Assembly: GCA_947625655.1 (NCBI GenBank) | Contig: CANQPD010000006.1 | Span: forward strand, 62,001 to 126,000 | Origin: an uncultured Dysosmobacter sp. | GTDB lineage: Bacteria > Bacillota > Clostridia > Oscillospirales > Oscillospiraceae | Direction of reading: 5' to 3' | DNA length: 64,000 bases | Shown: one piece after another, positions 1 to 64,000 of the stretch | Layout of the letters: each line of letters starts with the position of its first letter | Numbering within the stretch: the first letter of the stretch is position 1 | Translations under genes and position numbers: made by a program | Notes under the pieces: model-generated | What the model was told of the DNA's origin: nothing | Database searches by the model: none | What the model saw: only the letters and a program-made list of their open reading frames with translations

Positions 1-110
1 TGGAAGTGGGCCTGTGCAAGGGCAAGAAGAACTACGATAAACGGGCGGCCACCGCCCAGCGGGACGCCCGCCGGGAGATGGACCGCACCATGAAAGAAAG
101 GAACCGATAA
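1..110 (+). CDS. smpB: SsrA-binding protein SmpB, C-terminal end (5' truncated by window)
   Basis: The reading frame enters at base 3 and ends at TAA 108-110. The visible tail reads EVGLCKGKKNYDKR followed by a basic, Arg/Lys-rich stretch ending MKERNR, which is the characteristic C-terminus of SmpB. SmpB binds tmRNA and brings it to stalled ribosomes; the basic tail occupies the empty mRNA channel. Its RNA partner ssrA lies 1.7 kb downstream, as is common in Firmicutes. The N-terminal OB-fold is outside the window. The next gene starts 2 bases after the stop, so the two are probably co-transcribed. Confidence 0.9.
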   Translation, partial: EVGLCKGKKNYDKRAATAQRDARREMDRTMKERNR

Positions 111-112
111 TA

Positions 113-637
113 ATGTCCAATCCCATTTTTACCATCACCATGGCGGACGGCAAGGTCATGACCGGCGAGCTGTACCCCGACAAGGCCCCCAACACCGTCA
201 ACAACTTCATCGCGCTTGCCAACAAGGGCTTCTACGACGGCCTGATCTTCCACCGGGTGATCCCCGGCTTCATGATCCAGGGCGGCTGCCCCAACGGCAA
301 CGGCATGGGCGGCCCCGGCTATGAGATCGACGGCGAGTTCTCCGGCAACGGCTTCCGGCAGAACGACCTGAAGCACACCCTGGGCGTGCTGTCCATGGCC
401 CGCACCATGGCCCCCAACTCCGCCGGCAGCCAGTTCTTCATCATGGTGGCCCCCGCGCCCCATCTGGACGGGCAGTACGCCGCCTTCGGCCAGGTGACCG
501 AGGGCGCGGACATCGCCGTGGACATCTCCCGGGTGCCCCGCAATATGATGAACGACAAGCCCAAGAAGGATGTGGTCATCCAGTCCATCCGGGTGGACAC
601 CCAGGGCGAGACGTACCCGGAGCCGGAGACACACTGA
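113..637 (+). CDS. Peptidyl-prolyl cis-trans isomerase, cyclophilin type
   Basis: A 174-residue single-domain cyclophilin with no signal peptide, so cytoplasmic. It catalyses cis-trans isomerisation of X-Pro bonds. The active-site block FHRVIPGFMIQGG (about residues 46-58) carries the catalytic Arg; GSQFFIM (about 105-111) and LDGQYAAFG (about 116-124) follow in the expected order. The position equivalent to the cyclosporin-contacting Trp of human cyclophilin A is His, as in many bacterial enzymes. The ATG at 113 sits just after the smpB stop and is preceded by GAAAGGAA. A heptad-repeat hairpin follows the stop codon. Confidence 0.92.
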   Translation: MSNPIFTITMADGKVMTGELYPDKAPNTVNNFIALANKGFYDGLIFHRVIPGFMIQGGCPNGNGMGGPGYEIDGEFSGNGFRQNDLKHTLGVLSMARTMAPNSAGSQFFIMVAPAPHLDGQYAAFGQVTEGADIAVDISRVPRNMMNDKPKKDVVIQSIRVDTQGETYPEPETH

Positions 638-640
638 GTT

Positions 641-733
641 CAGATAAAAGATAAAAGATAAAAGATAAAAGATATGTTCCGCCTGCCGGGCTTTCTATAT
701 CTCTTATCTCTTCACTCTGATCTTTTATCTCAA
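641..733 (+). repeat. Heptad-repeat hairpin element (AGATAAA)n
   Basis: Four to five copies of AGATAAA are followed by a GC-rich loop and a pyrimidine arm (ATCTCTTATCTC, then TCTTTTATCT) that can pair back on the purine arm. It fills the space between the cyclophilin stop and the RBS of the next gene. A related element begins with the same TTCAGATAAAAGATAA string at the end of proB (54199-54283, minus sense), so this looks like a dispersed small repeat and not chance low complexity. Function unknown. Confidence 0.6.
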
Positions 734-750
734 GAAAAGGGGGATTTTTT

Positions 751-1509
751 ATGAAAACTGCCATCATCACCGGCGCGTCCTCCGGCCTGGGCCGTGAATT
801 CGTCCGCCAGATCGGGGACGTGTTCCCGGAGGTGGAGTGCTACTGGCTCATCGCCCGCCGGGCGGACCGGCTGGAGGAGCTGGCGGCGACGCTGGAGGGC
901 AAGACGGTGGTCTGCCTGCCCCTGGACCTGTGCGATACCATGAGCTTCATGGCCCTCCAGCAGAAGCTGACGGAGGAGCAGCCGGAGGTGGTTTTGCTTG
1001 TGAACAACGCCGGCTGCGGCTATCTTGGCCGCATCGGCGAGATGGATACCGCCTCCCAGACCCGGATGGTGGATCTGAATATGCGGGCACTGACAGCCAT
1101 CACCAATATGACCGTGCCCTACATGGCCGCCGGCAGCCGTATTCTGAACGTCTCCTCCATCGCGTCCTTCTGCCCCAATCCCCGGATGACGGTGTACTCC
1201 TCCACCAAGGCGTATGTGTCCTCCTTCACCGTCGGCGCGGCGGAGGAGCTGCGCCCCAGAGGCATCACCGTCACGGCGGTCTGCCCCGGCCCCATGCAGA
1301 CGGAATTTTTGGACTTGGGCGGCATCACGGGCCATTCCAAGATGTTCGAGACCCTGCCCTACTGCGACCAGGTCCGCGTGGCAGGAGGCGCCCTCCGCGC
1401 CGCCCGGGACGGCCGGACCATCTACACGCCCCGGTTGTTCTACAAGTTCTACCGTGTCCTGGCCAAGGTCACGCCGGTGAAGCTGATGGTCAAATTCGCG
1501 AAAACCTAA
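751..1509 (+). CDS. Short-chain dehydrogenase/reductase (SDR) family oxidoreductase
   Basis: A 252-residue classical SDR. The N-terminal TGASSGLG (7-14) is the Rossmann nucleotide-binding motif, NNAG (85-88) the central structural motif, Ser135/136 the catalytic serine region, and Y149-x3-K153 the catalytic pair; PGPMQTEF near 185 matches the usual PG motif. It probably reduces a carbonyl or oxidises an alcohol with NAD(P)H; the substrate cannot be read from sequence. The C-terminal third is basic and hydrophobic. The start ATG follows AAAAGGGGG. No operon partner is evident; the gene stands between the heptad repeat and the ssrA region. Confidence 0.88.
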   Translation: MKTAIITGASSGLGREFVRQIGDVFPEVECYWLIARRADRLEELAATLEGKTVVCLPLDLCDTMSFMALQQKLTEEQPEVVLLVNNAGCGYLGRIGEMDTASQTRMVDLNMRALTAITNMTVPYMAAGSRILNVSSIASFCPNPRMTVYSSTKAYVSSFTVGAAEELRPRGITVTAVCPGPMQTEFLDLGGITGHSKMFETLPYCDQVRVAGGALRAARDGRTIYTPRLFYKFYRVLAKVTPVKLMVKFAKT

Positions 1510-1518
1510 AAATGTCAC

Positions 1519-1560
1519 GGAATCGTAACACATTTCGACGTTGAAATGTGTTATGATTCC
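1519..1560 (+). terminator. Long inverted repeat after the SDR gene
   Basis: An 18-base arm at 1519-1536 pairs with 1543-1560 around a 6-base loop, with one mismatch. It begins 10 bases after the SDR stop, so it may end or stabilise that transcript. There is no T-tract, so classical intrinsic termination is uncertain. TATGAT at 1552-1557 resembles a -10 element, but no good -35 is placed for it. Confidence 0.45.
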
Positions 1561-1611
1561 AACAGCAAATCCCGCAGATATCCCAAAATCAGATTCCCGG
1601 CGTCCTCAAAA

Positions 1612-1726
1612 CCAAATCAAAGCCCAGCGAAGCGGGTTTGATTTGGAGAGGCGAGACAAACGGAGCGGTGCGAGCTTTCGGCTTTAGCCGGAAGCGAGTG
1701 GAGCGCAGTTTGCCCAAAATCCAGGA
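1612..1726 (+). repeat. Structured repeat unit 1 upstream of ssrA (AGCGAAGCG-loop element)
   Basis: A hairpin with 10-bp arms (1612-1621 and 1637-1646) encloses a CCCAGCGAAGCGGG loop that itself folds. It is followed by a purine-rich GGAG/GCGAG segment, a small hairpin at 1675-1694 and a closing pairing (CAAAC 1656-1660 with GTTTG). The same plan recurs in the adjacent unit with different stem sequence but kept pairing, suggesting selected RNA or DNA structure. No coding potential is evident. Whether it is transcribed as part of a pre-tmRNA is unknown. Confidence 0.6.
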
Positions 1727-1728
1727 AT

Positions 1729-1850
1729 CCGATCGCAAACCAGCGAAGCGTTTGTGATCGGAAGAGGAGGAGCAAGGGAGCGAGCGCAGTTTTCGCAGTT
1801 AGCCGCGGGCTGACTGCGGAAACGGAGACGAGCGGACTTTGCGACGACGA
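1729..1850 (+). repeat. Structured repeat unit 2 directly abutting ssrA
   Basis: Hairpin arms 1729-1739 and 1751-1761 (11 bp, one G-T wobble) enclose CCAGCGAAGCG. The GGAG-rich middle, a longer hairpin at about 1790-1822 and GCAA/TTGC closing bases repeat the plan of unit 1. The stems differ from unit 1 but still pair. The unit ends at the first base of tmRNA, where a promoter would normally lie, and I see no convincing sigma70 promoter inside it. Confidence 0.6.
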
Positions 1851-2214
1851 GGGGGTGTACCGGTTTCGACGGGGGTATGGAGGCGGGACCAGCGGGCGGC
1901 GGCGCCTGACCGCCATAAAACGGGCAATTTATAAATTAAATAACAACAACACTGTTGCTGTTGCTGCCTAATTAAAGGCGGCCGTCTGAACCGGAGAGGC
2001 CACAGGCCGGGGAAGGCGTCGTTGATGTGGCGTCCGTGAGTTCGGAAAGAGTTGACCGTTCCACGCATCATGACTCTCACCCGACCGGCCGGCGTGACGG
2101 CTTGCCGACCGGAAGGGGAACAGGGGAGCAGATCCCCGCAATAACCGTCTGCGCCCGGAGAAAGTCCCGTTAAAGTGCTTTCGGACGGGGGTTCAACTCC
2201 CCCCACCTCCACCA
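1851..2214 (+). ncRNA. ssrA: Transfer-messenger RNA (tmRNA, ssrA)
   Basis: The 5' end GGGGGTG (1851-1857) pairs with CACCTCC just before the 3' ACCA, forming the 7-bp acceptor stem. A T-arm with GGGGG, loop TTCAACT and CCCCC precedes it. The start GGGGGTGTACCGGTTTCGAC is the typical tmRNA 5' sequence. The tag frame runs from GCA at 1924 to TAA at 1969-1971 and encodes AIYKLNNNNTVAVAA, with a hydrophobic Ala-rich degradation end. tmRNA rescues stalled ribosomes with SmpB, whose gene is upstream. CCA is encoded. A strong terminator follows at 2271-2308. Confidence 0.96.
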
Positions 2215-2270
2215 AATGGGAAGGTTAAAAAAGATATTGAGGGAAAAACCTCAGTATTTTCAAGCCTTCC

Positions 2271-2308
2271 GAGGCTCGTAGATTGGAAAATCTACGAGCC
2301 TCTTTTTT
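2271..2308 (+). terminator. Intrinsic terminator of ssrA
   Basis: A perfect 14-bp stem (2271-2284 with 2289-2302), loop GGAA, followed by six T. It lies 56 bases after the tmRNA CCA end and is the likely end of its precursor. Confidence 0.9.
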
Positions 2309-2384
2309 CCGATATTCAAGCGAGTGGTCTTCATTCAGGCAAGACTTGAACTCGCGCATTTTTCATAGAGAATAAGGTTTATTG

Positions 2385-2420
2385 GGCCAAGATCTTGGAA
2401 ACAGGATCTTGGCCTTTTTT
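2385..2420 (+). terminator. Second intrinsic terminator after ssrA
   Basis: GGCCAAGATC at 2385-2394 pairs with GATCTTGGCC at 2405-2414, then six T. No gene lies between this and the previous terminator. It may be the end of a lost gene or a boundary of the downstream island; the 2215-2497 stretch holds nothing else I can recognise. Confidence 0.8.
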
Positions 2421-2497
2421 GTTACCACAGAGGTGGAAGCAGCAATTTGTTCAGACGAATGTGAATCCAGAAAAGAAAACGAGAAAAGGGGGATCAT

Positions 2498-3160
2498 ATG
2501 GGAAAGAAATTTTTTACAGAATTATCCCGGCGGCTCAATATAGACGGAATTGAGTCATCCGCCATAGAGGACAATCGGCTGGAGATATTCCTCCACGGCC
2601 AGCCTGCACTCTATGTATCACCTGGAAACGACGTATTCCTGCTTCCGGCCGGAAGCAAAAATGAGGAGGCCAGTGAATTGTACCATCAGGTGGCCGTGGC
2701 CGCGGACGAGGTATACAGTTATGTGGAAACGATGCAAAACGCCCCCCTGCTCCATGCCTCTGGCCTGCATGAGGACTTCCGCCTGCTGGCAGACTTCGGC
2801 GGCGCGGTGCTGGCAGGCCAGGAGCGAGAAAATGGCCAGGGATATCAATTTGTAACCTGGATCTGGGACTATGACCGAACTGGAGTCAGCCACGGTCACT
2901 ACTATGAAGATAACTTCCAGAGCGCCAAGCAGGACTTTGCTGTCCGCTCCGGCCTGATCCCCAGAGCGCAGCTATTTAGTCCGGAGGAGCTCACGGAGCT
3001 GTACCGCGCTACAGATCACTTCTTAGAGGAAGGCCCGGAGCTGGACTACAAGCAGCAAAAAGCCATCCAGGAGGCCAGAACAAAGATCGAGTACACCGTC
3101 CCGGATCTCCAGAGCCGGTTGGAGCAGGTCCAGAGTCAGGAACCACAAATGAATTTATAG
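2498..3160 (+). CDS. Hypothetical protein of conjugative-element cargo type
   Basis: A 220-residue soluble protein with no signal peptide. The start ATG follows GAAAAGGGGGATC. I recognise the pattern (VTWIWDYDRTGVSHGHYY around 120-137, then KQDFAVRSGL) from proteins carried on clostridial integrative conjugative elements, but no function is established. The C-terminal 50 residues are charged and helical. It is the first gene of the island after ssrA and is closed by a strong terminator at 3178-3231, so it is a separate transcription unit. Confidence 0.7.
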   Translation: MGKKFFTELSRRLNIDGIESSAIEDNRLEIFLHGQPALYVSPGNDVFLLPAGSKNEEASELYHQVAVAADEVYSYVETMQNAPLLHASGLHEDFRLLADFGGAVLAGQERENGQGYQFVTWIWDYDRTGVSHGHYYEDNFQSAKQDFAVRSGLIPRAQLFSPEELTELYRATDHFLEEGPELDYKQQKAIQEARTKIEYTVPDLQSRLEQVQSQEPQMNL

Positions 3161-3177
3161 ATCCTACGCTGAACAAG

Positions 3178-3231
3178 GCGGGGGCCGTATCATGTGCCAT
3201 CAGGCAGATACGGCCCCCGCTTTTTTGTTTT
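3178..3231 (+). terminator. Intrinsic terminator
   Basis: A 14-bp perfect stem (3178-3191 with 3207-3220), 15-base loop and TTTTTTGTTTT. An ATG in the loop (3192) opens an ORF continuing into the next gene, but a start inside a terminator loop is unlikely. Confidence 0.92.
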
Positions 3232-3266
3232 CAGAGCAGAAAAAGCAAGTGGAGGAGGTGCTCCGT

Positions 3267-3548
3267 GTGGACCCCAAAAATCTGAACAGTTATGTCGGGG
3301 TGGTCAATCAACCGCCTCCTAAGTGGAGCAGTGTGAAGAAATGGCTGCTCCACATCAACTATGCGCCCGGCTATGCCCCGGAGCCGGAAGAAAAACCAGT
3401 GTGCCGGCAGTTCTCCCGCTGCGAGGGCTGCCCCTATCCCGCCCACGGTTTCCTCTGTTGGGGCGGCGAGGATGACTGTATGCGCACCAGAGTAAAAAAA
3501 CTGAACGAAAAGGAGTTGGAGCATGAGGATCAAAGCGGCTTTGTATAA
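3267..3548 (+). CDS. Small Cys-rich island protein
   Basis: I place the start at GTG 3267, 8 bases after GGAGGAGG (3251-3258). The longer ORF from ATG 3192 would begin inside the preceding terminator. The resulting 93-residue protein has a cluster C-x5-C-x2-C-x8-C-x6-C (CRQFSRCEGCPYP through DDC), which looks like a metal-binding knuckle. The function is unknown; it resembles small proteins of clostridial conjugative elements. Its end overlaps the next ORF by 26 bases, so the two are translationally coupled. Confidence 0.6.
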   Translation: MDPKNLNSYVGVVNQPPPKWSSVKKWLLHINYAPGYAPEPEEKPVCRQFSRCEGCPYPAHGFLCWGGEDDCMRTRVKKLNEKELEHEDQSGFV

Positions 3549-3705
3549 CGCTGATCACTTGGAATATGGCCTGGTCACTATCCCCTTCCCCATCCCGCAG
3601 GATCAATACAACGACACGATCAAGATGCTGGAGGCGCTGGATATCGGAGACCCGCGGGCAAAGGATTGTACCGAAACACCACTGGCTTCCGGTACGAGAC
3701 CCTGA
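3523..3705 (+). pseudogene. Truncated ArdA-like antirestriction protein (N-terminal fragment)
   Basis: Residues 1-48 (MRIKAALYNADHLEYG, TIPFPIPQDQY, LEALDIGDP, KDC) match the N-terminus of the clostridial ArdA-like antirestriction family, normally well over 150 residues. After the Cys the frame runs into unrelated sequence and stops at 60 residues. The following frame carries the C-terminal half of a YodL-type protein. This is a deletion junction near 3665 that fused two island genes out of frame; probably not functional. Confidence 0.65.
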
Positions 3706-4157
3706 CAGACGATCCAGCGGTGAAAAAAGCGGTAGACGACATTCTTCTGGATGTTGCCGGCGAGGAGAACCCCCGCCGCACCTGCAACTATGGTCTCACT
3801 GAGGCCGGAAAGCAGGCCCTGCGGGATGCTGCGGACCCCAGCAAGCCTCACACCTATTCCTGGTTCGTGATGACTGACTGCAACACTTCGAAGGAGCAGA
3901 TCCACAGGGCTTTGACACTGGATGGGGCGATACAGCTCTACCAAGACAGCGACCGGCCTGAGAAAAGGCTGGGCGTCACCAAGGACGAGATCGCCACGGT
4001 GGACTTGGTGCGCTTCCTGGATGGAGAGCAGGTGTTCTTCGAGGATCACAAAAAACTGGAGAGCTTCCGGGATGATCCGGTGATCGCCGACGCAGTAGAA
4101 ACGCTCCATCAGGAGCTGGACGGTCCGGAGGCCGGCCTCGAGATGGGAGGACTTTAA
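3669..4157 (+). pseudogene. YodL-domain-type island protein, N-terminally truncated
   Basis: An open frame of about 163 residues without a credible start (first possible codon TTG 3666). It contains KKAVDDILLDVAGEENPRR, NYGLTEAGKQALRDA, then ALTLDGAIQLYQDSDRPEKRLG with a downstream DLVRF, the pattern of the YodL domain of conjugative-element proteins. The upstream half is replaced by the ArdA-like N-terminus in another frame. The stop TAA overlaps the next ATG by one base. It might be translated by read-through or coupling from 3523, but it reads as a deletion remnant. Confidence 0.6.
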
Positions 4158-4678
4158 TGGGAACACGCAGCTATATCGCAAGGCAAATTGGAGATGACCA
4201 GTACCTCACGATATACTGTCAGCTCAACGGATACCCGGAAGATACCGGCGCGACCCTTGTAAAACACTATGATACATCGGAGAAAGTAAACGCTTTATTG
4301 GCTTTGGGAGATCTGTACTATCTTCGAGAAAAACTCTCTCCTGACCCCGGACGCCACGATTTCAGTGCTCCACAGCCAGGAGTGACGTTGGCTTATCGGA
4401 GAGATGGGGACTGTCCCGGCTGGGAGGCCACTATAAAAACCTTCGAGGAACTGTACGATGCGGCGGATTGGGCTGGGATCGAATACATCTATATCTATGA
4501 TACGAATGGACAATGGCTCTACTTACCGACCGGGAATCAAGAGGCCGTCCTCCGCAGCCTAAAGGAGGACTTGGAGAACGACACGGTCCAATACAGTGAA
4601 CCGCCTGATCTGGAGGATCTGCTTGGTGAGGACTGGGATGAGGAGCAGGAGGACGGCCCATCCATAGAGATGGAGTGA
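4157..4678 (+). CDS. Conserved island/phage-type protein of unknown function
   Basis: A 173-residue acidic protein starting MGTRSYIA. The pattern GTRSxI, then CxxNGYPEDTGxxLxxHY, VxALLALGDL and a late YIYIYDTNGQWLY recurs in many phage and plasmid proteins of unknown role. There is no signal peptide or membrane segment; the C-terminus (residues 145-173) is very acidic. The start ATG shares a base with the stop of the preceding remnant and is preceded by GGGAGGAC. Part of the 3267-8586 cargo run. Confidence 0.7.
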   Translation: MGTRSYIARQIGDDQYLTIYCQLNGYPEDTGATLVKHYDTSEKVNALLALGDLYYLREKLSPDPGRHDFSAPQPGVTLAYRRDGDCPGWEATIKTFEELYDAADWAGIEYIYIYDTNGQWLYLPTGNQEAVLRSLKEDLENDTVQYSEPPDLEDLLGEDWDEEQEDGPSIEME

Positions 4679-4705
4679 TCTACGAAAGAGCAAAGGAGGC
4701 AGAAT

Positions 4706-5686
4706 ATGCGGACGATATCAAAAGAATGGTTGGCATTCCTGCGGGAACAGTTCCCACGTGGGAGCCAAGTTATATGCTGGGAGCTGGATGATCCAGAACA
4801 CATATCTACTGGGACGCTGGAACAGATCGATGAAGAAGGACGGTTCCACACGCGCATGGGGGATGGGGCCATTCGAAAACTGGCGTTGGGAGAGGAACAA
4901 TTCTCTGTCCAGCCGCCGGAGCCAACCCTGCTCAAACTCTATATGCCCCTGACCGCCGACTTCTATGGCCGGGATGAATGGGGCGATATAGACGAAATCG
5001 GCGAGGAATGGGATGGCCGGACGCTGCTGGACTACGAGGACCATATCCAGGGCGCCCTGATCAGAAACCGGACGCCAAAGGAGAAGGAGCGTGGCCTCAT
5101 GCACTGGTACGATAAACAGAACAGCGTAGACGCCAAGGTCCGCTCCGCAGAGTTTACCGTAGAGGCCCGGAACGGTCAGCTCTGGGGCGTGGCGGAGTGT
5201 CAGGTGGTGGGCGAACTTACATCTGAGGAGCTGGCTGGACTCAAGGACTACCTCAGCGGCCAGGCATCAGACGGTTGGGGTGAGGGTTTCGAACAGCGGG
5301 CGATCCAAGTAGATGGCGGAGAGCTATATGTCCACCTTAGGAGCTTTGACGGTGACTGGAGTATCCAGACGGAGCAGGAGCGGTTTGCCCCCAAGGTTGC
5401 CGAGGGCCTGCCGGAGATGTGTTTCTCCACCCTGGCCTCCACCGGCCAGCTCATCTGCATCAAGCGGGGCGAGTCCGGCTACTACCCCTCCGACTGGGAC
5501 ACCGGGGACAAGGAGCGAAATGTGGAGCTGGTGGATGAGCTGAATGAGCGGCGTGGCGTCACCCCCGCCCAGCGGCAGGCCATGGAGATCGGAAGCATGG
5601 CGGGCTGGGATGTTCCTGGGGCGGATCCTGCCAATTATGAAATTCAGAGAGAGGAACAGACAGAGGGAGGGATGACCCTTGGATAA
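4706..5686 (+). CDS. DUF4314-like N-terminal domain protein, island cargo
   Basis: A 326-residue protein. Residues 8-70 (LREQFPRGSQVICWELDDPEHISTG followed by a short beta-rich stretch) resemble the DUF4314 barrel, where a phrase on size, Pro-Gly-x-R-V and D-P recurs. The middle (95-170) contains a conserved MHWYDKQNSVDAKVRSAEFTVE segment; the tail ends GWDVPGADPANY, a motif I associate with conjugative-element proteins. RBS CAAAGGAGG precedes ATG 4706. The stop overlaps the next gene's start by 8 bases. Function unknown. Confidence 0.65.
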   Translation: MRTISKEWLAFLREQFPRGSQVICWELDDPEHISTGTLEQIDEEGRFHTRMGDGAIRKLALGEEQFSVQPPEPTLLKLYMPLTADFYGRDEWGDIDEIGEEWDGRTLLDYEDHIQGALIRNRTPKEKERGLMHWYDKQNSVDAKVRSAEFTVEARNGQLWGVAECQVVGELTSEELAGLKDYLSGQASDGWGEGFEQRAIQVDGGELYVHLRSFDGDWSIQTEQERFAPKVAEGLPEMCFSTLASTGQLICIKRGESGYYPSDWDTGDKERNVELVDELNERRGVTPAQRQAMEIGSMAGWDVPGADPANYEIQREEQTEGGMTLG

Positions 5687-6926
5687 GAAGATCTTCGAGG
5701 TGGAGATCAGCAGCGGCGGGCTCGAAAGCTATAAGACCTCCGCAGTGCTGACGATGCCGTGTACCCAGGCGGAGCTTTGTGACGCGCTCCAGAAGGCCCG
5801 TGTCCAGGACGTCAAAACTTGCCGCAATGAGCTGACCAGGATCCGCTATCCCGGTATCACAGCGGATATGATCGGTCGGAATGTGGATCTGCTGGAGTTG
5901 AACCTGCTGGCCCTCCGGCTGACCATGCTGGGTGAGGATGACCGGATGGGGCTGGACGGCCTGCTCCAGATCGAGAAGGAAAACCACACTGCTCCCTTTC
6001 CCCTCTCCCGCCTCATCAACCTGACCTTCAATGCGGATATCTGCCTTCTGGCGCCCCAAGTCTCCGACACGCAGGAACTTGGGGCGCTTTTGTATGAGGG
6101 GGAGATGCTCTCGGAGGAGGCCATGGCCCTGGTGGATACCATGGAGGAGGACAGCAGCTTTCGGGAGAGGTTGCTGGAGCTGCTGGGGGAACAGCATCAG
6201 GAGAAGCACAGCGGTGTGTTCACCAGCCGGGGCTACGCGGAGCCTGGCAGTGACTTCAAAGAGGTATATCGGAAGGGCGAGATGTTCTGCTTTGCCCGCC
6301 CCAGCGCCCCGGTGGTGCTGGAGGTACGCAAGGGATTTTTTGACGATCCCAGCTATGATAACGATAAGACCACTATCTTGAACCTCCCCGCTTCAGATGC
6401 CGACATCTGGCGGGCAGTGGGAGAGGTAGACGCGGCCTCACTGGACGAGTGCGCCTTCCGCTGTATCGACTGTGAGATCCCCTCTCTGCGAGATGAGGTC
6501 GATGACGCCATCGAACAGGAGGGCGGCATCGGCATGGCAAGCGAATTCGCAGCAAACCTGGCGCAGAAAAAGCAGAGCTGGCATGAGGCGGACTGGGTCA
6601 AGTACAAGGCTCTGCTGTCTGTGGCCGGGTGCCCCAGCCTGCAGGACGCCATCCAGCTCATGCACGGTCTGGACGATTACGACCTCCGACCGGATGTGGC
6701 CGCGACCTGGGATTATGCGGAGGTGGTCTTGCGGGAGAAGTACCCGGATCTGCCGGAGGAACTGTTCCAGACACCCCAGGCCGCTATGGTTGGACGGCAG
6801 ATGCTGGAGGAGAACCACGCGGCCATCACCGACTATGGGTTACTTCGCCGGAGGGACAGCGGTCAGCTCCCGGTTTTTGCACAGAAGGCCCGGGAGATGG
6901 ACAGTCCCCAGATGGGAGGGATGTGA
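5679..6926 (+). CDS. ArdA-like antirestriction family protein
   Basis: A 415-residue protein using TTG 5679 as start, after AGGGAGGG and overlapping the upstream stop. The N-terminal half (VDLLELNLLALRLTML, then LINLTFNADICLLAP and ELGALLYEGEMLSEEA) follows the clostridial ArdA-like pattern. The C-terminal part ends with a conserved ATWDYAEVVLREKYPDL ... ITDYGLLRR block. ArdA proteins mimic DNA and inhibit type I restriction, helping incoming elements; the protein is acidic, as expected for a DNA mimic. The family call is by pattern only. Translationally coupled with 4706-5686. Confidence 0.6.
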   Translation: MDKKIFEVEISSGGLESYKTSAVLTMPCTQAELCDALQKARVQDVKTCRNELTRIRYPGITADMIGRNVDLLELNLLALRLTMLGEDDRMGLDGLLQIEKENHTAPFPLSRLINLTFNADICLLAPQVSDTQELGALLYEGEMLSEEAMALVDTMEEDSSFRERLLELLGEQHQEKHSGVFTSRGYAEPGSDFKEVYRKGEMFCFARPSAPVVLEVRKGFFDDPSYDNDKTTILNLPASDADIWRAVGEVDAASLDECAFRCIDCEIPSLRDEVDDAIEQEGGIGMASEFAANLAQKKQSWHEADWVKYKALLSVAGCPSLQDAIQLMHGLDDYDLRPDVAATWDYAEVVLREKYPDLPEELFQTPQAAMVGRQMLEENHAAITDYGLLRRRDSGQLPVFAQKAREMDSPQMGGM

Positions 6927-6928
6927 GC

Positions 6929-7528
6929 ATGCTGGATTTCGAGAGTCGACGCATCCGTGATCTGCGGGGGATCGACTTCTCCAAACTGGAATTTGAGGAT
7001 CTCCGGTGGAAATACGGAACCTTCCAGAGCGTCAGCACCGGCTCAGGCCGCGATAAGAAGTACAGCTCCTGGTCCGGCGTCAAAACCCGCATCGGGGAGA
7101 TCGAGGAGTCCGTCTGGTACCAGGCGGCGGAGAAGCTGATCCGAGGAAAGGGCGAACAGGAGCTGTTGGGATATTTGACCCAGTGGTGTTCAGAGCGGAA
7201 CTTTCTCAAGGAATCCGCCGGTGAGATCCGGAAAAAGGCACTGCAGCTCCATGTTGACCGCATCTTCGATCATCCCCGCTGGGTAGACTTTGTCCCCTTC
7301 AACCGCCAGTACCGGCCGGAGATCTTGCAAACGGCCCATCTGGTGACCGTGGTCAACGAGTGCTGTCAAAAACCCGGCGTAGTCACTCAGGAACAGATCG
7401 ATGCCGCCTACGAAGGGACTATTGCCTGCCCCTGCTGTGGGAAATGGAGCCATTTTGACATTGTAGACAGCCCTGGCAGTGTGCTTGAACAGCAGGCGGA
7501 ACAGATGAGCGGAATGGAGATGACATGA
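6929..7528 (+). CDS. Hypothetical island protein with CxxC knuckle
   Basis: Start ATG 6929 lies 2 bases after the upstream stop and follows GGGAGGG; a longer frame from 6629 is out-of-frame overlap with the upstream gene. The 199-residue protein has a basic, aromatic N-terminal half (WKYGTFQSVSTGSGRDKKYSSW) and a C-terminal CPCCGKWSHFD that could bind zinc with other ligands. No enzyme motif is recognised. Same operon-like run as its neighbours; TGA overlaps the next ATG. Confidence 0.6.
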   Translation: MLDFESRRIRDLRGIDFSKLEFEDLRWKYGTFQSVSTGSGRDKKYSSWSGVKTRIGEIEESVWYQAAEKLIRGKGEQELLGYLTQWCSERNFLKESAGEIRKKALQLHVDRIFDHPRWVDFVPFNRQYRPEILQTAHLVTVVNECCQKPGVVTQEQIDAAYEGTIACPCCGKWSHFDIVDSPGSVLEQQAEQMSGMEMT

Positions 7529-8586
7529 TGGAGAACAAAAGTTTGGAACGACAGTGGCTCCTGGATCGGCTGGAGACGCTGTCGGTGAAGGAACAGGCCC
7601 AGCTTGCAGCGGCCATCATTTCCAGGGGCCAGCTGGCTGCGCTGTCTGAAAAGACCGGCGAGGAACGGGAGCTGGCGGTTCGGAAGATGGACTCGAATAC
7701 GGCAAAGGAGGCAGTCAACCTCCTGCTGGCTCTCCCGGACTACGAGGTGATCTGCCCGGCGGGAAGCTACGAGCAGCTGGGGGAATATTACCTGCGGTAC
7801 GAGGCCGGTCAGCCGGATCTCATCCCCTACGCAAATCTGGAGCAGATCGGCTGGAACTATGAGGACAGTCACCTTGGGATCTTCATTGGAGACTGCTTCG
7901 TGATGCTCCCCAAACAGGAACCCAGGCAATTCTACGATGGGACCAACCTGAATCAGCTGCCGGATACCGACTGGAGCCTGCGGCTGAAACTGGCCTCCCC
8001 CGCCGTGCCGGAGGGCGTCTGGCTGTGTCTGCCAGACAGCACCATTGACGAGGAGGGCCGGATGGACGAGATCCGACTGGCCCTGCGGGAATTGAAGGCG
8101 CGGTCTGTCCAGGAGTGCAGTCTCCTGGATGTGCGGTGCTCCCTTCCGGAGTTGTCTGTGGATCTGGACGAGTATCAGAATCTGACGGACCTGATCTACG
8201 ACGGCAACGATCTGGGGTACGTGCTCCAGGAACAGGGCCAGGGAGAGCCGCGCTTTCTGGAGAAATTCCGGGCGGCGCTGGAGTATGAGCAGTGCCATAA
8301 TCTGAAGCTGGCGCTGGATATCGCGTCAAATTTGAACTGCTACGACTACTGCCCGGACTCCGAGACAGAGCAATTTGGAGAGGAGATGTTGCGGAAGCAG
8401 GGTGATACGGTGTTCCGGGACCCCGTCCTGCAAGGGGGCATCGACCTGAAAGCATATGGGGAAGCCCAGCTGGAGCAGCAGGGCTACCTCCTTAACACCG
8501 CCGAGACAGGATACATCCGCCGCAACGGACAGGAGTTCCGCCATGAGCGCACGGAGCCTCAGCCGGAGTTTGGCATGACTATGTGA
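7525..8586 (+). CDS. ArdA-like island protein of unknown exact function
   Basis: A 353-residue acidic protein. The ATG at 7525 overlaps the upstream stop by 4 bases; ATG 7528 is an alternative. It contains NLEQIGWNYEDSHLGIFIGD near 93, and a C-terminal section (LTDLIYDGNDLGYVLQEQGQGE, then NLKLALDIASNLNCYDYCP) that I associate with ArdA-like cargo of conjugative elements. A role in antirestriction is inferred from family resemblance and context only. It ends the cargo operon; an intrinsic terminator follows at 8602-8641. Confidence 0.6.
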   Translation: MMENKSLERQWLLDRLETLSVKEQAQLAAAIISRGQLAALSEKTGEERELAVRKMDSNTAKEAVNLLLALPDYEVICPAGSYEQLGEYYLRYEAGQPDLIPYANLEQIGWNYEDSHLGIFIGDCFVMLPKQEPRQFYDGTNLNQLPDTDWSLRLKLASPAVPEGVWLCLPDSTIDEEGRMDEIRLALRELKARSVQECSLLDVRCSLPELSVDLDEYQNLTDLIYDGNDLGYVLQEQGQGEPRFLEKFRAALEYEQCHNLKLALDIASNLNCYDYCPDSETEQFGEEMLRKQGDTVFRDPVLQGGIDLKAYGEAQLEQQGYLLNTAETGYIRRNGQEFRHERTEPQPEFGMTM

Positions 8587-8601
8587 TCAATACGATGAAA
8601 C

Positions 8602-8641
8602 AGGGGCCGTTTTCCGAATGGGGACGGCCCCTTCTTTTTTT
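8602..8641 (+). terminator. Intrinsic terminator of the island cargo operon
   Basis: GGGGCCGT (8603-8610) pairs with ACGGCCCC (8624-8631), followed by a T-rich tail to 8641. It closes the 3267-8586 run. Confidence 0.88.
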
Positions 8642-8682
8642 GCGCCCTTTTTCGGGAAATCGGGTCCCGGAAAGGAGCGACT

Positions 8683-9015
8683 ATGGAAAAAGAACGGCTG
8701 GCGGAATATCTGGAGCAGTACCATCTGGGAGAGTTCAACGCCGCCACCAGCCGGGAACTGGAGCTGACCTTCGGCATCAAGGGCATCGAGGTGCGCCATC
8801 TGGTCAACCAGCTGCGGCGGGACGGCGTACCCATCGCCAGCAGCGGGAGCGGTTACTTCTACGCCGCCACAGAACAGGAGGTTCGGGCCACCATCGCCCA
8901 TCTGACCCGGCGGATCAGCGGCATCGCCGCCGCTATCCGCGGGCTGAACCGCTCCCTGGAACGGTTCGACACGGAACAGACCTGCCTCCCGCTGGACGGA
9001 GGTGATCCCCCCTGA
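8683..9015 (+). CDS. Small winged-helix-like DNA-binding protein
   Basis: A 110-residue protein with RBS GGAAAGGAG before ATG 8683. Residues 18-70 (FNAATSRELELTFGIKGIEVRHLVNQLRRDGVPIASSGSGYFYA) read as a winged helix-turn-helix: recognition helix GIEVRHLVNQLRR and a wing ending in GYFYA. The C-terminal half is a single long helix likely for dimerisation. It is common beside Dam-type methylases in clostridial elements, and here it directly precedes a Dam N-terminus. Probably a regulator of the element; targets unknown. Confidence 0.65.
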   Translation: MEKERLAEYLEQYHLGEFNAATSRELELTFGIKGIEVRHLVNQLRRDGVPIASSGSGYFYAATEQEVRATIAHLTRRISGIAAAIRGLNRSLERFDTEQTCLPLDGGDPP

Positions 9016-9023
9016 ACAGCTTC

Positions 9024-10340
9024 ATGAGCTGGGTGGGCGGGAAGAAAGCTCTGCGGGAGGAAGTAGTGAAGCGATTTCCCCTGTTCTATGAGCGGTATGT
9101 GGAGGTGTTCGGAGGCGGCGGCTGGGTGCTGTTCCATAAGGCTCCTGGCAACGACTTCGAGGTCTACAACGACTACAATGGCCTCCTCGCCAACCTGTAC
9201 CGCTGTGTGAGGGACAAGCCGGATCTGCTGATCAACGCCCTGAAATATGTCCTCAATTCCAGAGAGGACTTCGACCGGGCGCGCCTGGCTCTGCGCCGCA
9301 AGCGCACCACAGATATTCAGCGGGCAGCCTGGTTTTATCAAGTCATCCGCCAGAGCTACGCCGCCGCTCTCACCAGCTTTGCCAGCCAGCCTCACGATAT
9401 GTGGAGCAACTTCCCGCTCATTGAGCAGGCCCACCGACGGCTGGCGGATGTGGTGGTGGAAAACCAAGACTTCCAAACACTGATCCGGCACTATGACCGC
9501 CCAGTGACCTTCTTCTACTGCGACCCGCCCTACCGTCTGGTCGGCCGGGATCTGGAGATCGTCCCCGACGAAGCCAAGGTAGTCCGCTGGATCTATGACG
9601 CCTACCTGAACGGGAAAGGCAAGGATGACATTGCCGGAGAACTGAACCGGCTGGGCATAGACCGGGGGCACAACCGAGAGAAGTGGTACCCCTCCACGGT
9701 CAACTACATCCTGACCAATATCTCCTATACCGGGGATATGATCTGGCAAAAGAGTTTCGCTACCGATACCATACCTTTCCGGCAGGTCCGAAACCGCGGG
9801 CAAAAGCCGCAATACTTCGTGGAGAACTGCCATCCGCCCATTGTGAGCCGTGATGAGTTTCAGCGGGTGCAGTCCCTGATGGCCGCCCGCAAGGAGCAGT
9901 TCATCGGTGGAGCGAAACCGAGGGTGTCCCTCTATATCGATGATGAGAGGCTCCTGAAACAGGTGCGGGAGCAGACCCGCCAGCTGGCGCGGATGCCGCT
10001 CCAGTTCAGAAGTCCCACGGGAGGCGCGCCATCCACGGACGCCGCCCGTATCGAGAGGGAACTGAACCTGTGCTTCAACCGGGCGGACCTCAACCCGGAT
10101 TATATGAAAACCCTGATCTTTGCCGCTGCCGCGGAGCGGTACAGTGAACTCCCGGATGCCTCCGCCCAGAAAAAAAGGAAAGAACTCAGCGGATGGGTAA
10201 ATGAGGACTCTCTGAATAACGAGAACCTGTGGACATTCTTCGAGGATACTGTGTCAGCGGTCCGCATGGGGCAGAAATGCATGGAACTGGTGTTGGCAGG
10301 CGATGTGATCATCCAAGCCAGAGAGGAGGAATCCGCATGA
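9024..10340 (+). CDS. Chimeric ORF: Dam-type adenine methylase N-terminus fused to large serine recombinase C-terminus
   Basis: Residues 1-172 are a D12-class DNA adenine methylase start: GGKKALREEV and FGGGGWVLFHK (SAM binding), ending at the catalytic motif YCDPPYR. The frame then continues without a break into the recombinase domain of a large serine recombinase (LEIVPDEAKVVRWIYDAYL, STVNYILTNISYTGDM, about 173-300). A recombinase-type C-terminus follows (ADLNPDYMKTLIFAAAAERY). The methylase lacks its C-terminal half and the recombinase lacks its catalytic Ser domain and zinc ribbon, so neither activity is expected. A CTG at 9012, 5 bases after GGAGGTGAT, would give the family's usual NSF start. 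Confidence 0.75.
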   Translation: MSWVGGKKALREEVVKRFPLFYERYVEVFGGGGWVLFHKAPGNDFEVYNDYNGLLANLYRCVRDKPDLLINALKYVLNSREDFDRARLALRRKRTTDIQRAAWFYQVIRQSYAAALTSFASQPHDMWSNFPLIEQAHRRLADVVVENQDFQTLIRHYDRPVTFFYCDPPYRLVGRDLEIVPDEAKVVRWIYDAYLNGKGKDDIAGELNRLGIDRGHNREKWYPSTVNYILTNISYTGDMIWQKSFATDTIPFRQVRNRGQKPQYFVENCHPPIVSRDEFQRVQSLMAARKEQFIGGAKPRVSLYIDDERLLKQVREQTRQLARMPLQFRSPTGGAPSTDAARIERELNLCFNRADLNPDYMKTLIFAAAAERYSELPDASAQKKRKELSGWVNEDSLNNENLWTFFEDTVSAVRMGQKCMELVLAGDVIIQAREEESA

Positions 10341-10447
10341 GCGCGACCGCACAGGCAGTCATCCCGCGTAAAGTGACCGTCATTCCCATTGACCCACAGC
10401 TGGCTCAGCGGGACATCCGAAAAAAACACCTGCGAGTGGCCCCCTAA
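10337..10447 (+). pseudogene. Serine recombinase, N-terminal stub
   Basis: A 36-residue ORF whose ATG overlaps the preceding stop (ATGA). VIPRKVTVIPIDP ... IRKKHLRVA is the usual leader of clostridial TnpX-like serine recombinases, which continues AYCRVSTD with the catalytic Ser. Here the frame stops right after HLRVA, and polymerase sequence follows in another frame. A truncated gene at a deletion junction near 10435. Confidence 0.7.
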
Positions 10448-11069
10448 GCCGGAGAACAAAAGTATCGTCTCCGGGCAAGTCCTGCAGTGTCCCTACGACT
10501 TCGAGAAAGCCAGGCTGGTGGTGCGGGAGATGGCGGACGCCCTGGCCTTGGATTTGGTGGACAAAGGGCTGGTGACCAACCAGCTGGTACTCACCGTGGG
10601 CTACGACCGGGAGAATCTGGACGACCCAAGCCGCCGTCAGAGCTACCGCGGCCCGGTGACCACTGATCGCTATGGCCGGAAGATCCCCAAGCACGCCGTG
10701 GGGACGGAGAACTTCCCCTACACCTCTTCTGCCAGCGATCTGCTGAAGGCGGTGAGCACCCTTTACGACCGGATCGTGGACGAGAATCTACTGATCCGCC
10801 GGCTGAGCATCAGTGCCAACAAGCTGCTCCCCGAGGCTGACGCGCCCAAGGAGGAGGCGGAGCAGCTGGATCTGTTCGCCGATTACGCCGCCAAGGAGCA
10901 GCGGGAGCAGGCGGATAAGGCCGCCCATGCCCGGGAGCGGAAGATTCAGGAGGCCATGCTGGGGATCAAGAAGAAGTTCGGCAAGAACGCCATCCTCAAG
11001 GGGATGAACCTGGAGGAGGGGGCCACTGCCCGGGAACGGAATGAGACGATTGGAGGGCATCACGCATGA
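10389..11069 (+). pseudogene. Y-family DNA polymerase (UmuC/DinB-like), C-terminal fragment
   Basis: From about 10434 the frame encodes CEWPPKPENKSIVSGQVL, YDFEKARLVVREMAD, LVTNQLVLTVGYDREN and a C-terminus EEAEQLDLFADY, the thumb/little-finger and tail regions of the Y-family lesion-bypass polymerases found on clostridial elements. The catalytic palm is missing and the recombinase stub lies across the join. The only upstream in-frame start is TTG 10389. The 3' end overlaps yolD-like 11066, the normal arrangement for this pair. Non-functional as a polymerase. Confidence 0.75.
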
Positions 11070-11488
11070 GCGGACCATACGATGACATCATCCACTTGTC
11101 CCACCCGACATCTGTCAGGCACCCCAGAATGCCCATCTCGGACCGGGCCGCTATCTTCAGCCCCTTCGCCGCCCTCACAGGCCACGCCGCTGCCATCCAG
11201 GAGACTGCCCGTCTGACAGACCAGCGGATGGAACTGGACGAGGACACCAGGGCTATGATGGATCTCAAACAGCAAATTTTGGCCGACAGAATCGCAGAGC
11301 GGCCGGAGGTCTCCGTGGTCTGGTTCCGTCCGGACGAAAAGAAGGATGGCGGCCAATATGTCACGACCGTGGGACAGCTGAAAAAAGTCGATGACATTGC
11401 GCGAATCCTGCAGCTTGCCGACGGCACGACGATTTCTTTGGACGAGATTGTCGATCTCCAATGCGATTTGTTTCAAGGATTGCTCTAA
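11066..11488 (+). CDS. YolD-like protein
   Basis: A 140-residue protein starting MSGPYDDIIHLSHPTS. The pattern RPxMPxxDRAAxFSPFAALTGH, then ETARLTDxRxELDED and a C-terminal beta-rich half (VSVVWFRPDEKKDGGQYVTTVG) is that of YolD-like proteins, encoded next to Y-family polymerases in SOS-related cassettes. The ATG overlaps the stop of the truncated polymerase. The protein looks intact although its partner is not. It is the last gene of the island. Confidence 0.85.
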   Translation: MSGPYDDIIHLSHPTSVRHPRMPISDRAAIFSPFAALTGHAAAIQETARLTDQRMELDEDTRAMMDLKQQILADRIAERPEVSVVWFRPDEKKDGGQYVTTVGQLKKVDDIARILQLADGTTISLDEIVDLQCDLFQGLL

Positions 11489-11581
11489 GGGGTGCGGCCC
11501 TCCGTCTGACAAAAAGACTCCACAGTCGTTCTGCCGCAAGGCTTTCAAGAAAATATCGATTTTAACCGTCCCTTCCAGCTC

Positions 11582-11694
11582 AGAAAAAGTCCTAAGGCGA
11601 TGAGAAAAGCCTTAGGGCTTTTCTCATACGCCGGACGGACTTTTTCTTCGCTTCCAACCGCGATCCGCTTCGCTGGGTTCGCGGTTGGGTGGGG
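11582..11694 (-). repeat. Structured repeat copy (AGCGAAGCG-loop family), minus sense
   Basis: Read on the minus strand: a 10-bp hairpin (arms 11688-11679 and 11663-11654) encloses CCCAGCGAAGCGGA. GGAAGCGAAGAAAAA follows, then a terminator-like hairpin (11585-11622, 14-base arms) and CTGAGCTGG. The loop matches the units in front of ssrA. The copy at 11742-11852 repeats it nearly base for base over about 110 bases, offset 160. Confidence 0.65.
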
Positions 11695-11741
11695 GCGGCT
11701 CTGAAAGTCTGCGCCTCGAAAGTGTTTGCCCTTTCCGGCTC

Positions 11742-11852
11742 AGGAAAAGCCCTAAGGCGATGAGAAAGGCCTTAGGGCTTTTCTTATCGCCGAACGTGCT
11801 TTTTCTTCGCTTCCAACCGCGACCCGCTGCGCTGGGCTCGCGTCCGAGGGAC
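11742..11852 (-). repeat. Structured repeat, second tandem copy, minus sense
   Basis: Near-duplicate of 11582-11694: a terminator-like hairpin (11745-11782), TTTTTCTTCGCTTCCAACCGCGA and the loop CCCGCTGCGCTGGG. Its first stem has decayed to about 5 bp. The minus-strand ORF running 12001-11624 spans both copies and merely translates the repeat, so it is not listed as a gene. Confidence 0.6.
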
Positions 11853-11891
11853 TGGGCCGCATTCGAGATAGTATTTTTATCAAATTGGTAC

Positions 11892-11995
11892 AGCTCAGAA
11901 ATTCCCACCACTGCTTTGTTTCCGTCTTGCGGCGAAACCTGCGCTCCGGTGGGAAATTTTTCGCTTTCGGCCGCGACCCGCTCCGCTGGACTTGT
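11892..11995 (-). repeat. Structured repeat, divergent third copy, minus sense
   Basis: Keeps the framework (CCAGCGGAGCGG loop, GCGAAAAA spacer, TTTCTGAGCTG end) but has an unrelated second stem: AAATTCCCACC (11899-11909) pairs with GGTGGGAAATTT (11947-11958). A different stem sequence in a shared frame supports structure over coding. Confidence 0.5.
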
Positions 11996-12019
11996 GGACA
12001 AGGGAACCGGCGATACGGC

Positions 12020-12110
12020 CCGCGGCTTTTTATAAAATCAACCCACGAAAAGGCGGATTTTGTTCACAAGCTGCTTTTTCGCGGGGCCCGCTCTGCGGAA
12101 AATTCCAAGC
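12020..12110 (-). repeat. Degenerate fourth repeat copy, minus sense
   Basis: Minus-sense CCGCAGAGCGGG, CGCGAAAAAGC and an AAAATC/GATTTT pairing echo the other copies in order. Similarity is weak, so the boundaries are approximate. Confidence 0.35.
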
Positions 12111-12159
12111 TGTCTGCGGCGGCTCTGAATTTGCGCCGTACCGGCACGGTGCCCTTGAA

Positions 12160-12375
12160 CGGCAGTCAATTCTTCTCCACGGTCTCCGGGGCCGGCGCGT
12201 CAATGTCCTTTGAGATCCACTTTCCTGAGCAGTGCCAGAGAGGTCGCGGGCACCGCAAACACGCCGGCTGCCGGATGACCGGCGAAGATATCCCCGATGA
12301 CATGGGCATGTAGAAAAAGAAGCCGTTCACCCGGGCAGCGCCGATGCCGACGGAGAAAGAGGCCGCCAGTGCAGA
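12160..12375 (-). pseudogene. Possible decayed membrane-transporter C-terminus
   Basis: In the minus frame, SALAASFSVGIGAARVNGFFFYMP is followed, after a shift of frame, by VIGDIFAGHPAAGVFAVPATSLALLRKVDLK and, after a second shift, by DIDAPAPETVEKN. Together they read like one hydrophobic C-terminus with a short polar tail. No family is recognised with confidence; it could be chance. Confidence 0.3.
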
Positions 12376-12414
12376 CAGCTGTGGCATCGCCGGCGGTTTC
12401 AGCGGCGGAAACGC

Positions 12415-12444
12415 TTGCCTTTTACGGGGACTTTCTGATATTAT
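12415..12444 (+). promoter_or_regulatory. Putative sigma70-type promoter of greA
   Basis: TTGCCT (12415-12420), 18-base spacer, TATTAT (12439-12444); the greA start is 50 bases downstream. Confidence 0.5.
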
Positions 12445-12493
12445 AAACCGTATGGACGCTCCCCGCCGGAGCGGGGAAAAACGGAGGTTTTTT

Positions 12494-12997
12494 ATGTATG
12501 ATGAACTGACGGAAGTCGATATCAAAAAGATGCAGGAGGAGATCGACCACCGGGTGCGGGTCCTGCGGCCCCAGCTGATCGAGGAGGTCCAGACCGCCCG
12601 GGCCTTCGGCGACCTCAGCGAAAATTACGAGTATAAATGCGCCAAGCAGGCGAAAAACCGCAACGAGAGCCGCATCCGCTATCTGGAGCGGATGATCCGC
12701 ACCGCCAAGGTCATCCAGGTCAAGCCCCAGGCGGACGCGGTGGGGCTTTTCGACAAGGTGACGATCTTCAACGAGATGGCAAAAAAGGAGATGACCCTTC
12801 AGATCGTCACCACCCTGCGGCAGGATGCCCTGAAGGGCCTCATCAGCAAGGAATCCCCGGTGGGCAAGGCCCTGATGGGACATAAGGTGGGGGACCGGGT
12901 GCAGGTGGCGGTCGGCCCGGAGCTGAAGTATTTTGTGGAGATCCGGGCCATCGAAAAGGGGCAGGACGATGCGTCCATGGAGATCAGCGCCTATTAA
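12494..12997 (+). CDS. greA: Transcription elongation factor GreA/GreB family
   Basis: A 167-residue protein. The N-terminal coiled-coil region contains EVQTARAFGDLSENYEYKCAKQ, the conserved Gre finger tip in which acidic residues reach the polymerase active site and stimulate cleavage of backtracked RNA. The C-terminal FKBP-like domain (about 90-167) includes ISKESPVGKALMGHKVGD, close to the family consensus. Length is typical (about 160). ATG 12494 follows ACGGAGG. A terminator follows 6 bases after the stop, so it is monocistronic. It is the first intact host gene after the island and the repeat-rich gap. Confidence 0.9.
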   Translation: MYDELTEVDIKKMQEEIDHRVRVLRPQLIEEVQTARAFGDLSENYEYKCAKQAKNRNESRIRYLERMIRTAKVIQVKPQADAVGLFDKVTIFNEMAKKEMTLQIVTTLRQDALKGLISKESPVGKALMGHKVGDRVQVAVGPELKYFVEIRAIEKGQDDASMEISAY

Positions 12998-13003
12998 AAG
13001 GGA

Positions 13004-13032
13004 AGTGCCGCCGGGGTTCGGCGGCACTTTTT
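13004..13032 (+). terminator. Intrinsic terminator of greA
   Basis: AGTGCCGCC pairs with GGCGGCACT across a short loop, followed by five T. Confidence 0.9.
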
Positions 13033-13033
13033 C

Positions 13034-13062
13034 CTGACGCTTTTTGAAGATTCGGCTATCAT
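13034..13062 (+). promoter_or_regulatory. Promoter of the yjdF leader
   Basis: CTGACG (13034-13039), 17-base spacer, TATCAT (13057-13062). The start of transcription would fall near 13069, just before the riboswitch-like leader. Confidence 0.65.
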
Positions 13063-13068
13063 GAAAGG

Positions 13069-13174
13069 GCGGAGATAAAAACACGGCCCGGTCGGTAGTC
13101 CGGGCGTACCCGCTGGGGGTATCAGTAACCTGCCTCCTTGGTTGTCCGTTCTCCGACGGCCATTTTTAAGGAGG
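13069..13174 (+). promoter_or_regulatory. yjdF-motif-type riboswitch leader with RBS sequestration
   Basis: A structured leader of about 105 nt lies before a yjdF-family gene, the known setting of the yjdF riboswitch, which binds aza-aromatic compounds. CGGCCCGG pairs with a following CCGGGC; GTACCC and GGGGTA form a second helix. CCTCCTT (13133-13139) is perfectly complementary to the ribosome-binding AAGGAGG (13168-13174), so the leader can mask the RBS. The riboswitch class is inferred from gene context and general shape; I could not align it to the motif. Confidence 0.7.
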
Positions 13175-13182
13175 ACACCCAC

Positions 13183-13602
13183 ATGGAAACCGGATATGCC
13201 AGGCTGACCGTCTATTTTGAGGACCCCTTCTGGGTGGGGCTCTACGAGCGGGGAGGCGGCGGGACCTACGAGGTCTGCCGCATCGTCTTCGGCGCGGAGC
13301 CAAGGGACCAGGGGGTTTACGCCCTCCTGCTGGAGCAGTGGCGGCGGCTGCGGTTCAGTCCATCCATGGCGGCGGAGGGGCCTGGGGAACGGCGGGTCAG
13401 CCCCAAGCGGATGCAGCGGCAGATCAAGCGGGAGCTGCGGACGCCGGGGGCCGGCACAAAAGCCCGGCAGGCGCTGAAGCTGCAGCAGGAGCAGGGAAAA
13501 GAGGCCCGGAAGCGCCAGTCCCGCGCGGAGCGGGAAGCGGAGACGGAGCGGCAGTTTGCCCTGCGCCAGGAAAAGCGGCGGGAAAAGCGAAAAGGCCATT
13601 GA
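13183..13602 (+). CDS. yjdF: YjdF family protein (DUF2992)
   Basis: A 139-residue protein. The N-terminal beta-rich part (LTVYFEDPFWVGLYER ... YEVCRIVFGAEPRDQGVYALLL) is the YjdF signature. The C-terminal 60 residues are highly basic, Arg/Lys/Gln/Glu-rich and helical. The in-frame ORF extends upstream to 13138, but ATG 13183 has the RBS AAGGAGG at the right distance and the leader occupies the upstream part. YjdF is thought to respond to or detoxify aza-aromatic compounds; its biochemical role is not established. Confidence 0.88.
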   Translation: METGYARLTVYFEDPFWVGLYERGGGGTYEVCRIVFGAEPRDQGVYALLLEQWRRLRFSPSMAAEGPGERRVSPKRMQRQIKRELRTPGAGTKARQALKLQQEQGKEARKRQSRAEREAETERQFALRQEKRREKRKGH

Positions 13603-13609
13603 CCCGTGT

Positions 13610-13637
13610 CCCGGAGCCTTTGGCTCCGGGATCTTCC
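13610..13637 (+). terminator. Terminator of yjdF
   Basis: CCCGGAGCC (13610-13618), loop TTT, GGCTCCGGG (13622-13630), then ATCTTCC; a weak T-tract but a stable stem. Confidence 0.65.
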
Positions 13638-13671
13638 TGTTTCGGAGGCCAAAGGTTTTTCCGGCTGGGGC

Positions 13672-13700
13672 TTGTCCCCGCCCTGGCTTTTTGCTATACT
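13672..13700 (+). promoter_or_regulatory. Promoter of the radical SAM / ArsC / Dus operon
   Basis: TTGTCC (13672-13677), 17-base spacer, TATACT (13695-13700), 36 bases before the ATG. Confidence 0.6.
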
Positions 13701-13736
13701 CATACTGTCATATCCGGCGGGAGAGGAGGCGCGGCC

Positions 13737-14609
13737 ATGCATGAGATCGAGGCGAAGTCCATCCTCTCCGCCAAAAATGGCATGAATGTCTACCGGGGCT
13801 GCACCCACGGGTGCATTTACTGCGATTCCCGCAGCACCTGCTATCAGATGGACCACGCCTTTGAGGATGTGGCGGTGAAGCGCAGCGCCCCGGAGCTGCT
13901 GGAGGACGCCCTCCGGCGGAAGCGGCGGCGGTGCATGATCGGCACCGGCTCCATGTGCGACCCCTATCTGCCCCTGGAGCGGGAGACCCGCCTGACCCGG
14001 CGGTGTCTGGAGGTCATCGACCGCTACGGCTTCGGCGTGTCGGTGCTGACCAAGTCCGACTTGATCCTGCGGGACCTGGACTTGTTGAAGAGCATCAACG
14101 AAAAGACCAAGGCCGTGGTCTGCACCACCTTCACCACCTTCGACGAGGACCTGTGCCGCGTCGTGGAGCCCAACGTCTGCACCACCAAACGGCGGTTTGA
14201 GATGCTGAAAACCATGCATGACAACGGCATCCGCACCGGCGTGTGGCTGTGCCCCATCCTGCCCTTTCTCAACGACACGGAGGAGAACCTCCGGGGGCTG
14301 CTGGACTACTGCTTCGCCGCCGGGGTGGAGGTCATCGTCAACTTCGGCATGGGCGTCACCCTGCGGGATGGCAACCGGCAGTACTTTTACAAACAGTTAG
14401 ATGCGCATTTTCCTGGACTAAAAGAGCAATATATTGAAACTTTCGGCGACCGCTACGACTGCCCCAGTCCCAATGCCGCCCGATTGACCCGCGTATTCCG
14501 GGAGGCGTGCCGCGCCCGGGGCGTCATCTGCGACCCGGAGCGGGCCATGGCCTGGCTGATGGAATTCGAGGACAAGCAGGCCGGCGAACAATTAAATCTG
14601 TTTACATAA
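13737..14609 (+). CDS. Radical SAM protein, SplB/Rv2578c-like family
   Basis: A 290-residue protein with the radical SAM cluster motif C22-x3-C26-x2-C29 (GCTHGCIYC), which binds a [4Fe-4S] cluster and SAM. Downstream GTGSMCDPYLPLE and LTKSDLILRD match the spore photoproduct lyase-like subfamily of single-domain radical SAM proteins; members other than SplB itself have no assigned reaction. ATG 13737 is preceded by GAGAGGAGG; the longer frame upstream overlaps yjdF in another frame. First gene of an operon with the ArsC-like and dus genes (20-bp gap, then a 4-base overlap). Confidence 0.85.
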   Translation: MHEIEAKSILSAKNGMNVYRGCTHGCIYCDSRSTCYQMDHAFEDVAVKRSAPELLEDALRRKRRRCMIGTGSMCDPYLPLERETRLTRRCLEVIDRYGFGVSVLTKSDLILRDLDLLKSINEKTKAVVCTTFTTFDEDLCRVVEPNVCTTKRRFEMLKTMHDNGIRTGVWLCPILPFLNDTEENLRGLLDYCFAAGVEVIVNFGMGVTLRDGNRQYFYKQLDAHFPGLKEQYIETFGDRYDCPSPNAARLTRVFREACRARGVICDPERAMAWLMEFEDKQAGEQLNLFT

Positions 14610-14628
14610 TATATAGGAGGAGACCACC

Positions 14629-14979
14629 ATGCTGTTTCTCTGCTATCCCAAGTGCACCACCTGCCAGAAGGCCCGTGCCTATCTGGACGCCAAGAGCATT
14701 GCCTACGACTTCCGGGACATCAAACTGGAAAATCCCACCGCCGACGAGCTGCGGGCGTGGTGGCAGGCCAGCGGCCTGCCGCTGAAGAAGTTCTTCAACA
14801 CCAGCGGCCTGCAGTATAAGGCCCTGGGACTGAAGGACAAGCTGCCCGCCATGACCGAGGAGGAGCAGCTTTCCCTGCTGGCCACCGACGGCATGCTGGT
14901 GAAGCGGCCCATCCTGGTGGGGGAGGACTTCGTGCTGACGGGCTTTCGTCAGGCGGAGTGGGACGAAAAGCTGAAATGA
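14629..14979 (+). CDS. ArsC/Spx family protein
   Basis: A 116-residue thioredoxin-fold protein with C9-T-T-C12 near the N-terminus (CYPKCTTCQKA) and a C-terminal KRPILVGEDFVLTGF block, both typical of the ArsC-like Spx/YffB group. The CxxC and general length (about 115-120) fit a redox-active reductase or an Spx-type regulator; the helix that contacts RNA polymerase in true Spx cannot be judged by eye. RBS TAGGAGGAG. It overlaps dus by 4 bases (ATGA). Confidence 0.85.
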   Translation: MLFLCYPKCTTCQKARAYLDAKSIAYDFRDIKLENPTADELRAWWQASGLPLKKFFNTSGLQYKALGLKDKLPAMTEEEQLSLLATDGMLVKRPILVGEDFVLTGFRQAEWDEKLK

Positions 14980-15941
14980 TCCGGCGCATCGACTTCGCAC
15001 CCCTGGACGGCATCACCAAGGTGGTGTTCCGGCGGGTGTGGCACCAGTATTTTGGGGGAGTGGACCGGTATTTTATCCCCTTCTTTTCCCCCACCGGGCA
15101 GCACATCCTGACGGACCGGGACCGGCGGGAGCTGGACCCGGCGGTGAACGGCATCATGCCCCTGGTGCCCCAGGTGATGACCCGGGTGGCCGGGGACTTT
15201 CTCTGGGCGGCGGAGCAGGTGGCGGACATGGGCTACACCGAGGTGAACCTGAACCTGGGGTGCCCCTCCGGCACGGTGACTGCCAAGGGGAAGGGGGCCG
15301 GATTCCTGGCAAAGCCCGAGGAGCTGGACCGCTTTTTCGACGAGGTGTTTGCGAATATCCAAATGCCCGTGTCCGTCAAGACCCGGCTGGGCATCGCCGA
15401 CCCGGAGGAGTTCGGGCGGCTGCTGGAGATTTACAACCGCTATCCCATCGCCTGCCTGACCATCCACGCCCGGGTGCAGAAGGAGAAGTACCGGGGCCCC
15501 GTCCACCTGGACGATTTCGCCCAGGCTTTGGCGGAGAGCAGAAACCCGGTGTGCTACAACGGCGACCTGCGGACGGTGGAGGAGGTCCGGGCCCTGGAGG
15601 CCCGCTTCCCGGCGGCGGAGGCCGTCATGATCGGCCGGGGCGCCGTGGCAGACCCGGCGCTGGCGCGGAAACTCCGGGGCGGGCCCGCCGCCACACGGGA
15701 GGAACTGCAGGCCTTTATGCAGGCGCTGTACCGGGCGTATCAGGACTACTACGGCCAGGTGGGCACCGCCGCCCAGCGGATGCGGGAGGTCTGGTTCTAC
15801 CTGATCCACCTGTTTGAGGACGCGGAGCGGCTGAACAAGAAGCTGCGGCGGTTCAAAAATCCCGGCGAGTACGAGGCCGTGGAGGCGGCCATCTTCGCGG
15901 AGCTGCCCCTGCGGGATCACTCCGAGGGGGATTTGATTTAA
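14976..15941 (+). CDS. dus: tRNA-dihydrouridine synthase family protein
   Basis: A 321-residue FMN-dependent TIM-barrel enzyme that reduces uridine in the tRNA D-loop. The N-terminal DFAPLDGITKVVFRR, VNLNLGCPSGTVTAKGKGAGFL with catalytic Cys96, KTRLG, LTIHARVQKEKYRGP and the phosphate-binding IGRGAVADP follow in the right order for Dus. It lacks the longest C-terminal helical tails, but the length is within the family range. ATG 14976 overlaps the upstream stop. A bidirectional terminator follows. Confidence 0.9.
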   Translation: MIRRIDFAPLDGITKVVFRRVWHQYFGGVDRYFIPFFSPTGQHILTDRDRRELDPAVNGIMPLVPQVMTRVAGDFLWAAEQVADMGYTEVNLNLGCPSGTVTAKGKGAGFLAKPEELDRFFDEVFANIQMPVSVKTRLGIADPEEFGRLLEIYNRYPIACLTIHARVQKEKYRGPVHLDDFAQALAESRNPVCYNGDLRTVEEVRALEARFPAAEAVMIGRGAVADPALARKLRGGPAATREELQAFMQALYRAYQDYYGQVGTAAQRMREVWFYLIHLFEDAERLNKKLRRFKNPGEYEAVEAAIFAELPLRDHSEGDLI

Positions 15942-15982
15942 GAGAAGCGCGGCGGGGCGGGGACGCCCCGCCCTACCCATGA

Positions 15983-16020
15983 AAAACCCCGGCCTGTGCT
16001 TTTGCACAGGCCGGGGTTTT
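15983..16020. terminator. Bidirectional terminator between dus and the PPC-domain gene
   Basis: A 17-bp perfect stem (AAAACCCCGGCCTGTGC with its complement) and a TTTT loop; T-tracts on both strands serve the converging genes. Confidence 0.93.
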
Positions 16021-16027
16021 ATACAAT

Positions 16028-16450
16028 TCATTCAAATTTCAACAGGTTCAGGCCGATCTCCTGGCTGAATTCCCGGTCTACGGCGCCAGGAATTTCCGTC
16101 ACCACCATTTCGCAGGTGGCGCTGATGACGGCCCGGTTCAGATGGCCGCCCACCACATGGCCCTGGCCGTCGCCGGCGCTCATGTGGAGATGGCAGTAGA
16201 AGTCCCCCTTCATGGTGTCGATGGTGCCGGTGAGGGAGACGATCTCATAGGTGCCCTGGAAGCTGTTGGCGTGGTACTGCTTTTCCACCGTGTCAAAAAC
16301 GCCTACGGTGAAGTCGTTCACCGCGCCCAGGGCCTGGATGGCGGCCAGTTTGATGTGTTCCCGCAGGGCCAGGGCCTTCACCTGTTCCAAAATCTCCTCG
16401 CCTTTGTCCAGGCGGACGATGTACGTGTTTCCAAATTTCCGGTAGTCCAT
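16028..16450 (-). CDS. PPC (DUF296) domain DNA-binding-type protein
   Basis: A 140-residue protein. The HLHMSAGDGQGHVVGGHLNRAVISAT segment (about 90-115), with two His residues near an acidic pair and a GGHL turn, is the hallmark of the PPC/DUF296 domain, a trimeric fold found in plant AT-hook proteins and bacterial single-domain homologues. Bacterial roles are unclear. ATG 16450 follows GGAGGGAA on the minus strand. A promoter lies at 16481-16509, overlapping the end of the divergently arranged upstream PTS gene. Confidence 0.85.
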   Translation of the reverse strand: MDYRKFGNTYIVRLDKGEEILEQVKALALREHIKLAAIQALGAVNDFTVGVFDTVEKQYHANSFQGTYEIVSLTGTIDTMKGDFYCHLHMSAGDGQGHVVGGHLNRAVISATCEMVVTEIPGAVDREFSQEIGLNLLKFE

Positions 16451-16480
16451 GGCGTTCCCTCCGCTGTATGTGATGGGTTC

Positions 16481-16509
16481 AGCATAGCACAGCGGCGGCG
16501 GAAAATCAA
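16481..16509 (-). promoter_or_regulatory. Promoter of the PPC-domain gene
   Basis: Minus-strand TTGATT (16509-16504), 17-base spacer, TATGCT (16486-16481). It overlaps the PTS stop codon region. Confidence 0.55.
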
Positions 16510-17606
16510 GCCAGGGTCAGGTCGCCGTCCTTCACCCAGCCCAGCTTTCGGCAGACCTGGTTGATGGCGGGGGCCAGGATGGCGGGAAGGACGAAGGAGA
16601 TCAGCAGCAGGCCCGCCCAGTCAAAGGCGGTGGGGGCGATGGCGGCCGCGCCGTTGGCAACGGCGGCCTCGCTGGGGGAGAGCCAGCCCGTCCACACGCC
16701 CAGCTGGCCGCACAGGCCGCAGGTGCCCATGCCGGAGTTGATGGCGGCGCCGTTCATCTCCAGCTTGAACAGGCAGGTGGCGATTGGGCCGGTGATGGCG
16801 GAGGTGACGGTGGGGGCGATCCAGATGCGGGGATTTTTCACGATGTTGGGCATCTGCAGCATGGAGGTGCCCAGACCCTGGCTGACCAGGCCGCCCCAGC
16901 CGTTTTCGCGGAAGCTCATCACGGCGAAGCCCACCATCTGGGCGCAGCAGCCCGCCACGGCGGCGCCGCCGGCAAGGCCCGTCAGTCCCAGCACGGAGCA
17001 GATGGCGGCGGAGGAGATGGGCAGCGTCAGAGCCACGCCCACCAGCACGGACACCAAAATGCCCATGGCGAAGGGCTGCAGCTCCGTAGCCCGCATGATG
17101 AGCTGGCCGAAGGCGCTGGCCACGGTGCCGATGGGCGGGGCGATGACATAGGCCGCGCCCACGCCGATGAGGGTGGTGACGATGGGGGTCACCAGGATGT
17201 CGATCTTGGTCTCCTTGCTGATGGCCTTGCCGCACTCGGCGGCGATGATGGCCACAAACAGCACCGCCAGGGGGCCGCCCGCGCCGCCCAGCAGGTTGCA
17301 GGCGTAGCCCACCGCCGCCAGGGAGAACAGCACCAGCGGCGGGGCCTGAAGGGCGTAGCCGATGGCCACGGCCATGGCGGGGCCGCTCATGAAGGAGGTC
17401 AGGCCGCCCACGGTGTAGGGCACCTTTTCCGAGATCTGGGCGGTGAGGAAGCCGATGCCGAACTGGCTGCCCACCGTGTTCAAAATGGTGCCGATGAGCA
17501 GGGTACAGAACAGGCCCTGGGCCATGGCGCCCAGAGCGTCGATGCCGTACCGCTTGGCGGAGAAGACGATGTTTTTGCGCTTTAAAAAGGCTTTGACTTT
17601 TTCCAT
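16506..17606 (-). CDS. PTS EIIC-type membrane protein (PTS_EIIC_2 family)
   Basis: A 366-residue very hydrophobic protein with about nine to ten membrane segments and repeated Gly/Ala-rich helices (GLFCTLLIGTILNTVGSQFG, LGGAGGPLAVLFVAIIAAECGK). It matches the PTS_EIIC_2 group, sometimes described as putative toxin regulator. These are often encoded alone, as here: no EIIA, EIIB or HPr partner is nearby, so the transported substrate is unknown. I chose ATG 17606 (MEKVKAFLKRKN); upstream in-frame codons fall in the promoter. Expression is probably controlled by the palindrome at 17638-17669. Confidence 0.8.
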   Translation of the reverse strand: MEKVKAFLKRKNIVFSAKRYGIDALGAMAQGLFCTLLIGTILNTVGSQFGIGFLTAQISEKVPYTVGGLTSFMSGPAMAVAIGYALQAPPLVLFSLAAVGYACNLLGGAGGPLAVLFVAIIAAECGKAISKETKIDILVTPIVTTLIGVGAAYVIAPPIGTVASAFGQLIMRATELQPFAMGILVSVLVGVALTLPISSAAICSVLGLTGLAGGAAVAGCCAQMVGFAVMSFRENGWGGLVSQGLGTSMLQMPNIVKNPRIWIAPTVTSAITGPIATCLFKLEMNGAAINSGMGTCGLCGQLGVWTGWLSPSEAAVANGAAAIAPTAFDWAGLLLISFVLPAILAPAINQVCRKLGWVKDGDLTLA

Positions 17607-17637
17607 GGGAAGCACCTGTTTCTTCTGTAATATAAAA

Positions 17638-17669
17638 TGGTACACAGGTGTCTTGACACCTGTGTACCA
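17638..17669 (-). promoter_or_regulatory. Perfect 15-bp inverted repeat operator in front of the PTS gene
   Basis: TGGTACACAGGTGTC, spacer TT, then the exact complement. It lies over the expected transcription start (near 17664) of the minus-strand promoter at 17671-17699, so a bound dimeric repressor would block initiation. The GTACAC half-site resembles GntR-type operators, but the regulator is not encoded nearby. Confidence 0.8.
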
Positions 17670-17670
17670 C

Positions 17671-17699
17671 ACTATACACGCAATGGACGTTCTTGTCAA
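17671..17699 (-). promoter_or_regulatory. Strong sigma70 promoter of the PTS gene
   Basis: Minus strand: TTGACA (17699-17694), exactly 17 bases, TATAGT (17676-17671), immediately upstream of the palindrome. Confidence 0.85.
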
Positions 17700-17725
17700 C
17701 TGCTTTTCCGGCCTTGGAAAAGGGC

Positions 17726-18613
17726 CTACAGCTTCCGCAGGGTGTCGATGGCCCATCTGGCCCGCTGGGCGACGGTGGCGGTATAGGCGTGGCTGGAGCC
17801 GTCCAGGTTGCGGACGTCCGGCGGCCTGCGGTCTTGCGCCAGCGCGGCTTCCAGCAGGGGGAGGGCCTCCGTGACCCGGTAGCGGACAGCCAAATCGATC
17901 CCCTCATATTGGACGGCCAGGGAATCGGCCTGCAGAAGGTCACAGACAATCTCCCGGACTTCGGGCCGTCCCTCATGGCTCCGGGTGGCCCTGGAGAGGC
18001 GGAAGCGGGCGAAGCGGGGCTGCTTGGGCGGCTCCGGCAGCCAGAGGCGGAAATACCGGAGGAAGTCCGGGTCTTCCAGCAGCTCCGCGCAGTGGGCGCG
18101 GATATAGTCCCCGTGGAATTGCAGGCAGTCCCGGGCCAGCGCTTTGCCGGCGTCCAGATGGCCTTTGATGGCCCAGACGCCGTCGGGGCCGTAATAGGTG
18201 AAGTCCTGGCCGCCCGCCCGGTACAGCCGTTCCTGCCGTAGGACGCCGGAGGGGTCGTACCGCCGCTCCGCGTCCGTCGTCTGCGCAATGCCCAGGGTGC
18301 CGTCCTGATAGAAATATTGGCTGCCCTCCGGCGAGAGTTGAAGCCGCACCGCGTCTCCTGGCGGCCACCAGTAGGTACCGGAGACCAGCTTGCCGTGGTC
18401 CCACACCTCGTCGTCCGCCAGCTTTCCGCCGGCAAAGCGGGAAAAGCTGCGCCCGTGGGCCGCGCCGTCCAGGTAGCTGTACTCGGCGTATTCATCGCCG
18501 CTGTCTTCAAAGGCCACGCCGGTGAAGGGGCGGCCACGGTATTTGGCATTTACATAGATATCGTCCTCAGAGGTCTCCAGCTCCGCCAGGGGGACCCGTA
18601 TGCCCTCCGTCAT
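17726..18613 (-). CDS. Hypothetical protein with toxin-antitoxin-like MORN/WG-type repeats
   Basis: A 295-residue soluble protein. The first half has repeated short beta units (KYRGRPFTGVAFE, GAAHGRSFSRFAGGKLADDEVWDHGKLVSGTYWW, GSQYFYQDGTL) reminiscent of MORN repeats. The C-terminal 70 residues (YEGIDLAVRYRVTEALPLLEAAL) look like HEAT-like helices. No catalytic motif is seen. ATG 18613 overlaps the stop of the SUFU-domain gene (ATGA), so the two are co-translated; such pairs are common among polymorphic immunity proteins, but that role here is inference. Confidence 0.6.
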   Translation of the reverse strand: MTEGIRVPLAELETSEDDIYVNAKYRGRPFTGVAFEDSGDEYAEYSYLDGAAHGRSFSRFAGGKLADDEVWDHGKLVSGTYWWPPGDAVRLQLSPEGSQYFYQDGTLGIAQTTDAERRYDPSGVLRQERLYRAGGQDFTYYGPDGVWAIKGHLDAGKALARDCLQFHGDYIRAHCAELLEDPDFLRYFRLWLPEPPKQPRFARFRLSRATRSHEGRPEVREIVCDLLQADSLAVQYEGIDLAVRYRVTEALPLLEAALAQDRRPPDVRNLDGSSHAYTATVAQRARWAIDTLRKL

Positions 18614-19386
18614 CCGTCCAGGATCTCCTTGAAGTCCGGGCACAGGTTGGGGCGGCGGATGTCCAGGACCATGGGGAGCTGCTTCTCCCGGAACACCTTG
18701 TCCAGGGCCTCCATGCCGTATTTCAGCTTGTACTCGATCTCCTCCTTATAGGCGGGGATGGCCATGAAAAAGCTGATGTGACGGCCGTCCCTGGCGTCCA
18801 TCTGCCCCAGGTCGCCGCCGCCCCCGCTCAGCACCACGCCGCCGAAGCCCACGCCGTCGCAGATCGGGGTGTAGTCCGGGCCGTTGGGGATGGTGTGGCC
18901 CCAGCCCAGCCAGGTCTTGTACTCGTGGGGGAAGCGGGCCAGGAATTTCAGGATGCGGATGGGCCAGAACCACTGGTAGGGCAGATTGCTGTCCAGTTCC
19001 CCGGTGCTGCCCAGCTCCCAATAGCCGGGCAGGAAGAGGTACAGCTCGGCGTATTTCAGATCCTCCCGGTCCGCCAGCTCGTCCGGCAGGGTCATGGGCA
19101 GGTCGCTCATGCCGGTGGTGTAGAGGACGTAGAAATCCTGCTGCTCTGTGGGCCGCATGACGTTTACGTCGATGTGCACCAGGTCGCTGACCAGCTCGTG
19201 GAACACGAAGCTCTCCCTGCCGGGGAACAGGGACTCGAAGTGGGCGGTGATCTCCCCGGCGTAGGCGCCCACCGTCTCCGGCGGGCGCCAGCCCTGGTCC
19301 TCCGGGGTCTCGTAGCGGTAGATGGTGGAGCCGCCGGGGGAGACCTCCGGCTGTTTCTTTTTGCGGAATTTGTCCAGAAAACCCAT
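18610..19386 (-). CDS. Suppressor-of-fused (SUFU) domain protein
   Basis: A 258-residue protein. After a basic N-terminus, residues 40-250 carry the SUFU pattern: HIDVNVMRPTEQQDFYVLYTTGMSDLPM, ELYLFLPGYWEL, LPYQWFWPIRILKFLARFPHEYKTWLGWGHTIPNG, and a late FFMAIPAYKEEIEYKLKYGMEALDKVF. Bacterial SUFU proteins are frequent immunity proteins in contact-dependent toxin systems; no toxin is in the window. Start ATG 19386 follows AGGAGG. Downstream partner at 17726-18613. Confidence 0.88.
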   Translation of the reverse strand: MGFLDKFRKKKQPEVSPGGSTIYRYETPEDQGWRPPETVGAYAGEITAHFESLFPGRESFVFHELVSDLVHIDVNVMRPTEQQDFYVLYTTGMSDLPMTLPDELADREDLKYAELYLFLPGYWELGSTGELDSNLPYQWFWPIRILKFLARFPHEYKTWLGWGHTIPNGPDYTPICDGVGFGGVVLSGGGGDLGQMDARDGRHISFFMAIPAYKEEIEYKLKYGMEALDKVFREKQLPMVLDIRRPNLCPDFKEILDG

Positions 19387-19416
19387 AAAACCTCCTATAC
19401 AGGTGAAGCGAAGCGG

Positions 19417-19929
19417 TCAGCCCTCCAGCAGGACGCCCAGGGCCCGCAGGGCGGCCAGCACCCGCCGGAAGGCGGCCTCGTCCGGACAGGCCAGGGTGTG
19501 AAGATGGATGCCCCCGGTCAGGTCGGACAGGGGGCGGGCCTCCGCCTGGGCACACCGGGCGATGAACTGGGACACGTCATAGCGGCTGGAGAGCCGGAGG
19601 GGGCCGGTGAGCTGGCCGTAGACAGGGTGCTCCACGATGACGTCCACCACCGTACAGCCCTGGTCCACCACGGCGTTCAGCTCCGCCTCCATGCCCGCCG
19701 CGTCGTGCTGGCAGGCCACCTGTCGCACAAGCCCTCCGGGGGAGGGCTGGGAGACGTAGCCCCGGGGCGTGGCGGAGATGTCCGCCCCCGCCGCCCGCAG
19801 CAGGGCCACGTCCCCCACGATGATCTGGCGGCTGACGGAAAACCGGGCCGCCAGCGCTCCGGCGCTGACGGGCTGGGGGGACTGCTGCAAAATATCCTGA
19901 ATGGCCTGGCGGCGTTCTTCGGCGCGCAT
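19417..19929 (-). CDS. niaR: NiaR-type transcriptional repressor of NAD metabolism (HTH_11 + 3H domain)
   Basis: A 170-residue protein. Residues 5-60 form a winged helix-turn-helix (RRQAIQDILQQSPQPVSAGALAARFSVSRQIIVGDVALLRAAG). Residues 75-170 form the 3H domain with its conserved histidines (DVIVEHPVYGQL, GGIHLHTL), which binds nicotinic acid or a metal. NiaR represses niacin uptake and de novo NAD genes when nicotinate is present; no NAD gene lies beside it. I chose ATG 19929 after AAAGGAGG; the frame upstream is not supported. Confidence 0.88.
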   Translation of the reverse strand: MRAEERRQAIQDILQQSPQPVSAGALAARFSVSRQIIVGDVALLRAAGADISATPRGYVSQPSPGGLVRQVACQHDAAGMEAELNAVVDQGCTVVDVIVEHPVYGQLTGPLRLSSRYDVSQFIARCAQAEARPLSDLTGGIHLHTLACPDEAAFRRVLAALRALGVLLEG

Positions 19930-19978
19930 GGGGAGACCTCCTTTTGCGGTTTGGCGGACAGATTTGAATGGGGCGGGT

Positions 19979-20173
19979 CTACAGGATCCCGAAAATTGTG
20001 AGAATGCCCAGGACGCAGAGAACGGCGCCCCCACAGCGGGTGAGGAACAGATACAGCTTGGAGGGCTCCGCGTCCCCGTCGTGTTTCCAGGACTCATGCA
20101 GGATGTAGGCGCCCTCCGGCAGGAGAAGCGAAAAAATGCCGATGAGAAGCAGAATGATCCCAACGATGCGCAT
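19979..20173 (-). CDS. Small two-helix membrane protein
   Basis: A 64-residue protein: helix 1 IVGIILLLIGIFSLLLPEGAYIL, a short polar loop (HESWKHDGDAEPSK), helix 2 LCVLGILTIFGIL. ATG 20173 follows GAAAGGGGG. It resembles small DUF6199-like membrane proteins of clostridia. The function is unknown. Confidence 0.65.
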   Translation of the reverse strand: MRIVGIILLLIGIFSLLLPEGAYILHESWKHDGDAEPSKLYLFLTRCGGAVLCVLGILTIFGIL

Positions 20174-20327
20174 GGAATATACCCCCTTTCTGTCTTGACA
20201 GCAGTATACCACGCCGTGGACGGTTTTGCAAAGGAAAAGAAGGGGGCAATTGACATTCCGGGCGGGAGTGGGTACAATCAGAAAAAAGAGGGCCCCCGCG
20301 GGGGCCTGGACAGGAAGGGGCGGCGAT

Positions 20328-20987
20328 ATGCTGCGTGTGGAAAAGGAAGGGCTGCTGGCGGAGCGGAATATCCCCTTTGGGCTGGTGGAGGTCTGGTATC
20401 CGGAGCCGGAGGCGTGGGACGTGGAGGCCCTCCGGGCGCTGGAGGAGACGGAGCTGGCTGCACTGCGGGAGCGGTACGCGGACTATGACCGCAAGGCGGT
20501 GTTTGGGGAGAACCCCTATGTCCGTTTCTTCAAGAAGTTCAAGAAGACCTATCCCGTGCTGATGCAGTTTGAGTCCTTTTTGCTGAAGGGACGGCCTTTT
20601 CCCCAGGTGAACCCTGTGACGGAGGTGCCCTTTCTGGCGGAGCTGAAGACCGGCTGCCTGATGGGCACCCACGACGCGGACGCGGTGCGGGGGACGCTGC
20701 GGCTGTTCTCCGGCACGGAGAAAGCACCCTTTACGGGGCTGCGGGGGGAAGAGGTCCACACCTATCCCAATGACGTCTGCGGCCGGGACGACGGCGGCAT
20801 TATTTTCAGCATGATCTCCGGCGCGGACGACCGCACCTGCGCGAAGACGGAGAGCCGCCATGTGTTCTATCCCGTGTTCGGCACGCCGGACATGCCGGCG
20901 GAGGAGATCGCCCGCCAGCAGGCGCTGGTGGAGCGGTATGCGCTGACGCTGGCGCCTGGGGCAAGGGTGGAGACGCAGATCGTATAA
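20328..20987 (+). CDS. B3/B4 tRNA-binding domain protein
   Basis: A 219-residue stand-alone relative of the B3/B4 domain of phenylalanyl-tRNA synthetase beta, where it edits or binds misacylated tRNA. Conserved pieces: NPYVRFFKKFKKTYPVLMQFESFLLKG (helix leading to K/R contacts), LPxINPVTE-like FPQVNPVTEVPFLAELKTGCLMGTHD, and a late CAKTESRHVFYPVFG with the T-E/T-R signature. Stand-alone members may act in trans as editing factors; that is inference. ATG 20328 has only a weak GGGGCGG as RBS. A short GC hairpin (21004-21038) follows. Confidence 0.75.
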   Translation: MLRVEKEGLLAERNIPFGLVEVWYPEPEAWDVEALRALEETELAALRERYADYDRKAVFGENPYVRFFKKFKKTYPVLMQFESFLLKGRPFPQVNPVTEVPFLAELKTGCLMGTHDADAVRGTLRLFSGTEKAPFTGLRGEEVHTYPNDVCGRDDGGIIFSMISGADDRTCAKTESRHVFYPVFGTPDMPAEEIARQQALVERYALTLAPGARVETQIV

Positions 20988-21152
20988 TCAGGAAGAACGC
21001 TGAAGCGGCCTTTCCCGGCGGGGGAGGGCCGCTTTGGTTTGGCGGCGGGCCGGCGGCGGCCCGCCCCGCGGGGATATCGGGGAACAGACCTGCGCCGCCG
21101 GCGGCCTGGAAAGTTGCCATAAAAATGGTTGTATCTTGCAACAAAATGCGAA

Positions 21153-21199
21153 TTGACTTGGGAAACGGATATGGTATGATAAGCGTGTAAACGTTTGAG
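21153..21199 (+). promoter_or_regulatory. Promoter and CcpA/LacI-like operator of the ABC exporter
   Basis: TTGACT (21153-21158), 16-base spacer, TATGAT (21175-21180). TGTAAACGTTTGAG at 21186-21199 lies on the start site and matches the cre/LacI-family pattern around a central AAACGTTT. Confidence 0.65.
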
Positions 21200-21218
21200 A
21201 AAAAGGGGGGGGAGACCT

Positions 21219-22925
21219 ATGCGGACCGTGATGGGGTATCTGCGGCCCTTCGCGCTGCGGGTGTGCTGCGGTGTGGCTGTCAAGTTCACCGCCGCTGTGC
21301 TGGAGCTGACGCTGCCGCTGCTGCTGGCCCGGATCATCAACGTCTGCGTCCCGGCGGAGGACGCGGCGGCCATCTGGCGCATGGGCGGCGCGATGATGGC
21401 GATGGCCTTCGGGGCGGCGTTCTGCAACATCACCGCCAACCGGATGGCCGCCTGGGTCTCCATGGAGGTGACCCGCCGGCTGCGGCGGGACGTGTACAGC
21501 CGGGTGGAGAGGCTGTCCTGCGCCCAGATGGACCGGTTTTCCGTCTCGTCCCTGGTGTCCCGGCTGACCAACGACACCTATCACGTCCACCAGATGTTCG
21601 ACAAGGTGCAGCGGGGCGGCATCCGGGCGCCTATGCTGGTGCTGGGCGGGCTGGTGCTGACGTTTATCCAGGCCCCGGCCCTGGGACTGGTGCAGCTGGT
21701 GGTCTGCTCCATGACCTTTGCCGCCATCGCGCTGGTGACCCGGCGGGGCATCCCCCACTATGCCAAGGCCCAGACGGCGGTGGACGACGTGGTCCGCATC
21801 ATCCGGGAGAACGCCTCCGGCGTGCGGGTCATCAAGGCCCTGGCCTGCCAGGGGCGGGAGCGGGCCCGGTTTGAGACCGCCAACGCCCGCGCCCGCGGCA
21901 CCGAGGAAAAGGCCGCCCGGGTCATGGCGGCGGCCAACCCCCTGTCGGACTTTCTGCTGAACACGGGCCTTGTGCTGGTGGTGGCCGTGGGCGCGGTGCT
22001 GGTGAACGCCGGAGAGCTGGAGCACGGCCATATCGTGGCCTTTTTGTCCTATTTCGCCCTGATCCAGACCGCCACTCTGGGCATGGCGAAGATCTTTGTA
22101 AAGATCAGCAAGGGCGCGGCCTCCGCCCGCCGCATCGAGGAGATCCTGCTGGCCCCCGCCGATCAGGCCGTCCGGGGCTCGGACGCCGTATCCGAAGCGG
22201 AGCTGGGGATGGAGGGGGTGTCCTTCTCCTACCTGGGGGTGGAAAAGGACCTGGACGGCGCGGAGTTCACTCTGCGGAAGGGGGAGACCCTGGGCATCCT
22301 GGGTCCCACCGGCAGCGGCAAGACCACGCTGGTCTCCCTGCTGCTGCGGCTGTACGATGCCGATGCGGGCGTGGTGTGGGTCTGCGGACGGGATGTGACC
22401 GCCCGGAGCCGGGAGGACCTGCGGGGCCGGTTCGGCGTGGTGTTTCAAAACGAAGCCCTGCTGAACGACAGCATTTACGAAAATATCTCCTTCCTCCGGG
22501 GGCTGCCCCGGGAGGATGTCATCGCCGCGGCCAAGACCGCCCAGGCGTGGGAGTTTATCAAGGCTCTGCCCGAGGGGCTGGACACCCGGGTGGACATCCG
22601 GGGGGCCAACCTCTCCGGCGGGCAGCGGCAGCGGCTGCTGATCGCCCGGGCCCTGGCGGCAAAGCCCGGCATCCTGGTGCTGGACAGCGCCGACAGCGCC
22701 CTGGATTACCGCACCGCCGCCGCCCTTCACGCCGCCATCCGCCGGGACTGCCCCGGTGTGACGCTGGTGGTCATCTCGGAGCGCATCGCCTCTTTGCGGG
22801 AGGCGGACCGTATCCTGGTGCTGGAGGACGGAAAGATCACCGCCCAGGGGCGGCATGAGGAGCTGTTGGCGTCCAGCCCCCGCTACCGGAGCATGGAGCG
22901 GCTGCAGATGGGGGGCGGCGTATGA
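21219..22925 (+). CDS. ABC exporter half-transporter, degenerate-site subunit
   Basis: A 568-residue type IV ABC exporter: six membrane helices (1-310) then a nucleotide-binding domain. Walker A is GPTGSGKT near 362 and the signature is LSGGQRQRL. The Walker B end reads VLDSADSALD with Ser490 where the catalytic Glu should be, and the H-loop reads VISERIAS without His. Those losses mark the non-catalytic half of a heterodimeric exporter such as TM287/288 or BmrCD. ATG 21219 follows GGGGGGAG. It overlaps the next gene by 4 bases; the pair probably exports a drug, lipid or peptide. Confidence 0.88.
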   Translation: MRTVMGYLRPFALRVCCGVAVKFTAAVLELTLPLLLARIINVCVPAEDAAAIWRMGGAMMAMAFGAAFCNITANRMAAWVSMEVTRRLRRDVYSRVERLSCAQMDRFSVSSLVSRLTNDTYHVHQMFDKVQRGGIRAPMLVLGGLVLTFIQAPALGLVQLVVCSMTFAAIALVTRRGIPHYAKAQTAVDDVVRIIRENASGVRVIKALACQGRERARFETANARARGTEEKAARVMAAANPLSDFLLNTGLVLVVAVGAVLVNAGELEHGHIVAFLSYFALIQTATLGMAKIFVKISKGAASARRIEEILLAPADQAVRGSDAVSEAELGMEGVSFSYLGVEKDLDGAEFTLRKGETLGILGPTGSGKTTLVSLLLRLYDADAGVVWVCGRDVTARSREDLRGRFGVVFQNEALLNDSIYENISFLRGLPREDVIAAAKTAQAWEFIKALPEGLDTRVDIRGANLSGGQRQRLLIARALAAKPGILVLDSADSALDYRTAAALHAAIRRDCPGVTLVVISERIASLREADRILVLEDGKITAQGRHEELLASSPRYRSMERLQMGGGV

Positions 22926-24670
22926 AGAAGAGCGTTTTAAAGCGGCTGGGCCGGTTCCTGCGGCCCTACGGCGGGCAGCTGGCGCTGCTGCTGGTGCTGA
23001 TGCTGGCCAGCAACCTGCTGGCCCTGGCGGCGCCGCTGCTGTCCGGCTGGGCGGTGGACGCCATCGGCGAGACAGCCGGCGGGGTGGACTTTTCCGGCGT
23101 TTTGAAAAACTGCGGCGGGATGCTGGCCTGCTACGGCGGGGCGGCGGTGTTGAATTATCTGATCGCCTCTTGGCTGATCCGGGTGGGGCAGGGGGTGGCC
23201 CACGACCTGCGGAAGGCGGCCTTTGACCGCATGAGCGAGCTGCCGGTGGAGTACTTCGACACCCATCCGGCGGGGGACCTCATCAGCCGCATCTGCTACG
23301 ACGTGGACACGGTAAACGCCACGATTTCCACCGACCTGCTGCAGATCAGCACCAGCGTGCTGACGGTGGCGGGCTCCGCCGTGTGCCTATTGGCGCTGTC
23401 GCCCCGGCTGTCGGCGGTGTTTGTTGTGACGGTGCCCCTGTCCGCGGCGCTGACCCGGTTCCAGATGAAGCGCATCCACCCGCTGTTCCGGCTGCGCTCC
23501 AAAGAACTGGGCGCCCTCAACGGCTTTGCCGAGGAGCGGGTGGGCCGCCAGCAGGCCATCCGCACCTACGGCGTGGAGGCGGCGGACCTGCGGCAGTTCG
23601 AGGCATACAACGACAAGGCCTCCCAGGCCTATTACGAGGCCGACCGGGCCAGCGCGGCCCTGGGGCCGTCTGTAAACTTTATCAATAATGTATCCCTGGC
23701 GGCGGTCAGCATGTTCGGCGCCATGATGTATCTGGGCGGCAGTTTGTCCCTGGGGAGCCTCTCCTCCTTTGTCCTCTACTCCCGGAAATTCTCCGGGCCC
23801 ATCCGGGAGGCCGCCAACCTTCTCAGCGAGCTGCAGGCCAGCGCCGCCGCCGCGGAGCGGGTGCTGGACCTGCTGGACGCGGAGATGGAGCCGGGGGATG
23901 TGCCGGACGCGGCGCCGGCGGAGGAGCTCCGGGGCGACATTGTGTTCGACCACGTGGATTTCGGCTACGATCCCAAGCGCCCGGTGCTGCGGGACTTTAC
24001 CGCCCACGTCCCGGCGGGGAGCCTGGCGGCGGTGGTGGGCCCCACCGGCGCGGGAAAGACCACGCTGGTCTCTTTGCTGCTGCGGTTTTATGAGCCCCAG
24101 GGCGGGGGCATCACCATCGACGGCGTGCCGGTGGGGCAGTACAGCCGGGACGGCCTGCGCCGCCGGCTGGCGCTGGTGCTGCAGGACACCTGGCTCTTCG
24201 GCGGCACCATCGCGGAGAACATCGCCTACGGCACCCCCGGCGCCACCATGGAGCAGATCGTGGCCGCCGCCAAAGCCGCCCGCATCCACCGCTTTATCAC
24301 TTCCCTGCCGGAGGGATACAACACGGTGCTGACTGATGAGGGCGCGGGCATCTCCAAGGGCCAGCGGCAGCTGCTGGCCATCGCCCGGTGCCTGCTGACC
24401 GACGCGGATATCGTGATCCTGGACGAGGCCACCTCCAATGTGGACACGGAGACGGAGGGGGAGATCAGCCGGGCCATGGAGCACCTGCGGCAGGGGCGGA
24501 CCTGCTTTGTCATCGCCCACCGGCTGGCCACCATCCGGGGCGCCGACTGCATCCTGGTGCTGGACCGGGGCGGCGTGGCGGAGCAGGGAACCCACGAGGA
24601 GCTGCTGGCGGCGGGGGGCATCTACGCCGGGCTGTATGCGGCCCAGTGGTCGGATTTTACGGGGATTTGA
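22922..24670 (+). CDS. ABC exporter half-transporter, catalytic subunit
   Basis: A 582-residue partner of the previous gene with the same layout. Its Walker A (GPTGAGKTT), Walker B (VILDEATSNVD) and H-loop (VIAHRLAT) are intact, while the signature reads ISKGQRQL instead of LSGGQ. In such heterodimers one composite site combines the intact Walker motifs with the partner's canonical signature, and the other is degenerate; the two genes are complementary in this way. ATG overlaps the upstream stop. No regulator or peptide substrate gene is adjacent. Confidence 0.9.
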   Translation: MKKSVLKRLGRFLRPYGGQLALLLVLMLASNLLALAAPLLSGWAVDAIGETAGGVDFSGVLKNCGGMLACYGGAAVLNYLIASWLIRVGQGVAHDLRKAAFDRMSELPVEYFDTHPAGDLISRICYDVDTVNATISTDLLQISTSVLTVAGSAVCLLALSPRLSAVFVVTVPLSAALTRFQMKRIHPLFRLRSKELGALNGFAEERVGRQQAIRTYGVEAADLRQFEAYNDKASQAYYEADRASAALGPSVNFINNVSLAAVSMFGAMMYLGGSLSLGSLSSFVLYSRKFSGPIREAANLLSELQASAAAAERVLDLLDAEMEPGDVPDAAPAEELRGDIVFDHVDFGYDPKRPVLRDFTAHVPAGSLAAVVGPTGAGKTTLVSLLLRFYEPQGGGITIDGVPVGQYSRDGLRRRLALVLQDTWLFGGTIAENIAYGTPGATMEQIVAAAKAARIHRFITSLPEGYNTVLTDEGAGISKGQRQLLAIARCLLTDADIVILDEATSNVDTETEGEISRAMEHLRQGRTCFVIAHRLATIRGADCILVLDRGGVAEQGTHEELLAAGGIYAGLYAAQWSDFTGI

Positions 24671-24891
24671 CCGAAAGGCAGATCTTCGACAGGGATGGCA
24701 TCCTCAAAAACTGGAATGGCGGCCGGACGCCTCCCGCGCGGGCAAAATCACGAAAACGTATTCCGCACTGTTTTTGCGGTCCAAGATGAAACCCGGCAAA
24801 TTGATGGCCGGGACCCCCAAAAATTTGTGCTACTTTCATAAAAATTGTGAAATTGAATAAAAAAATCACTCCGAAATGGCAAACATATCAA

Positions 24892-24948
24892 TTGACAAAC
24901 GGCGTTAAAATTCTTTATAATTAGGATAGCAAATCGCAAACGTTTGCG
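24892..24948 (+). promoter_or_regulatory. Promoter and palindromic operator of the FbpABC-like operon
   Basis: TTGACA (24892-24897), 18-base spacer, TATAAT (24916-24921). The 14-bp perfect palindrome CGCAAACGTTTGCG (24935-24948) sits just after the expected start site, a LacI/GalR-type operator placement. The rest of 24671-25071 is AT-rich with no gene visible; the mRNA leader is about 140 nt. Confidence 0.8.
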
Positions 24949-25071
24949 CAAAAGGAGCTCTTGATCACGGCTCCGGCGCGCGGGCGGCATGGAAAGAAAC
25001 GGATGTGAGGGAAAGAAAATTTACAAAACCACAGGCGTGATTCCCGGCAGTTTTGAGAAAGAGGTGTTACC

Positions 25072-26901
25072 GTGTCAAAGAAAAACCTTCCCCGGAAACC
25101 CATGACAAAGACAAGGCTGAAAAACCTGATCCTGAACGTGCTGAAAAACCCGTTCAACATGATCGTGCTGATCAGCCTGATCGTGCTGTTCTGCTTGATC
25201 CTGATCCCCCTGCTGACCATGGTCAAGTCCACCTTCACCATGGCACAGGGCGAGCTGCGGCGCAATCCCGGTGCTGCGGTGGGCGACTTCACTTTGTACT
25301 ATTGGAAGTACATGCTCTCCGGCGCCATGGCCAAGGCCGTTCTGTGGGAGCCCCTGCTGAACTCCCTGTTCTGCGGCGCCATGACCACGCTGATCTCCGT
25401 GCCTCTGGGCTCCGTCCTGGCGTGGCTGATGATCCGCACCGACCTGCCCGGCAAGAAGGTCCTGGGTCTGCTGGTCACCATCCCCTATATGATCCCCTCC
25501 TGGACCAAGGCCCTGGCCTGGCTGGCTGTGTTCCGCAACCAGACCTCCGGCGCCAACGGCTTCCTGGCAGGCATGGGCATCCCCATCCCTGACTGGCTGG
25601 CCTACGGCCCCATCGCCATCATCCTGTGCATGTCCATGCACTACTACGCGTTCTCCTATATCCAGGTGTCCGGCGCGCTCCGCTCCATCAACTCCGAGCT
25701 GGAGGAGATGGGTGAGATCCAGGGCGCCAGCAAGGTCCAGATCCTGCGCCACATCACCCTGCCCCTGATCATGCCCTCCGTGCTGTCCGCGCTGGTCATG
25801 ACCATCTCCAAGTCCATCGGTACATACGGCGTGGCCGCCAACCTGGGCAACCGCATCGGCTACTACACCCTGGCCACCAAGATGCGCGTGTTCATCGACC
25901 AGGGCCCCCGCGGCGTGGGCTACGCCATGTCCATCGTGCTGGTCGGCCTGGCCGCCCTGATCCTGATGGGCAACCAGCGCATCATCGGCGTCCGCAAGTC
26001 CTATGCCACCGTGGGCGGCAAGGGCGGCCGCAGCACCCTGATGCCTCTGGGCAAGGCCAAGAAGCCCATGATGGCCTTCCTGTTCGTGTTCCTGTTCCTG
26101 GCCATGGTCATGCCCTTCTTCGTGCTGATCATGGAGACCTTCCAGATCACCACCGGCGCGGGCTACGGCCTGGACAACCTGACGCTGTACAACTGGATCG
26201 GCAGGTCCGGCGATATCGCCAAGTACACCAACTATCCCGGCATCTTCCGCAATCCCGAGTTCATCAGCGCCTTCTGGAACACCATCCGCCTGACCCTGAT
26301 CGCCTCCATCCTGACCGCCTTCTGCGGCCAGTTCCTGGGCTACATCAGCTCCCGCGGCCGCGGCAAGTGGTACGGCAACCTGACCGAGCAGCTGGTGTTC
26401 GTCCCCTATCTGATGAGCGGCGTGGCGTTCTCCACCATGTACTTCTCCATGTTCTCCCGTCCCCATCTGGGCGGATTGATCCCCTCCCTGTACGGCACCT
26501 TCACTCTGATCGTTCTGACCTCCGTGGTCAAGCACTTCCCCTTCGCCAGCCGGTCCGGCACCGCCAACATGCTGTCCATCAGCGTGGAACTGGAAGAGGC
26601 CGCCGACATCGCCGGCGCCAGTTTCTGGAAGCGGATGAGCTCCATCATCATCCCCCTGGCAAAGAACGGCTTCATCTCCGGCTTCATGCTGGTGTTCATC
26701 TCCATCGCCAAGGAGCTGGACCTGATCATCATTATGATGACTCCCACCACCCGGACCATGTCCTATCTGGCTTTCACCTATTCTCAGGAGGGCTACAACC
26801 AGATGTCCGACGCCATCTCCGTGTGCGTGCTGCTGTTCATCCTGGTGTGCTACATCGCTGCCAACAAGATCGGCGGCGCCGACATCAGCAAGAGCTGGTG
26901 A
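25072..26901 (+). CDS. ABC importer permease, FbpB-like fused double permease
   Basis: A 609-residue protein with two MetI-like permease halves in one chain, about twelve membrane helices. The EAA loops read EEMGEIQGASKVQILRHITLPLIMPS (first half) and EEAADIAGASFWKRMSSIIIPLAKNG (second half), the docking site for the ATPase. This fusion is typical of iron(III)/thiamine/phosphonate-type importers. Start GTG 25072 follows AAAGAGGTG. First gene of permease-ATPase-binding protein operon, unlike the usual order with the binding protein first. Confidence 0.88.
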   Translation: MSKKNLPRKPMTKTRLKNLILNVLKNPFNMIVLISLIVLFCLILIPLLTMVKSTFTMAQGELRRNPGAAVGDFTLYYWKYMLSGAMAKAVLWEPLLNSLFCGAMTTLISVPLGSVLAWLMIRTDLPGKKVLGLLVTIPYMIPSWTKALAWLAVFRNQTSGANGFLAGMGIPIPDWLAYGPIAIILCMSMHYYAFSYIQVSGALRSINSELEEMGEIQGASKVQILRHITLPLIMPSVLSALVMTISKSIGTYGVAANLGNRIGYYTLATKMRVFIDQGPRGVGYAMSIVLVGLAALILMGNQRIIGVRKSYATVGGKGGRSTLMPLGKAKKPMMAFLFVFLFLAMVMPFFVLIMETFQITTGAGYGLDNLTLYNWIGRSGDIAKYTNYPGIFRNPEFISAFWNTIRLTLIASILTAFCGQFLGYISSRGRGKWYGNLTEQLVFVPYLMSGVAFSTMYFSMFSRPHLGGLIPSLYGTFTLIVLTSVVKHFPFASRSGTANMLSISVELEEAADIAGASFWKRMSSIIIPLAKNGFISGFMLVFISIAKELDLIIIMMTPTTRTMSYLAFTYSQEGYNQMSDAISVCVLLFILVCYIAANKIGGADISKSW

Positions 26902-26942
26902 TCCACGGGAACTGTGTCTATTGACAGAAAGGAAAGAATGAT

Positions 26943-28064
<1,122 letters not shown>

Positions 28065-28130
28065 CCGCGAGTTTATAAATGACCCAGCGGCGAATCCCTA
28101 CATGTTTCAAAAATGAAAGGAGAAGACCCG

Positions 28131-29459
28131 ATGAAAATGAAGAAGCTCTTAGCGCTGCTGCTGACACTGGCCATGGTTTTCAGCCTGGCTGCCTGCGGCG
28201 GCAACACCGACGGCACCACTGACACGGATGACACGGCCGGCACCGAGAACCCCGCTGCCAGCGATGGCGAGTGCCCCCTGAACCTGGGCTATGACTTGGC
28301 CACCGACACCGAGGCCCACGGCCCCTACTATGACGAGTGGAGCGACCTGACCGATGAGGAGCTCTACGCGATGGCCAAGGAAGAGGCCGCCGGCGGCGCC
28401 GACACCATCAACGTCTATGCCACCTCCTCCAAGATGCTGAAGGTCGAAGACGCCTGGAACGAACTCTATCCCGAGCTGAAGCTGGAGGTCTCCGACCTGG
28501 ACTCTGACGAAGTTCTGAACAAGGCCCAGATCGAGAACGAGACCCAGAACATCACCGCCGACGTGCTGCAGACCAAGGACGTGAACGGCAACGTGTTCTT
28601 CGAGTACTACAGCCAGGGCATTATCGAGCCCTTCTATCCCCGCGACATCTGCTCTCACATCGACAAGGAGAACCTGATGTTCAGCTATCCCCTGTACGCT
28701 TCCCAGGCTTTCTGGTATTATAACACCGAGGCGTTCCCCGATGGCCAGCCCATCACCAGCTGGTGGCAGATCATTGAGAAGAACGACGACGGCAGCCAGA
28801 AGTATCGCCTGTACACCAAGGAGATCGGCCAGGAGACCGCTTACCTGTCCCTGTTCGCCAGCTTCATCAACTATGCTGACGAGATGGCCCAGTCCTATAA
28901 GGACGTCTACGGCACCGATCTGGAGTACACCTATGACGCCTCCCAGTTCCCCTTCAAGGTCCCCGAGAACAACGCCGGCGTGGAGTACCTGTGGCGCTTC
29001 AGCCAGGCCAAGATGACCTTCATCGGCGATGGCGACGAGCTGGTGCTGGCCGTCCATAACTCCACCGCTGACGATCCCGCCCTGGCCCTGGCCTCCGCCG
29101 GCAAGATCGGCAACCGCGACGAGTCCGGCTACAACATCGCCTGGTGCACCAACCTGACTCCCTACAACGCCCTGCTGAACGTGGAGTCCATGTTCGCTGT
29201 CGCCGGCTGCGACAACCCCGCCGGCGCCCGCCTGTTCATCCGCTTCGTCACCGGCGGCGCCGATGGCAAGAGCGGCGGCCTGGATCCCTTCTCCAAGGAG
29301 GGCAACTGGATGCTGCGCGACGACGTTGAGGACGACTGGAACCCCGAGAAGCTGGAGAATCTGGGCGCCCGCGCCAACGATCTGGACGCCATCTACTGGA
29401 ACTATCCCAACGTCCAGGATATGTGGACTCTGTGGCTGAACCAGAACCCCAACATGTAA
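28131..29459 (+). CDS. ABC importer substrate-binding lipoprotein
   Basis: A 442-residue lipoprotein: signal peptide MKMKKLLALLLTLAMVFSLAAC with the lipobox LAAC, then a Thr/Asp-rich linker to the wall and a two-lobed binding domain (INVYATSSKMLKVEDAWNELYPELKLEVSD is a typical iron/SBP_bac_6-like beginning). I start at ATG 28131 after AAAGGAG; an in-frame ATG at 28113 precedes the RBS. The ligand is unknown: the family covers iron, thiamine, spermidine and phosphonates or sugar phosphates. The operon's HAD phosphatase hints at a phosphorylated ligand. Confidence 0.88.
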   Translation: MKMKKLLALLLTLAMVFSLAACGGNTDGTTDTDDTAGTENPAASDGECPLNLGYDLATDTEAHGPYYDEWSDLTDEELYAMAKEEAAGGADTINVYATSSKMLKVEDAWNELYPELKLEVSDLDSDEVLNKAQIENETQNITADVLQTKDVNGNVFFEYYSQGIIEPFYPRDICSHIDKENLMFSYPLYASQAFWYYNTEAFPDGQPITSWWQIIEKNDDGSQKYRLYTKEIGQETAYLSLFASFINYADEMAQSYKDVYGTDLEYTYDASQFPFKVPENNAGVEYLWRFSQAKMTFIGDGDELVLAVHNSTADDPALALASAGKIGNRDESGYNIAWCTNLTPYNALLNVESMFAVAGCDNPAGARLFIRFVTGGADGKSGGLDPFSKEGNWMLRDDVEDDWNPEKLENLGARANDLDAIYWNYPNVQDMWTLWLNQNPNM

Positions 29460-29486
29460 TACTGTGCCGCTGAACGCGGCCCCGCC

Positions 29487-29518
29487 GGGCGGGCGGCCAA
29501 TCGGCCGCCCGCCCTTCT
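29487..29518 (+). terminator. Strong hairpin after the binding-protein gene
   Basis: GGGCGGGCGGCC (29487-29498), loop AATC, perfect complement (29503-29514), then TTCT. With only a short T-run it may be an attenuator or 3' stabiliser that lowers expression of the two downstream genes. Confidence 0.65.
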
Positions 29519-29533
29519 AAAAGGAGGAACCCC

Positions 29534-30085
29534 ATGCTCGGCAGAAGCAATCCCATCAAGGAACAGGCATATAACGAAAAGATCACGAAGGCTGCGGACA
29601 GTTTCTGGAGCGCGTTCCAGATGACGGAAAACGGCAAGGTGAAAAGCACTTTGATGCTGTATTCCTTCTGCCTTTGCTGGGTGTATATCGCTGTTTACGG
29701 CGCGCTGTTCTTCTTTTTGCTCGACCCGCTGAACGCGTTGACCGCCGGACTGCCGGTTTTCGCCGTGAATCTGGTGGAGGCGCTGGTGCCCACCGTGATC
29801 GGGGCGGCCATCTGTGGCCTGACCTGGTTTTTATCCAAGACGGAAAAGCGGCTGCTGCCGGCGTCGTATCTCTGGCTGTTTTTGCTGATGCTGGCCTGCC
29901 TGATCACACTGCTGATCTATTCCAAGGATGAGCGGGAGATCCAGGTCATGATCCTGCAAGTTTTCGGAATGTTTGTGCTGCCTCCGCTTGTTGTGGGGGG
30001 CGGCTCGTCGATATTCCTGTACTACCGATACTGGAAAAATAAACCCCCTGTTGCGCCCGCGGCAGAGCTTAAGAAAAGGCAGTGA
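29534..30085 (+). CDS. Four-helix membrane protein linked to the ABC importer operon
   Basis: A 183-residue membrane protein with four predicted helices (about 45-65, 75-95, 110-130, 140-160) and charged ends. No family is recognised. RBS AAAAGGAGG precedes ATG 29534, 75 bases after the binding-protein gene, and the HAD gene follows after 4 bases, so it belongs to the same transcript, possibly at lower level because of the hairpin between. Confidence 0.6.
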   Translation: MLGRSNPIKEQAYNEKITKAADSFWSAFQMTENGKVKSTLMLYSFCLCWVYIAVYGALFFFLLDPLNALTAGLPVFAVNLVEALVPTVIGAAICGLTWFLSKTEKRLLPASYLWLFLLMLACLITLLIYSKDEREIQVMILQVFGMFVLPPLVVGGGSSIFLYYRYWKNKPPVAPAAELKKRQ

Positions 30086-30089
30086 GACT

Positions 30090-30863
30090 ATGATCGATAC
30101 CGTATTGTTTGATATGGGCGGCACGCTGGAGGACATCTATACCGATGACGCCAGCCGGGAGGAATCCGCCCGCGAGGTCCTGCGCATCCTCCGTGAAAAG
30201 AGGATCGCCGTGGACATGGATGTTCCCACCGCCATCAAAAAGCTGGCGGACGGCTGGGACCGCTATGCGGCGTACCGCGGCCCGACCAACCGCGAACTGA
30301 AGCCGGAGGAGATCTGGGGGAACTATGTCCTCACGGACTTCGGCCTGGATTTTGAGACCGTCAAGCCCTTTGCGGAGGAGCTTGCCCACATGTGGGAGGT
30401 CACCTATTACCACCGCAGCCTCCGCCCCGGCGTCGTGGAGATGCTGAAGGGCCTGAAGGGCCTGGGCATGAAGCTGGGCGTCATCAGCAACACCGCCAGC
30501 CTGTACCAGGTATTCTGGATTTTGAAGGAGTACGGCATCCGGGATTATTTCCAGGATGTGACGCTGTCCTCCGTCACCGGCTACCGCAAGCCGGACCCCA
30601 ATATTTTCCGGGTCTCTCTGCACCAGGTGCAGTCGGATCCCTCCGCCTGCGCCTATGTGGGCGATACGTTTTCCCGGGATGTCATCGGGCCCCAGAGAAT
30701 GGGCTTCGGCGTGACGTTCCATATCCACTCCCATCTGACAGCGTCCCGCGACAAGGATGTGCCCAAGGATGTGAGGCCGACCTACAGCATCAGCGATATC
30801 TACGAGGTCTATCCCATCCTGAAGAAACGAATTTCGGAAGAGAAGCTGGCGAAAGCGCAGTGA
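30090..30863 (+). CDS. HAD-superfamily hydrolase
   Basis: A 257-residue phosphatase-type enzyme. Motif I is VLFDMGGTLED (the first Asp is the nucleophile; DMGGT variant), motif II GVISNTAS, motif III SSVTGYRKPDP with the conserved Lys, and motif IV YVGDTFSRDVIGP with the Mg-binding Asp residues. The cap inserted after motif I (residues 20-100) is helical, type C1. It probably dephosphorylates a small substrate, perhaps the one imported by the upstream transporter (inference). ATG 30090; the terminator follows at 30931-30963. Confidence 0.85.
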   Translation: MIDTVLFDMGGTLEDIYTDDASREESAREVLRILREKRIAVDMDVPTAIKKLADGWDRYAAYRGPTNRELKPEEIWGNYVLTDFGLDFETVKPFAEELAHMWEVTYYHRSLRPGVVEMLKGLKGLGMKLGVISNTASLYQVFWILKEYGIRDYFQDVTLSSVTGYRKPDPNIFRVSLHQVQSDPSACAYVGDTFSRDVIGPQRMGFGVTFHIHSHLTASRDKDVPKDVRPTYSISDIYEVYPILKKRISEEKLAKAQ

Positions 30864-30930
30864 GCGCCCGTCCGGCTCTGATATAGGGGCTTCCGGACAC
30901 CCTGTCGGAACCCCCGGCCAACAAGAAGAA

Positions 30931-30963
30931 AAGCTCCCCGGACTGCTGTCCGGGGAGCTTTTT
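30931..30963. terminator. Bidirectional terminator between the HAD gene and the Feo operon
   Basis: AAGCTCCCCGGAC, loop TGCT, perfect complement and T-run. It serves the converging plus operon and the minus Feo operon. Confidence 0.92.
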
Positions 30964-30978
30964 GCGGTTTTGGGAGGG

Positions 30979-31104
30979 TTATGGGCGGCAGCTTTTTTGG
31001 CAGGCGGAGCAGTCGCCGCCGCAGCCGCCCTTCCGGCGATGGCAGGAACGGAGCGCCAGGGCCAGCCAGCCGCCCAAAAGGGCCAGGATCAGAAATTCCA
31101 GCAT
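30979..31104 (-). CDS. FeoB-associated Cys-rich membrane protein
   Basis: A 41-residue protein: one membrane helix (MLEFLILALLGGWLALAL) then a Cys-rich tail (CHRRKGGCGGDCSACQKSC, five Cys). This matches the small FeoB-associated family encoded after feoB in Firmicutes. ATG 31104 lies 13 bases after the feoB stop. The Cys tail is thought to handle iron near the FeoB pore; this is not proven. Confidence 0.85.
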   Translation of the reverse strand: MLEFLILALLGGWLALALRSCHRRKGGCGGDCSACQKSCRP

Positions 31105-31117
31105 AGCGGGGGCCTCC

Positions 31118-33124
31118 TTATACCAGACACAGGGCGATACGGTAGACGAGGAAGGACACCACCCAGGCCACACAGCATTGCAGAACGGCCACGCCGGCGG
31201 CTTTCCAGCCGGAGCGCAGCTCCCGCTTCACCGCGGAAATGGCCGCCACGCAGGGGGTGTACAGCAGGGTGAAGACCAGGAAGCTGACAGCGGTGACAGT
31301 GGAGAACAGAGAGCCCAGGGCGGCCGCCGTCACGTCCGCGCCGGCGCCGGTGAGGATCCCCAGGGTGGAGATGACGGACTCCTTGGCGATAAAGCCGGTG
31401 ATGAGGGCGGTGGACACCCGCCAGTCGCCGAACCCCAACGGCGCGAACAGCGGCGCGATCCAGGCGCCCACGGTGGCAAGCAGGCTGTCGGAGCTGTCCG
31501 CCACCAGATTCAGCCGGGTGTCAAAGGTCTGGAGGAACCAGACCAGAATGGTGGCCACAAAGATGATGGTGAAGGCCCGGGTCAGGAAGTCCTTGGCCTT
31601 GTCCCAGCACAGCTGGCCCACGCTTTTGGCGGAGGGGAAGCGGTAGTTGGGCAGCTCCATGACAAAGGGGACGGGGTTGCCCCGGAAGGCGGTGGCCCCC
31701 AGGATCCTGGCCGCCGCGATGCCGACCAAAATGCCGGTCAGGTAGAGGGCGATCATCACCAGGGCCGCGTGCCTGGGGAAGAAGGCGGCGGTGAAGACGG
31801 CGTAAATGGGGATCTTGGCGGAGCAGCTCATGAAGGGCGTCAGCAGAATGGTCATCCGCCGGTCCCGTTCGGATGCCAGCGTCCGGGTGGCCATGATGGC
31901 CGGGACGGAGCAGCCGAAGCCGATGAGCATGGGGACGATGCTGCGGCCGGAGAGGCCGATCTTCCGCAGCAGCTGGTCCATGACAAAGGCCACCCGGGCC
32001 ATGTAGCCGGTGTCCTCCAGAATGGAGAGGAAGAAGAAAAGGACCACGATAATGGGCAAAAAGCTCAATACGCTGCCCACGCCGGCAAACACGCCGTCGA
32101 TCAGCAGGCTGTGGACCACCGGGTTCAGCCCGTAGGCCGTCAGGCCGGCGTCCACCGCGGCGGCGAGGGCGTCGATGCCCGCCGCCAGCAGGTCGGAGAG
32201 AAACGCGCCGACGACGTTAAAGGTCAGGTAGAAGATCGCCAGCATGATGCCAAAGAAGAGGGGCAGGGCCAGGTATTTGTTGGTGACCACCCGGTCAATG
32301 GCCTCGCTGCGCCGCCGCTCTTTGGACTCCCGGCATTTGACCACCGTGTCCCGGCAGACGGCTTCGATGAAGTCGTACCGCATGTCCGCCAGGGCGGCGT
32401 TGCGGTCCATGCCGTGCTCGTCCTCCATTTCCCGGACGCTGTGTTCGATGAGCTCCAGCTCGTTCTGGTCCAGGGCAAGGCGCTGGCGGATGTCCTCGTC
32501 GTCCTCAATGAGCTTGGTGGCGGCGAAGCGGACGGGCAGGCCCGCGGCCTCGGCGTGGTCCTCAATCTGGTGGACCACCGCGTGGATGCAGCGGTGGACG
32601 GGGCCGGGGGAGCAGAAGTCGTATACCGCCGGGGTGGTCTTGCTTTTGGCGGTGCTGACGGCGACGCGGATCAGCTCCTCCACGCCCTCGTTTTTCACGG
32701 CGGAGATGGGCACCACCGGGATGCCCAGGGCCCGGGACATGCCCTTGACGTCGATGGTGCCGCCGCCGGAGGCCACCTCGTCCATCATGTTCAGCGCCAG
32801 CACCATGGGGATGCGCATTTCCATCAGCTGCAGCGTCAGGTACAGGTTCCGCTCGATGTTGGTGGCGTCCACGATGTTGATGATGCCGTCGGGCTTCTGA
32901 TTCAGGATGAAGTCCCGGGTGACGATCTCCTCCGGCGTGTAGGGGCGGATGGAGTAGATGCCCGGCAGGTCCACCACCGTGCAGTCCTTCTGGCCCCGGA
33001 CCTCGCCGGACTTCTGGTCCACGGTGACGCCGGGGAAGTTGCCCACATGCTGGTTGGAGCCGGTGAGCTGGTTGAACAGGGTTGTTTTGCCGCAGTTCTG
33101 ATTGCCGGCCAGCGCGAAGATCAT
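31118..33124 (-). CDS. feoB: Ferrous iron transporter FeoB
   Basis: A 668-residue protein. The N-terminal G domain carries G1 GNQNCGKT (7-14), G3 DLPGIYS, G4 NMMD. A helical linker (about 165-270) is followed by the membrane domain with Gate motifs and the Cys-containing GCSVPAIMATR and LTPFMSCSAKIPIY segments. It imports Fe2+ with GTP hydrolysis at the membrane. Length is typical of clostridial FeoB (about 650-720). ATG 33124 overlaps the feoA stop. Confidence 0.95.
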   Translation of the reverse strand: MIFALAGNQNCGKTTLFNQLTGSNQHVGNFPGVTVDQKSGEVRGQKDCTVVDLPGIYSIRPYTPEEIVTRDFILNQKPDGIINIVDATNIERNLYLTLQLMEMRIPMVLALNMMDEVASGGGTIDVKGMSRALGIPVVPISAVKNEGVEELIRVAVSTAKSKTTPAVYDFCSPGPVHRCIHAVVHQIEDHAEAAGLPVRFAATKLIEDDEDIRQRLALDQNELELIEHSVREMEDEHGMDRNAALADMRYDFIEAVCRDTVVKCRESKERRRSEAIDRVVTNKYLALPLFFGIMLAIFYLTFNVVGAFLSDLLAAGIDALAAAVDAGLTAYGLNPVVHSLLIDGVFAGVGSVLSFLPIIVVLFFFLSILEDTGYMARVAFVMDQLLRKIGLSGRSIVPMLIGFGCSVPAIMATRTLASERDRRMTILLTPFMSCSAKIPIYAVFTAAFFPRHAALVMIALYLTGILVGIAAARILGATAFRGNPVPFVMELPNYRFPSAKSVGQLCWDKAKDFLTRAFTIIFVATILVWFLQTFDTRLNLVADSSDSLLATVGAWIAPLFAPLGFGDWRVSTALITGFIAKESVISTLGILTGAGADVTAAALGSLFSTVTAVSFLVFTLLYTPCVAAISAVKRELRSGWKAAGVAVLQCCVAWVVSFLVYRIALCLV

Positions 33125-33351
33125 GGCTGCCTCACCTCCACGGAGATGTTGCGGGCGTCCTCTTTCCGCAGGGACAGGGCGTAGCCCCGGACCCGCAGTT
33201 CAATGGGGTCCCCCAGGGGAGCGACCTTTTCCACCCGGACGGCGGTCTTGGGGATCAGCCCCATGTCCAGCAGCCGGAGCCGCAGAGGCCCCTCGCCGCC
33301 CACGGCGGTGATGACGGCCTCCTGGCCCAGGGGGAGCATGTCTAGTGTCAT
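33121..33351 (-). CDS. feoA: Ferrous iron transport protein FeoA
   Basis: A 76-residue SH3-like protein: MTLDMLPLGQEAVITAVGGEG, then RLLDMGLIPKTAVRVEKVAPLGDPIELRVRGYALSLRKEDARNI, the FeoA consensus. I start at ATG 33351 because GGAGGG lies 6 bases upstream; the frame extends to 33375 but without an RBS. It is the first gene of feoA-feoB-Cys-rich and stimulates or assembles FeoB. Confidence 0.93.
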   Translation of the reverse strand: MTLDMLPLGQEAVITAVGGEGPLRLRLLDMGLIPKTAVRVEKVAPLGDPIELRVRGYALSLRKEDARNISVEVRQP

Positions 33352-33367
33352 ATGTATCCCTCCAAAA

Positions 33368-33419
33368 GTTAGCATATTCTAACTATTGAAAGTTTACCAT
33401 TGCTAATTTTCCGCGTCAA
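33368..33419 (-). promoter_or_regulatory. Feo promoter with two palindromic metal-repressor-like boxes
   Basis: Minus strand TTGACG (33419-33414), 17-base spacer, TAAACT (33396-33391). Box A GTTAGCATATTCTAAC (33368-33383) overlies the expected start; box B GTTTACCATTGCTAAT (33392-33407) overlies the -10. Both have GTT...TAA(C/T) ends like DtxR-family iron/manganese operators; which repressor binds is unknown. Confidence 0.6.
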
Positions 33420-33545
33420 ATGGAAAAGTGCAGAAATGTGCACAGACTTTTTCCGTCGAATTGTATATCTTGGCCAAGACGGCAGCCGGAACGTCTGTCT
33501 TGCGCCGGAGGAGGGGGTGTGTTATACTGCCGGTGAGGTGATGTT

Positions 33546-33911
33546 ATGTTTTCGTTCAACCATTTTAATTTCAATGTCTCCGATCTGGACAGGGCCATCC
33601 AATTTTACAAGGACGCCCTGGGGCTGGAGCCGGTGCGCCGGAAGGAGGCGGAGGACGGCAGCTTCGTCATCGTGTTCCTGGGGGACGGGAAGACGGACTT
33701 CCGGCTGGAGCTGACCTGGCTGCGGGACCATCCCCAGAAGTACGACCTGGGGGAGTGCGAGTTCCATCTGGCCATGCAGGCGGCGGATTTTCAGGCGGCC
33801 TATGAAAAGCACAAGGCCATGGGCTGTGTGTGCTTTGAAAATCCCGCCATGGGGATCTACTTTATCTCCGACCCGGACGGCTACTGGATCGAGATGATCC
33901 CCACGCGGTGA
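33546..33911 (+). CDS. VOC-family metalloenzyme (glyoxalase-like)
   Basis: A 121-residue protein of two betaalphabetabetabeta units: FNHFNFNVSDLDRAIQFYKDALGL and CEFHLAMQAADFQAAYEKHKAMG, ending FISDPDGYWIEMI. Metal ligands likely are His in the first strand, Glu/His in the middle and the final Glu. It resembles lactoylglutathione lyase (GloA)-like proteins; the substrate is not assignable. ATG 33546 follows a weak GAGGTG. The gene is single and divergent from the Feo operon. Confidence 0.85.
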   Translation: MFSFNHFNFNVSDLDRAIQFYKDALGLEPVRRKEAEDGSFVIVFLGDGKTDFRLELTWLRDHPQKYDLGECEFHLAMQAADFQAAYEKHKAMGCVCFENPAMGIYFISDPDGYWIEMIPTR

Positions 33912-34049
33912 CGCGGCGGAGAGGGAGGGCACCGGCGGAAATCTCCGCCGGTGCCTGTGTTTGTTGCTGCTTTGTCATTTTTTGTTATGGAAATGAGGGG
34001 AATTTCGCCCGATTCTCGTTATGATAGGAGCAGAAAGGAGCGCTGCCAT

Positions 34050-35339
34050 ATGAGAAGGATACGCCTGCTTGCACCGCTGATGGCGCTTTTCCTGCTGACG
34101 GTTTCCGTTTCCGCGCTGGATGTGGCGGAGAAGCCCATTTCCAACGGGGGCTATACCCACTATGCCATCGACAGTGACGGGCTGCTGTGGGCCTGGGGCG
34201 ACAGCTTCCACGGCGGCATCACCGCGGATCGCGACCTGGAATGGGAGGAAGCGGTGCCGGAGGTGAAGAACGCCCGGAATGCCTGCGTGGGCTTTGTGGC
34301 CGGCCTGGCGGTGGATGGGGACGGCGTCCTCTGGGGCTTTGGCAGTGACCATGCGGGAAAGCTGATGGGAAAGGACGCCTCCCAGGGGGCGGTCCGACTG
34401 ATGGACCATGTGGTATACGCCGAGGTCTGGGACGTGAGCTGCTGCGCGCTGAAGGACGACGGGACGCTGTGGGCGTGGGGCGGCGGCACGGACGCCGCCA
34501 CCGGCGGGCCGATCCGGGAGCCGTATCAGGTGATGGACCATGTGCGGGCTTTCTGCGGCGACTATGTCCAGCTGGAGGACGGCACCTGGGTGGAGCGGCG
34601 GTACAACGCAGATGGAGTCAATTTTGAGATCCTCCCCCTGGCGGACAATGTGGTAAAGCTGCGGATGGACTATGCCGCAGACGCGCTGCTGTTGCTGGGA
34701 GAGAACGGGGATCTCTACCGGGCGGCCCGGAATGACCAGGGCTGGTATGGCGGGCCGGAGCTGCTATTGGAACATGTAGTGACATTTTACGGCAATACCG
34801 CTGTCACAGCCGACGGAACCCTGTGGGCCTGGAGCAATGACCGCCCCGCCATCCTGAAGGACGGCGCGCCGGATCCTTCGGATCCCTATGAGAGCTTATC
34901 GGCCGAAGAACTGGCAATCCCGGTGAAGATCACGGAGGGCGTCCGGTACGCGGAGGCCAGCGAGGACTGTACGCTGGCAATCATGGCGGACGGCAGCCTG
35001 TGGGAACTGCCCAGCGCGTATCATGTGTCCATTCAGGAGGAATATCCTCCGGAGCAGTTCCCGGAGGTGCAGACGGCGTGCCGAAAGCTGCTGGATCAGA
35101 CTGCGCCAGTTCAGTGGTTCGAGGGGGATCCCGATGCCCCGGCCCCGGTGCTGCTGGCAGCCCCGGAGACCGCTGCGGAGGCGGAAGACCCTGCGGAGAC
35201 AGTACCGCCGGAAGGTTTGGAGACGGAAATGCCAGTCGGAACGGCTTCATCCGATCGGGAGATTCCCAACTGGGCGGCGCTGGTATCCTTGCTGCCCTTG
35301 GCGGCAGCAGTGGTTTGGCACCTGCGGAAGAAAGGATAA
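34050..35339 (+). CDS. Secreted RCC1-like beta-propeller protein with C-terminal membrane anchor
   Basis: A 429-residue protein: signal peptide (MRRIRLLAPLMALFLLTVSVSA), then at least four RCC1-like repeats with the LLWAWG / LWGFG / LWAWGGG / LWAWS pattern (about 45-310), an Ala/Pro/Glu-rich stalk (about 345-405), and a final helix (WAALVSLLPLAAAVVWHL) with RKKG. This looks like a cell-surface propeller on a stalk, exported and anchored; no sortase LPxTG motif is present. Start ATG 34050 follows AAAGGAG. Ligand unknown. Confidence 0.75.
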   Translation: MRRIRLLAPLMALFLLTVSVSALDVAEKPISNGGYTHYAIDSDGLLWAWGDSFHGGITADRDLEWEEAVPEVKNARNACVGFVAGLAVDGDGVLWGFGSDHAGKLMGKDASQGAVRLMDHVVYAEVWDVSCCALKDDGTLWAWGGGTDAATGGPIREPYQVMDHVRAFCGDYVQLEDGTWVERRYNADGVNFEILPLADNVVKLRMDYAADALLLLGENGDLYRAARNDQGWYGGPELLLEHVVTFYGNTAVTADGTLWAWSNDRPAILKDGAPDPSDPYESLSAEELAIPVKITEGVRYAEASEDCTLAIMADGSLWELPSAYHVSIQEEYPPEQFPEVQTACRKLLDQTAPVQWFEGDPDAPAPVLLAAPETAAEAEDPAETVPPEGLETEMPVGTASSDREIPNWAALVSLLPLAAAVVWHLRKKG

Positions 35340-35343
35340 GACA

Positions 35344-35371
35344 AGCCCCCGGCACAGCTGTGCCGGGGGCT
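35344..35371. terminator. Bidirectional terminator, perfect 28-bp palindrome
   Basis: AGCCCCCGGCACAG joined to its exact complement; it serves the converging RCC1-like and lysA genes. Confidence 0.85.
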
Positions 35372-35383
35372 GCTATGTTTCGC

Positions 35384-36640
35384 TTACCACACCACCGTGG
35401 CGAAATAGTCCTCCAGGGTCTCCGCCCGGCGGATCAGCTCCACGGAGCCGTCCTCACGCAGCAGCAGCTCGGCGGAGCGGAGCTTGCCGTTGTAGTTATA
35501 CCCCATGGCGTGGCCGTGGGCGCCGGTGTCGTGGATCACCAGCAGGTCGCCCATGTCGATTTTCGGCAGCATGCGGTCGATGGCGAACTTGTCGTTGTTC
35601 TCGCACAGGCTGCCCACCACGTCGTACTTGTGGTCGCAGGGGGCGTCCTCCTTGCCCATCACCGTGATGTGGTGGTAGGAGCCGTACATGGCGGGGCGCA
35701 TCAGGTTGCAGGCGCAGGCGTCCACGCCGATATACTCCTTGTAGATGTGCTTTTCGTGGATGGCCCGGGTGACCAGGTGGCCATAGGGGGCCAGCATGAA
35801 GCGGCCCAGCTCCGTGTACAGCGCCACGTCACCCATGCCGGCGGGCACCAGGATCTCCTCATAGGCGCGCCGCACGCCCTCGCCGATGGCGGCGATGTCG
35901 TTGGCGGGCTGCTCGGGGCGGTAGGGGATGCCCACGCCGCCGGAGAGGTTGATGAAGGTGATGTGGACGCCGGTTTCCTCCTTCAGCTCCACCGCCAGCC
36001 GGAATAGGATGCGGGCCAGGGCGGGGTAATAGTCGTTGGAGAGGGTGTTGGAGGCCAGGAAGCTGTGGATGCCGAACTCTTTGGCGCCCATGGCGGCAAG
36101 GCGCCGGAAGGCCTCGGCGATCTGGGTGCGGGTCATGCCGTATTTGGCGTCGCCGGGGTTGTCCATCACCTGGAAGCCCTCCCGGGTCTCGCCCAGGGTG
36201 AACACGCCGCCGGGATTGTAGCGGCAGCAGATCTTCTGGGGGACGTGGCCGATGGACTGCTCCAGGAAATCCACCAGGGTCAGGTCGTCCAGATTGATGA
36301 TGGCGCCCAGGCGGTCCGCCAGCTGGAATTCCCGCGCGGGGGTGTTGTTGGAGGAGAACATGATGCCCTCGCCGGTGACGCCGCAGCGCTCCGCCATCAG
36401 CAGCTCCGCCTCGGAGGAGCAGTCGCAGCCGCAGCCCTCTTCCTGCAAGAGCTTCAAAATCGCGGGGGTGGGGGTGGCCTTGACCGCGAAATACTCCCGG
36501 TAGCCGGGGTTCCAGGCGAAGGCGGCCCGCAGGCGGCGGGCGTTTTCCCGGATGCCCCGCTCGTCATAGATGTGGAAGGGGGTGGGGTACTGGGCGGCGA
36601 TGGCCTCCAGCTGGTCTTTTGTCACAAAGGGCGTTTTCAT
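35384..36640 (-). CDS. lysA: Diaminopimelate decarboxylase
   Basis: A 418-residue fold-type III PLP enzyme that decarboxylates meso-diaminopimelate to lysine. YFAVKATPTP contains the PLP lysine K54; HSFLASN, NLSGGVGIPYRPEQ (glycine-rich phosphate-binding turn), ELGRFMLAPYG and the active-site CENNDKF are all present in the right order. Length is typical. No other lysine gene is adjacent. ATG 36640 is preceded by weak GGTCACGCC only, so initiation strength is unclear. Confidence 0.9.
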   Translation of the reverse strand: MKTPFVTKDQLEAIAAQYPTPFHIYDERGIRENARRLRAAFAWNPGYREYFAVKATPTPAILKLLQEEGCGCDCSSEAELLMAERCGVTGEGIMFSSNNTPAREFQLADRLGAIINLDDLTLVDFLEQSIGHVPQKICCRYNPGGVFTLGETREGFQVMDNPGDAKYGMTRTQIAEAFRRLAAMGAKEFGIHSFLASNTLSNDYYPALARILFRLAVELKEETGVHITFINLSGGVGIPYRPEQPANDIAAIGEGVRRAYEEILVPAGMGDVALYTELGRFMLAPYGHLVTRAIHEKHIYKEYIGVDACACNLMRPAMYGSYHHITVMGKEDAPCDHKYDVVGSLCENNDKFAIDRMLPKIDMGDLLVIHDTGAHGHAMGYNYNGKLRSAELLLREDGSVELIRRAETLEDYFATVVW

Positions 36641-36832
36641 AGGCGTGACCTCGAATCTTTTCAGTATGGCCGGGTCATGGGGCCCGAAGATGGGTATTAT
36701 TTTACGGTTTTCAGGCGGCGTCTGTCAAGGAATTTGGCAAGAAACGGCGATATGCACGGGATTTGGCGGATCTGGGCGGGCGGTTTCGTCAGGTTTTACG
36801 CCGGTGGTTATTCTTTCGGGAAAATAACTCCC

Positions 36833-36861
36833 TTGTTTTTCCCGGGACGGAGGGGTACAAT
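36833..36861 (+). promoter_or_regulatory. Promoter of the yedF selenium cluster
   Basis: TTGTTT (36833-36838), 17-base spacer, TACAAT (36856-36861), 42 bases before the ATG. A GGGAAAA/TTTTCCC hairpin overlaps the -35. 36641-36832 shows nothing else. Confidence 0.55.
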
Positions 36862-36903
36862 GGGGGAGAAAACAAGCCGCTCCGGCGGGGAAAGAGGTCG
36901 TTT

Positions 36904-37521
36904 ATGCAGAACATCGTTGTGAATGCCGTTGGCGAGCAGTGCCCCATCCCGGTGGTGAAGGCCACCCGCGCCCTGCGGGAGATGACGGAGCCGGGGACGC
37001 TGGAGGTCCATGTGGACAATGAGATCGCCGTGCAGAACCTGACGCGGATGGCGGCGGGCCACCACCTGGCATCCAGGGCGGAGAAGATCGGGGAGAGAGA
37101 ATTCGTGGTCACCGTGGAGGTGACGGCCCCCATGGGCGACACGCCTGTGGAGGAGCCGGAGCCGGCCTGCGTGCCGGACCAGCGGGGCGACCTGGTGGTG
37201 GCGGTGGACACCGACGCCATGGGCCGGGGCAGCGACGAGCTGGGCCGGACGCTGATAAAGGGCTTCCTCTTTGCCGTCAGCCAGCTGCCTCAGCTTCCCA
37301 AGACCATCCTGTTCTACAACGGCGGCGCCAAGCTGACGGTGGAGGGCAGCGACTCCCTGGAGGATCTGAAGAACATGGAGGCCCAGGGGGTGGAGATCCT
37401 GACCTGCGGCACCTGCCTGAACTACTACGGCCTGACGGAAAAGCTGGCGGTGGGGAGCGCCACCAATATGTACAGCATCGTGGAGACCCTGGCCGCCGCG
37501 GGCAAGGTGATCAAGCCGTGA
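36904..37521 (+). CDS. yedF: Selenium-metabolism protein YedF (TusA-like + DsrE-like)
   Basis: A 205-residue two-domain protein. Residues 1-75 are TusA-like with C13 in GEQCPIPVVKATRAL; residues 95-205 are DsrE-like with NGGAKLTVEGS and a Cys pair in LTCGTCLNYYG. YedF accompanies yedE and selD in selenium-using bacteria and probably carries or delivers reduced selenium. It is followed by a class V aminotransferase and DUF3343 gene in a tight operon (overlap of 4 bases), a context known for Se use. Confidence 0.9.
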   Translation: MQNIVVNAVGEQCPIPVVKATRALREMTEPGTLEVHVDNEIAVQNLTRMAAGHHLASRAEKIGEREFVVTVEVTAPMGDTPVEEPEPACVPDQRGDLVVAVDTDAMGRGSDELGRTLIKGFLFAVSQLPQLPKTILFYNGGAKLTVEGSDSLEDLKNMEAQGVEILTCGTCLNYYGLTEKLAVGSATNMYSIVETLAAAGKVIKP

Positions 37522-38660
37522 TCTATCTGGACAACGCCGCCACCACCCGGCCCAAGCCCATCGGCGTGGCGGAGGCGGTGACGGAGGCCATGATGTCCTG
37601 GGGGAACTGCGGCCGGGGCGCTCATGACGACGCGCTGTCCGCCGCCCGGACAGTGTTTGCCGTCCGGCAGCGGCTGGCGGACCTGTTGGGCTGCCCCCGG
37701 GCGGACCGGGTGGCCTTCACGCCCAACTCCACCATGGCGCTGAACATCGCCATCGGCGGCCTGCTGGGGCCGGGGGACCATGTGATCTCCACGGACCTGG
37801 AGCACAACTCCGTCCTGCGGCCCCTGTACCGCCTGCGGGCCCAGGGGGCGGCGGTGGACTTCGTGCCCGCAGACCGCCGGGGGCGGATCGACTATGACGG
37901 GTTTGAGCGGCTGCTGCGGCCGGACACCCGGGCGGTGGTCTGCACCCACGCCTCCAATTTGACGGGGGACATGGTGGACATCGGCCGGGTGGGGGAATTC
38001 TGCCGCAAGCATGGGCTGCTGTTCATCCTGGACGCCTCCCAGACGGCGGGGGTGTTTCCCATCGACATGGCGGCCCAGCACATCGACGTGGTGTGCTTCA
38101 CCGGCCACAAAAGCCTGCTGGGGCCCCAGGGCACCGGCGGGCTGTGCGTGGGGGAGGGCGTGGACATCCGGCCCTTCGCCGTGGGCGGCACCGGCGTCCA
38201 GAGCTTTCTGGAGACCCAGCCGGAGGAGTACCCCACCCGGCTGGAGGCCGGGACCCTGAACAGCCATGGCATCGCCGGGCTGGGGGCGGCCCTGGCGTAC
38301 ATCGAAGAGACGGGCATGGACGCCATCCGCGCCCACGAGGCGGCCCTGGCCCGGCGGTTTTACGAGGCCGTCCGGGATCTGCCGGGAGTGACGGTATACG
38401 GCGACTTTGACGCGGCGGAGCGGGCCCCCATCGTGACGCTGAACATCGCCGATTTGGATTCGGCGGAGGTCTCCGACGAGCTGGCGGAGCGGTTCGGCAT
38501 CGCCACCCGCCCCGGCGCCCACTGCGCCCCCCGGCTCCACCGGGCGCTGGGCACCGCGGGGCAGGGGGCCGTCCGGTTCTCCTGGGGCTGGGCCAACACG
38601 GCGGCGGAGACGGACGCGGCGGCGGAGGCCGTCCGCGTTCTGGCAGAGGAGGCCCTGTGA
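37518..38660 (+). CDS. Class V aminotransferase, cysteine desulfurase/selenocysteine lyase-like
   Basis: A 380-residue PLP enzyme beginning with GTG 37518, overlapping yedF. LDNAATTRPKP is the family N-terminus; D172-x-SQT (LDASQTAG) and TGHKSLLGPQG place the PLP lysine at K198; GAHCAPRLHRALGT carries the candidate catalytic Cys in the mobile loop. In this operon it most likely releases Se or S from selenocysteine/cysteine for YedF and DUF3343. It belongs to the subgroup found next to yedF and not to housekeeping IscS. Confidence 0.88.
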   Translation: MIYLDNAATTRPKPIGVAEAVTEAMMSWGNCGRGAHDDALSAARTVFAVRQRLADLLGCPRADRVAFTPNSTMALNIAIGGLLGPGDHVISTDLEHNSVLRPLYRLRAQGAAVDFVPADRRGRIDYDGFERLLRPDTRAVVCTHASNLTGDMVDIGRVGEFCRKHGLLFILDASQTAGVFPIDMAAQHIDVVCFTGHKSLLGPQGTGGLCVGEGVDIRPFAVGGTGVQSFLETQPEEYPTRLEAGTLNSHGIAGLGAALAYIEETGMDAIRAHEAALARRFYEAVRDLPGVTVYGDFDAAERAPIVTLNIADLDSAEVSDELAERFGIATRPGAHCAPRLHRALGTAGQGAVRFSWGWANTAAETDAAAEAVRVLAEEAL

Positions 38661-38661
38661 C

Positions 38662-38898
38662 ATGCGGGAGCGGACGGAGAAATGCATCGTCACCTTCCGC
38701 ACCACCACCGGAGCCATGGCCATGGAGCGCGCCTGCAAGGCGGCGGGGGTGCCGGGGCGGCTGATCCCCGTGCCCCGCAGCATCACCGCCGGGTGCGGCA
38801 TGTGCTGGACCGCGCCGCCCGCCGCCCGGGAGGCGGTGGAGGAGCTGGTGATGAAACAGGGCTTGGATGTGGACGGCGTCTATGCTATAATCCTTTGA
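38662..38898 (+). CDS. DUF3343 protein (putative Se/S carrier)
   Basis: A 78-residue protein: CIVTFRTTTGAMAMERACKAAGVPGRLIPVPRSITAGCGMCWTAPP. The T-T-G-A-M-x-x-E and PVPRxIxAGCGxxW motifs are the DUF3343 signature; its Cys pair (GCGMC) may hold a perselenide or persulfide. One base after the aminotransferase stop. A second copy lacking the second Cys (DCGIAW) is at 59752-59988. Confidence 0.88.
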   Translation: MRERTEKCIVTFRTTTGAMAMERACKAAGVPGRLIPVPRSITAGCGMCWTAPPAAREAVEELVMKQGLDVDGVYAIIL

Positions 38899-38911
38899 GA
38901 GGTGATGCCCT

Positions 38912-39085
38912 GTGGCGGCGAATTGTGAAGAGTGCGTCCACTACGACTATGACGACGAGACGGACGCCTACTACTGCACCATGGATCTGGACGAGGACGA
39001 GATGGAGCGCTTTCTGCGCAGCGCCAACAACGCCTGCCCCTTTTACCGCCGGGGCGACGACTACCAGACCGCCCGGCGGCAGTGA
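38912..39085 (+). CDS. Small DUF6472-like Cys protein
   Basis: A 57-residue protein from GTG 38912, 6 bases after GAGGTGAT. CEECVHYDYDDETDAYYC and a later CPFYRRGDDY provide four Cys in a zinc-ribbon-like spacing; the middle is very acidic. It resembles DUF6472-type small proteins common beside NUDIX or Se genes in clostridia. 13 bases after DUF3343 and 11 before the NUDIX gene, so co-transcribed. Confidence 0.7.
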   Translation: MAANCEECVHYDYDDETDAYYCTMDLDEDEMERFLRSANNACPFYRRGDDYQTARRQ

Positions 39086-39096
39086 GGAGAGACGAC

Positions 39097-39615
39097 ATGG
39101 AATTGGTGGATCTGTACGATGAAAACCGGGCGCCCCTGGGGAAGACGGCGGAGCGCTACGGCCCCAAGGGCCCCGGCGAGCTGCGGGTGGTGGTGCATGT
39201 GTGCCTGTTTGACCGGCAGGGCCGCCTGCTGATCCAGAAGCGGACGGCCAGCAAGCACATCTGGCCCGGCCTGTGGGACGTGACGGTGGGCGGCGGCGTG
39301 GACGCCGGCGAGACCACCCGCCAGGGCGCGGAGCGGGAAGTGCGGGAGGAGCTGGGCTATGACCTGGATCTCACCGGCGTGCGGCCCACGGTGACGGTGA
39401 ACTTCGCCGGGGGATTCGACGACTTCTTCGTGGCAGAGCGGGACGTGGATATCGGTGCCTTGACCCTCCAGGCCGAGGAGGTGGACGACGTCCGCTGGGT
39501 GACGCTGGAGGAGCTGCTGGCCATGGTGGACAACGGCAGCTTCATCTGCTATCCCAAGAGCTTCCTGCAATTCCTGTTTGACATGCGGGGGGCCTTCGGG
39601 TTTCCCACGAAATGA
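39097..39615 (+). CDS. NUDIX hydrolase
   Basis: A 172-residue protein with the complete Nudix box: GGGVDAGE, seven residues, then REVREELG. It hydrolyses a nucleoside diphosphate linked to another moiety; the N-terminal extension (ELVDLYDENRAPLGKTAERYG) is as in IDI-like/YfcD NUDIX proteins, so isopentenyl- or ADP-ribose-type substrates are possible. ATG 39097 follows GAGGAGA. A terminator closes the yedF operon right after. Confidence 0.88.
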   Translation: MELVDLYDENRAPLGKTAERYGPKGPGELRVVVHVCLFDRQGRLLIQKRTASKHIWPGLWDVTVGGGVDAGETTRQGAEREVREELGYDLDLTGVRPTVTVNFAGGFDDFFVAERDVDIGALTLQAEEVDDVRWVTLEELLAMVDNGSFICYPKSFLQFLFDMRGAFGFPTK

Positions 39616-39616
39616 G

Positions 39617-39644
39617 AAAACCCGCCTGATTCAGGCGGGTTTTT
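39617..39644 (+). terminator. Terminator of the yedF operon
   Basis: AAAACCCGCCTGA pairs with TCAGGCGGGTTTT, followed by T. Confidence 0.92.
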
Positions 39645-39700
39645 CGCAATTCCCTCTTGCATTTTGGGGAAAGAACGTATAAGATAAATTTGGAAATCAT

Positions 39701-39790
39701 AAAAAGCGGCAGCCGTGAGGTACTCGCAATACCCCACGGCCTAGGTAGAGTGGGAAAAGCACTCATACATAGCAGCATTGCTGCACCGCA
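39701..39790 (-). ncRNA. Putative ~90-nt small RNA, copy A (antisense to the leader)
   Basis: From a start near 39790 the minus strand forms GCAGC/GCTGC, GAGTG/CACTC and an 11-bp terminator-type hairpin (39740-39730 with 39722-39712) that is followed by TGCCGCTTTTT. The same three helices occur in copy B (47603-47512) with A-U to G-C changes kept in pairs. Transcription is inferred from the promoter at 39797-39825; not demonstrated. Confidence 0.5.
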
Positions 39791-39796
39791 ACGTTT

Positions 39797-39825
39797 ATTA
39801 TAGTGTCTTTCTCCGCTTTTGACAA
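39797..39825 (-). promoter_or_regulatory. Strong minus-strand promoter, copy A
   Basis: TTGTCA (39825-39820), 17-base spacer, TATAAT (39802-39797). The same promoter and spacing occurs in copy B. It points away from the SLH gene. Confidence 0.75.
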
Positions 39826-40006
39826 GCGGAAAAGGCGCTTAGTTTCGTTGTGTTCGCATTTTGTCTTTTGACAGGCGCGGTGTATGAGACACTCATGCAC
39901 CGCGTTTATGATTTCCACCGGGGGGAGCCAAGGGGGCGCTATACCCTTTGGCCTCCCCAAACGGTGGAAATACGGGCACGGCCCGACAAAAAAGGAGACG
40001 ATAAAC

Positions 40007-42484
40007 ATGCGAACACAGCGAAAAATTTTAGCCCTGGTATTGTCGTTTATATTGACGATTGCTGTTCTCCCGACATCGGCGATAGCTGATGAAGGAGACC
40101 AGGAAGCGGCCCTTTCCGGTTATTGCGGTGCGGATAGTACGGCGGGTTCCTATACTTTTACGAATGGAAAAGGCGTTCAAAAGACCGTATATCAGAACCT
40201 TTCGTGGAAGCTAAGCCCAAATGAGGGCACAGACACTTACACATTGACCATCAGCGGCAGTGGTAAAATGAGTTCAGAAGTGCAATGGAGAAACGATCCG
40301 ACTTACTCTGCCTATAAAGACAAGATTTCCAATGCAGTTATTGAATCAGGTGTAGGCTCTATTGCAGGAGATGCCCTTCGTGAAATGGGCGGGCTGCGGA
40401 GCATTTCGATTCCCAATACAGTCACTGAAATTGGAAATTGGGCGTTTTATGATTCTGCCATCGAAACCATCACTGTCGATGCGGAAAATTCTGCATTTAC
40501 AGTTGATGAGGATAGCGTTCTCTATAACAAGGATAAAACGACACTGGTTTACTATCCGAAAACTCGGACGGGGGCCTATACGCTTCCTGCAACTGTAACA
40601 GCGTTTTGCCCCTCTGCCTTTGCAAACAGCAGTATTACTTCCATTGACATGAGCGCGGCAACGGAATTGACTGAAATTGCCCATGGAGCATTCCAGAATT
40701 GCGCAATCAGCGGGGAATTGATCCTGCCTGCAAATATTACCACGCTTTCAACCTACTCCTGTTCAGGTCTGAAGGACGCAATCGTCAGGGTCAAGGCTTC
40801 AGCGATAATACTGAATGCATATGCATTCACAGATACAAAGGCGGTAGACCTCTCCGCAGTAACCAGCATCGAAAATAATGAGTCGTGGAATTCTGCGTGG
40901 TATTATGGCGGGACAAAAGCTGTCTATGTGGATCACGAAGATGTTCTAACCAGCATTGTAGCAAATGCCTCTAAAAATGGCGTGAACTATGTGTATGATC
41001 TGAATGGCGGGTCAATATCCGTTGAAAACGCAGCAACTAAAGATGGATATGACTTTGCTGGCTGGTTTACGGATGAGGGAGAACAAAAGGAAGAGGCTCC
41101 TATAAAAGAACCCGTCCATGCAAAATGGACATTGAAAGCCCCCACGGTTGAAGTGACCGCCGACAAGACCAACGTTGTCACGGGGAAAAGCGTTACCCTG
41201 ACGGCCAATGCCGAACACGAGCTTGAGGATGTGACCTATGCCTATCAGTGGTATCGGGGTGACACCGTAATTGAGGGAGCCACCGGCAAGACCTGCACCG
41301 CTGAAAACCTGACTGACGATGCCGCGTATTCCTGCTCTGTAACCGCGTCCAGAGACGGCGAAACCAGCGAAGCGGCCACCGGCAGTGTGGAGATCAAGGT
41401 CAGCGCCCAGGAGGGAACGCTGACGCTGAGCGCCGCCAGCGGCGAAGTCCTGACCACGGCGGGGCAGGTCAGCCTGACATATGACTACAACGGCGATGGC
41501 CCGGTCACCGCATCCAGCAGTGACGAGAGCGTTGCCACTGTCGCAGTTGACCAAACGGCTAAAAAAGTGACCGTCACCGTCCAAAAAGCGGGAACTGCCG
41601 TGATTACGGTATCCGCCGGTGCAACCGATACATATACCGCCGCATCCGCCGTGTATAATCTGACCGTAAAAGAGCCTGCGCCTGTCACCCCCGGCGGCAG
41701 CTCTCACAGCGGCTCCTCCAGCACCCCCACCTACGCCGTCACCGTGGACAGCGGCAGGCACGGCACCGTCACCGTCTCCCCCAAGTCCGCCAGAAAGGGC
41801 GCTGCTGTCACCATCACCGTCAAGCCCGATGACGGCTATGAGCTGGACGGCCTGACCGTCACCGACGCCAGCGGCAAGGCCGTCAAGGTCACCGAGGGCA
41901 AGAACGGCAAGTTCACCTTCACCATGCCCGCCAGCAAGGTAGAAGTGGATGCCACCTTCACCGCGATCAAAGAAGAAACGCCCGCCCAGCGCTTCACCGA
42001 TGTCCCCAACGGCTACTGGGCTGAAGAGGAAATCAACTGGGCCGCCGAGAACGGCTATATCAACGGCAACACCGCCGCCACCTTCAACCCGGAGGGCACC
42101 GTGACCCGGCAGCAGCTGTGGATGATCCTGGCGCGGCTGTCCGGCTATCAGCCCGCCGACTTCACCGAGGCCAGGGCCTGGGCCGTGGATAATTCCATCT
42201 CCGACGGCACCAACCCCGGCGGGGCGGTGTCCCGCCAGCAGCTGGTGACCATCCTGTACCGCTACGCGGAGCGCATGGGCTATGACGCCTCCGGCTCCGC
42301 CGACCTGACGGCCTACCCGGATCACGCCGACCTGGCGTCCTACGCCGCCGACGCCATGGCCTGGTCTGTGGCCAACAACATCGTTGGCGGCACCGCCCAG
42401 GGCACGTTGGCCCCCACCGGCACCGCCACCCGGGCCCAGTTCGCGGTGATCCTGTACCGCTTCTGCGACAAGGTCGTGGGCTGA
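40007..42484 (+). CDS. SLH-anchored surface protein A (BspA-type LRR, Ig-like and InlB-type domains)
   Basis: An 825-residue secreted protein. Signal peptide 1-30; leucine-rich BspA/LRR_5 repeats about 100-275 (AVIESGVGSIAGDAL, SIPNTVTEIGNWAF); InlB_B-type repeat about 325-372; Ig-like 377-463; BIG2-like 466-556; Ser-rich linker; a beta domain 573-655 (YAVTVDSGRHGTVTVSPKSA); three SLH motifs 655-825. SLH binds pyruvylated secondary wall polymer, made with CsaB, encoded at 44595-46820. The first half is AT-richer with rare codons; the last 250 residues match the protein at 47821-50118 almost exactly. Start ATG 40007 follows AAAGGAGA. Probably an adhesin or carbohydrate-binding surface protein. 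Confidence 0.85.
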   Translation: MRTQRKILALVLSFILTIAVLPTSAIADEGDQEAALSGYCGADSTAGSYTFTNGKGVQKTVYQNLSWKLSPNEGTDTYTLTISGSGKMSSEVQWRNDPTYSAYKDKISNAVIESGVGSIAGDALREMGGLRSISIPNTVTEIGNWAFYDSAIETITVDAENSAFTVDEDSVLYNKDKTTLVYYPKTRTGAYTLPATVTAFCPSAFANSSITSIDMSAATELTEIAHGAFQNCAISGELILPANITTLSTYSCSGLKDAIVRVKASAIILNAYAFTDTKAVDLSAVTSIENNESWNSAWYYGGTKAVYVDHEDVLTSIVANASKNGVNYVYDLNGGSISVENAATKDGYDFAGWFTDEGEQKEEAPIKEPVHAKWTLKAPTVEVTADKTNVVTGKSVTLTANAEHELEDVTYAYQWYRGDTVIEGATGKTCTAENLTDDAAYSCSVTASRDGETSEAATGSVEIKVSAQEGTLTLSAASGEVLTTAGQVSLTYDYNGDGPVTASSSDESVATVAVDQTAKKVTVTVQKAGTAVITVSAGATDTYTAASAVYNLTVKEPAPVTPGGSSHSGSSSTPTYAVTVDSGRHGTVTVSPKSARKGAAVTITVKPDDGYELDGLTVTDASGKAVKVTEGKNGKFTFTMPASKVEVDATFTAIKEETPAQRFTDVPNGYWAEEEINWAAENGYINGNTAATFNPEGTVTRQQLWMILARLSGYQPADFTEARAWAVDNSISDGTNPGGAVSRQQLVTILYRYAERMGYDASGSADLTAYPDHADLASYAADAMAWSVANNIVGGTAQGTLAPTGTATRAQFAVILYRFCDKVVG

Positions 42485-42504
42485 CCCCAGGGCGCAAACC
42501 AGAT

Positions 42505-42541
42505 AAAAGAGGAACGGCGCATTTTGCGCCGTTCCTTTTTT
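42505..42541. terminator. Bidirectional terminator
   Basis: GGAACGGCGC, loop ATTTT, GCGCCGTTCC and TTTTTT, with AAAAGA on the other side. It serves SLH protein A and the convergent SSB-like gene. Confidence 0.92.
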
Positions 42542-43154
42542 ATGCTTCCGGCGGGGCGTCGCCCTCCAGCAGGTGCATCATGGAGACCTCGTAGGCCACC
42601 CGCTCCTCCGTGCCGGCGTCGGTGACCTTGTGGTATGTACGGCTCTGAACCCGGCCCTCCAGGGCCAGGGCGTCCCCCACCCCCAGGGCGCTGGCCCGCA
42701 GGGCCAGCTGCCCCCAGGCGATGACCGGCAGGTAGTCCGCCCGGCCATACCGCCGGGGGGAGGCCAGCATCAGGTCGCAGATACTGCGGCCCAGGGGCGT
42801 GCGGCGGAAGATGGGGGGCTTGCACAGGGTGCCGGACAGGAGGATCTGGTTGCAGGGCTCCCCCAGGCCCGGCTGGAGCGCCAGGGCGTATACCGTCAGC
42901 ACCAGCTTGCTGCCCACGCCGCTGCGGTTGTTGAAGGAGCGGAGCTGGCCCCGCAGGCGCAGCGGCGCGCCTGGGGCCACCAGCGGCGTCTGGGCCTCCG
43001 GCAGCAGCACCGGCAGCACGTCCGGCGTGCCGGACAGGCGGGGGACCTCCAGGAAAAAGCGGTAAAAGCTGGTATTGTGGTTTTCGTGGGACCACTCCGG
43101 CGCCGCCAGGGGCTGGCCCTCCAGCAGCACTTCGTTTTTCGGCTGAATCGTCAT
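42540..43154 (-). CDS. Single-stranded DNA-binding-like protein with two OB-type segments
   Basis: A 204-residue protein. I start at ATG 43154, preceded by GAGAGGTGG; an in-frame ATG 43184 has no RBS. Residues 20-90 (FYRFFLEVPRLSG ... LVLTVYAL) and 95-195 (ILSGTLCKPPIFRRTPLGRSICDLMLASPRRYGRADYLPVIAWGQLA) each look like OB folds; the second follows the SSB/PriB pattern (GR-x-LG-R-S-I-x-D). It is a clostridial family of SSB-like proteins, probably DNA-binding. Monocistronic, convergent with SLH protein A. Confidence 0.75.
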   Translation of the reverse strand: MTIQPKNEVLLEGQPLAAPEWSHENHNTSFYRFFLEVPRLSGTPDVLPVLLPEAQTPLVAPGAPLRLRGQLRSFNNRSGVGSKLVLTVYALALQPGLGEPCNQILLSGTLCKPPIFRRTPLGRSICDLMLASPRRYGRADYLPVIAWGQLALRASALGVGDALALEGRVQSRTYHKVTDAGTEERVAYEVSMMHLLEGDAPPEA

Positions 43155-43276
43155 GTTGTCCACCTCTCGGTCGTGATGGTGCATTTTATGAGGGGCGGAC
43201 GGCGGTTAGACCTCTTGTTTCCGGGAAACATGTAGATTATAATAGACCATCATATGACCGTTTCAGGAGGACGCCT

Positions 43277-44449
43277 ATGGCAAATCTTTTGGATTATCTG
43301 GACTGGCGGGGGGACCTGACGCTGGATCAGTCGCCCTTCAACGAGGTGGACAACCTGATCCTGGCGGAGCTGTCCTTTGTGGACTTCCGGGACATCGTCC
43401 CCGCCCCCGGCCAGGGGGAGAGCGTGGCGCTGCGGCAGGCGGCGGAGGCGTTTTTTGCCCGCTTTCCGGCGGGGGAGAAGATCGACATGGGCGTTCTGGT
43501 GCCCGCCGCCATCCCGGACATGCTGCGGAAAATGGCGGACGCGCCCCGCTTCCGGGAGATGAAGCTCAACTGCTTTGTGGACTGGCTGGACGCGGGCCGG
43601 GGCGAGCAGTTCGCCGCCCTGGCCGTCGAGACCGGGGACGGCGGCGTGTACCTGTCCTTCCGGGGCACCGACGACACCCTGGCGGGCTGGAAGGAGGACT
43701 TTGAGCTGGCCTGCATGCCGGAGGTCCCCGCCCAGAAAAAGGCGGTGGAATACACCCGGGCCGCGGCGAAGCAGTTCCCCCGGCGGAAGCTGCGGCTGGG
43801 GGGCCACTCCAAGGGCGGCAATCTGGCGGTGTACGCCGGGGTGTTCTGCCCGGAAGCGGTCCAGCGGCGGATCACGGACATCTGGTCCAACGACGGCCCC
43901 GGCTTCCACGACGACCTGCTGGACCTGCCGGAGCACCGGCGGGTGGAGGACCGCATCCACTCCATTGTGCCCAAATCCTCCATTGTGGGGATGCTGCTGG
44001 AGCACGAGGAGACCTATACGGTGGTGGACAGCGACCAGAAGGGCTTTTTGCAGCACGACGGCTTTTCCTGGCAGGTGATGGGGGACCGCTTCATCACCCT
44101 GCGGCAGGTGACGAAGCAGGCCCATCTCAGCGACCAGGCCATGCGGGAGCTGGTCCACGCCATGCCCCAGGCGGAGCGGGAAAAGTTCGTCGCCGCGTTG
44201 TTCGACGTGCTGAGCGCCTCCGGCGCGGTGACGCTGACGGACCTGAAAGCCGACAGCTTCAAGGCCGCCGGGGCCATGGTGAAGGCCATGAAGGATCTGG
44301 ACAAGGAGACCCGGGAGGGACTGCTGCGCTTTGTGGGGCTGCTGTTCAAGAGCAACCTCCGCATGACCCTGGAGGGCATCCAGGAGGATGTGGAGAAGAA
44401 TCCCGCCGTGAAGCGGTGGGGACTGAAAAAGAAGGAGGGGGAGGGCTGA
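43277..44449 (+). CDS. DUF2974 (Mbeg1-like) alpha/beta hydrolase
   Basis: A 390-residue protein. VYLSFRGTDDTLAGWKEDF and the nucleophile elbow RLGGHSKGGNLAVYA (Ser in GHSKG) are the lipase/hydrolase signature; SNDGPGFHDDLL and the later GFLQHDGFSW carry likely Asp/His. The C-terminal 120 residues are helical. DUF2974 members are cytoplasmic hydrolases of unknown substrate in gut Firmicutes. RBS CAGGAGG precedes ATG 43277. A terminator follows at 44559-44587. Confidence 0.85.
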   Translation: MANLLDYLDWRGDLTLDQSPFNEVDNLILAELSFVDFRDIVPAPGQGESVALRQAAEAFFARFPAGEKIDMGVLVPAAIPDMLRKMADAPRFREMKLNCFVDWLDAGRGEQFAALAVETGDGGVYLSFRGTDDTLAGWKEDFELACMPEVPAQKKAVEYTRAAAKQFPRRKLRLGGHSKGGNLAVYAGVFCPEAVQRRITDIWSNDGPGFHDDLLDLPEHRRVEDRIHSIVPKSSIVGMLLEHEETYTVVDSDQKGFLQHDGFSWQVMGDRFITLRQVTKQAHLSDQAMRELVHAMPQAEREKFVAALFDVLSASGAVTLTDLKADSFKAAGAMVKAMKDLDKETREGLLRFVGLLFKSNLRMTLEGIQEDVEKNPAVKRWGLKKKEGEG

Positions 44450-44558
44450 GCCGCCTGCCGGGGCGGCAGGACCCCATCGGAGCGTTGATCCCGGGTGCCT
44501 TCTCTGACGGGCGGATGATATCCGCCCCTGCGGCGCGCTGGGGAATGGGCCGGCAGAC

Positions 44559-44587
44559 AAAAACGACCGCTTTCGCGGTCGTTTTTT
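44559..44587. terminator. Bidirectional terminator
   Basis: AAAAACGACCGC, loop TTTC, GCGGTCGTTTTTT; between convergent DUF2974 and csaB genes. Confidence 0.9.
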
Positions 44588-44594
44588 GCTCTTT

Positions 44595-46820
44595 TCACAG
44601 ATCCAGCAGGCGCCTGGCAACCTCCACGTTTTGCCGCTCCATGGCCTGGAGCCGCTCCACGGCGGCCGCCTGAGAGCCGGGGTGGGCGGTCCGGGCCGCC
44701 GCCTGGTCGATCATGGCCCGGAGGGCCTCCTCCGTCAGGGCGTCCAGATCCGTGAACAGGTCCTGGCCGATATACCGGAGGAAGGCGGAGACCTTGGGAT
44801 CGTACACCACGCCCACCAGGGGGATGCCCTGCCCGGCGGCGAAGATCAGGGCGTGGAGCCGCATGGAAACCACCACCTCCATCCGGCTCAGGGCGCCGAT
44901 GATGGTGCCGGCGCCGCCGGCGTCGTCCAGGAAGTAGTGGGGGATGTCCAGCCCCCGGGCCGCCAGCCGGCTGGCCGCCGGGTCCTGGTGCTTTTCCACC
45001 GCCGTGAACACCGGGGTCAGGCCGTAGGTCTCGTAGGCGTATTTCGCCGCCGCGCCGAAGAGGGGGGCCTTTTCCTCAAAGCCCTTCCAGCGCCGCAGGG
45101 CAAAGCAGATATACCGGCCCTGGGGCGGGATGCCCGAGCGGAGCAGGACGCTGTCCGTCTCGTCGGCGGAGGCGGGCCGCAGCGTCAGGGCCGGGTCGGC
45201 GGTCAGCAGGATCTCCGGCGCGGTGACGCCCATGGCCCGCAGCTCCGCCTGGGAGTCCGGCTCCCGCAGGGTGATGACGTCCACATATCGGTTCAGCACC
45301 CGGGCGGCCAGCTTCCGGTGGTTTTCCCGGGTGACGGGGCCGATGCCGCAGCCGTACATCTGCACCTTGCAGCCGCAGCGTTTGGCGCTTTGGATATTGT
45401 GGAGGTAGAACCACAGGGACCGGCGGGAGGTCACGTCCTGGATCAGGCTGCCGCCGCCGTTGATATAGAGCTTCGCGTGCCGCATGGCCCGCCGCCAGGC
45501 GGGAATGTCCATGCGGCTGACAGAGCGGACCCGGTAGGCAAGGCGGGTGGCCCTGGGGTCCTTGCTGAGGACCAGCACCGGCATGTCCGGGTCGATGGCG
45601 CGCATCTCCTGCAGGATGGCCTCCAGAATGGCGTCGTCCCCGGCGTTGCCCCGGCCATAGGCCCCGCAGATCACCACGCCGTCCCGCTTCGCCCCGGGGC
45701 GGCTGTGGCGGCGGATGATCTCCTCATAGATGTGCAGCTGGGTGTCCACGGTCTTCTGGATGGAGAACTGGGTGAACGCTTTTTCGTACAGCTTTTCACC
45801 CAATCGGCGGCGCAGCCCATCGTCATTGCCCAGGGCGGCCAGGCGCCGGCCCAGGGCCTGCCAGTCGCCGGGGGCGAACAGATAGCCGTTGACGTCCTCG
45901 TCAATGAGATAGGGGATGCCGCCCACGGCGGTGCTGACGGTGGCCAGGTGGAAGCGGGCGCCCTCCGTCAGGGCGTAGGGGAAGGTCTCCGAGAGGCTGG
46001 TCAGGGCGTTGACGTCCAGGGCGCTGTAAAAGCGGTCCATGCCGCCGCTGATCCACCCGGCGAAGGTCACCTGTTTTTCCACGCCCAGCTCCTTTGCCAG
46101 GGCGGTGAGCTTTTCCCGTTCCTCGCCGTCGCCGGCGATGACCAGCCGCAGCCGGGGGCACTGGGCATAGGCGGCGGCGAAGCCCCGGATCAGGGTGGAC
46201 ATGTCCTTCACGGGGTTCAGCCGGGCGGCGATGCCCACCACCACGCTGTCCTCGTCCACGTTGGCCCCCAGGCTCCGCAGGTAGGGCAGCCGGTCCCCCT
46301 GGTCGGGGGCGGGGGTGAAGTCGATGCCGTTGTAAATGGCGTAAAACCGGTCCGGCGCGAAGCCCCGGTCGATGAGCAGGTCCACCATGGCGTCGGACAC
46401 GCCGATGCGGTAGTCCAGACGCCGCAGGGCCCAGGCGTTGATATTGCCGAAGGTCAGGCGGCTGAGGGGACGGCCCATGTAGTCCAGCTTGTAGTCGCTG
46501 TGGACGGTGCTGACCACCGGCAGTCCGGTGGAGCGGCGCAGCAGGGCGCCGACCATGTTGGCCCGGGCGCCGTGGCAGTGGATGACCTGATAGCCGCCCT
46601 GGCGGATGTAGTCCGTCAGCTGGCGGCGGAGGCGGGGGATGTTGTTGCCGCCGCAGATGACGGTGGGAATGCCCATCTGCCGGGCCTCCTCGGCGAAAGG
46701 GCCGTCCCGGAAGCAGACCAGCTGGGCGGTGATGGTCTTGTTCAGGTTTTGCAGCAGGCTCAGCACATGGGTCTTGGCGCCGCCGGAGTCGCCGCCGCTG
46801 ATGAGGTGGATGACTTTCAT
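44595..46820 (-). CDS. csaB: Glycosyltransferase (GT4)-polysaccharide pyruvyltransferase CsaB fusion
   Basis: A 741-residue two-enzyme protein. Residues 1-375 are a GT4 glycosyltransferase (SGGDSGGAKTHVLSLL, VIHCHGARANM, EGARFHLATVSTAVGGIPY with the nucleotide-sugar Glu). Residues 390-741 are CsaB-type pyruvyltransferase (GYGRGNAGDDAIL, YINGGGSLIQDVTS, MRLHALIFAAGQGIPLVGVVYDPKV). CsaB adds ketal-pyruvate to the secondary wall polymer, creating the ligand for SLH domains. It lies between two SLH genes, and the fused GT may build the same polymer. The fusion arrangement is common in clostridia. ATG 46820; a DUF4330 gene starts divergently. Confidence 0.9.
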   Translation of the reverse strand: MKVIHLISGGDSGGAKTHVLSLLQNLNKTITAQLVCFRDGPFAEEARQMGIPTVICGGNNIPRLRRQLTDYIRQGGYQVIHCHGARANMVGALLRRSTGLPVVSTVHSDYKLDYMGRPLSRLTFGNINAWALRRLDYRIGVSDAMVDLLIDRGFAPDRFYAIYNGIDFTPAPDQGDRLPYLRSLGANVDEDSVVVGIAARLNPVKDMSTLIRGFAAAYAQCPRLRLVIAGDGEEREKLTALAKELGVEKQVTFAGWISGGMDRFYSALDVNALTSLSETFPYALTEGARFHLATVSTAVGGIPYLIDEDVNGYLFAPGDWQALGRRLAALGNDDGLRRRLGEKLYEKAFTQFSIQKTVDTQLHIYEEIIRRHSRPGAKRDGVVICGAYGRGNAGDDAILEAILQEMRAIDPDMPVLVLSKDPRATRLAYRVRSVSRMDIPAWRRAMRHAKLYINGGGSLIQDVTSRRSLWFYLHNIQSAKRCGCKVQMYGCGIGPVTRENHRKLAARVLNRYVDVITLREPDSQAELRAMGVTAPEILLTADPALTLRPASADETDSVLLRSGIPPQGRYICFALRRWKGFEEKAPLFGAAAKYAYETYGLTPVFTAVEKHQDPAASRLAARGLDIPHYFLDDAGGAGTIIGALSRMEVVVSMRLHALIFAAGQGIPLVGVVYDPKVSAFLRYIGQDLFTDLDALTEEALRAMIDQAAARTAHPGSQAAAVERLQAMERQNVEVARRLLDL

Positions 46821-46849
46821 GGAAAGACCTCGCTTTTATCAAAATGGTC

Positions 46850-46878
46850 TTGTGAAATCGTGAAAAATATTATACAAT
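46850..46878 (+). promoter_or_regulatory. Promoter of the DUF4330 gene
   Basis: TTGTGA (46850-46855), 17-base spacer, TACAAT (46873-46878). Confidence 0.55.
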
Positions 46879-46938
46879 ATTCCACGAACATTGTCCACAA
46901 CAAGAGAAAACCGGGCGACGCCCGTTTTGGAGGAAAGC

Positions 46939-47427
46939 ATGGAACAGAAAGCAAAGCGCATTGGAAAGTTCAACATCATCGATATCATCGCCGTGATTCT
47001 GATCCTGGCGGTGCTGGCCCTGGCGGGCTGGAAGCTGCTGGGGCCCGACGATTCGGCCACTGCCCAGCGGGCCATGACCAAGGTCACCTTCACCGTCCGG
47101 GCCGAGGGCGTCCCGGCGGAGCTGTATGAGAACTGCCTGGAGCATATCCCCTCCAAGCTGATGGCCTCCGGGGCCCTGGTGGGCGGCGAGATCGTGTCCG
47201 TGGAGCAGGAGCCCTATTATGTGCTGGACGCGGGCGGCAACTGGGTGGAGGACCCCACCCACACCACGCTGCTCTTCACCGCCGTCACCGAGACCCCCAC
47301 CGCCGAGGTGATGACCACCAAGGTGGGCGACCAGGAGGTCCGCATCGGCAAGACGGACTACATTTTGAAGAGCGAGTTCATCGAGATCAAGGACGGCGTC
47401 ATTGTGGACGTCCAGTGGGAAGAATGA
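46939..47427 (+). CDS. DUF4330 family membrane-anchored protein
   Basis: A 162-residue protein: basic N-terminus, membrane helix (FNIIDIIAVILILAVLALAGWKLL), then an extracellular beta-rich domain with VTFTVRAEGVPAELYENCLEH and TTKVGDQEVRIGKTDYILKSEFIEIKDGVIVDVQ. It matches the DUF4330 pattern and is commonly found beside CsaB-like genes, suggesting a role in wall-polymer assembly. The frame extends to 46891, but ATG 46939 has TTGGAGGAAAG upstream. Divergent from csaB and followed by a terminator. Confidence 0.85.
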   Translation: MEQKAKRIGKFNIIDIIAVILILAVLALAGWKLLGPDDSATAQRAMTKVTFTVRAEGVPAELYENCLEHIPSKLMASGALVGGEIVSVEQEPYYVLDAGGNWVEDPTHTTLLFTAVTETPTAEVMTTKVGDQEVRIGKTDYILKSEFIEIKDGVIVDVQWEE

Positions 47428-47431
47428 GCGG

Positions 47432-47459
47432 GCCCCGGTGGAAACACCGGGGCTTTTTT
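47432..47459 (+). terminator. Terminator of the DUF4330 gene
   Basis: GCCCCGGTG, loop GAAA, CACCGGGGC, six T. Confidence 0.93.
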
Positions 47460-47460
47460 C

Positions 47461-47820
47461 AAATTCCTATTGCATTTTTGAAAAAGAACGTATAAGATAA
47501 AACTGGAAATCAAAAATGCGGCAGCCGCGGAGTGGTACCAACACCCCACGGCCTGCGTAAGAGTGATAGCGCACTCGTACACAGCGGCATTCGCCGCACC
47601 GCAACGTTTATTATAGTGTCTTTCCCCGCTTTTGACAAGCGGAAAAGGCGCTTAGTTTCGTTGTGTTCGCATTTTGTCGCCTTTGACAAACGCGGTGTAT
47701 GAGACACTCATACACCGCGTTTTTGATTTCCGCCGGGGAGCCAAGGGGGTTTCAGGCCCTTTTGGCCCCCACCCGGTGGAAATACGGGCACAGCCCGATA
47801 AAAAAAGGAGACGAGAAAAA
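47461..47820 (+). repeat. Duplicated structured leader B of an SLH gene
   Basis: The same order of blocks as 39650-40006: TTGCAT ... GAACGTATAAGATAAA, three small hairpins, conserved AACGTTTATTATAGTGTC, CCGCTTTTGACAAGCGG, then CGCGGTGTATGAG/CTCATACACCGCG with a following T-run, and TTTCCGCCG/CGGTGGAAA before AAAAAAGGAGACGAG and ATG. Stems keep pairing where they differ from copy A. Confidence 0.75.
47512..47603 (-). ncRNA. Putative ~90-nt small RNA, copy B
   Basis: Driven by TTGTCA (47638-47633), 17 bases, TATAAT (47615-47610). Helices GCGGC/GCCGC, GAGTG/CACTC and a GCCGTGGGGTG/CACTCCGCGGC stem are followed by TGCCGCATTTTTG. Same architecture as 39790-39701. Confidence 0.5.
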
Positions 47821-50118
47821 ATGCGGACACAACGAAAATTTTTGGCACTGTTGGTAGCAATTATTTTAGCGATATCTGTTTTTCCTATTTCGGCGTTGGC
47901 GGATGAGTTTCCTCCGGACGCGTCCGGCCTTTGCGGCGCGGAGAGCGTTAAATGGGAACTGAAAGAAAACGAGGACGGTACCTACACCCTTGTGATCTCC
48001 GGGACTGGGGCGATGGCAGACTATACTGCCGCAAACAGTGGCCAACCATGGACGGATAAGTTAGATTCCATTACAAGCATTGTGATTGAAAACGGAATTA
48101 CTGCTATTGGCGATTTTGCGTTTATGAATGCCAAAAAGGCAGAAACCGTAACATTGCCGGAGGGACTGACAAAAATTGGGCAAAGAGCTTTTGCAAATTG
48201 CGAAGCGATGAAATCACCTGTTTTTCCATCGACTCTTACAGAAATTGGGGCAAACCCATTTTATTCCTGCAATGCATTTGATGAAATTGAGCTGCCCGAT
48301 AATCTGACCACGATGGGTGAGATGTTGTTTTATTCCTGTAAAAATTTGAGCAGCATTAAAATACCTGCATCTGCAACTGCTCTTCCCGCTGAATTTGCAA
48401 AAGACTGCTCGAACCTTAAATCCATTCAGATTCCCAGCAATATTACGAGCATAGGAAATGGAGCTTTTTCAGGAACTGGACTTGAGAAGGTGATCATACC
48501 CTCAACGGTTACTACCTTTGGGACGGGTCTATTCTATAATTGCCAGAGCTTGCAAAAAGTTATAATCGAGGGAGATGCCCAAGTAGGATCGGCTACTTTT
48601 GGGAATTGTTCGGCATTGAAGACCATTATTTTTGCCTCTGCCAGCTTTGATATATGGCAAGAAACGAATAACTATATGTTCGGCACTGTATTAGATAATT
48701 GCGTGATCGTGCTGGAGGGTAACAATGTCACAGAAAACAGCGTTGAAAAAGTCCAAAAGAATATTCCTGAGAACAAATCTGTAATTATTCTTGTTACAAA
48801 TGGCTGCGACCTCCAGAATGCTGTATTTGAAACGGACGAATTAGTTGTGCCCGCCAAGGAAGGCTATACCTTTGCTGGTTGGTATGTGGACAGTGCTTTT
48901 GAAACGGAGGCTGGGTCTGTCGCTGCCGGTCAGACCTACTACGCCAAATGGTACTGCAATTCCGCCCATGAGTATGACCTTGAGAACGGCACCGTAGATG
49001 GGAATACCACCACATATCATTGCAAGAATTGCGATGGGATGGAAGTCATAACGGAAAAAGAGGATAATACGGAGACGTGTTCCCACGAGACCTGGACAGA
49101 GAAAGCGAACACCGCCACCTGCACAGAGCCAGGTAAAAAGTCCTCCGTCTGTGCAAGCTGCGGCGCTACAAAGGAAGAAGATGTGGGCGCTTTGGGCCAC
49201 AGCTTTACCAAATATAACTACAATAACGACGCCACCTATGAAAAGGACGGCACCAAGACCGCCGCGTGTGACCGCGGCTGCGGGGAAACAGATACTGTAA
49301 CGGCGGAGGGGACGCGGCTTGTCTACACACCCTCCAGTTCCTCCAGCTCCTCCAGCACCCCCACCTATGCCGTCACCGTGGACAGCGGCAGGCACGGCAC
49401 TGTTACCGTCTCCCCCAAGTCCGCCAGAAAGGGCGCGTCTGTCACCATCACTGTGAAGTCCGACGACGGCTATGAGCTGGACGACTTGACCGTCACCGAC
49501 GCCAGCGGCAAGGCCGTCAAGGTCACCGAGGGCAAGAACGGCAAGTTCACCTTCACCATGCCCGCCAGCAAGGTGGAAGTGGAAGCCTCCTTCACCGCGA
49601 TCAAAGAAGAAACGCTCGCCCAGCGCTTCAACGACGTCCCCAACGGCTACTGGGCTGAATCCGAGATCAACTGGGCCGCTGAAAACGGCTGCATCAACGG
49701 CAACACCGCCGCCACCTTCAACCCGGAGGGCACCGTGACCCGGCAGCAGCTGTGGATGATCCTGGCCCGCCTGTCCGGCTATCAGCCCGCCGACTTCACC
49801 GAGGCCAGGGCCTGGGCCGTGGATAATTCCATCTCTGACGGCGCCAATCCCGGCGGGGCGGTCTCCCGCCAGCAGCTGGTGGCCATCCTGTACCGCTACG
49901 CGGTGCGCATGGGCTATGACGCCTCCGGCGCCGCCGACCTGACGGCCTACCCGGATCACGCCTCTGTGGCGGCCTACGCCGCCGATGCCATGGCCTGGTC
50001 TGTGGCCAACGGCATCGTTGGCGGCACCGCCCAGGGCACGTTGGCCCCCACCGGCACCGCCACCCGGGCCCAGTTTGCCGTCATTTTGATGCGGTTTGCG
50101 GACAAAACGGCGAAGTGA
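47821..50118 (+). CDS. SLH-anchored surface protein B (BspA-type LRR)
   Basis: A 765-residue secreted protein. Signal peptide 1-30 (MRTQRKFLALLVAIILAISVFPISALA); LRR_5 repeats about 85-270 (SIVIENGITAIGDFAF, LPEGLTKIGQRAFANC); InlB-like repeat 330-379 (AGWYVDSAFETEAG); a Cys-pair module 419-462 (CTEPGKKSSVCASCGATKEE); Ser linker about 505; beta domain 513-594 and three SLH motifs 594-765, nearly identical to SLH protein A. The N-terminal half is AT-richer than the C-terminal half, a mosaic. Start ATG 47821 follows AAAAAAGGAG. Likely a variable adhesin displayed through the CsaB-modified polymer. Confidence 0.85.
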   Translation: MRTQRKFLALLVAIILAISVFPISALADEFPPDASGLCGAESVKWELKENEDGTYTLVISGTGAMADYTAANSGQPWTDKLDSITSIVIENGITAIGDFAFMNAKKAETVTLPEGLTKIGQRAFANCEAMKSPVFPSTLTEIGANPFYSCNAFDEIELPDNLTTMGEMLFYSCKNLSSIKIPASATALPAEFAKDCSNLKSIQIPSNITSIGNGAFSGTGLEKVIIPSTVTTFGTGLFYNCQSLQKVIIEGDAQVGSATFGNCSALKTIIFASASFDIWQETNNYMFGTVLDNCVIVLEGNNVTENSVEKVQKNIPENKSVIILVTNGCDLQNAVFETDELVVPAKEGYTFAGWYVDSAFETEAGSVAAGQTYYAKWYCNSAHEYDLENGTVDGNTTTYHCKNCDGMEVITEKEDNTETCSHETWTEKANTATCTEPGKKSSVCASCGATKEEDVGALGHSFTKYNYNNDATYEKDGTKTAACDRGCGETDTVTAEGTRLVYTPSSSSSSSSTPTYAVTVDSGRHGTVTVSPKSARKGASVTITVKSDDGYELDDLTVTDASGKAVKVTEGKNGKFTFTMPASKVEVEASFTAIKEETLAQRFNDVPNGYWAESEINWAAENGCINGNTAATFNPEGTVTRQQLWMILARLSGYQPADFTEARAWAVDNSISDGANPGGAVSRQQLVAILYRYAVRMGYDASGAADLTAYPDHASVAAYAADAMAWSVANGIVGGTAQGTLAPTGTATRAQFAVILMRFADKTAK

Positions 50119-50167
50119 GGGCGGCAGCCGTCACAGCAGTTCATAACATTCTCCCGCAAGAGGGATC

Positions 50168-50200
50168 AAAAGGCCCCCGGTCACCGACCGGGGGCCTTCT
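50168..50200. terminator. Bidirectional terminator
   Basis: AAGGCCCCCGGTC, loop ACC, GACCGGGGGCCTT; serves SLH protein B and the convergent hydantoinase gene. Confidence 0.88.
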
Positions 50201-50217
50201 CTTGTCACAGGCTGCTC

Positions 50218-51594
50218 TCACAGGCTGCATTTGCCCCTGGCCATGTAGCGGCCCTGGGGCGTCTCGTCCAGGACTCTGCCGTCCTCCACGGCCAAACTTC
50301 CCCGGAGCCACACCTGCCGGATGCCGCCGGCGGTGACAAAGCCTTCATAGGGGTTGTAGTCCACATTGGCCACGCAGTCGTCGGCCCGGATGACATGGCT
50401 GGCGCCGGGGTCGTAGACCACGATGTCCGCGTCGCTGCCGGGGCGGAGCTGGCCCTTCCGGGGGAAGAGGCCGTACAGCCGGGCGGGGTTTTCGCTAAGA
50501 GCCCGGCACATCCGGCCCAGGCTGATGCGCTTTTTCGCGACGCCGTAGGAGTAGATCAGCTCGCCCCGGGTTTCCACGCCGGGGAGGCCGCCGGGGATCT
50601 TGGTGAAGTCCTCCCGGCCCATCTCCTTCTGCGCCAGGGTGAAGGAGCAGTGGTCCGTGGAGATGGTCTGGATATCGCCCCGGCGCAGGGCCTTCCACAG
50701 GAAATCCTGCTGGCTCTTGTCCCGGATGGGGGGCGCGCAGACGTAGCGGGCGGCCTGGGAGTAGTCCTCGTTGAAATAGACGCTGTCGTCCAGCAGCAGG
50801 TACTGGGGGCAGGTCTCCACAAAGACCTTCTGGCCCCGCTGTCGGGCGTGCTCCACCTCTTTCAGGGTCTCCTGGTTGGTCAGGTGGACGATCACCACTG
50901 GGCAGTCCGCCGCCTGGGCGATGCGCAGCAGGCGGGAGACGGCCTCCGCCTCCAGATAGGGCGGGCGGGTCAGGGGATGGCTGGCGGGGGAGAGCTCCCC
51001 GGCGTTTTTCCGCTCGGCGATCATGCCGTCGATGACCCCGGCGTTCTCACAGTGGACGCCGCAGATGCCACCCAGGGACCGCAGCTCCTTCAGGGCCCAG
51101 TACAGGTCCCGGTCGCCCACCATCATGGCGGGGTAGGTCATGTACATCTTGAAGGAGGAGACGCCCTTGGCGAACATGTCCGGCAGCTCCGCCCGGATGG
51201 ACTCGTTCCAGTCGTCGATGGTCATGTGGAAGCCGTAGTCGCAGAACGTCCGGCCATCGGCCTTTTGGTGCCACAGGTCCAGGCCGTGGTGCAGGCTCTC
51301 GCCCTTGTTGGGGCAGGCGAAGTCGATGACCGTGGTGGTGCCGCCCCGGAGGGCCGCCCGGCTGCCGGTCCAGAAGTCGTCGGCGGTGGTGGTGTTGCAG
51401 ACGTCCAGGTCGAAGTGGGTGTGGGCGTCGATAAAGCCGGGGAAGAGCAGGCAGCCGGTCACGTCCACGACGCGGTCGAAGTCGCCCTTCAGGTTCCGGC
51501 CCAGATCCGTGACCTTTTCGTTTTCGATCACCAGGTCGGACCGCTTGGCGCCGTTTCCGGAGACCACGGAGCCGCCTTTGAACAGTGTGCGCAT
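50218..51594 (-). CDS. hydA: Dihydropyrimidinase/hydantoinase-type amidohydrolase
   Basis: A 458-residue cyclic-amidase-superfamily enzyme. FPGFIDAHTHFD holds the HxH metal pair, GVSSFKMYMTYP the carboxylated Lys that bridges the metals, ISTDHCSFTL the Asp-His of the active site; RKGQLRPGSDADIVVYDP is the usual C-terminal beta block. It opens dihydropyrimidine or 5-substituted hydantoin rings. It is the last gene of the proline operon (18 bases after proC), an odd pairing. RBS GGAGGG precedes ATG 51594. Confidence 0.88.
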   Translation of the reverse strand: MRTLFKGGSVVSGNGAKRSDLVIENEKVTDLGRNLKGDFDRVVDVTGCLLFPGFIDAHTHFDLDVCNTTTADDFWTGSRAALRGGTTTVIDFACPNKGESLHHGLDLWHQKADGRTFCDYGFHMTIDDWNESIRAELPDMFAKGVSSFKMYMTYPAMMVGDRDLYWALKELRSLGGICGVHCENAGVIDGMIAERKNAGELSPASHPLTRPPYLEAEAVSRLLRIAQAADCPVVIVHLTNQETLKEVEHARQRGQKVFVETCPQYLLLDDSVYFNEDYSQAARYVCAPPIRDKSQQDFLWKALRRGDIQTISTDHCSFTLAQKEMGREDFTKIPGGLPGVETRGELIYSYGVAKKRISLGRMCRALSENPARLYGLFPRKGQLRPGSDADIVVYDPGASHVIRADDCVANVDYNPYEGFVTAGGIRQVWLRGSLAVEDGRVLDETPQGRYMARGKCSL

Positions 51595-51612
51595 AGTAGT
51601 CCCTCCGTTCGT

Positions 51613-52413
51613 TTATTTTAGGTCCGCGTTTTTCTCGCAGGCCGCGATGACCGCGTCCATGACGGCGCCCCGGAAGCCGGCCTCCTCCAGCACCCGGACG
51701 CCCTGGATGGTGGTGCCGCCGGGGGAGCAGACGGCGTCCTTCAGGGCGCCGGGGTGTTTGCCGGACTCCAGCACCAGCCGGGCGGAGCCGGCCACCATCT
51801 GGGCGGCGTACTCCAGCGCCGCCGCCCGGGGCAGGCCGCAGGCCACGCCGCCGTCCGCCAGGGCCTCGATGAAGAGGTCCACAAAGGCGGGGCCGCAGCC
51901 GGACACGGCGGAGCCGGCGTCCATCAGCTTCTCCGGCAGGGGGGAGAGGCGGCCCGCCCCCGCCATGGCGTCCAGGAACGCCTGTTCCTCATCCGCAGTG
52001 ACGTCCTCGCCGCAGGCGTAGAGGATCATGCCCTCGCCGATGGAGGCGGGGGTGTTGGGCATGATGCGGATGACGGGGTACGCCCCGCCCGCCAGCTCCT
52101 GGATGCGGGCGATGGACAGCCCCGCCGCCATGGTCACCAGGATAAAGCGGCTTTGCCGCTTTGCTAGGATCGGGCCGATGTCCGCCAGCAGCTCCGCCAT
52201 CATCTGGGGCTTCACGCCCAGGAAAATGAAGTCCGCGTTTTCCGCCACGGCATCGTTGTCCGCCGCCCGGCAGCCCAGCTCCTCCGCAAGGAGCCGCGCT
52301 TTTTCCGCCGTGCGGTTGGACAGGAAAATTTGATCGCCGGGCAGGCCCTTGCGGGCCGCCCGGGCCAAGGCGCCGCCCATGCTGCCGGTGCCGATAAATC
52401 CCAATGTTGCCAT
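51613..52413 (-). CDS. proC: Pyrroline-5-carboxylate reductase
   Basis: A 266-residue enzyme that makes proline from P5C using NAD(P)H. GFIGTGSMGGAL is the Rossmann motif; FLGVKPQMM, RIMPNTPASIGEGMI, SGCGPAFVDLFIEALADGGVACGLPR and SPGGTTIQGVRVLE are the ProC signature sequences. I start at ATG 52413 (MATLGF), 9 bases from AAAAGGG; ATG 52422 is too close to that RBS. Third biosynthetic gene after proB and proA, with a membrane gene between. Confidence 0.93.
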   Translation of the reverse strand: MATLGFIGTGSMGGALARAARKGLPGDQIFLSNRTAEKARLLAEELGCRAADNDAVAENADFIFLGVKPQMMAELLADIGPILAKRQSRFILVTMAAGLSIARIQELAGGAYPVIRIMPNTPASIGEGMILYACGEDVTADEEQAFLDAMAGAGRLSPLPEKLMDAGSAVSGCGPAFVDLFIEALADGGVACGLPRAAALEYAAQMVAGSARLVLESGKHPGALKDAVCSPGGTTIQGVRVLEEAGFRGAVMDAVIAACEKNADLK

Positions 52414-52486
52414 CGATATCATCCCTTTTCAGATAGTTTCGTTTCATGATGGGGAGGAGGACCGCTGCGTCTTTTTCGGTATGGTC

Positions 52487-52912
52487 CTACTTTCGACGCC
52501 GCAGAGCCGTCAGCAGGCAGAGCCCGGCGGAGATCCCCGCCGGCAGACAGAGCAGACAGGTGATAAAGCCGTCCTTGAGATAGAGAAGCTGCTCCGGCTC
52601 CAGGACCAGCAGGCGAATCGCCCCCGCCAGGGGAAGGAGACCAAACAGAAGCGTCAGGAAGGCCAGCAGCCCCACGGAGGCGCGGCCCCGTTTTCGGTCC
52701 ACCAAGCAGGCGGCCGCCAGAGCCAGGGTAAAGCACCCAATGAGGACATGCTGGAGGCCGGCGCTCCCCGTCCGAAGCAGCCAGCGGACCAGAAGGGCGG
52801 TGAGCAGAAAACCCGCTAGGGCGGCCAGTCTGCGGCGCAGGGGTTTCTCCTGACAGAGGATGCTGGCGGCCAGGGCAGCCGTGGAAAGGACGAATGTGAT
52901 GATCTCCAGCAT
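52487..52912 (-). CDS. Four-helix membrane protein within the proline operon
   Basis: A 141-residue hydrophobic protein with four to five helices (about 1-20, 28-45, 50-70, 80-100, 115-135) and basic loops (RRRLAAL, DRKRGRAS). The family is not recognised. It starts 19 bases after proA and is followed at 73 bases by proC, so it is probably co-transcribed; function unknown. Confidence 0.6.
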   Translation of the reverse strand: MLEIITFVLSTAALAASILCQEKPLRRRLAALAGFLLTALLVRWLLRTGSAGLQHVLIGCFTLALAAACLVDRKRGRASVGLLAFLTLLFGLLPLAGAIRLLVLEPEQLLYLKDGFITCLLCLPAGISAGLCLLTALRRRK

Positions 52913-52931
52913 AGAACTGCCCCCTTCTGCC

Positions 52932-54179
52932 TCAGCGCACCTGTCCCTCGCCGTAGATGACGTACTTGCAGGAGGTCAGCTCCTCCAGACCCATGGGGCC
53001 CCGGGCGTGCATCTTCTGGGTGGAAATGCCGATCTCCGCCCCCAGGCCGAACTCGCCGCCGTCGGTGAAGCGGGTGGAGGCGTTGACGTACACCGCCGCC
53101 GCGTCCACGGCGTCCAGGAAGTGCTGGGCCTTGAAATAGTTTTTCGTGATGATGCTCTCGGAGTGGCCGGTGCCATGCCGGTTGATGAAATCCACGGCCT
53201 CGTCCATGCCGCCCACGGTGCGGACGGCCAGGATGTAGTCGTCGTACTCCGCGTCCCAGTCGCTCTCCGAGGCGGGGCGGGCCCGGGTGCCCAGCAGGGC
53301 CAGGGCCTCTTCGTCGCACCGCAGCTCCACGCCCTTTTCATCCAGCAGGGGCAGGGCGCGCTTCCAGAACTCCGCCGCCACGTCCCGCTGCACCAGCACG
53401 CACTCCACGGCGTTGCACACCGAAGGGCGGGAACACTTGGCGTTGAACAGCACCCTGGCGGCCATATCCAGGTCGGCCTCATCATCCACATAGATGTGGC
53501 ACACGCCCTCGCCGGTGCGGATGACCGGCACGCTGGCCTCTCCGGCCACCGCCCGGATCAGCCCCGCGCCGCCCCGGGGGATCAGCACGTCCACATATCC
53601 ATCCAGGTGCATCAGCTCGTTGGCGGTCTCGTGGCTGGTGTCCTGCACCAGGGAGATGCAGTCCTCCGGCAGGCCCGCCTGGGCCAGGGCCCGGCGCATC
53701 AGCGCTGCCACGCAGCGGTTGGAGCGGATGGCCTCCTTCCCGCCCCGCAAAATGCAGACGTTGCCGGATTTCAGGCACAGCGCCGCCGCGTCCACGGTGA
53801 CGTTGGGCCGGGCCTCGAAGATGATGGCGATGACCCCCAGGGGCACCCGCCGCCGGCCGATGATGAGGCCGTTGGGGCGGGTCTCCATCTTGTCCACCCG
53901 GCCGATGGGGTCGGGAAGGGCGGCCACCTGCCGCACGCCGTCCACAATACCGGCGATGCGCTCCGGGGTCAGGGTCAGGCGGTCCAGCATGGCGGGGCGC
54001 ATGCCCGCCTCTTTCGCGGCGGCGACATCTTCGGCGTTGGCGGCGAGCCATTCGGCCTGACGCTCCGTGAGAATATTTGCGATGGCCTCCAGAGCGGCGT
54101 TTTTCTTCGCCGTCCCGGCGGTGGCGAGGGTGTAGCTGGCGGCCTTGGCCAACCCGCCCTGCTGCTGTAGTGCGGTCAT
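52932..54179 (-). CDS. proA: Gamma-glutamyl phosphate reductase
   Basis: A 415-residue aldehyde-dehydrogenase-fold enzyme, second step of proline synthesis. RRRVPLGVIAIIFEARPNVTVDAAALCLKSGN, LRGGKEAIRSN, DVLIPRGGAGLI, and the catalytic Cys in RPSVCNAVECVLV are ProA hallmarks; the C-terminus EFGLGAEIGISTQKMHARGPMGLEELTS is conserved. ATG 54179. The 88-base gap to proB is filled by the heptad-repeat hairpin. Confidence 0.95.
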   Translation of the reverse strand: MTALQQQGGLAKAASYTLATAGTAKKNAALEAIANILTERQAEWLAANAEDVAAAKEAGMRPAMLDRLTLTPERIAGIVDGVRQVAALPDPIGRVDKMETRPNGLIIGRRRVPLGVIAIIFEARPNVTVDAAALCLKSGNVCILRGGKEAIRSNRCVAALMRRALAQAGLPEDCISLVQDTSHETANELMHLDGYVDVLIPRGGAGLIRAVAGEASVPVIRTGEGVCHIYVDDEADLDMAARVLFNAKCSRPSVCNAVECVLVQRDVAAEFWKRALPLLDEKGVELRCDEEALALLGTRARPASESDWDAEYDDYILAVRTVGGMDEAVDFINRHGTGHSESIITKNYFKAQHFLDAVDAAAVYVNASTRFTDGGEFGLGAEIGISTQKMHARGPMGLEELTSCKYVIYGEGQVR

Positions 54180-54198
54180 AATGATCCCCCCGATTTTT

Positions 54199-54283
54199 AT
54201 AGATAAGAGATAGGAGATAAGAGATAGGAGGAGACAGAAGATAAAATATCTTTTATCCCTTATCTCTTATCTTTTATCTGAAA
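54199..54283 (-). repeat. Heptad-repeat hairpin element between proB and proA
   Basis: Minus sense begins TTCAGATAAAAGATAAG and continues with AGATAA-type heptads, then complementary TATCTCTTATC arms. The last codons and stop of proB (Asp-Lys-Arg-stop) lie inside it. A sister element is at 641-733. Confidence 0.6.
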
Positions 54284-55070
54284 GGAACCTCGTCCCGATA
54301 TCCTGCCCCTCCACAATGCCGTAGAGGTCCTCCATCCGCTCGCCGTTGGTGATGACCATGTCGCACCCGGCGTTCATGGCGATGCGGGCGGCGGAGAGCT
54401 TGGTGGCCATGCCGCCGGTGCCCCGCCAGGTGCCCGCGCCGCCGGCCATCTCCAAAATCTCCGGCGTCAGGTCTGTCACCTGATGCAGCAGTCTGGCGTC
54501 CGGATGGGTCTTGGGGTCGGCGTCGTACAGCCCGTCGATGTCGGAGAGCAGCACCAGCAGATCCGCCCGGCACAGATCCGCCACGATGGCGGACAATGTA
54601 TCATTATCGCCCAGCACCTTGTGGTGGCCGGTCTCGATCTCGGCGGAGGAGACGGAGTCGTTCTCGTTCACCACCGGGATGACGCCCATCTCCAGCAGGG
54701 CAGAGAAGGTGCTGCGCAGATGCTCCGCCCGCTGGGGGTCCTCCACATCGTCGCCGGTCAGCAGGATCTGGGCCATGGAGCGGTTGTATTCGGAGAAGAA
54801 TTTATCGTAAATATGCATCATCCGGCACTGGCCCACGGCGGCGGCCGCCTGCTTCATCCGCAGCTCCTTCGGCCGCTCCGCCAGTCCCAGGCGGGCGGTG
54901 CCCACGGCGATGGCGCCGGAGGTCACCAGAATTACCTCGTGGCCCGCGCCGCTGAGGTCCGACAGGACCCGCACCAGATGCTCCATGCTCCGCAGGTCCA
55001 CGGCCCCGGAGTCATGGGTGAGGGTGGAGGTGCCCACCTTCACCACGATGCGCTGTTTTTGCTGTTCCAC
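54267..55070 (-). CDS. proB: Glutamate 5-kinase
   Basis: A 267-residue amino-acid kinase, first step of proline synthesis and usual target of proline feedback inhibition. VVKVGTSTLTH, LVTSGAIAVGTARLG, VNENDSVSS, GDNDTLSAIVA, LSDIDGLYDADP and TGGMATKLSAARIAM follow the AAK fold. It lacks the C-terminal PUA domain, as in many Firmicutes. I start at GTG 55070, 8 bases after GGGAGG; the longer frame upstream is not supported. Its end runs into the repeat element. Confidence 0.93.
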   Translation of the reverse strand: MEQQKQRIVVKVGTSTLTHDSGAVDLRSMEHLVRVLSDLSGAGHEVILVTSGAIAVGTARLGLAERPKELRMKQAAAAVGQCRMMHIYDKFFSEYNRSMAQILLTGDDVEDPQRAEHLRSTFSALLEMGVIPVVNENDSVSSAEIETGHHKVLGDNDTLSAIVADLCRADLLVLLSDIDGLYDADPKTHPDARLLHQVTDLTPEILEMAGGAGTWRGTGGMATKLSAARIAMNAGCDMVITNGERMEDLYGIVEGQDIGTRFLSDKR

Positions 55071-55197
55071 GGTCAGATCCTCCCAGTATGTACTAGAATA
55101 ATAAATCAGTATAGCATGACGCGGGCGAAAAAGAAACCCCGGGCCGCGAGTACTTTTCATAAAAATGCAGACAATACCGGGGAAAGGGAGGGATACT

Positions 55198-55902
55198 ATG
55201 ACTGAAAACACCAAACCCACCGAGCCGGGGCGGGAAAACGACTCCGAAAACAAGGACGCCGTCCAGGGCATCCTGGACTTCGGCTCCGCCCTGACCCGGA
55301 CGCCCCACGGCACGGTCTACTGCCTGACCATCATCGGCCAGATCGAGGGCCACAACACCGCCGCCAATACCGCCAAGACCACCAAGTATGAGCATGTGCT
55401 GCCCCTCCTTGCCAAGCTGGAGGAGAGCGGAGAGGTGGACGGCGTGCTGTTTTTGCTGAACACCGTGGGCGGCGACGTGGAGGCGGGGCTCGCCATCGCG
55501 GAGCTCATCGCCGGGATGACCAAGCCAACGGTCTCCATCGTCCTGGGGGGCAGCCACTCCATCGGGGTGCCTCTGGCGGTGGCGGCCAGGCGGAGCTTTG
55601 CCGTGCCCAGCGCCGCCATGACCATCCACCCGGTGCGCATGAGCGGCACCGTCATCGCCGCGCCCCAGACCTACAACTACTTCCAGCGGCTCCAGGAGCG
55701 GATCGTGGCCTTCGTGTCCGGCCACAGCCGCATCAGCGGCGAGGATTTCCAGGCGCTGATGCTGAAAAAGGACGACATGGCCGCCGACGTGGGCAGCGTG
55801 ATCTACGGCGAGGAGGCCGTGAAACTGGGGCTGATCGACCAGGTGGGCGGCCTGGCGGAGGGGCTTGCGTGCCTGTACCGCCAGATCGATGAACGGCGCT
55901 GA
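55198..55902 (+). CDS. ClpP/TepA-family serine protease-like protein
   Basis: A 234-residue protein of the ClpP/crotonase fold, TepA-like. VLFLLNTVGGDVEAGLAIAELI and the nucleophile region IVLGGSHSIGVPLAVAA (Ser in GGSHS) followed by MTIHPVRMSG with His match TepA. TepA is reported to aid protein export in Bacillus. The first 35 residues are polar and probably disordered. ATG 55198 follows AAAGGGAGG. Divergent from proB. Confidence 0.82.
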   Translation: MTENTKPTEPGRENDSENKDAVQGILDFGSALTRTPHGTVYCLTIIGQIEGHNTAANTAKTTKYEHVLPLLAKLEESGEVDGVLFLLNTVGGDVEAGLAIAELIAGMTKPTVSIVLGGSHSIGVPLAVAARRSFAVPSAAMTIHPVRMSGTVIAAPQTYNYFQRLQERIVAFVSGHSRISGEDFQALMLKKDDMAADVGSVIYGEEAVKLGLIDQVGGLAEGLACLYRQIDERR

Positions 55903-55999
55903 ACAGGGCTGCCGGACAGGGCGGCGTTGTCTGCATCCGGTCAGGAATGACATGTTTTCGGACTTCCGGAGAAAAACACAGAATATTGCCGGGTGAGCA

Positions 56000-56027
56000 T
56001 TGACATTTTTCGGGATTTTGTTATGAT
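56000..56027 (+). promoter_or_regulatory. Promoter of ilvA
   Basis: TTGACA (56000-56005), 16-base spacer, TATGAT (56022-56027). The 55903-55999 stretch shows no gene; a 50-nt leader with a GCCGGGGGGC hairpin follows. Confidence 0.7.
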
Positions 56028-56086
56028 GGTATCCTATAAACTCCTCAGCCGGGGGGCTGAAATACGGAACAAAGAGGATACTGCCC

Positions 56087-57307
56087 ATGCTCACACTGGA
56101 TCAATTCAAGGAGGCCCGCAGCGTACTGCAGGGCGTGATCTCCAAAACCAACCTGGTTTACAGCAAATACTTCTCCGAGCTTTGCGGCAACCAGGTGTAC
56201 ATGAAGCCTGAAAATCTGCAGGTCACCGGGGCCTACAAGATCCGGGGCGCTTACTATAAGACCACCAAGCTGACGGAGGAGCAGAAGGCCCACGGCCTCA
56301 TCACCGCCTCCGCCGGCAACCATGCCCAGGGCGTGGCCTACGCCGCCCAGGTGGCCGGGGTGAAGGCCACGGTGGTCATGCCCACCACCACGCCGCTGAT
56401 GAAGGTCAACCACACCAAGGAGTACGGCGCGGAGGTCATCCTCCACGGCTCGGTGTTCGACGACGCGGCGGAGCACGCCATGCTTTTGGCGGAGGAGCGG
56501 GGCATGACCTACATCCCGCCCTTCAATGACCTGGACATCGCCTGCGGCCAGGGCACCATCGCCTATGAGATCTTCCAGGCCCTGCCGGATGTGGACGTGA
56601 TCCTGGTGCCCATCGGCGGCGGCGGGCTGGCGGCGGGGGTCTCCACCCTGGCAAAGCTGCTGAATCCCAACGTAAAGGTCATCGGCGTGGAGCCGGTGGG
56701 GGCCGCGTCCATGAAGGCCTCCATCGAGGCGGGCCATGTGGTCACCCTGCCCTCCGCCGTCACCATCGCCGACGGCGTGGCGGTGCGGACGCCGGGGGAT
56801 GTGGTGTTCCCCTATATCCAGCAGAACATCGACGAGTTCATGACCATTGAGGACAGCGAGCTGGTGGAGGCCTTCCTGGACATCATGGAAAACCACAAGA
56901 TGATCGTGGAGAACGCGGGGCTTTTATCCGTGGCGGCGCTGAAGCACCTGGACTGCAAGGGGAAGAACGTGGTCTCCATCCTCTCCGGCGGCAATATGGA
57001 CGTCATCACCATGTCCAGCCTGGTGCAGCACGGCCTCATCAGCCGGGGGCGGGTGTTCACCTTCTCCGTCATGCTGCCGGACCGCCCCGGCGAGCTGCTG
57101 CGCGTCGCGGAGATCCTGGCCCGGGAGAACGGCAACATCATCAAGCTGGAGCATAACCAGTTTGTCAGCATCAACCGCCAGAGCAAGGTGGAGCTGCAGG
57201 TGACCCTGGAGGCCTTCGGCAACGACCACAAGGCCGTGATCCTGGAGGCGCTGCGGCAGGCGGGCTATGAGGCCAGCCTGGTGGGGCCCAAGAGCATTTA
57301 CAATTGA
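56087..57307 (+). CDS. ilvA: Threonine ammonia-lyase, ACT domain form
   Basis: A 406-residue PLP enzyme that deaminates threonine to 2-oxobutyrate for isoleucine synthesis or catabolism. TGAYKIRGAYY gives the PLP lysine K51, SAGNHAQGVAYAAQ (74-87) and PIGGGGLAAG the phosphate-binding glycine loops; the C-terminal 80 residues (FSVMLPDRPGELLRVAEIL) form one ACT domain. The short single-ACT form is close to TdcB/YbgL type. ATG 56087 follows AACAAAGAGG. A terminator follows. Confidence 0.92.
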   Translation: MLTLDQFKEARSVLQGVISKTNLVYSKYFSELCGNQVYMKPENLQVTGAYKIRGAYYKTTKLTEEQKAHGLITASAGNHAQGVAYAAQVAGVKATVVMPTTTPLMKVNHTKEYGAEVILHGSVFDDAAEHAMLLAEERGMTYIPPFNDLDIACGQGTIAYEIFQALPDVDVILVPIGGGGLAAGVSTLAKLLNPNVKVIGVEPVGAASMKASIEAGHVVTLPSAVTIADGVAVRTPGDVVFPYIQQNIDEFMTIEDSELVEAFLDIMENHKMIVENAGLLSVAALKHLDCKGKNVVSILSGGNMDVITMSSLVQHGLISRGRVFTFSVMLPDRPGELLRVAEILARENGNIIKLEHNQFVSINRQSKVELQVTLEAFGNDHKAVILEALRQAGYEASLVGPKSIYN

Positions 57308-57317
57308 TTGCGGAAAG

Positions 57318-57352
57318 CGCCGCCGGAGGAGACGCTCCGGCGGCGGATTTTT
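57318..57352 (+). terminator. Terminator of ilvA
   Basis: CGCCGCCGGAG, loop GAGACG, CTCCGGCGGCG, then GATTTTT. Confidence 0.9.
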
Positions 57353-57372
57353 CCGGGAAAAGTAAAATATAC

Positions 57373-57401
57373 TTGACAAAATGCCTGTATTAAATTACAA
57401 T
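57373..57401 (+). promoter_or_regulatory. Promoter of the membrane protein/XRE pair
   Basis: TTGACA (57373-57378), 17-base spacer, TACAAT (57396-57401). TGTA/TACA ends flank the -10, which could be an autoregulator site. The leader to 57523 contains nothing else I recognise. Confidence 0.7.
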
Positions 57402-57522
57402 GACACCATCAAGAAATGCATCCGCCGGCACGGTGAACCTCAAGCGCGGCGGGATAGGGCTGGTAATTTTTCAACATTTACGCGGCCGCGGCCAATGATG
57501 ATCCGACCGGGGAGGGCAGGGA

Positions 57523-58029
57523 ATGAACTTCTGGATTGTGCTGATGCTGATTTTCGCCGTCTATTTGGGGCTGGTGCTCTGGTTCTGCCATCGGGAGCGG
57601 ATCGGAGAGCCGCGGTTTGACGAGCGGCAGGAGCAGGCCCAGGGCGTGGCCTACAAATACGGCTTTTTTACGCTGGCCGTTAGTATTTGGCTCTTTACCC
57701 AGCTTGCGGAGGCGCTGCCCTGGCTCGGCACGGAGGCGGGGGGATTTCTCTGCCTGAGCTTTGGCGGAACGGCGTTTGCCATGACGGCGGTTTGGAAGGA
57801 CGCCTATCTGGGGCTGGATAAAAAGCCGGAGCGCACCGTGGCGGCCCTGGCGCTGGGCGGCATCGGATGCCTGGGCCTCAGCGGGTTTTATCTCTGGAAA
57901 GAGGGGCTGCTGGTGGACGGCACGCTGAACCTCTGGGTGGTGGTGGCGGTGATCAGCGCAGAACTCCTGCTGGTCCTGGCGGCCTTTCTGTACAGGTGTT
58001 TCCGCGCGCGGCGGGAGGAGGAAGCATGA
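57523..58029 (+). CDS. Membrane protein paired with an XRE regulator
   Basis: A 168-residue protein with four helices (1-22, 50-70, 75-95, 115-160 as two) and a conserved cytosolic EPRFDERQEQAQGVAYKYGFF segment. Such DUF3796/DUF2178-like proteins with a DERQ motif are encoded beside small XRE regulators in Firmicutes. The membrane gene precedes the regulator here. ATG 57523 follows GGGAGGG. Coupled to the next gene by a 4-base overlap. Confidence 0.7.
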   Translation: MNFWIVLMLIFAVYLGLVLWFCHRERIGEPRFDERQEQAQGVAYKYGFFTLAVSIWLFTQLAEALPWLGTEAGGFLCLSFGGTAFAMTAVWKDAYLGLDKKPERTVAALALGGIGCLGLSGFYLWKEGLLVDGTLNLWVVVAVISAELLLVLAAFLYRCFRARREEEA

Positions 58030-58217
58030 AGAATCTCCGCCTGAAATCCGCCCGGGCGGCCATGGACATGAGCCAGCAGCAGCTGGCGGACGCGGTGGGC
58101 GTCTCCCGCCAGACCATCAACGCCATCGAAAAAGGGGATTACAACCCCACCATCAAGCTGTGCGTCGCCATCTGCCGGACCCTGGGCAAGACCCTGGACG
58201 AGCTGTTTTGGGAATAA
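58026..58217 (+). CDS. YozG-type XRE transcriptional regulator
   Basis: A 63-residue single HTH domain: LKSARAAMDMSQQQLADAVGVSRQTINAIEKGDYNPTIKLCVAICRTLGKTLDELFWE, the YozG/small Cro-CI signature. It probably represses its own operon with the upstream membrane protein as sensor or partner, as for similar clostridial pairs. It has no effector domain. ATG overlaps the preceding stop. Confidence 0.88.
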   Translation: MKNLRLKSARAAMDMSQQQLADAVGVSRQTINAIEKGDYNPTIKLCVAICRTLGKTLDELFWE

Positions 58218-58346
58218 AACTTCATGCGCGCAGAGCCCATTGTGAAACATGGCAAAAGCCGCATGAAGTTTTTGCGCATCATTTTCGGCTGCCCTGAAGG
58301 GGCGAGAAAATGGCGCATCGTATAGTTTGCTATGCTTTTGCATAGC

Positions 58347-58381
58347 AAACCCCGGGGGGATCGCGGTCCCTCCGGGGTTTT
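58347..58381. terminator. Bidirectional terminator
   Basis: AAACCCCGG stem to CCGGGGTTT around GATCGCGGTC, with T on both sides; a TTTGCTATGC/GCATAGCAAA hairpin lies just upstream (58325-58349). Confidence 0.8.
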
Positions 58382-58385
58382 GCGC

Positions 58386-58589
58386 TTATCTGGTCAGGGT
58401 CAGCCTGAAATCCGGGCCGTCCTCGGCCACGGACACCTGATAGCCCTGGGAGCGGGCGAAGCGGGTGATGTTCTCCACAGCCACCTGCGCGTCCGCCAGG
58501 ACCTCCAGCTTGGCCGGAGCGCCGTTTTGCAGCGCCTTCTGCACCATCACAACGGGGATGGGGCAGGAAAGACCTCTGGTATCGACCAT
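58386..58589 (-). CDS. tusA: TusA-family sulfur/selenium carrier protein
   Basis: A 67-residue protein: MVDTRGLSCPIPVVMVQKAL, with Cys in the CPxP motif, is the TusA signature; the Cys carries persulfide or perselenide. Located directly after yedE (the ATG overlaps yedE's stop by one base), so it likely serves selenium handling and not general tRNA thiolation. Confidence 0.9.
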   Translation of the reverse strand: MVDTRGLSCPIPVVMVQKALQNGAPAKLEVLADAQVAVENITRFARSQGYQVSVAEDGPDFRLTLTR

Positions 58590-59692
58590 TACGCAGCCTC
58601 CTTTCCGGGGAGATGGGCCACGGAGACGGCCAGCAGCACCACAAAGCCGATGACCACGGCGGCCATGCCGGCGGTGCCGATGCCGCCCACCGTGTAGACG
58701 CCGTCCACAACGCTGTCGGCGTTGCCGGCCAGGCCGAAGTTATGGGCCACGGCGGCGCCGACGATCATGCCCAGCACGGTCACGGCGGAGTCGCCGTTGC
58801 CCTCACCGGCCAGGATCAGCTGGCGCAGGGGGCAGCCGCCCAGCAGGATGGAGCCCCAGCCCGCCAGCGCCATGCCCAGGAAGGACCACAGGTACTGGCT
58901 GTGGGCGATGGGCTGGGAGACGGCGGAGAGGTTGTAATTGCCCAGGATCAGGTTGCCGACGGTGACGGTGACCCAGATGGCCACAAAGCCGGTGAGCAGG
59001 TTGAAGTCCCGGAGCATGAAGGCGTCCCGCAGGCCGCCGGCCATGCACAGGCGGCTGCGCTGGGCCATGACGCCCACCGCGAGGCCCGCGATGAGAGAGA
59101 CCACCAAGGGCGCGTGCATGGAACCGGGGCCCTCCTCAGAGAAGCGGAGCAGGGCGGGGAAGGCCGCCAGCAGCACCAGCAGCACCACCATGACGCCGGG
59201 GAGCATGAAGCCCTCGCCGGTGGGGACGGGATAGGCCCGGCCCAGGGAGAAGCCCTTTTTCAAAAAGACCACGCCCACCAGGATGCCGGCGAGAAAGCCC
59301 AGCAGGCCCGCCACGGCGGTCAGGTCGCCGCCGCCCAGGCGGATGACCATGCGCAGGGGGCAGCCCAGGAAGACCAGGGCGCCGATCATGACAAACAGGC
59401 CCAGCACAAAGCGGCTGGCGGGGGAGGAGCCGGCCTTGGCCCGGAACTCCCTGGCGGCCAGGGCCGCGATCAGGGCGCCCAGGACGATGCCGATGATCTC
59501 CGGACGGATGTACTGCACCTTGGCGGCGCTGTGCAGGCCCAGGGCGCCGGCGATGTCCCGCTCGAAGCAGGCGATGCAGAAGCCCATGTTCTTGGGGTTG
59601 CCCATGGCGGTCAGCACCAGGGCCGCGACGCCCACCACCACGCCGGTCAGCAGGATCAGGCCGTGCTCCCGGAACCAGTTTTTCTCTTTCAT
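58589..59692 (-). CDS. yedE: YedE-family selenium transporter/membrane protein
   Basis: A 367-residue protein with about ten membrane helices. MGFCIACFERDIAGALG, FLGCPLRMVIRLGGGD, RSRLCMAGGLRDAFML and LGGCPLRQLILAGEGNGD are the YedE (FdhT) signature; the repeated Cys-Pro-Leu-Arg pair is typical of the wider YeeE/YedE family that transports sulfur or selenium compounds. I start at ATG 59692, 7 bases after AGGAG. Operon DUF3343-yedE-tusA. Confidence 0.92.
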   Translation of the reverse strand: MKEKNWFREHGLILLTGVVVGVAALVLTAMGNPKNMGFCIACFERDIAGALGLHSAAKVQYIRPEIIGIVLGALIAALAAREFRAKAGSSPASRFVLGLFVMIGALVFLGCPLRMVIRLGGGDLTAVAGLLGFLAGILVGVVFLKKGFSLGRAYPVPTGEGFMLPGVMVVLLVLLAAFPALLRFSEEGPGSMHAPLVVSLIAGLAVGVMAQRSRLCMAGGLRDAFMLRDFNLLTGFVAIWVTVTVGNLILGNYNLSAVSQPIAHSQYLWSFLGMALAGWGSILLGGCPLRQLILAGEGNGDSAVTVLGMIVGAAVAHNFGLAGNADSVVDGVYTVGGIGTAGMAAVVIGFVVLLAVSVAHLPGKEAA

Positions 59693-59751
59693 ACACACAC
59701 TCCTATCGTTGTTTTTTGAAAAAAATATCGAAGAATAAAAAGAAAAACAGC

Positions 59752-59988
59752 TCAGACCATCCGTTCATAATACCCGGCGGCGTCAATGCCCGCCTCCTGA
59801 AAACGGGCCTCCAGGGTGGGGCGGAGCTCCGGCGGCGCGGACCAGGCGATGCCGCAGTCGGAGGTCACGCTTCTGGGCACGGAGATGAGACGGCCCTCCA
59901 GCGAGAGCTTTCGGCACAGCCGTTCCGCCGCCATGGCGCCGGCGGTGGTGTGGAAGGCAACCACCAGGCGAAGCTGCTTCTCCCGCAC
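59752..59988 (-). CDS. DUF3343 protein, second copy
   Basis: A 78-residue protein, same length as 38662-38898. LVVAFHTTAGAMAAERLCRKLSLEGRLISVPRSVTSDCGIAWSAPPEL carries the family motifs, but the second Cys of GCGMC is Ala here (DCGIA). Start GTG 59988 is 6 bases after AAAGGGG; ATG codons upstream lack an RBS. First gene of DUF3343-yedE-tusA. Confidence 0.82.
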   Translation of the reverse strand: MREKQLRLVVAFHTTAGAMAAERLCRKLSLEGRLISVPRSVTSDCGIAWSAPPELRPTLEARFQEAGIDAAGYYERMV

Positions 59989-60190
59989 AACGATCCCCCT
60001 TTCCATCCAAACCATTATTCTTTTATGAGAATAACACATGTCCTGGAAAAAGTCGAGATCTGTTTTGAGTATCACGCGGAAAAGGGACGGGGACCGGCGG
60101 CGGATCTCCTCCGGACAGGGCGAGTTCCCGGAAAATCAGAGGAAATACCGAAATTTTTCCACAGGTTGCCCCATGAGATCCCTCCCATGG

Positions 60191-60218
60191 AAAACGGCTC
60201 CCGAATTGGGAGCCGTTT
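60191..60218 (-). terminator. Terminator of the lipoprotein gene
   Basis: AAACGGCTCCC (60192-60202), loop, GGGAGCCGTTT (60208-60218) with a T-run on the minus strand. Confidence 0.85.
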
Positions 60219-60230
60219 CAGGGAGGGCAG

Positions 60231-61616
60231 TCAGGGATCGGCGGGGGCCAGGGCCGCCTGCAGGCGGATGGGGTCGTCCGGGAACCGGGGATGCTCCGTC
60301 AGCTCCCCCAGGACCTGATCGAAGACGGCGGGGTCCGCTTCCCGCTGGACCCGGAGAAGGGCGGCGAGGGGCTCCTGATATTCGCCCCGGGCGGAGAGGT
60401 ACAGCCGCATCATGCACAGGTCCCGGACGGCCTGGTCATTGCCAACGGCGGCACGCTCCAGGGCGGCGCGGAGAAGGGGCCACCAATTGCTGATGTAATG
60501 GGTTTCCAGGACCGCCCAGTTGTCCTTGGTGAACAGGGACACGCAGTCCAGCAGATCCATGTCGTCCACCGTATAGCTATAGCGAAGATTTGAGAGCAGG
60601 TGATCGATCCGGCAGCTGGCCTCAATGTAGCCGCGGTTGGCATCGCTGACCAGGGTAAAGCTCCCGGGCAGGATCTCATCGCCGTAGAAGTCTGACACGA
60701 ATGCCCGGGCGGCCCCCAGGGGCAGAAGCAGTTCCGGGCGCCCGCCCGCGTCGCAGGCGGCCTGAAGCTCCGCGTAATACTCCGCCGCGGGGACGCCGGT
60801 GTCTGGGAAATAAGGGCAGACGCGGCCGCAGACGTCATATACCCGCTCCACGCACCAGATGCCGCCCTCACCCTGCCGGACCGGCTGGGAGAGGACCAGG
60901 ATGTCATAGGTATGTGTGTCGCCGTCGATGACAAAGTCGGTATAATAGTTCACATAGGCGTGCTTGCCCGCATAGGTGAATTCCCGGCTGAGGAATTCGG
61001 ATTCGTCAAAGGGGGCGAGACCGTTGCGGGCAATGATATCGGCGCAGACCTGTTCGCCGATGCCGCACAGGACCTGCCATTGGGCCCAGTCCGGGCTCTC
61101 CCGGTCGATTTTGCCGCCGCGGTAGTACCGGCAGTCCGTGGGCTCGAGTCTGGCATAGTACCAGCCATCGTCTTTGGCGAAGACGGTGACGCCGTCGCTG
61201 TTGAAGCCCTCGCCCTCGTAACTGGAGAGGTGGCGCTCGTAGACGACCTGGTCAAAAGCGGCGACGGCGAAGAGAAAGCCAACGCCGTCAACGCTGCCGT
61301 GGTCTGCCTGATGCGCCTGTGCGGAGGCCTTTTCACTGACGGAAAGCAGGGGAAACCAGTGGCCGTCCGGGTCCTCGGCCGGTTCCGCGTCGGCGGCCCT
61401 CTGGGCCCTGGGCAGCAGCGGCCGCCAGTTGGAGGCGGTGTCTGCATCGGGAAAGTCCCGCGTTACGATGAGCTGGTCCAGGTATTCCTCCGGCAGGACG
61501 ATCTCCAGGCCGCGGGGGCCGGTCTCCGCCGGCGGCACGGTGTTTTGCCGTTGACCGCAGCCCGCCAGCAGGAGCAGGCAGAGCAGCGGGAGCAGGAGCT
61601 TTTTCAGACGGTACAT
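60231..61616 (-). CDS. Hypothetical secreted lipoprotein
   Basis: A 461-residue protein. Signal peptide MYRLKKLLLPLLCLLLLAGC with lipobox LAGC, then a soluble domain rich in aromatic/acidic residues (HWFPLLSVSEK, DGWYYARLEPTDCRYYRGGK, GGIWCVERVYDV). The C-terminal 120 residues look helical. I start at ATG 61616 (RBS AAAGGGA); the frame upstream lacks an RBS. No family recognised. Terminated at 60191-60218 and divergent from smc. Confidence 0.65.
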   Translation of the reverse strand: MYRLKKLLLPLLCLLLLAGCGQRQNTVPPAETGPRGLEIVLPEEYLDQLIVTRDFPDADTASNWRPLLPRAQRAADAEPAEDPDGHWFPLLSVSEKASAQAHQADHGSVDGVGFLFAVAAFDQVVYERHLSSYEGEGFNSDGVTVFAKDDGWYYARLEPTDCRYYRGGKIDRESPDWAQWQVLCGIGEQVCADIIARNGLAPFDESEFLSREFTYAGKHAYVNYYTDFVIDGDTHTYDILVLSQPVRQGEGGIWCVERVYDVCGRVCPYFPDTGVPAAEYYAELQAACDAGGRPELLLPLGAARAFVSDFYGDEILPGSFTLVSDANRGYIEASCRIDHLLSNLRYSYTVDDMDLLDCVSLFTKDNWAVLETHYISNWWPLLRAALERAAVGNDQAVRDLCMMRLYLSARGEYQEPLAALLRVQREADPAVFDQVLGELTEHPRFPDDPIRLQAALAPADP

Positions 61617-61748
61617 GGCAACATCCCTTTCTGCGCGGTGAGATCCGTTGGTTTGCTCTTCATGATAGACTGGAACCGGGGCCTTTTCCCCCTCATGCAG
61701 TGACAAAAAGGAACAAAGCGGAAACAATGATGAAATTTTGGATTTGCC

Positions 61749-61777
61749 TTGAAAAGCAGCCGTTTCTTTGCTATATT
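61749..61777 (+). promoter_or_regulatory. Promoter of smc
   Basis: TTGAAA (61749-61754), 17-base spacer, TATATT (61772-61777), 39 bases before the start codon. Confidence 0.7.
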
Positions 61778-61816
61778 ATTCTAGTTATAGTATGTTGAGC
61801 TGACAGAGGTGGAAAC

Positions 61817-64000
61817 GTGTATTTAAAAGCATTGGAGATCCAGGGCTTCAAGTCCTTCCCGGACAAGACGGTCCTGAATTTCGGCGAGGATATCACCGCC
61901 ATCGTGGGCCCCAACGGCTCCGGCAAGTCCAATATCTCCGACGCCATCCGCTGGGTCATGGGCGAACAGAGCGCCAAGGGCCTCCGGGGCGCCAAGATGG
62001 AGGACGTCATCTTCGGCGGCACCGAGAAGCGGGCCCAGGTGGGCTTTGCCCAGGTGACGCTGGTCATCGACAACACGGAGCACATCTTCCCCACCATGGA
62101 GGAGAGCGAGGTCTCCGTCACCCGCCGCTACTACCGCAGCGGCGAGAGCGAGTATTACATCAACCGCCAGTCCGTCCGCCTGCGGGACGTGACGGAGCTG
62201 TTTCTGGACACCGGCATGGGCAAGGAGGGCTACTCCATCATCGGCCAGGGCAAGATCGACGAGATATTGTCCGCCAAGAGCGGCGAGCGCCGGGAGATCT
62301 TCGAGGAGGCCGCCGGCATCTCCAAGTTCCGCCACCGGAAGGAGGAGTCCGAGCGGAAGCTGGAGCGCACCGAGGAGAACCTGGTGCGCATCAACGACAA
62401 GATCGCCGAGCTGGAGCTCCAGGTGGAGCCCCTGCGGGAGCAGTCTGAAAAGGCGAAGAAGTATCTGGTCCTGCGGGACGAGCTGCGGCTTTTGGAGATC
62501 TCCGTGTGGCTGGAGAACCTGGACGCGCTGAAGATGGGCGCCCGGAAGCTGGAGAGCGACTTCCACGCCGCCGAGCAGGAGCGGGACGAGGCCAGGGCCG
62601 CCCTGGACGCCCTCTATGCCGAGGGGGAGCGGTTCGGCGAGCAGATGCGGGAGAAGGACATGGAGGCGGAGCGCATCCGCGCCGAGGCCGCCGAGCTGGA
62701 CGGGCGGATGAAGGACCAGGAGTCCGCCGTGGCCGTGCTGGAGAGCGGCATCGCCCACAATGAAGAGAATATCCGGCGGGCCCGGGCGGAGCTGGAGGAG
62801 ACCGACAGCCGCGCCGGCGGCCTGGAGAGCCAGGCGGCGGAGCAGGAGAGCCGCATCGCGGAGATCGACCGGGAGACGGAGGCGCTGAACGCCGCCCTGG
62901 ACGCGCTGCTGGAAAAGGCCCGGGCCGCCGCCGAGCAGGCGGGGGGCGCCCAGTCCCAGGCGGAGGTCCTCCGGGGCCGGGAGGCCATGGCCGCGGCGGC
63001 CGCCGCCGATGCACGGGCGGAGGCCGTCGCCATCGCCGCGGAGAACGGTCAGATCGCCGAGCGGAAGGCCGCTGTGGAAAGCGACAAGGCCGCCGCCGAG
63101 ACCCAGCTGGCGGAGTCGGAAAAAGAGGCCAAGGCCAACCGCCGGGCGTTGGAGGACGCCCGGGATGAGGCCGCCGCCGCGGCCAATATCATCGCGGGCC
63201 ACAGCCTGCGGATGGAGGAGCGGAAGAAGAAGGCCGCCGCCGCGTCGGAGCAGCGGGTGAAGCTGACCATGGACGTGGGGGCGCTGGACAACCGCATCCG
63301 CCTGCTGACGGAGATGGAGAAGGAGTACGAGGGCTTCTCCAAAGCTGTGAAAGTGGTCATGCAGGCGAAAAACAGCCTCCGGGGCATCCACGGGCCGGTG
63401 GCGAGCCTGATGAAGACGGAGCAGCAGTATTCCCTGGCCATCGAGATCGCTTTGGGCGCGGGCCTGCAGAACATCGTGGTGGACCGGGAGGAGGACGCGA
63501 AAGCGGCCATCAACTTCTTAAAGCAGCGGGAGGGCGGCCGTGCCACCTTCCTGCCTCTCACCGCCATCCGGGGCGACGAGCTGCGGGAAAAGGGCGTGGA
63601 GAACGAATTCGGCTTTGTGGGCGTGGCGTCCCGGCTGGTGACGTTTGATGCCAGATATCAGAATATTTTCAATAACCTTCTGGGCCGCACGGTCATCGTG
63701 GAGGACCTGGACTGCGGCATCGCCATGGCCCGGAAGTACCGCAACGCTTTCCGCATCGTGACGCTGGACGGCCAGGTCATCAACCGGGGCGGCTCCATGA
63801 CCGGCGGATCCACCAACCGCAGCGCCGGCGTCCTGAGCCGCGCCGCGGAGCTGGAAAAACTGAACGGCCGCGCCGCCGCCATGCATGAAAAGCTCACCGC
63901 CGCCCAACAGGCGGAGGAGGCCGCCAACCGGGAGCTGGCCGCCGCCCAGTACGAACTGGAGACGGCGGAGGGCCAGCGCCGCCAGGCCGAGGACGAGGTT
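61817..64000 (+). CDS. smc: Chromosome segregation protein SMC (3' end outside window)
   Basis: Start GTG 61817 after AGAGGTGG; the frame is open for all 728 codons to the window edge. Residues 1-170 form the head: Walker A GPNGSGKS (31-38), VMGEQSAKGLRG, and RQSVRLRDV. Then the first coiled coil (about 165-500), and the hinge region from about 523 (GIHGPVASLMKTEQQYSLAIEIALGAGLQNIVV, RATFLPL), followed by SMTGGSTNRSAG and the start of the returning coil at about 650-728. The signature and Walker B domain lie beyond 64000. SMC with ScpAB condenses and segregates chromosomes. Length so far fits the roughly 1190-residue family. Confidence 0.95.
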   Translation, partial: MYLKALEIQGFKSFPDKTVLNFGEDITAIVGPNGSGKSNISDAIRWVMGEQSAKGLRGAKMEDVIFGGTEKRAQVGFAQVTLVIDNTEHIFPTMEESEVSVTRRYYRSGESEYYINRQSVRLRDVTELFLDTGMGKEGYSIIGQGKIDEILSAKSGERREIFEEAAGISKFRHRKEESERKLERTEENLVRINDKIAELELQVEPLREQSEKAKKYLVLRDELRLLEISVWLENLDALKMGARKLESDFHAAEQERDEARAALDALYAEGERFGEQMREKDMEAERIRAEAAELDGRMKDQESAVAVLESGIAHNEENIRRARAELEETDSRAGGLESQAAEQESRIAEIDRETEALNAALDALLEKARAAAEQAGGAQSQAEVLRGREAMAAAAAADARAEAVAIAAENGQIAERKAAVESDKAAAETQLAESEKEAKANRRALEDARDEAAAAANIIAGHSLRMEERKKKAAAASEQRVKLTMDVGALDNRIRLLTEMEKEYEGFSKAVKVVMQAKNSLRGIHGPVASLMKTEQQYSLAIEIALGAGLQNIVVDREEDAKAAINFLKQREGGRATFLPLTAIRGDELREKGVENEFGFVGVASRLVTFDARYQNIFNNLLGRTVIVEDLDCGIAMARKYRNAFRIVTLDGQVINRGGSMTGGSTNRSAGVLSRAAELEKLNGRAAAMHEKLTAAQQAEEAANRELAAAQYELETAEGQRRQAEDEV

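What the first reader, a model, noticed from the sequence alone, without database searches (positions are those of the whole stretch)
39650..47820. Duplicated structured leader with an outward-facing promoter before both SLH genes
Seen: 39650-40006 and 47461-47820 share the same blocks in the same order, far more alike than the N-terminal coding parts they precede. Stems change between copies while still pairing: GCAGC/GCTGC becomes GCGGC/GCCGC, and the base-11 pair of the larger stem goes from A-U to G-C. Both copies keep a minus-strand promoter (TTGTCA, 17 bases, TATAAT) that points away from the gene into a three-hairpin, ~90-nt region ending in a T-run. Inference: a paired regulatory RNA (antisense or trans-acting) linked to a family of surface proteins, or a mobile leader cassette. 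I know of no described RNA class with this plan.
Basis: partly seen in the sequence, partly recalled or inferred. Interest (0 to 1): 0.8.

Follow-up and report, generated by a model that had tools for sequence, protein, structure and literature searches.

The report
Antisense RNA switch before surface genes
Two surface-protein genes of a gut bacterium each sit behind a DNA stretch that seems to make two opposing RNAs, one of which probably shuts the gene off by ending its transcript early; related stretches occur in many other gut bacteria.

Summary
The terminator's 5' arm can pair with a leader sequence ("pre-emptor") inside the antisense target: the layout of countertranscript-driven attenuators (pT181, pIP501, Anti-Q, RnaG). 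A covariance model finds 127 matches in 40 of 61 genomes of the genus, with others in the order and sporadically in the phylum. The cloverleaf covaries (26 of 31 pairs; 96.2% of cells paired, 85.3% shuffled), with 256 G-U against 8 A-C cells in antisense letters. Pre-emptor and terminator co-vary within elements (0 of 10000 permutations; 4 of 10000 in a wider set not used for the models). Inverted repeats suggested an invertible promoter, but no inverted copy showed among 74 elements. Downstream genes are often S-layer or other secreted proteins, sometimes recombinases, TnpB or toxins. No Rfam family matches. No expression data were available; the switching is inferred. Verdict: a new, large, multi-copy variant of a known regulatory kind.

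The parts
39657..39685 (+). copy 1 sense promoter: TTGCAT, 17 bases, TAAGAT (overlapping TATAAG)
   Evidence: sequence; the same position carries a TTGnnn-(16-18)-TAnnnT promoter in 72 of 74 genus elements
39692..39703 (+). copy 1 left arm GGAAATCATAAA, about the expected 5' end of the sense RNA; its complement is the expected tail of the antisense RNA
   Evidence: inverted repeat I3; arm covariation; transcript ends are inferred
39696..39792 (-). copy 1 antisense RNA (about 95 nt): closing stem plus three hairpins, ending in a U-run
   Evidence: folds; pair counts; ends are inferred
39762..39773 (+). copy 1 pre-emptor (anti-terminator strand) CTCATACATAGC
   Evidence: complementary to the terminator 5' arm (I10, 36)
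39797..39825 (-). copy 1 antisense promoter TTGTCA-17-TATAAT
39873..39907 (+). copy 1 sense intrinsic terminator hairpin, followed by ATGATTTCC
   Evidence: 16 pairs, -25.5 kcal/mol
39905..39917 (+). copy 1 right arm TTTATGATTTCCA, complementary to the left arm and, in part, to 39962-39971
   Evidence: I3 and I5
39911..39971 (+). copy 1 leader hairpin downstream of the terminator (right arm with third segment)
40007..42484 (+). SLH surface protein 1 (LRR_5, InlB-like repeat, SLH); start codon ATG 40007 taken, not the 39884 of the longest frame
47470..47498 (+). copy 2 sense promoter TTGCAT-17-TAAGAT (overlapping TATAAG)
47505..47516 (+). copy 2 left arm GGAAATCAAAAA
47509..47605 (-). copy 2 antisense RNA, cloverleaf plus U-run
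   Evidence: ends are inferred
47574..47585 (+). copy 2 pre-emptor CTCGTACACAGC
47610..47638 (-). copy 2 antisense promoter TTGTCA-17-TATAAT
47688..47722 (+). copy 2 sense intrinsic terminator hairpin, followed by TTGATTTCC
   Evidence: 16 pairs, -25.7 kcal/mol
47720..47731 (+). copy 2 right arm TTTTTGATTTCC
47725..47783 (+). copy 2 leader hairpin downstream of the terminator
47821..50118 (+). SLH surface protein 2 (LRR_5, InlB-like repeat, SLH)

Best explanation
Each element is a cis-encoded, antisense-RNA-controlled transcription attenuator. The outer promoter makes a leader RNA starting near the left arm. The inner promoter makes a roughly 95-nt antisense RNA that folds as a cloverleaf and ends at its own U-run near the left arm (both promoters and the fold: sequence and comparative evidence; the transcripts themselves: inferred). 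If the antisense RNA is scarce, the leader's pre-emptor pairs with the 5' arm of the terminator as it emerges, the terminator cannot form, and the surface-protein gene is read (inferred from coevolution and energies). If the antisense RNA binds the leader, it covers the pre-emptor, the terminator folds, and transcription stops before the gene. The sense hairpins are weakened because wobble pairs of the antisense fold become A-C mismatches in the leader, which keeps the pre-emptor available. The variable loops would let each antisense RNA act mainly on its own leader (inferred).
For: Promoters: under a strict rule 53 of 74 genus elements have the sense and 54 of 74 the antisense promoter in the fixed place, 38 both; block-shuffle expectation 0.6 and 0.3; sense window on the wrong strand 1. 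In the wider set 22, 21 and 13 of 39. Under a loose rule the sense promoter is there in 72 of 74 and 28 of 39. Cloverleaf: 51 sequences, 31 pairs, 26 with changes on both sides, 96.2% of cells paired (shuffled 85.3%, slid 29-57%). Strand: 256 G-U against 8 A-C cells in antisense letters; antisense fold more stable in 73 of 73 and 29 of 29 wider-set leaders. Switch: pre-emptor by terminator 5' arm -15.05 own against -12.45 swapped, 0 of 10000 (n=50); control segments hp1, hp3 and left arm not significant; swapping within pre-emptor classes only, 2 of 5000; wider set, n=29, 4 of 10000. Energies: sense hairpin 2 -8.4, anti-terminator -15.1 kcal/mol, the latter stronger in 49 of 50; with only the 5' arm made, it pairs with the pre-emptor in 41 of 50 representatives (55 of all 70), against 14% for shuffled arms in the 70. 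Mechanism described for pT181, pCF10 Anti-Q, RnaG and RNA-beta.
Against: No expression data. The full leader already folds with the terminator formed in 39 of 50 representatives, so termination may be the default and the switch would have to be kinetic. In copy 1 of this window the predicted transient fold does not pair the arm with the pre-emptor (0 bp; 15 of 70 elements fail this test). The 5' half of hairpin 2 also scores better with its own terminator arm than with others (0 of 2000), so duplicated hairpin sequence accounts for part of the signal. A wider pre-emptor window (50-90) gives a weaker result in the wider set (75 of 10000). In the wider set 11 of 39 loci lack even a loose sense promoter. 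The role of the left/right arms and of the last hairpin is not explained by this model. The condition that shifts the balance is unknown.
Confidence: 0.77

Rival explanations
1. Invertible promoter (phase-variable inverton): the 12-13 base inverted repeats are recombination sites and the inner promoter, now pointing away, would drive the gene after inversion.
For: Perfect inverted repeats of 12-13 bases bound the promoter segment in both copies and change together between copies; surface proteins are typical inverton targets (recalled).
Against: In 72 of 74 genus elements the outer promoter lies on the left-arm side, and in 0 of 74 does an inward-reading loose promoter lie in the 100 bases around and beyond the right arm, where an inverted copy would have it; in the wider set 28 and 4 of 39. 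This is one genome per species, so within-strain inversion was not tested. Arm mismatches are more often G-U than A-C in the sense RNA (31 against 9), as RNA pairing would give. None of the 32 integrase (PF00589) or 21 resolvase (PF00239) matches of the genome lies on the window's contig C6, though an invertase may act from elsewhere. Both ends carry terminators, so inversion would not obviously switch the gene on.
Confidence: 0.05
2. Antisense control at another level: the antisense RNA forms a duplex that is cut by RNase III, or the convergent promoters collide (transcription interference), with the terminator as an ordinary insulator.
For: Opposed promoters and full complementarity exist by construction; the terminator forms in the full-leader fold in 39 of 50.
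Against: Neither explains why pre-emptor and terminator 5' arm co-vary within elements or why the pre-emptor lies inside the antisense target.
Confidence: 0.12
3. The minus-strand cloverleaf is primarily a trans-acting or protein-binding RNA, and the sense leader is secondary.
For: Very well conserved antisense fold with closing stem, more than an antisense RNA of this kind would seem to need.
Against: Loop columns are poorly conserved (mean pairwise identity 0.32-0.44 against 0.71 in stems), so no common target sequence is seen; sense promoter and terminator are kept with it.
Confidence: 0.06

Closest known systems
pT181 RNAI / repC attenuator (countertranscript-driven attenuation)
   Same: 87-nt antisense RNA complementary to an untranslated leader; pre-emptor pairs with the 5' arm of the terminator; antisense binding allows termination (passages of PMC5703833 and PMC4878617)
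   Different: Here no replication gene among the Pfam results shown for the downstream proteins scanned, but surface, secreted or mobile-element genes; antisense RNA is a cloverleaf with three hairpins; no Rfam match; extra arms and a further hairpin; several copies in many genomes
pCF10 Anti-Q / prgQ IRS1
   Same: Antisense RNA with branched structure pushes the nascent transcript to a termination fold upstream of conjugation and adhesin genes (passages of PMC7117660)
   Different: Plasmid-borne and tied to pheromone control by PrgX; the four neighbouring genes scanned besides SLH protein 2 include no such repressor
Shigella RnaG / icsA and V. anguillarum RNA-beta
   Same: Antisense-induced termination outside plasmid replication control (passages of PMC8383071; that icsA is a surface protein is recalled)
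   Different: Described there as single-locus systems; here a family with covarying structure in many genomes
Invertible promoters (invertons; recalled)
   Same: Inverted repeats around a promoter before surface genes
   Different: No inverted copy seen among 74 genus elements; repeats tolerate G-U as RNA pairs do

Membership tests
Countertranscript-driven attenuator (pT181 type) | Sense promoter followed by a long untranslated leader | tested here: met
   53 of 74 by strict rule, expectation 0.6; 72 of 74 by loose rule; leaders of about 315 nt in both window copies (coordinates, start inferred)
Countertranscript-driven attenuator (pT181 type) | Antisense promoter inside the leader giving a short structured RNA | tested here: met
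   54 of 74; fold; transcript itself not observed
Countertranscript-driven attenuator (pT181 type) | Intrinsic terminator in the leader before the gene | tested here: met
   50 of 52 representatives pass the hairpin, energy and no-N filters; list
Countertranscript-driven attenuator (pT181 type) | Pre-emptor complementary to the terminator 5' arm, inside the antisense target | tested here: met
   copy 1 fails the transient-fold test
Countertranscript-driven attenuator (pT181 type) | Antisense binding shifts the leader to termination in vivo | not testable with these tools
   needs reporter or RNA-seq
Plasmid antisense RNA sequence families of Rfam | Match to a described plasmid antisense RNA model | tested here: not met
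   no gathering match at the element in the window or in 20 relatives; permissive scans of both copies list no pT181-named family, only RF00106 RNAI at E 1.8-2.1 on and around the terminator of the preceding gene, and chance-level others such as rli48 at E 2.1
Plasmid antisense RNA families | Lies before a plasmid replication gene | tested here: not met
   Pfam results of 59 and 34 downstream proteins (the first shows 25 of 26 families); no plasmid or phage record matches copy 2
Inverton | Inverted repeats flank a promoter | tested here: met
Inverton | Both orientations found | tested here: not met
   0 of 74 genus elements with the promoter arrangement of an inverted copy; not tested within one strain
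Inverton | Cognate recombinase nearby | tested here: not met
   no PF00589 or PF00239 match on contig C6
Mobile leader cassette / MITE | Target-site duplication and empty sites | not tested
   flanks not compared for empty sites

The most novel reading that the evidence does not exclude
A dispersed, horizontally spreading family of RNA-only switches, each with its own loop code, in which opposed promoters plus an antisense cloverleaf give each surface protein its own ON/OFF state without DNA rearrangement; the same module controls recombinases, TnpB and toxins on mobile elements, from which it may have been recruited. The coupled arms and the last hairpin would be an additional, undescribed RNA layer.
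Probability: 0.3. Interest if true: 0.85.

Novelty: new variant of a known kind. Interest (0 to 1): 0.72.

Why it matters
In the passages I saw, antisense-controlled attenuators are described for a few plasmids and single genes. Here is a family with strong covariation, up to 12 matches in one genome, often placed before S-layer and other secreted proteins of gut bacteria. If it works as inferred, it would show how such bacteria set individual surface proteins by RNA alone, and it offers a large natural set of related, perhaps orthogonal attenuators for study.

Tried and rejected
Invertible promoter: my first reading after finding the inverted repeats; rejected because no genus element showed the inverted arrangement and the arms tolerate G-U more than A-C. 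My first scripts looked for the right arm and the promoter only in the expected places; one search added the opposite side. Known Rfam RNA: none. Phage or plasmid origin by similarity: no match of copy 2 in plasmids or phages, and no exact match of one pattern in viral contigs. A first model (R1) had no pairs for hairpin 2, probably through misalignment; R2 has them. Structure prediction of proteins was not used.

Dropped before counts: hits weaker than about E 5e-9 were not fetched (72 of the 125 non-window hits fetched); 74 elements were reduced to 52 representatives, 51 of them in A3 (one with N), 50 in the switch tests, 70 of 74 in the all-element fold test; downstream frames were found for 70 of 74 and 59 of these were sent to Pfam, and 34 of 38 in the wider set, the others looking like chance frames or holding N; these protein sets were not cleared of near-duplicates (for example two of the three serine recombinases come from one genome). 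29 of 40 wider-set loci passed filters for the pre-emptor test. In the wider set some loci (for example L256, L262, L263, L283, L284) show no convincing terminator or promoter.

Literature: terms searched. Of eight papers I saw found passages, of the others listings only; none was read whole. No paper on this family appeared in those ten searches; supplementary motif lists (for example of PMC8040213) could not be read, so an unnamed entry there may coincide.
Full report
What is there. Two leaders, 39657-40006 and 47470-47820, precede two genes for surface proteins with BspA-type leucine-rich repeats, InlB-like repeats and SLH domains. They are 86.8% identical, more than the N-terminal coding parts (64.8%) and similar to the SLH-bearing 3' ends (84.2%).

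Anatomy, left to right. A plus-strand promoter (TTGCAT-17-TAAGAT); a left arm GGAAATCA(T/A)AAA about where the transcript should begin; three hairpins; a minus-strand promoter pointing left (TTGTCA-17-TATAAT); a strong hairpin with T-run; a right arm that is the reverse complement of the left arm; a last hairpin whose 5' side is the right arm; a ribosome binding site and the ATG at 40007 or 47821.

Relatives. A DNA search found matches in 8 of 60 genomes, the own genome included. Ten elements from nine loci gave model R1, which found 127 matches in 40 of 61 genus genomes, own included, up to 12 in one. The own genome has three copies, the third on another contig before a gene with a lipoprotein-like start and an SH3 domain, about 1.7 kb from a resolvase gene. 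Model R2 of the antisense strand matched 30 of 197 genomes of the order (17 of 111 genera), 12 of 341 of the class and 7 of 348 of the phylum; each sample includes the own genome, and that of the class two nearer relatives already found. An exact-pattern scan of named genomes gave 61 stretches, with names such as Oscillibacter, Lawsonibacter, Flintibacter, Dysosmobacter and Pseudoflavonifractor, and also Agathobaculum, Acutalibacter and unclassified Clostridia.

The folded strand is the minus strand. In 51 representatives RNAalifold gives a closing stem and three hairpins. 96.2% of cells are paired against 85.3% in shuffles; 26 of 31 pairs have changes on both sides; sliding the partner destroys the signal. 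Non-Watson-Crick cells are 256 G-U, 8 A-C and 51 other in antisense letters, and the antisense fold is the stabler in 73 of 73 and 29 of 29. Because those wobbles are A-C in the sense RNA, the sense hairpin 2 is weak (-8.4 against -13.5 kcal/mol).

The switch. The 3' half of hairpin 2 in the leader is complementary to the 5' arm of the terminator, in several sequence versions: CTCAGCAC, CTCAACAC, CTCRTACA, CCTACACA, and CCATGCACA in relatives of the third copy. Own pairs bind better than swapped ones (0 of 10000), even when swapping only inside a version (2 of 5000), and also in wider-set loci (4 of 10000; 75 of 10000 with a wider window). Controls with hairpin 1, hairpin 3 and the left arm show nothing; the 5' half of hairpin 2 does show a signal, as expected if terminator and hairpin 2 arose from one another, and this dilutes the specificity of the argument. 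The anti-terminator is stronger than sense hairpin 2 in 49 of 50 and stronger than antisense hairpin 2 in 38 of 50. Against the model: the full leader folds with its terminator in 39 of 50, and copy 1 itself is among 15 of 70 elements whose transient fold does not show the pre-emptor pairing.

Reading. This is the plan of pT181: an 87-nt antisense RNA, a pre-emptor pairing with the 5' arm of the terminator, and termination on antisense binding (passages). pCF10 Anti-Q does the same with a branched antisense RNA (passages), and RnaG for icsA (passages). It works like these, by anatomy; sequence membership in a plasmid RNA family is not supported.

What is unexplained. Left and right arms co-vary (8.92 of 10 against 7.79 swapped, 0 of 10000) and the right arm also co-varies with a third segment (-21.4 against -16.9, 0 of 10000). 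Since most of the right arm is made after the terminator, this pairing should act only in read-through RNA; it may shape mRNA stability or compete with the antisense tail, which has nearly the same sequence. This is inference.

Genes controlled. In the genus, 17 of 59 scanned downstream proteins have SLH domains; others include integrases (2), beta-lactamase-family proteins (3), DUF4230 (3), a PemK toxin and TraX. In the wider set 7 of 34 have SLH, 3 are serine recombinases (two of them from one genome), 2 TnpB-like, 1 SymE. A crude signal-peptide rule fires for 33 of 66 downstream genes against 39 of 222 background frames (the background was picked with a stricter ribosome-site rule and may contain some downstream genes). 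2 of about 34 SLH frames in this genome have the leader.

Inverton rival. The inverted repeats invite it, but the outer promoter lies on the left-arm side in 72 of 74 genus elements and in none of the 74 on the other side, the arms tolerate G-U more than A-C (31 against 9), and no recombinase match lies on the contig. Right arms match at 9 or more of 12 bases in 70 of 74 (from the rows). In the wider set the picture is less clean: 28 of 39 with the promoter on the left, 4 with one on the other side by the loose rule.

Verdict.

Noticed in passing
window 44595-46820 (-): Between the two SLH genes lies a gene with glycosyltransferase and polysaccharide pyruvyl transferase domains (PF04230); pyruvylation of wall polymer is the known anchor for SLH proteins (recalled), so a possible anchor enzyme and SLH proteins are neighbours.
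   Followed up: partly
window 13065-13165 (+): azaaromatic (yjdF) riboswitch, above Rfam gathering score.
   Followed up: no
window 1851-2214 (+): tmRNA gene.
   Followed up: no
L143 4499-4605 (G000:C11), L275, L276: The third own copy precedes a lipoprotein-like gene with an SH3 domain; a genome of another genus in the family carries two copies, each before a gene with the same first 60 residues as printed, which suggests a mobile unit.
   Followed up: partly
L253, L254, L257, L274, L267, L255: In more distant genomes the element precedes serine recombinases, TnpB-like transposases and a SymE-type toxin, a possible mobile-element origin.
   Followed up: partly
window 39884-40006: The longest open frame of SLH gene 1 starts inside the terminator hairpin (ATG 39884); automatic annotation may hide the leader.
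   Followed up: partly
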